Assembly (NCBI GenBank): GCA_028275075.1
Contig: JAQCNK010000101.1
Span: forward strand, 1 to 10,637
Direction: 5' to 3'
Origin: Haloarcula sp.
GTDB taxonomy: Archaea > Halobacteriota > Halobacteria > Halobacteriales > Haloarculaceae
Length of the DNA stretch: 10,637 nucleotides
Shown here: piece by piece, positions 1 through 10,637 of the stretch
Layout of the letters: each line of letters begins with the position of its first letter
Numbering within the stretch: position 1 is the stretch's first letter
The notes under the pieces: model-generated
The model's input: the letters and a program-made list of their open reading frames with translations, nothing else
Databases searched by the model: none
Told to the model about the DNA's origin: nothing
Position numbers and translations under genes: made by a program

Positions 1-408
1 CCCTCGGGCCGGGCTGGTGCCCACTCGCTGCTGGTCGCCGTCCCACTGTTGGCTCTGCTGTGGTGGCACCTCGAAAGCGATGCCGGACAGCGGGCCTGGG
101 CCGGGTTCGCAGTCGGCTACCTCGTCCACCTCGTCACCGACGGCATCTACCCGTTGCTTGACGGCGAGTTCGCCGATCTCTCCTATCTGCTCTGGCCCGT
201 GCTCTCGCTGCCGACCTACGAGGAATCGGCCGGTATCCTTGCGCACTTCCTCACAGCGGATATCACGCCGTTTCTCCTCGTCGAAGTCGTGTTGTTCCTC
301 GCTGGGACGCTGCTGTGGGGCGTTGACGGCGTCCCCGGACTCCGGGCCGTCGGTCGGTGGTGCAAGCGTCGATCCGACGCCGTGACGACAGTGTTGTCGA
401 GTCGGTAA
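1..408 (+). CDS. C-terminal part of a membrane-bound DUF457/YdjM-like putative metal-dependent hydrolase (5' truncated)
   Basis: The reading frame is open from base 1 to a TAA at 406-408 and gives 135 residues of a protein whose start lies outside the window. Near the visible N-terminus, GRAGAHSLL resembles the HRGxTHSLL signature of the DUF457/YdjM family (inner-membrane proteins predicted to be metal-dependent hydrolases). Further on, GYLVHLVTDGIYPL matches the family's second His/Asp-containing helix. Hydrophobic stretches lie at about residues 9-22, 35-50 and 89-106, consistent with a multi-pass membrane protein, and the end is basic and soluble (CKRRSD). In the family the His and Asp are thought to bind metal; no reaction is established. 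The usual arginine-histidine pair before G-x-T-H-S cannot be judged fully because the gene is cut. It lies 53 nt before aglF, which has its own promoter, so co-function is not implied. The family call is fairly safe; the enzymatic role is not. Confidence 0.7.
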   Translation, partial: PSGRAGAHSLLVAVPLLALLWWHLESDAGQRAWAGFAVGYLVHLVTDGIYPLLDGEFADLSYLLWPVLSLPTYEESAGILAHFLTADITPFLLVEVVLFLAGTLLWGVDGVPGLRAVGRWCKRRSDAVTTVLSSR

Positions 409-430
409 GTGCCATAGCGGATGCGACAAG

Positions 431-440
431 TGTTTTACTC
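431..440 (+). promoter_or_regulatory. TATA-like box for aglF (leaderless promoter)
   Basis: TGTTTTACTC is the only AT-rich stretch between the upstream stop codon and aglF. Its centre lies about 27 nt before the ATG at 462, the usual TATA-to-start distance for haloarchaeal leaderless mRNAs. No Shine-Dalgarno-like sequence precedes the ATG. The assignment rests on position and composition only. Confidence 0.45.
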
Positions 441-461
441 GGTCGCTGACCATAGTAGTGT

Positions 462-1220
462 ATGCAAGCTGTTGTACTCGCCGCTGGAGAGGGCACACGG
501 CTGCGCCCGCTCACCGAGGACAAGCCGAAGGGGATGGTCGAGGTCGCCGGCAAACCGATCCTCACGCACTGTTTCGAGCAGCTCATCGAACTCGGCGCGG
601 ATGAACTACTGGTGGTGGTTGGCTACAAGAAACAGGCGATCATCAACCACTACGAGGACGAGTTCGAAGGTGTCCCGATTACCTACACCCACCAGCGCGA
701 GCAACTGGGGCTGGCCCACGCCCTGTTGACCGTTGAACAAGATGTCGACGATGAGTTCATGCTGATGTTGGGAGACAACATCTTCCAAGCCAACCTCCAG
801 GATGTCGTCGACCGACAGCAGGAGGACCGGGCCGATGCCGCGTTCCTCGTTGAGGAAGTCCCGTGGGACGAAGCGTCCAGGTATGGCGTTTGTGACACGA
901 ACAAGTACGGCGAGATAACCGAGGTCATCGAGAAGCCAGAGGATCCGCCGTCGAACCTGGTAATGACCGGCTTCTACACCTTCACGCCAGCCATCTTCTA
1001 CGCCTGCCACTTAGTCCAGCCCTCGAACCGCAACGAGTACGAGATCAGCGACGCCATTGATCTGCTACTTCACTCCGGACGGACCATCGACGCCATCCGC
1101 ATGGACGGCTGGCGAAACGATATCGGCTACCCCGAGGACCGCGACGAGGCCGAAGAACGGTTGCAAGGGGAGGTTGATTCAGAGCGGGCGGTCGATGCCA
1201 GCAACTCTGGCGAGGACTGA
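462..1220 (+). CDS. aglF: AglF-type glucose-1-phosphate uridylyltransferase (sugar nucleotidyltransferase)
   Basis: This 252-residue protein is a sugar-1-phosphate nucleotidyltransferase with the N-terminal NTP loop at residues 6-18 (LAAGEGTRLRPLT). Other motifs are the conserved lysine region KPKGMVEV at 21-28, the metal-binding LGDNIF at 103-108, IEKPEDPPSN at about 146-155 and a C-terminal GWRNDIGYPED. The overall sequence closely resembles, from memory, AglF of Haloferax volcanii (about 243 aa), which makes UDP-glucose from glucose-1-phosphate and UTP in the cytoplasm. Together with AglM it feeds UDP-glucuronate into N-glycosylation of the S-layer glycoprotein. There is no C-terminal beta-helix, unlike the GlmU encoded at 4524-5714, so it is monofunctional. 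The last 20 or so residues form an acidic tail beyond the conserved core. The ATG is chosen because it begins the MxAVVLAAG strand and follows a TATA-like box. A generic RmlA/GalU-like role with another sugar phosphate remains possible. Confidence 0.88.
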   Translation: MQAVVLAAGEGTRLRPLTEDKPKGMVEVAGKPILTHCFEQLIELGADELLVVVGYKKQAIINHYEDEFEGVPITYTHQREQLGLAHALLTVEQDVDDEFMLMLGDNIFQANLQDVVDRQQEDRADAAFLVEEVPWDEASRYGVCDTNKYGEITEVIEKPEDPPSNLVMTGFYTFTPAIFYACHLVQPSNRNEYEISDAIDLLLHSGRTIDAIRMDGWRNDIGYPEDRDEAEERLQGEVDSERAVDASNSGED

Positions 1221-1461
1221 TAGCGATACCAGTCTGGACCGACAGCGGGTTCGACAACCTTCTCGCATAATCGGGCGGATTTCATACGGGCCAGCCTTTC
1301 TGTAGTAGCCATTAAAACGCAATGCACACCCGACTGCACTGCTGTCGTTTGGTCAGTATGTAAATAGTCGCACCATAGGAAGAATCAGTTGCTGAGACAG
1401 TACAATGTATACTCTCGGTCAGTGACATGACTGATACTGTTGGCTGAAAGTACGTGGAGAT

Positions 1462-1489
1462 AATCGGCACCCCGGAGTGCCGATTTTTT
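1462..1489 (+). terminator. Hairpin plus T-tract, intrinsic-type terminator on the + strand
   Basis: AATCGGCAC (1462-1470) and GTGCCGATT (1477-1485) are perfect reverse complements, giving a 9-bp stem with a CCCGGA loop. The right arm runs directly into six T residues at 1484-1489. On the opposite strand the T-tract would lie before the hairpin, so the element is oriented for + transcripts. It sits about 240 nt after the aglF stop, so it could end a long aglF 3' UTR or a separate short RNA. Archaeal termination depends mainly on T-tracts, so the hairpin is notable in its own right. Confidence 0.6.
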
Positions 1490-1524
1490 CCGTGATGTTA
1501 CAGCTGATAGTATAAGCGTGTAAC

Positions 1525-1608
1525 TATACGGGTCGGCAGAACGATTGATAGAATTCGCCTCCGCCAGACCCCGGCAAATATCTATCAGGGCGTCTGTCGA
1601 CCCGTATA
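1525..1608. repeat. Long imperfect inverted repeat with an inner stem
   Basis: TATACGGGTCGGCAG (1525-1539) is the reverse complement of CTGTCGACCCGTATA (1594-1608) except for one position that would be a G-U pair in RNA; one further pair (1540 with 1593) extends it to 16. Inside, TGATAG (1546-1551) pairs with CTATCA (1582-1587). A 6-bp stem, GTTACA (1497-1502) with TGTAAC (1519-1524), abuts it on the left with no gap. It may be a structured RNA, a protein-binding palindrome or the ends of a very small decayed element. No function is claimed. Confidence 0.6.
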
Positions 1609-1661
1609 AACACCGATAGGTGTGAGCAGTTAACAGATGGAGACGAATACTAAACCCGACG

Positions 1662-1669
1662 TTTTTAAC
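1662..1669 (+). promoter_or_regulatory. TATA-like box for the epimerase gene
   Basis: TTTTTAAC is centred about 27 nt before the ATG at 1692, again fitting a leaderless transcript. The epimerase therefore probably has its own promoter and need not be transcribed from aglF, from which it is separated by the terminator at 1462-1489. Confidence 0.5.
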
Positions 1670-1691
1670 ACTGGCAATCGCCCCTCCAATA

Positions 1692-2678
1692 ATGAACATC
1701 CTCGTCACCGGCGGCGCGGGCTTCATCGGCGGCCATCTCGCCGAGAAGTTTGCCCGCGACGGCCACGCCGTGGTGGTGCTCGACAACCTCGACCCGTTCT
1801 ACGACCTCGATATCAAGGAGTATAACATTGAACGCGGCCGCGAAGCCGCTACCGAAGGCGGCGGCAGTTACGAACTCGTAGAAGGCGATGTCCGCGACCA
1901 GGAGTTGGTTGGAGAGCTCGTGGGCAATGCCGATTACGTCTACCACCAGGCGGCCCAGGCGGGTGTCCGTCCGAGTGTGGATAACCCACGGAAGTACGAC
2001 GAAGTCAACGTTGACGGGACGCTGAATCTGCTCGACGCCTGCCGTGAGACGGGTATCGAGAGGTTTGTGATGGCTTCCTCATCGTCAGTGTACGGGAAAC
2101 CACGCTACCTGCCGTACGACGAAGAACATCCGACGACACCGGTGAGCCCCTACGGGGCATCGAAATTGTCCGCCGAGCGCTACGCCTGCTCGTACGGTGA
2201 GGTGTATGACTTCCCGGTCGTGGCGTTGCGGTACTTCACCGTCTACGGCCCGCGGATGCGGCCGAACATGGCCATCTCCAACTTCGTCTCGCGGTGTCTG
2301 AACGGGGAGCCGCCTGTTATCTACGGGGACGGAACGCAAACGCGGGACTTCACCTTTATTGATGATGTGGTAGCAGCAAACGTGACGCTATTGGAGGAAG
2401 ATGCGGCAGACGGGCAGGCGATCAATATTGGCTCAACTGATAATATAGCGATCAAGACGCTGGCCGAAGAGATCAGAGACCAACTGGCGCCGGAACTGGC
2501 GCTTGAGTACGCACAGCGCCACGACGCGGATTCGGAGCACACACACGCAGATACCGAACTGGCCGGGGAGCTGTTCGACTACGAGGCCTCGCATACGATT
2601 CGGGAGGGCGTCAGCAAGTTCATCGAGTGGTACGAGGCAAATAGGGGGTGGTACGAACCGCTAGTGCGACGGTCGTAA
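1692..2678 (+). CDS. NAD-dependent sugar-nucleotide epimerase/dehydratase (extended SDR, UDP-glucose or UDP-glucuronate 4-epimerase-like)
   Basis: This 328-residue protein has the extended short-chain dehydrogenase layout. A Rossmann loop TGGAGFIG lies at residues 6-13, followed by D31 at the end of the second strand (NAD ribose), GDVRD at 65-69 and HQAAQAGVR at 85-93. The active-site serines in SSSSVYG are at 129-135 and the catalytic pair of YxxxK is Tyr154 and Lys158. The C-terminal half contains YGDGTQTRDFTFIDD, the usual sugar-nucleotide-binding segment. The AGVRPSVDNP..Y segment and the early PFYD...K pattern resemble UDP-glucuronate or UDP-GlcNAc 4-epimerases as well as GalE. The substrate is therefore not fixed: UDP-glucose, UDP-glucuronate and UDP-GlcNAc are all reasonable. 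It is cytoplasmic and lies beside aglF and convergent to glmS, so it probably diversifies the UDP-sugar pool for glycans. The ATG starts the first beta strand directly. Confidence 0.85.
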   Translation: MNILVTGGAGFIGGHLAEKFARDGHAVVVLDNLDPFYDLDIKEYNIERGREAATEGGGSYELVEGDVRDQELVGELVGNADYVYHQAAQAGVRPSVDNPRKYDEVNVDGTLNLLDACRETGIERFVMASSSSVYGKPRYLPYDEEHPTTPVSPYGASKLSAERYACSYGEVYDFPVVALRYFTVYGPRMRPNMAISNFVSRCLNGEPPVIYGDGTQTRDFTFIDDVVAANVTLLEEDAADGQAINIGSTDNIAIKTLAEEIRDQLAPELALEYAQRHDADSEHTHADTELAGELFDYEASHTIREGVSKFIEWYEANRGWYEPLVRRS

Positions 2679-2733
2679 CTGTGAGTGTGTGGATGTCACA
2701 AAATCTGTCCAAGATCCGCGGAGCCGACCTCGC

Positions 2734-4524
2734 TTACTCCACGGTCACGCTTTTGGCTAGGTTGCGGGGCTTGTCGATATTCCGACCGAGTTTGGCCGCA
2801 GTGTGATAGGACAGCAACTGTAGATGTGCGTTCGCCAGCACTGCCGCAGCCCGGGGGTGTGTCTCCGGTATCTCCAGGACGTGGTCAGCGTACCGATGCA
2901 CATCGGTTTGCCCATCGGTAATCGCCACCACCGGTGCGTCGCGTGCCTCGACCTCCTTGACGTTCCCCACAGTCTTGCGGGCTTTCTCGTCGTCACCGAT
3001 CACGACAGCGAACACCGGTGTCTCCGAAGTGACCAACGCAAGCGGACCGTGTTTGAGCTCGCCAGCGGCGAACCCCTCAGCGTGTTTGTAGGTTATCTCT
3101 TTCATTTTCAGGGCACCCTCCAGGGCAACCGGGAACTGCAACCCGCGACCGATGAAGAAGTACGCCCCAGCGTCGGCGTACAACTCCGCGACCGCCTCGG
3201 CGCGGGACTCATCCAAGATGCGCTGGAGGTCGCCGGGCAGTTCCCGCAGTGCGTTGATACTCTCGCGGGCGTCGTTGGAGCTAGTCATCCCAAGAGTGAG
3301 CAGATTCAGCGCGGCCAACTGCGAGGAGAAGGTCTTGCTCGCTGCGACGCCGATCTCGGGACCGGCCCGAATGTAGAACGCATGGTCACACTCCCGAGCG
3401 GCCGTTGAGCCGACCGTGTTGGTGACCACGAGCGTGCGGGCGCCGCGGTTCTGGGCCGCACGGAGCGCCGAGAGGGTGTCGGCGGTCTCTCCGCTCTGGG
3501 TAACGCCGACGACCAAAGCGTCGCCGATGGGCGGGACCGAAGTGGCGAACTCGCTTGCAAGAAACGCCTGGGCCGGGATGCCAGCTTCCCGGAACAGGTG
3601 GGCGCCATAGAGCGCAGCGTGATAGGAGGTACCACAGGCCACGAACTGGACGCCTGTCGGCGAGAGATCGCCCAAATCGTCGAGCGCAACCGTGCCGGCC
3701 ATTTCGTCGACGCGCTCCCGCAGACACTGCCGTAGCGCGCGCGGTTGCTCGTGGATTTCTTTTATCATATAGTGGTCGTACCCGCTTTTGCCGGTCTCTT
3801 CGGGGTCCCATTCGACGGTATCGACCGCTTTCTCGACGCGGACACCGTCCGAGTCGGTGACCGCCCACCCGTTCGCGTCGAGGCGAGCGAACTCGCCGTC
3901 GGCGAGATACACCACCTGGTCGGTGAAATCGCGGAAGGCGGGGACGTCACTGGCGAGGTAGGTCGCGTCGTCGTCGAGCCCCAGCACGAGCGGTGAGTCG
4001 TAGCGTGCGGCGAAGATGGCGTCGGTGCCGGCGACGACGGCCGCGATGGCGTAGCTACCTTCCAACCGGTCGATGGCACGGCGGACGGCGTCTTCGGGCT
4101 CGGCGCCCGCAGCCAGCGCGTCCTCGACGAGGTGCGGGACGACCTCGGTGTCCGTATCGGAGGTGAAGGTGTGGCCGGCAGCGACCAGCTCGTCACGCAA
4201 GCTCTGGTAGTTCTCGATGATGCCGTTGTGGACCACGGCCACGTCGCCCTGGCAGTCCTGGTGCGGGTGGGCATTACCGTCGGTCGGCGGTCCGTGGGTG
4301 CTCCAGCGGGTGTGACCGATCCCGACTGAGCCAGACAGCGAGGTCTTCGAGAGGGCGTCCCGGAGGTCATCTATCTTCCCGGAGGTCTTGCACAGCGACA
4401 GCGAATCGCCGGACATCGCGATACCCGCCGAGTCGTACCCCCGGTACTCCAGCTTCGAGAGGCCATGCACCAGCGTATCCAGCGTCTCGTCGGCACGACC
4501 GACACAGCCGATGATACCACACAT
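2734..4524 (-). CDS. glmS: Glutamine-fructose-6-phosphate aminotransferase (isomerising), GlmS
   Basis: GlmS makes glucosamine-6-phosphate from fructose-6-phosphate and glutamine, the first committed step to UDP-GlcNAc. The 596-residue protein is full length and begins MCGIIGCVG, so Cys2 becomes the N-terminal nucleophile after Met removal. The glutaminase half shows GHTRWSTHG (70-78), HNG (99-101) and SDTDTE (122-127). The isomerase half has two SIS domains with CGTSYHAA (297-304), SGETADT (344-350), ASKTFSSQL (395-403), KEITYKHAEG (475-484) and KHGPLAL (491-497). The C-terminus, DKPRNLAKSVTVE, is the family signature that closes the active site. Its ATG shares one base with the glmU stop codon (TGATG), so the two are almost certainly one operon with coupled translation. 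It converges on the epimerase gene with about 55 nt between stop codons, where I see no strong hairpin. No missing residues were noticed. Confidence 0.96.
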   Translation of the reverse strand: MCGIIGCVGRADETLDTLVHGLSKLEYRGYDSAGIAMSGDSLSLCKTSGKIDDLRDALSKTSLSGSVGIGHTRWSTHGPPTDGNAHPHQDCQGDVAVVHNGIIENYQSLRDELVAAGHTFTSDTDTEVVPHLVEDALAAGAEPEDAVRRAIDRLEGSYAIAAVVAGTDAIFAARYDSPLVLGLDDDATYLASDVPAFRDFTDQVVYLADGEFARLDANGWAVTDSDGVRVEKAVDTVEWDPEETGKSGYDHYMIKEIHEQPRALRQCLRERVDEMAGTVALDDLGDLSPTGVQFVACGTSYHAALYGAHLFREAGIPAQAFLASEFATSVPPIGDALVVGVTQSGETADTLSALRAAQNRGARTLVVTNTVGSTAARECDHAFYIRAGPEIGVAASKTFSSQLAALNLLTLGMTSSNDARESINALRELPGDLQRILDESRAEAVAELYADAGAYFFIGRGLQFPVALEGALKMKEITYKHAEGFAAGELKHGPLALVTSETPVFAVVIGDDEKARKTVGNVKEVEARDAPVVAITDGQTDVHRYADHVLEIPETHPRAAAVLANAHLQLLSYHTAAKLGRNIDKPRNLAKSVTVE

Positions 4525-5714
4525 CAGCGGGTCACCTCCACGCCTTCTTCGACGTTGCCACGCACGGTCACGCCTACGTCGAGGCGGGCATTGGGACCGA
4601 CCAGCGAGCCAGGAGTGAAGCTTACGTTCCCCCGGACCCGTGCCCGGTCGGCGATAACGGCCCCGAGACGCTGCTCCTCGAAGACCCTCGTACCGACCTG
4701 TACGTCAGCCGGCCCGGCCGGCACGACCGTATTCGCACCCAGGTGGACATCCTGTCCGGTGACGGTGTCGATCAGTGTCGAGCCGGGGTCGATGCGCGTA
4801 TCCGCGTCGATGACACTGTCCTGGACGACGGCGTTCGAACCGACGGTGACGTTACTTCCCAGCGCCGTGCTCGGGCCGATGACGGCGCCGGGGCCGACCT
4901 CACAGTCCTGACCGACAACGACCGGTGCCTGCAGTACCGCCTCCGGGTTGACCCGCGCCGAATCGGCTATCCAGACGCCGTCGCTGCGAGCCGCTTCCAC
5001 GACCCGTCCCCGGGCAAGCACCTCGCGAGCGACGGTCAGCAGGTCCCACGGATAGGTGGCGTCGACCCACATCCCATCGACCTCAATGCCGCGGACGCGC
5101 TTGCGGTCGATGAGACGCGCCAGCGTGTCGGTCAGCGCGAGTTCCCCCTCCTGTCGCGGCGTCGAATCGACCGCGGTGAAGATGTCTTCGGAGAACGCGT
5201 AGACGCCGCCGTTGATGAGCCGATAGTCGTCGTCGCGGGGTTTTTCCACGAGCGTCTCGATCTCGTCGCCGTGCATCTCGACGGCCCCGTAGCGACTCGT
5301 CTCCTGGCGTTCGACGACTGCCAGCGACGGATCGCCCGTCTCCGCGAAGCTGTTCGCGACGGCTGTCACCGTGCCGGCGTCGGTGAGTCGGTCGCCGTTG
5401 AGCACGAGCATCGAGTCGTCGACAGCCTGGCGGGCTTGCAAGAGCGCGTGCCCGCTGCCAAGTTGCTTGCTCTGTGTAACGTAGGTGACCGGCACATCGC
5501 GATAGGTCGGACCAAAATGGTTCTGGACGCGATCGCGTTTGTAACCGACGACCACGACGATTTCCTCGACATCCGCCTCAATCAGCGCGTCAAAGACGTG
5601 TTCGAGAATTGGGCGGTTCCCCGCTGGCAACATCGGCTTCGGCCGGTTGCGCGTCAGGGGCCGCAGTCGGGTCCCTTCGCCAGCGGCGAGAACCACCGCA
5701 GTGTCGATGTTCAT
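4524..5714 (-). CDS. glmU: Archaeal GlmU-type bifunctional sugar-1-phosphate nucleotidylyltransferase/acetyltransferase
   Basis: The 396-residue protein joins a nucleotidyltransferase domain (about 1-235) to a left-handed beta-helix (about 245-390). The first domain shows LAAGEGTRLRPLT (9-21), the lysine region RPKPM (24-28), NGD (106-108), VEKPR (156-160), NGG (168-170) and DATYPWDLL (218-226). The second is built of hexapeptide-like turns such as VGQDCEVGPGAVIG. Length and layout fit the archaeal GlmU family (ST0452 type, about 400 aa), which acetylates glucosamine-1-phosphate and transfers UMP to give UDP-GlcNAc. Position directly before glmS supports this. By eye, His324 (VHLGAN) falls at the catalytic histidine, but the Asn and Lys residues I recall from ST0452 look replaced by Gly/Pro and Gln, so acetyltransferase activity or its substrate may differ. 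The ATG lies 28 nt after a TATA-like box. Confidence 0.88.
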   Translation of the reverse strand: MNIDTAVVLAAGEGTRLRPLTRNRPKPMLPAGNRPILEHVFDALIEADVEEIVVVVGYKRDRVQNHFGPTYRDVPVTYVTQSKQLGSGHALLQARQAVDDSMLVLNGDRLTDAGTVTAVANSFAETGDPSLAVVERQETSRYGAVEMHGDEIETLVEKPRDDDYRLINGGVYAFSEDIFTAVDSTPRQEGELALTDTLARLIDRKRVRGIEVDGMWVDATYPWDLLTVAREVLARGRVVEAARSDGVWIADSARVNPEAVLQAPVVVGQDCEVGPGAVIGPSTALGSNVTVGSNAVVQDSVIDADTRIDPGSTLIDTVTGQDVHLGANTVVPAGPADVQVGTRVFEEQRLGAVIADRARVRGNVSFTPGSLVGPNARLDVGVTVRGNVEEGVEVTR

Positions 5715-5736
5715 ATGTCTACCACTGCGAGCAGGG

Positions 5737-5747
5737 ATTTGAATATG
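5737..5747 (-). promoter_or_regulatory. TATA-like box for the glmU-glmS operon
   Basis: On the minus strand this reads CATATTCAAAT, centred 28 nt before the glmU start codon (A at 5714). The gap between cheF and glmU is only 75 nt and this is its most AT-rich part. The operon probably starts here as a leaderless mRNA, possibly supplemented by read-through from cheF. Confidence 0.45.
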
Positions 5748-5789
5748 GCGGGGCTACTGGCGCAATATTTGCATCTGACTCGAAACGCG

Positions 5790-6650
5790 CTACTGCTCGC
5801 CCATCCGATCCCCAGCGACCCGCCGCCCCTTCGTCGTCAGCGACACCTCGGTCCGCTCACGCAGCACACTGATAACGTCGAGTTCGATGAGGCGGTCGAA
5901 TATCGCTTCGGTCTTCTCGACATCGATGCCGACGAAATTCGGGATATCAAACGGTGAGACGCCAGAATGTAGCGCCATGATAACTTGCTTTTCAGTCGAT
6001 GAGAGGTCCAAGTCGGCGCGGTTCTGCTCGGCGCTCTCTTCAAGCATCGTCCTGAGGACGGTCGCGTGGAACTCCTCGCCGGCGAGGTGGGTCTCGACAC
6101 TGATGTCGTCCTCGCTGTGTTCGACCTGGATAACTGTCCGCTCCTCCCCGGAAACCTGCTTGTCTTCGACGGTCAGATCACCGATGTCGGTCCGTTCGAT
6201 GTCGACGGCCTGGCCGTCGGCCATGGCGAGTCGGACCGACTCGTCGGATATCTTCAACCGGCCCTTCGTCCACTCGTTGCTCTTGACAACGCCGCCTTTG
6301 ACGGCTGGGTGTTGGACGAGGATGACCGCGCCGTCGAGACTCGCTCGGTAGAAATCCGTCTCGAAAGCCGCGTGATCCGACGCCGAAACCAAGAGAACGT
6401 CATCACCGACGTGGAGCGTGACGTACTCGGAGACGCCGGCGCTCTGTTGGTTCACGTCGAACCGGTCGGCGATGCGGTCGATGTCGGTCAGTGCGACCTG
6501 TCGCTTACCGTCGGCGATGAGCGCGATGCGCTCGGTCGTGAGAATAATGCGACAGCTCTGCCACTCGGCGTCGGAGATCTGATGACCCTCCGAAACCGCC
6601 TGCAGGAACTGTCCCTGCATATCGGCAATTTTTTTCTCTGTGTCGCTCAT
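5790..6650 (-). CDS. cheF: CheF-arch (DUF439) taxis adaptor protein
   Basis: The 286-residue protein starts MSDTEKKIADMQGQFL and matches my memory of archaeal CheF proteins (about 290 aa). In Halobacterium salinarum these bind CheY, CheD, CheC-type proteins and the archaellum motor and are needed for switching of rotation. Residues 25-200 form an acidic, beta-rich region with two similar halves (both carry an I-x-L-x-x-E-R/E-S-V-R-L type strand, around 34-48 and 131-146). Residues 215-282 look like a winged helix (STEKQVIMALHSG, then VEKTEAIFDRLIELDVI and TTKGRR). The upstream frame stays open into the insertion element, so the start must be chosen: the ATG at 6650 fits the family N-terminus and follows a TATA-like box at the right distance. 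No other taxis or archaellum gene is in the window, so this may be a paralogue outside the main cluster. Confidence 0.82.
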   Translation of the reverse strand: MSDTEKKIADMQGQFLQAVSEGHQISDAEWQSCRIILTTERIALIADGKRQVALTDIDRIADRFDVNQQSAGVSEYVTLHVGDDVLLVSASDHAAFETDFYRASLDGAVILVQHPAVKGGVVKSNEWTKGRLKISDESVRLAMADGQAVDIERTDIGDLTVEDKQVSGEERTVIQVEHSEDDISVETHLAGEEFHATVLRTMLEESAEQNRADLDLSSTEKQVIMALHSGVSPFDIPNFVGIDVEKTEAIFDRLIELDVISVLRERTEVSLTTKGRRVAGDRMGEQ

Positions 6651-6667
6651 ACGCCGCTCTCGTCGCG

Positions 6668-6675
6668 TTATTATT
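6668..6675 (-). promoter_or_regulatory. TATA-like box for cheF
   Basis: On the minus strand this reads AATAATAA, 22-25 nt before the cheF ATG (A at 6650). It supports the internal ATG as the real start of cheF rather than the longer open frame, and lies outside the likely left boundary of the insertion element, so the element has not separated cheF from its core promoter. Confidence 0.45.
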
Positions 6676-6757
6676 GAGGCGGTCGCAAATAGGTTCCGCC
6701 ACGAGTGTCGATACTGAGAACAGGGCCAACCGTGTCTACAGAGGAAACAAGGCGAGT

Positions 6758-6779
6758 GCCTCGGGGCTTGACCCCGAGG
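6758..6779. repeat. Left-end palindrome of the IS605-type element
   Basis: An 8-bp perfect stem, CCTCGGGG with CCCCGAGG, encloses a 5-nt loop (CTTGA). The whole 22-nt sequence recurs exactly, in the same orientation, at 8665-8686. It lies 13 nt beyond the tnpA stop codon, as expected for the hairpin that a Y1 transposase recognises on single-stranded DNA. Confidence 0.85.
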
Positions 6780-6792
6780 GTGAAGCCGACAC

Positions 6793-7190
6793 TTAGACGT
6801 GTTCTGTTCGTTCAATATACCGCTCAATCGTCTCCGTTGAAACGGTTCCTGCCGTTCCGATGTAGTACGACTGCTCCCAGAACCCACCGCCCCACAGATA
6901 CTCCTCCAAGTACGCTTCGTGCTGTTCCACATCTTTCGCGCAGTGATGCTCTTGACCATCCGTGCAATCCCGCTCGGTGCGTGCTTCGGGTGGGCTGACA
7001 GGAACAGGTGTACGTGGTCGGGTGAGATGTGGAGAGAAAGTATCTCGTAGTCGTACTCGTCGCACACGTCGTGGAAACTTGTTTCCAGCGAGTCCTCGAT
7101 TGGTTCGAGAATCGCGTGACGGGATTTCGGACACCACACGAAGTGGTAGTTGACGTTGTACACCGTGTGGTTTGACTGCTTCTCGCCCAT
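6793..7190 (-). pseudogene. tnpA: tnpA, IS200/IS605 Y1 (HUH) transposase, broken by a frameshift
   Basis: From the ATG at 7190 the frame reads MGEKQSNHTVYNVNYHFVWC, the standard start of this transposase family, through the HUH motif HVH (residues 59-61 in HISPDHVHLFL) to MVKSITAR at about 78-85. The family's C-terminal half continues in another frame: EEYLWGGGFWEQSYYIGTAG, then ETIERYIERTEHV and TAA at 6793-6795. The tyrosine in ERYIE would be the catalytic one. The switch falls at about 6931-6942 and fits loss of one nucleotide; the segment is 398 bases, one short of a 132-residue gene. The shifted frame reaches no stop and runs into cheF. The enzyme would cut and join single-stranded DNA at the hairpin ends during excision and insertion. 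A sequencing error or programmed frameshift cannot be ruled out, although no slippery run is obvious. Confidence 0.85.
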
Positions 7191-7212
7191 ACAGACAGTA
7201 CGTGAACAAGAG

Positions 7213-7222
7213 TTAAGTATTT
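7213..7222. promoter_or_regulatory. Shared AT-rich core of a divergent tnpA / RHH-tnpB promoter
   Basis: TTAAGTATTT is the most AT-rich block in the 55-nt gap between the two divergent start codons. Its centre (about 7217.5) is 28 nt from the tnpA ATG at 7190 and 28 nt from the RHH ORF ATG at 7246. Read on either strand (TTAAGTATTT or AAATACTTAA) it is a plausible TATA box at the leaderless distance, so one element may serve both directions. Confidence 0.45.
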
Positions 7223-7239
7223 CAGTATCTAAGTAAGAA
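7216..7239 (+). repeat. Three 8-bp-spaced AGTA repeats, possible operator
   Basis: AGTATTTC (7216-7223), AGTATCTA (7224-7231) and AGTAAGAA (7232-7239) begin with AGTA at exactly 8-bp intervals. They overlap the promoter core and end 6 nt before the RHH ORF. Some RHH repressors bind short tandem repeats of similar spacing (the omega repressor uses 7-bp repeats). Assignment as an operator of the adjacent ORF is inference. Confidence 0.3.
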
Positions 7240-7245
7240 TGTGGG

Positions 7246-7383
7246 ATGACAAAACGACTGTCCGTGGACTTCGAGGACGATGTGTACAAGGAGTTCTCGA
7301 AGAAGTGTATCGAGGTTGACGAAACCAAGTCCGACGTAGTACGTGGACTCGTCAACGACTGGCTTAACGAATCCGAAGAATGA
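7246..7383 (+). CDS. Small ribbon-helix-helix-like protein co-encoded with tnpB
   Basis: An ATG at 7246 opens a 45-codon frame ending in TGA at 7381-7383. The protein begins MTKRLSVDFEDDVYKEFSKK and continues with CIEVDETKSDVVRGLVNDWL before a short acidic tail. The pattern is that of a CopG/Arc-type ribbon-helix-helix domain: a short beta strand (KRLSVDF, residues 3-9), helix A (about 11-22), a turn with the typical S/T-K-S (28-30) and helix B (about 30-41). RHH proteins are dimers that place paired strands in the major groove. The last base of its final sense codon and its stop form ATGA with the tnpB start, so the two are translationally coupled. Codon use is like that of neighbouring genes, with strong third-position G/C. 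It may regulate the divergent promoter immediately before it or act with TnpB; neither is shown by the sequence. Confidence 0.75.
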   Translation: MTKRLSVDFEDDVYKEFSKKCIEVDETKSDVVRGLVNDWLNESEE

Positions 7384-8654
7384 CCGACGCACAGGCCCTC
7401 GTCAAGACGCTGGACTTCCAACTCGACATCCAGAGTGACAACGAGAGCCTGTTATACGACGCCACACTCGAAGCCCGCTCGGTGTACAACGAAACCATCC
7501 GCCTCACCAAAGAAGGCGTGGACTGGGACGTGATTCCCGACCGAGTTGCCGATGACGCCAACCTCGTGAAGAACACGACACAGCGCGTCGTCGCCAAGGC
7601 TCTCGGCGCGATGGAGAACTACTACGAGTACGACGACTTCGGACTCCCGAGTCACACCAAAGACGGCGCGTACCCGCTCCGAGCGAACTTCACGGAGGGG
7701 TACAACCTGTCGCTCACCGACGACGGTGACGTGGCGTTCCGAATCAGCGCGAAGCCGTACAAGCACGTCAAGGGTGTCCTCAAAGGGAGTGACGCTCACC
7801 TCGACATTCTCAAGACCGCGCTCGAAAACGACGAGTGGAAGATTGGGACGGCGGAAGCCCTGTTCCACAACGACAACCCCGAGTTGCACGTCAACGTCAC
7901 CCACACCGAACAGACCGTTCGAGACAAGCACGACTCGCGGACGGTCGTCGGTGTGGACGTGAACGAAGACAACGTGACTCTCACCGCTCTCACCGAGGAT
8001 GGCGTCGAGGACTCGTTGGTCATCGACTTCCCCGAAATCAAATTCGAGCGTCACCGCTACTTCACGATGCGGAAGCGAGTCCAGAACGCGGGGAAAGAGA
8101 GCATCCACGACACACTCGAAGGGCGTGAGGAACGGTTCGTCCGTGACCGACTCCACAAGGTGTCTCGGCATATTGTGGAGTGGAGTCGTCAGTTCGAGAC
8201 GCCGTGCATCGTCTTTGAAGACCTCAAAGAGATGCGCGACAGTATCGACTACGGCACGCGGATGAACCGACGCTTGCACCACCTCCCCTTCCACGCCCTC
8301 CAATTCTATACATCGTACAAGGCGTCGTTCGAGGGCATCCCGACTGCGTGGATTGACCCTGCGTACACGAGCCAGCGGTGTCCGATGTGCGGGCATACGG
8401 AGCGTGCGAACCGCAACAAGAAACGGTTCAAGTGCAAGTCCTGTGGGCATCAAGACCACAGCGACCGTGGTGCAAGCGTCAATATCGCTGTGAAAGGCGT
8501 GAAGAAACTCGATTGGAATGTGCCTGCTCTCAACAGCCTTCCCGTTGTTCGGAAGGTGCGACGGCAGGCATCGGGGGTCGTGGACGCCCCGACCGTGACC
8601 CACCCGACCGCCCGAGGCTATCAGGCCGATGGTCGGATGGGAGTGTCCGACTAA
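7380..8654 (+). CDS. tnpB: TnpB, IS605-type RNA-guided nuclease, apparently intact
   Basis: The 424-residue protein has the TnpB layout. The N-terminal half (about 1-180) matches the wedge/REC part, and a split RuvC fold follows with Asp193 in VVGVDVNED, Glu280 in IVFEDLKE and Asp362 in HSDRGASVNIA. Between the second and third motifs lies the conserved PAYTSQRCPMCGH with a zinc finger of Cys334, Cys337, Cys352 and Cys355. All residues expected for cleavage are present, unlike nuclease-dead TnpB derivatives. Such proteins use an RNA from the 3' end of their own gene to cut DNA beside a short target-adjacent motif, which helps retain the element after excision. The C-terminal 50 or so residues after the RuvC end look unconserved and coincide with predicted RNA helices. 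Start: the ATG overlaps the RHH stop codon (ATGA). Since tnpA is broken, this may persist as a stand-alone nuclease. Confidence 0.93.
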   Translation: MTDAQALVKTLDFQLDIQSDNESLLYDATLEARSVYNETIRLTKEGVDWDVIPDRVADDANLVKNTTQRVVAKALGAMENYYEYDDFGLPSHTKDGAYPLRANFTEGYNLSLTDDGDVAFRISAKPYKHVKGVLKGSDAHLDILKTALENDEWKIGTAEALFHNDNPELHVNVTHTEQTVRDKHDSRTVVGVDVNEDNVTLTALTEDGVEDSLVIDFPEIKFERHRYFTMRKRVQNAGKESIHDTLEGREERFVRDRLHKVSRHIVEWSRQFETPCIVFEDLKEMRDSIDYGTRMNRRLHHLPFHALQFYTSYKASFEGIPTAWIDPAYTSQRCPMCGHTERANRNKKRFKCKSCGHQDHSDRGASVNIAVKGVKKLDWNVPALNSLPVVRKVRRQASGVVDAPTVTHPTARGYQADGRMGVSD

Positions 8655-8694
8655 CCCACGGGAAGCCTCGGGGCTTGACCCCGAGGCAGTTCAC
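8521..8694 (+). ncRNA. Predicted omega/reRNA scaffold overlapping the 3' end of tnpB
   Basis: Helices found by hand follow one another. TGCCTGC (8521-8527) pairs with GCAGGCA (8564-8570) and encloses CCTTCC (8537-8542) with GGAAGG (8551-8556). TCGGGG (8571-8576) with CCCCGA (8587-8592) starts at the very next base. CCCACCCGACC (8599-8609) pairs with GGTCGGATGGG (8631-8641) at 10 of 11 positions. The right-end palindrome is at 8665-8686. TnpB proteins take their guide RNA from exactly this place, and sense RNAs overlapping tnpB 3' ends are known in haloarchaea. The guide would be the bases directly after the right end, beginning near 8695. The 5' limit and processing are not visible. Confidence 0.55.
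8665..8686. repeat. Right-end palindrome of the IS605-type element
   Basis: This is an exact 22-nt copy of the left-end sequence at 6758-6779, with the same 8-bp stem and 5-nt CTTGA loop. It begins 10 nt after the tnpB stop codon. It should serve both as the transposase recognition hairpin and as the last helix of the RNA scaffold. Confidence 0.85.
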
Positions 8695-8790
8695 CCGGCA
8701 CCTGATGGCGGGCACCGGTGTCGTGTTCCGGGCACCGCGATACGGTTCTGTGCACCCCGAAGAGTTTTCCCGGGATGACTGACCCCGCTG

Positions 8791-8825
8791 TTTATCACAG
8801 ACCGTCGAGTTGTCTATCATAGACC
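8791..8825 (+). promoter_or_regulatory. acs promoter region with a tandem TATCAYAGACC repeat
   Basis: TTTATCAC at 8791-8798 is TATA-like and lies about 31 nt before the acs ATG. An 11-nt sequence occurs twice: TATCACAGACC (8793-8803) and TATCATAGACC (8815-8825), 10 of 11 identical and exactly 22 bp apart, about two helical turns. The first copy overlaps the presumed TATA box and the second covers the likely transcription start and ends at the ATG, a layout suited to a repressor. The stretch 8695-8790 before it is the right flank of the insertion and shows no gene. Confidence 0.45.

Positions 8826-10637
<1,812 letters not shown>

Follow-up and report, generated by a model that had tools for sequence, protein, structure and literature searches.

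A covarying structure at the 3′ end of a haloarchaeal tnpB gene is very probably an omega RNA scaffold and predicts where its guide starts

The 3′ end of a tnpB gene in a draft genome of Haloarcula sp., together with the right end of the surrounding IS200/IS605-type element, very probably forms an omega RNA scaffold (8518–8694, forward strand) that would guide TnpB to empty insertion sites bearing the motif TCTAC. The whole stretch of DNA analyzed here, referred to as the window, comprises 10,637 nt of a draft genome of 2.06 Mb over 373 contigs. We observe at this locus a conserved structure, constraint at the RNA level, defined element boundaries, the motif TCTAC and an open nuclease gene with aligned motifs. 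In bacterial IS200/IS605 elements such as ISDra2, the TnpB omega RNA (or reRNA) lies at the tnpB 3′ end and the right end, with the guide directly after the element and a motif outside the left end. The window shares with this type the placement of the RNA, the position of the guide and the presence of a motif outside the left end, but differs in the motif TCTAC and in its haloarchaeal sequence. A preliminary description had proposed an omega RNA or reRNA at this place, an identification borne out by covariation among relatives and by a match to an Rfam sotRNA family that is below threshold yet significant.

The element extends from 6740 to 8694 on the forward strand, as delimited by boundary conservation, the empty sites of two other insertions and a palindrome at both ends. 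It shows the features of the IS200/IS605 group, namely Y1 transposase and/or TnpB genes (here both), subterminal palindromes, no target duplication and a fixed left motif. The tnpB gene (7380–8654, forward strand) is open over 424 codons and matches Pfam Cas12f1-like_TNB with 65.7 bits. Both the RuvC motif segments and the zinc ribbon of a TnpB nuclease were found: the segments GVD, FED and SDRGAS, which we take to carry the acidic, catalytic RuvC residues, and the ribbon CPMCGH/CKSCG align with the solved TnpB/Cas12f chains 9nzp_A and 9nzq_A. The tnpA gene (6795–7190, reverse strand), identified by Pfam Y1_Tnp over positions 1–86 of the 121 of the profile only, is frameshifted near 6.93 kb, and its length differs from all six aligned relatives; open tnpA genes are present in the copies L006 and L009. 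The frameshift may be true decay or a sequencing error, and because of it this copy of the element may no longer be mobile by itself. A small ORF of 45 aa that overlaps the tnpB start (7246–7383, forward strand) matches a ParG-like ribbon-helix-helix profile; it is present at 8 of 80 loci, and the idea that it belongs to the system as a conserved component was rejected. A second, distant tnpB lies in the same genome (contig C337; L005, L189), with a twin-hairpin repeat of the kind described below close by.

Relatives of tnpB were taken from the best 80 of 128 loci in named genomes, plus copies from related genomes. This yielded 96 3′ tails, of which two (L086 and L116) are the window itself. 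A right-end-like TTCAC is present in 93 of the 96, one of these (L050) being a false end within an insert. For covariation, 91 tails free of N were reduced to 65 without inserts and 59 distinct sequences, of which 58 were aligned; L087 was left out as its coordinates failed verification. A 90-nt duplication in L019 and L092 contains N, has the look of an assembly artefact and was likewise excluded from this set. The copy L093, from a same-genus genome, shares its 3′ end and right flank with L036 of Haloarcula vallismortis.

All helices are located on the forward strand, and the first four were found where the preliminary description had placed them. Domain 1 (8521–8570) consists of a 7-bp stem, 8521–8527 × 8564–8570 (7/7 paired), enclosing the hairpin 8537–8542 × 8551–8556 (6/6). 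In domain 2 (8571–8592), the six proposed pairs 8571–8576 × 8587–8592 do form (6/6), but a register with a bulged G fits better. As six straight pairs, this helix shows no double changes and 96.8% of its cells pair, and it was replaced by 8571–8574 × 8589–8592 plus 8576–8578 × 8586–8588 with G8575 bulged, in which three of the seven pairs carry double changes and 99.3% of cells pair over the 58 rows. Domain 3 (8599–8641) is a 43-nt hairpin, 8599–8609 × 8631–8641, with 10 of 11 positions paired and double changes at 7 of the 11. The terminal palindrome (8665–8687) exists as proposed, with a length of 9 bp (8665–8673 × 8679–8687) instead of 8, and five of its nine pairs have double changes. The segment 8518–8694 folds with −91.4 kcal/mol, whereas its dinucleotide shuffles average −73.5 kcal/mol (sd 4.9), which gives z −3.69; one of 200 shuffles folds as well.

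The paired positions covary in related haloarchaeal tnpB 3′ ends, which is the outcome that the preliminary description had called for, and the signal withstands shuffle, slide and tree controls. More specifically, 95.5% of the 2,197 cells of the 38 pairs originally proposed are paired across the 58 distinct 3′ ends, a share that falls to 35.3–50.0% when the partners are slid by 1–3 columns. Changes on both sides occur in 14 of the 38 pairs against a shuffle mean of 7.1, with none of 500 shuffles as high, and none of the 500 attains any of the five covariation measures for this 38-pair structure. The weak spots lie in the 43-nt hairpin, where two neighboring pairs are open in 15 and 21 of the 58 rows and three further pairs in 5–10 rows. 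Since kinship inflates double-change counts, a tree was inferred from the 1,000 bases that precede the aligned region, and on it we took the minimum number of switches between Watson-Crick types, a number that recombination between copies could inflate. In the 43-nt hairpin, the three pairs at its center switched at least 8, 9 and 13 times; the minimum is 1, 4 and 3 for three pairs of domain 2, and 1–3 for each of four pairs of the right-end palindrome. The conserved structure overlaps the tnpB 3′ end and stops at the right end, as in a TnpB omega RNA.

A pseudoknot that the preliminary description had missed can form between the loop of the third helix, GUGGAC (8580–8585, forward strand), and the terminal GUUCAC (8689–8694, forward strand), the latter being defined both by boundary conservation and by this complementarity. 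Among the 92 copies of the window's type, the loop reads GTGGAC in 84 and GTGAAC in two; four of the remainder were caught in another register and two gave no match although GTGGAC is visible. Within the 58 rows of this group, the pseudoknot shows no double change, four of its six pairs being invariant, and one pair is absent from the aligned row L084. The support comes from comparison with loci of the sot2652 type, 29 of 30 of which have the loop GUAAGC (27) or GUAAAC (2) together with the end GUUUAC; the remaining locus did not match the search expression. The third pair is A-U in these 29 loci and G-C in the window's type, a compensatory change that links the RNA fold to the terminal sequence of the DNA element.

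To separate constraint on RNA from constraint on protein, we calculated codon-position diversity as mean pairwise difference over 63 sequences. The third-position difference is 0.21–0.33 up to 8519, drops to 0.123 in 8520–8573 and 0.178 in 8574–8615, and returns to 0.27 in 8616–8651. The amino-acid difference is 0.07–0.22 before 8520 and then 0.098, 0.21 and 0.273 in the same three stretches, with the highest diversity after codon 398. These figures indicate that the first 18 codons within the RNA are conserved as RNA and protein, that the following 14 are conserved more strongly as RNA than as protein, and that the final 12 are constrained in neither respect. Furthermore, 9 of the 93 tails contain an insert that ends the TnpB protein (6) or shifts its frame (3) ahead of the tail, but in all of them the element still extends to its right end. 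The earlier suggestion of selection on RNA over an unconserved protein tail is supported by the third-position drop in 8520–8615, by the amino-acid diversity after codon 398 and by these interrupted tails; a simple form of it is opposed by the first 18 codons, which are conserved as protein, and by the last 12, whose third positions are free.

The right-end palindrome has an identical counterpart at the left end (6759–6779, forward strand), the two being the only exact matches within the window (0 of 200 shuffles). This is what a DNA hairpin recognized by TnpA would have, and such selection surely accounts for part of the constraint on 8665–8687. We nevertheless regard it as very improbable that selection, through TnpA, acts on the single-stranded DNA form alone, with everything beyond the right-end hairpin a by-product of GC-rich coding. 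Domains 1–3 lie inside tnpB without a left-end copy, carry double changes and lowered third-codon diversity, and match an RNA family that was built on a transcript.

This family, Rfam RF02657 (sot2652), matches 8518–8640 with 43.6 bits (E 1.4e-7 for 2,231 bases searched); its gathering score of 61 bits is not reached, and the window has no match at the gathering threshold. Of 292 genomes of the class, 134 contain RF02657 matches at E ≤ 0.001, in 63 cases above the cut-off, compared with 0 of 14 control genomes. Omega RNAs of this kind, first called sotRNAs, are already known in haloarchaea: PMC12558985 treats sotRNAs as omega RNAs and reports them from RNA data, and sot2652, a sense overlapping transcript of Halobacterium salinarum, now goes by that name. 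The transcript sot2652 has in common with the RNA of the window the location at the tnpB 3′ end, the order of helices, the right-end hairpin and the loop-to-end pseudoknot (PMC12558985). The RNA of the window differs in the sequence of its 43-nt hairpin and in its score below the gathering cut-off, as well as in its right end (GTTCAC versus GTTTAC) and its loop (GTGGAC versus GTAAGC/GTAAAC).

Both ends of the element were located by comparison with other copies. Of 59 loci anchored on the left palindrome, 53 have TCTAC 19–20 nt ahead of the anchor and six lack it, and left-side conservation begins at the first base of this motif. In the window the motif occupies 6735–6739 (forward strand), just outside the left end, and is presumed to be the TAM, or target motif. 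A separate table of 35 left-motif sites is no evidence, because its search expression itself demanded the motif; the 59-locus count was anchored elsewhere. At the opposite end, base preference vanishes after GTTCAC: in 81 distinct right flanks, the most frequent base reaches at most 38% at each of the first 12 positions. The right end therefore lies at TTCAC, position 8694, as originally proposed, and for two other insertions the empty sites confirm the corresponding joint.

For the insertion in L036, the joined flanks align uninterrupted with ten same-genus genomes (L209–L218), over no fewer than 196 of their 200 bases. Their joints read TCTAC in two (L210 and L216), TCGAC in six and TCCAC in two, followed by the guide sequence; in L210, TCTAC is followed by 27 exact guide nucleotides. 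For the insertion in L019, the empty site in L229 is TCTAC plus 23 exact guide bases. Among the matches for these two insertions, TCTAC was not seen in the partial L219 and L221–L227 nor in L231, a diverged site of the L019 insertion. Because these empty sites join TCTAC directly to the first guide base, the element sits between the two without duplication. By this rule, the guide of the window should begin CCGGCACCTGATGG at 8695, the start that had been predicted, and the natural guide would presumably span 8695–8714 (forward strand), taking its length to be about 20 nt. As positions only, the guide right after the element and the TAM outside the left end agree with a TnpB omega RNA. The proposed search for empty sites in relatives thus succeeded for two other insertions. 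As for the insertion in the window itself, some part of its joined flanks was recovered in 30 of 32 same-genus genomes, and three (L117–L119) match the whole query without the element, but divergence at their junction obscures both TAM and guide.

In summary, an IS200/IS605-type element (6740–8694) lies directly after TCTAC on the chromosome of a haloarchaeon. We propose that the tnpB transcript folds in its 3′ part into three domains, the right-end hairpin and the loop-to-end pseudoknot, giving a scaffold that stops exactly at the right end of the element, so that a transcript running past 8694 would carry the adjoining DNA as its guide. TnpB would then bind this omega RNA and cut DNA in which TCTAC precedes the guide sequence, such DNA being copies of the unoccupied insertion site. 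That the RNA is transcribed and processed, how long its guide is, and that TnpB binds it and cuts are here extrapolated from known TnpB systems. That the RNA instead serves a repressor-like TnpB relative, which binds without cutting, is highly unlikely; nothing specific speaks for it, this TnpB can be aligned with solved TnpB/Cas12f chains over the segments taken to carry the RuvC acidic residues and over the zinc ribbon, and the flanks past the right end match insertion sites. For this haloarchaeal TnpB group, the omega RNA reading supplies a structure tested by covariation, the precise start of the guide and TCTAC as a candidate TAM, and so makes the nuclease directly testable. No TAM for a haloarchaeal TnpB was found in the titles and abstracts searched, from a library with few subscription journals; a short conserved terminal oligonucleotide of haloarchaeal IS605-type elements is already regarded as a targeting sequence in PMC3119063.

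Twin-hairpin inserts of 53–58 nt were observed in 23 of the 93 tails, with three pairs sharing insert and right flank, probably from the same locus. They occupy the loop of the right-end palindrome in 16 tails (L010, L023, L030, L031, L042, L045, L047, L051, L052, L067, L075, L097, L102 and others) and the scaffold, after the equivalent of 8558/8559, in nine (L011, L020, L037, L039, L081, L102, L052, L063, L077); two tails carry both. Further repeats lie in the loop of the left palindrome (L027, L041, L079, L047) and in the tnpA region at about 2000–2630 (L019, L020, L028, L034, L038, L042). The insertion point is between G and C for most copies listed. That the scaffold-site inserts are translated insertions was rejected, since those of 54 nt (six) introduce a stop codon and those of 56 nt (three) shift the frame. 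Among thirty 54-nt copies, 95.5% of cells pair and the covariation score is 0.450 versus 0.171 in shuffles, while double-change pairs and further pair types (two of five measures) do not exceed shuffles at n = 30. Paired changes occur in both arms of the repeats. A one-mismatch pattern for one repeat form was found in 23 of 60 related genomes, and its reversed control in 0 of 60.

PMC3119063 describes the SMR repeats of Haloquadratum walsbyi as short, lacking target duplication and inserted in near-terminal palindromes of IS605-type elements, SMR-A being about 110 bp. The repeats found here likewise occupy such palindromes, but are 53–58 nt long, form twin hairpins and also lie inside the omega RNA scaffold and tnpA. 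As SMR-A inserts in near-terminal IS605-type palindromes, they probably represent a new family of an already described kind. A more speculative scenario, which we consider rather unlikely, is that the 54-nt repeats are a mobile family landing at G^C where the folded single-stranded DNA of IS605 elements forms loops, with Y1 transposase supplied in trans; landing in the scaffold would remove the TnpB tail and keep a working guide RNA, so that the repeat would ride on, or tune, the nuclease.

Terminal-only elements of about 50 bp, consisting of the left end, one palindrome and the GTTCAC right end, were also observed near position 1500 in L106, L108, L109, L111 and L115, four of the five behind TCTAC. 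They resemble the PATEs of Haloquadratum walsbyi, which PMC3119063 describes as 52-bp terminal-only elements derived from core deletion.
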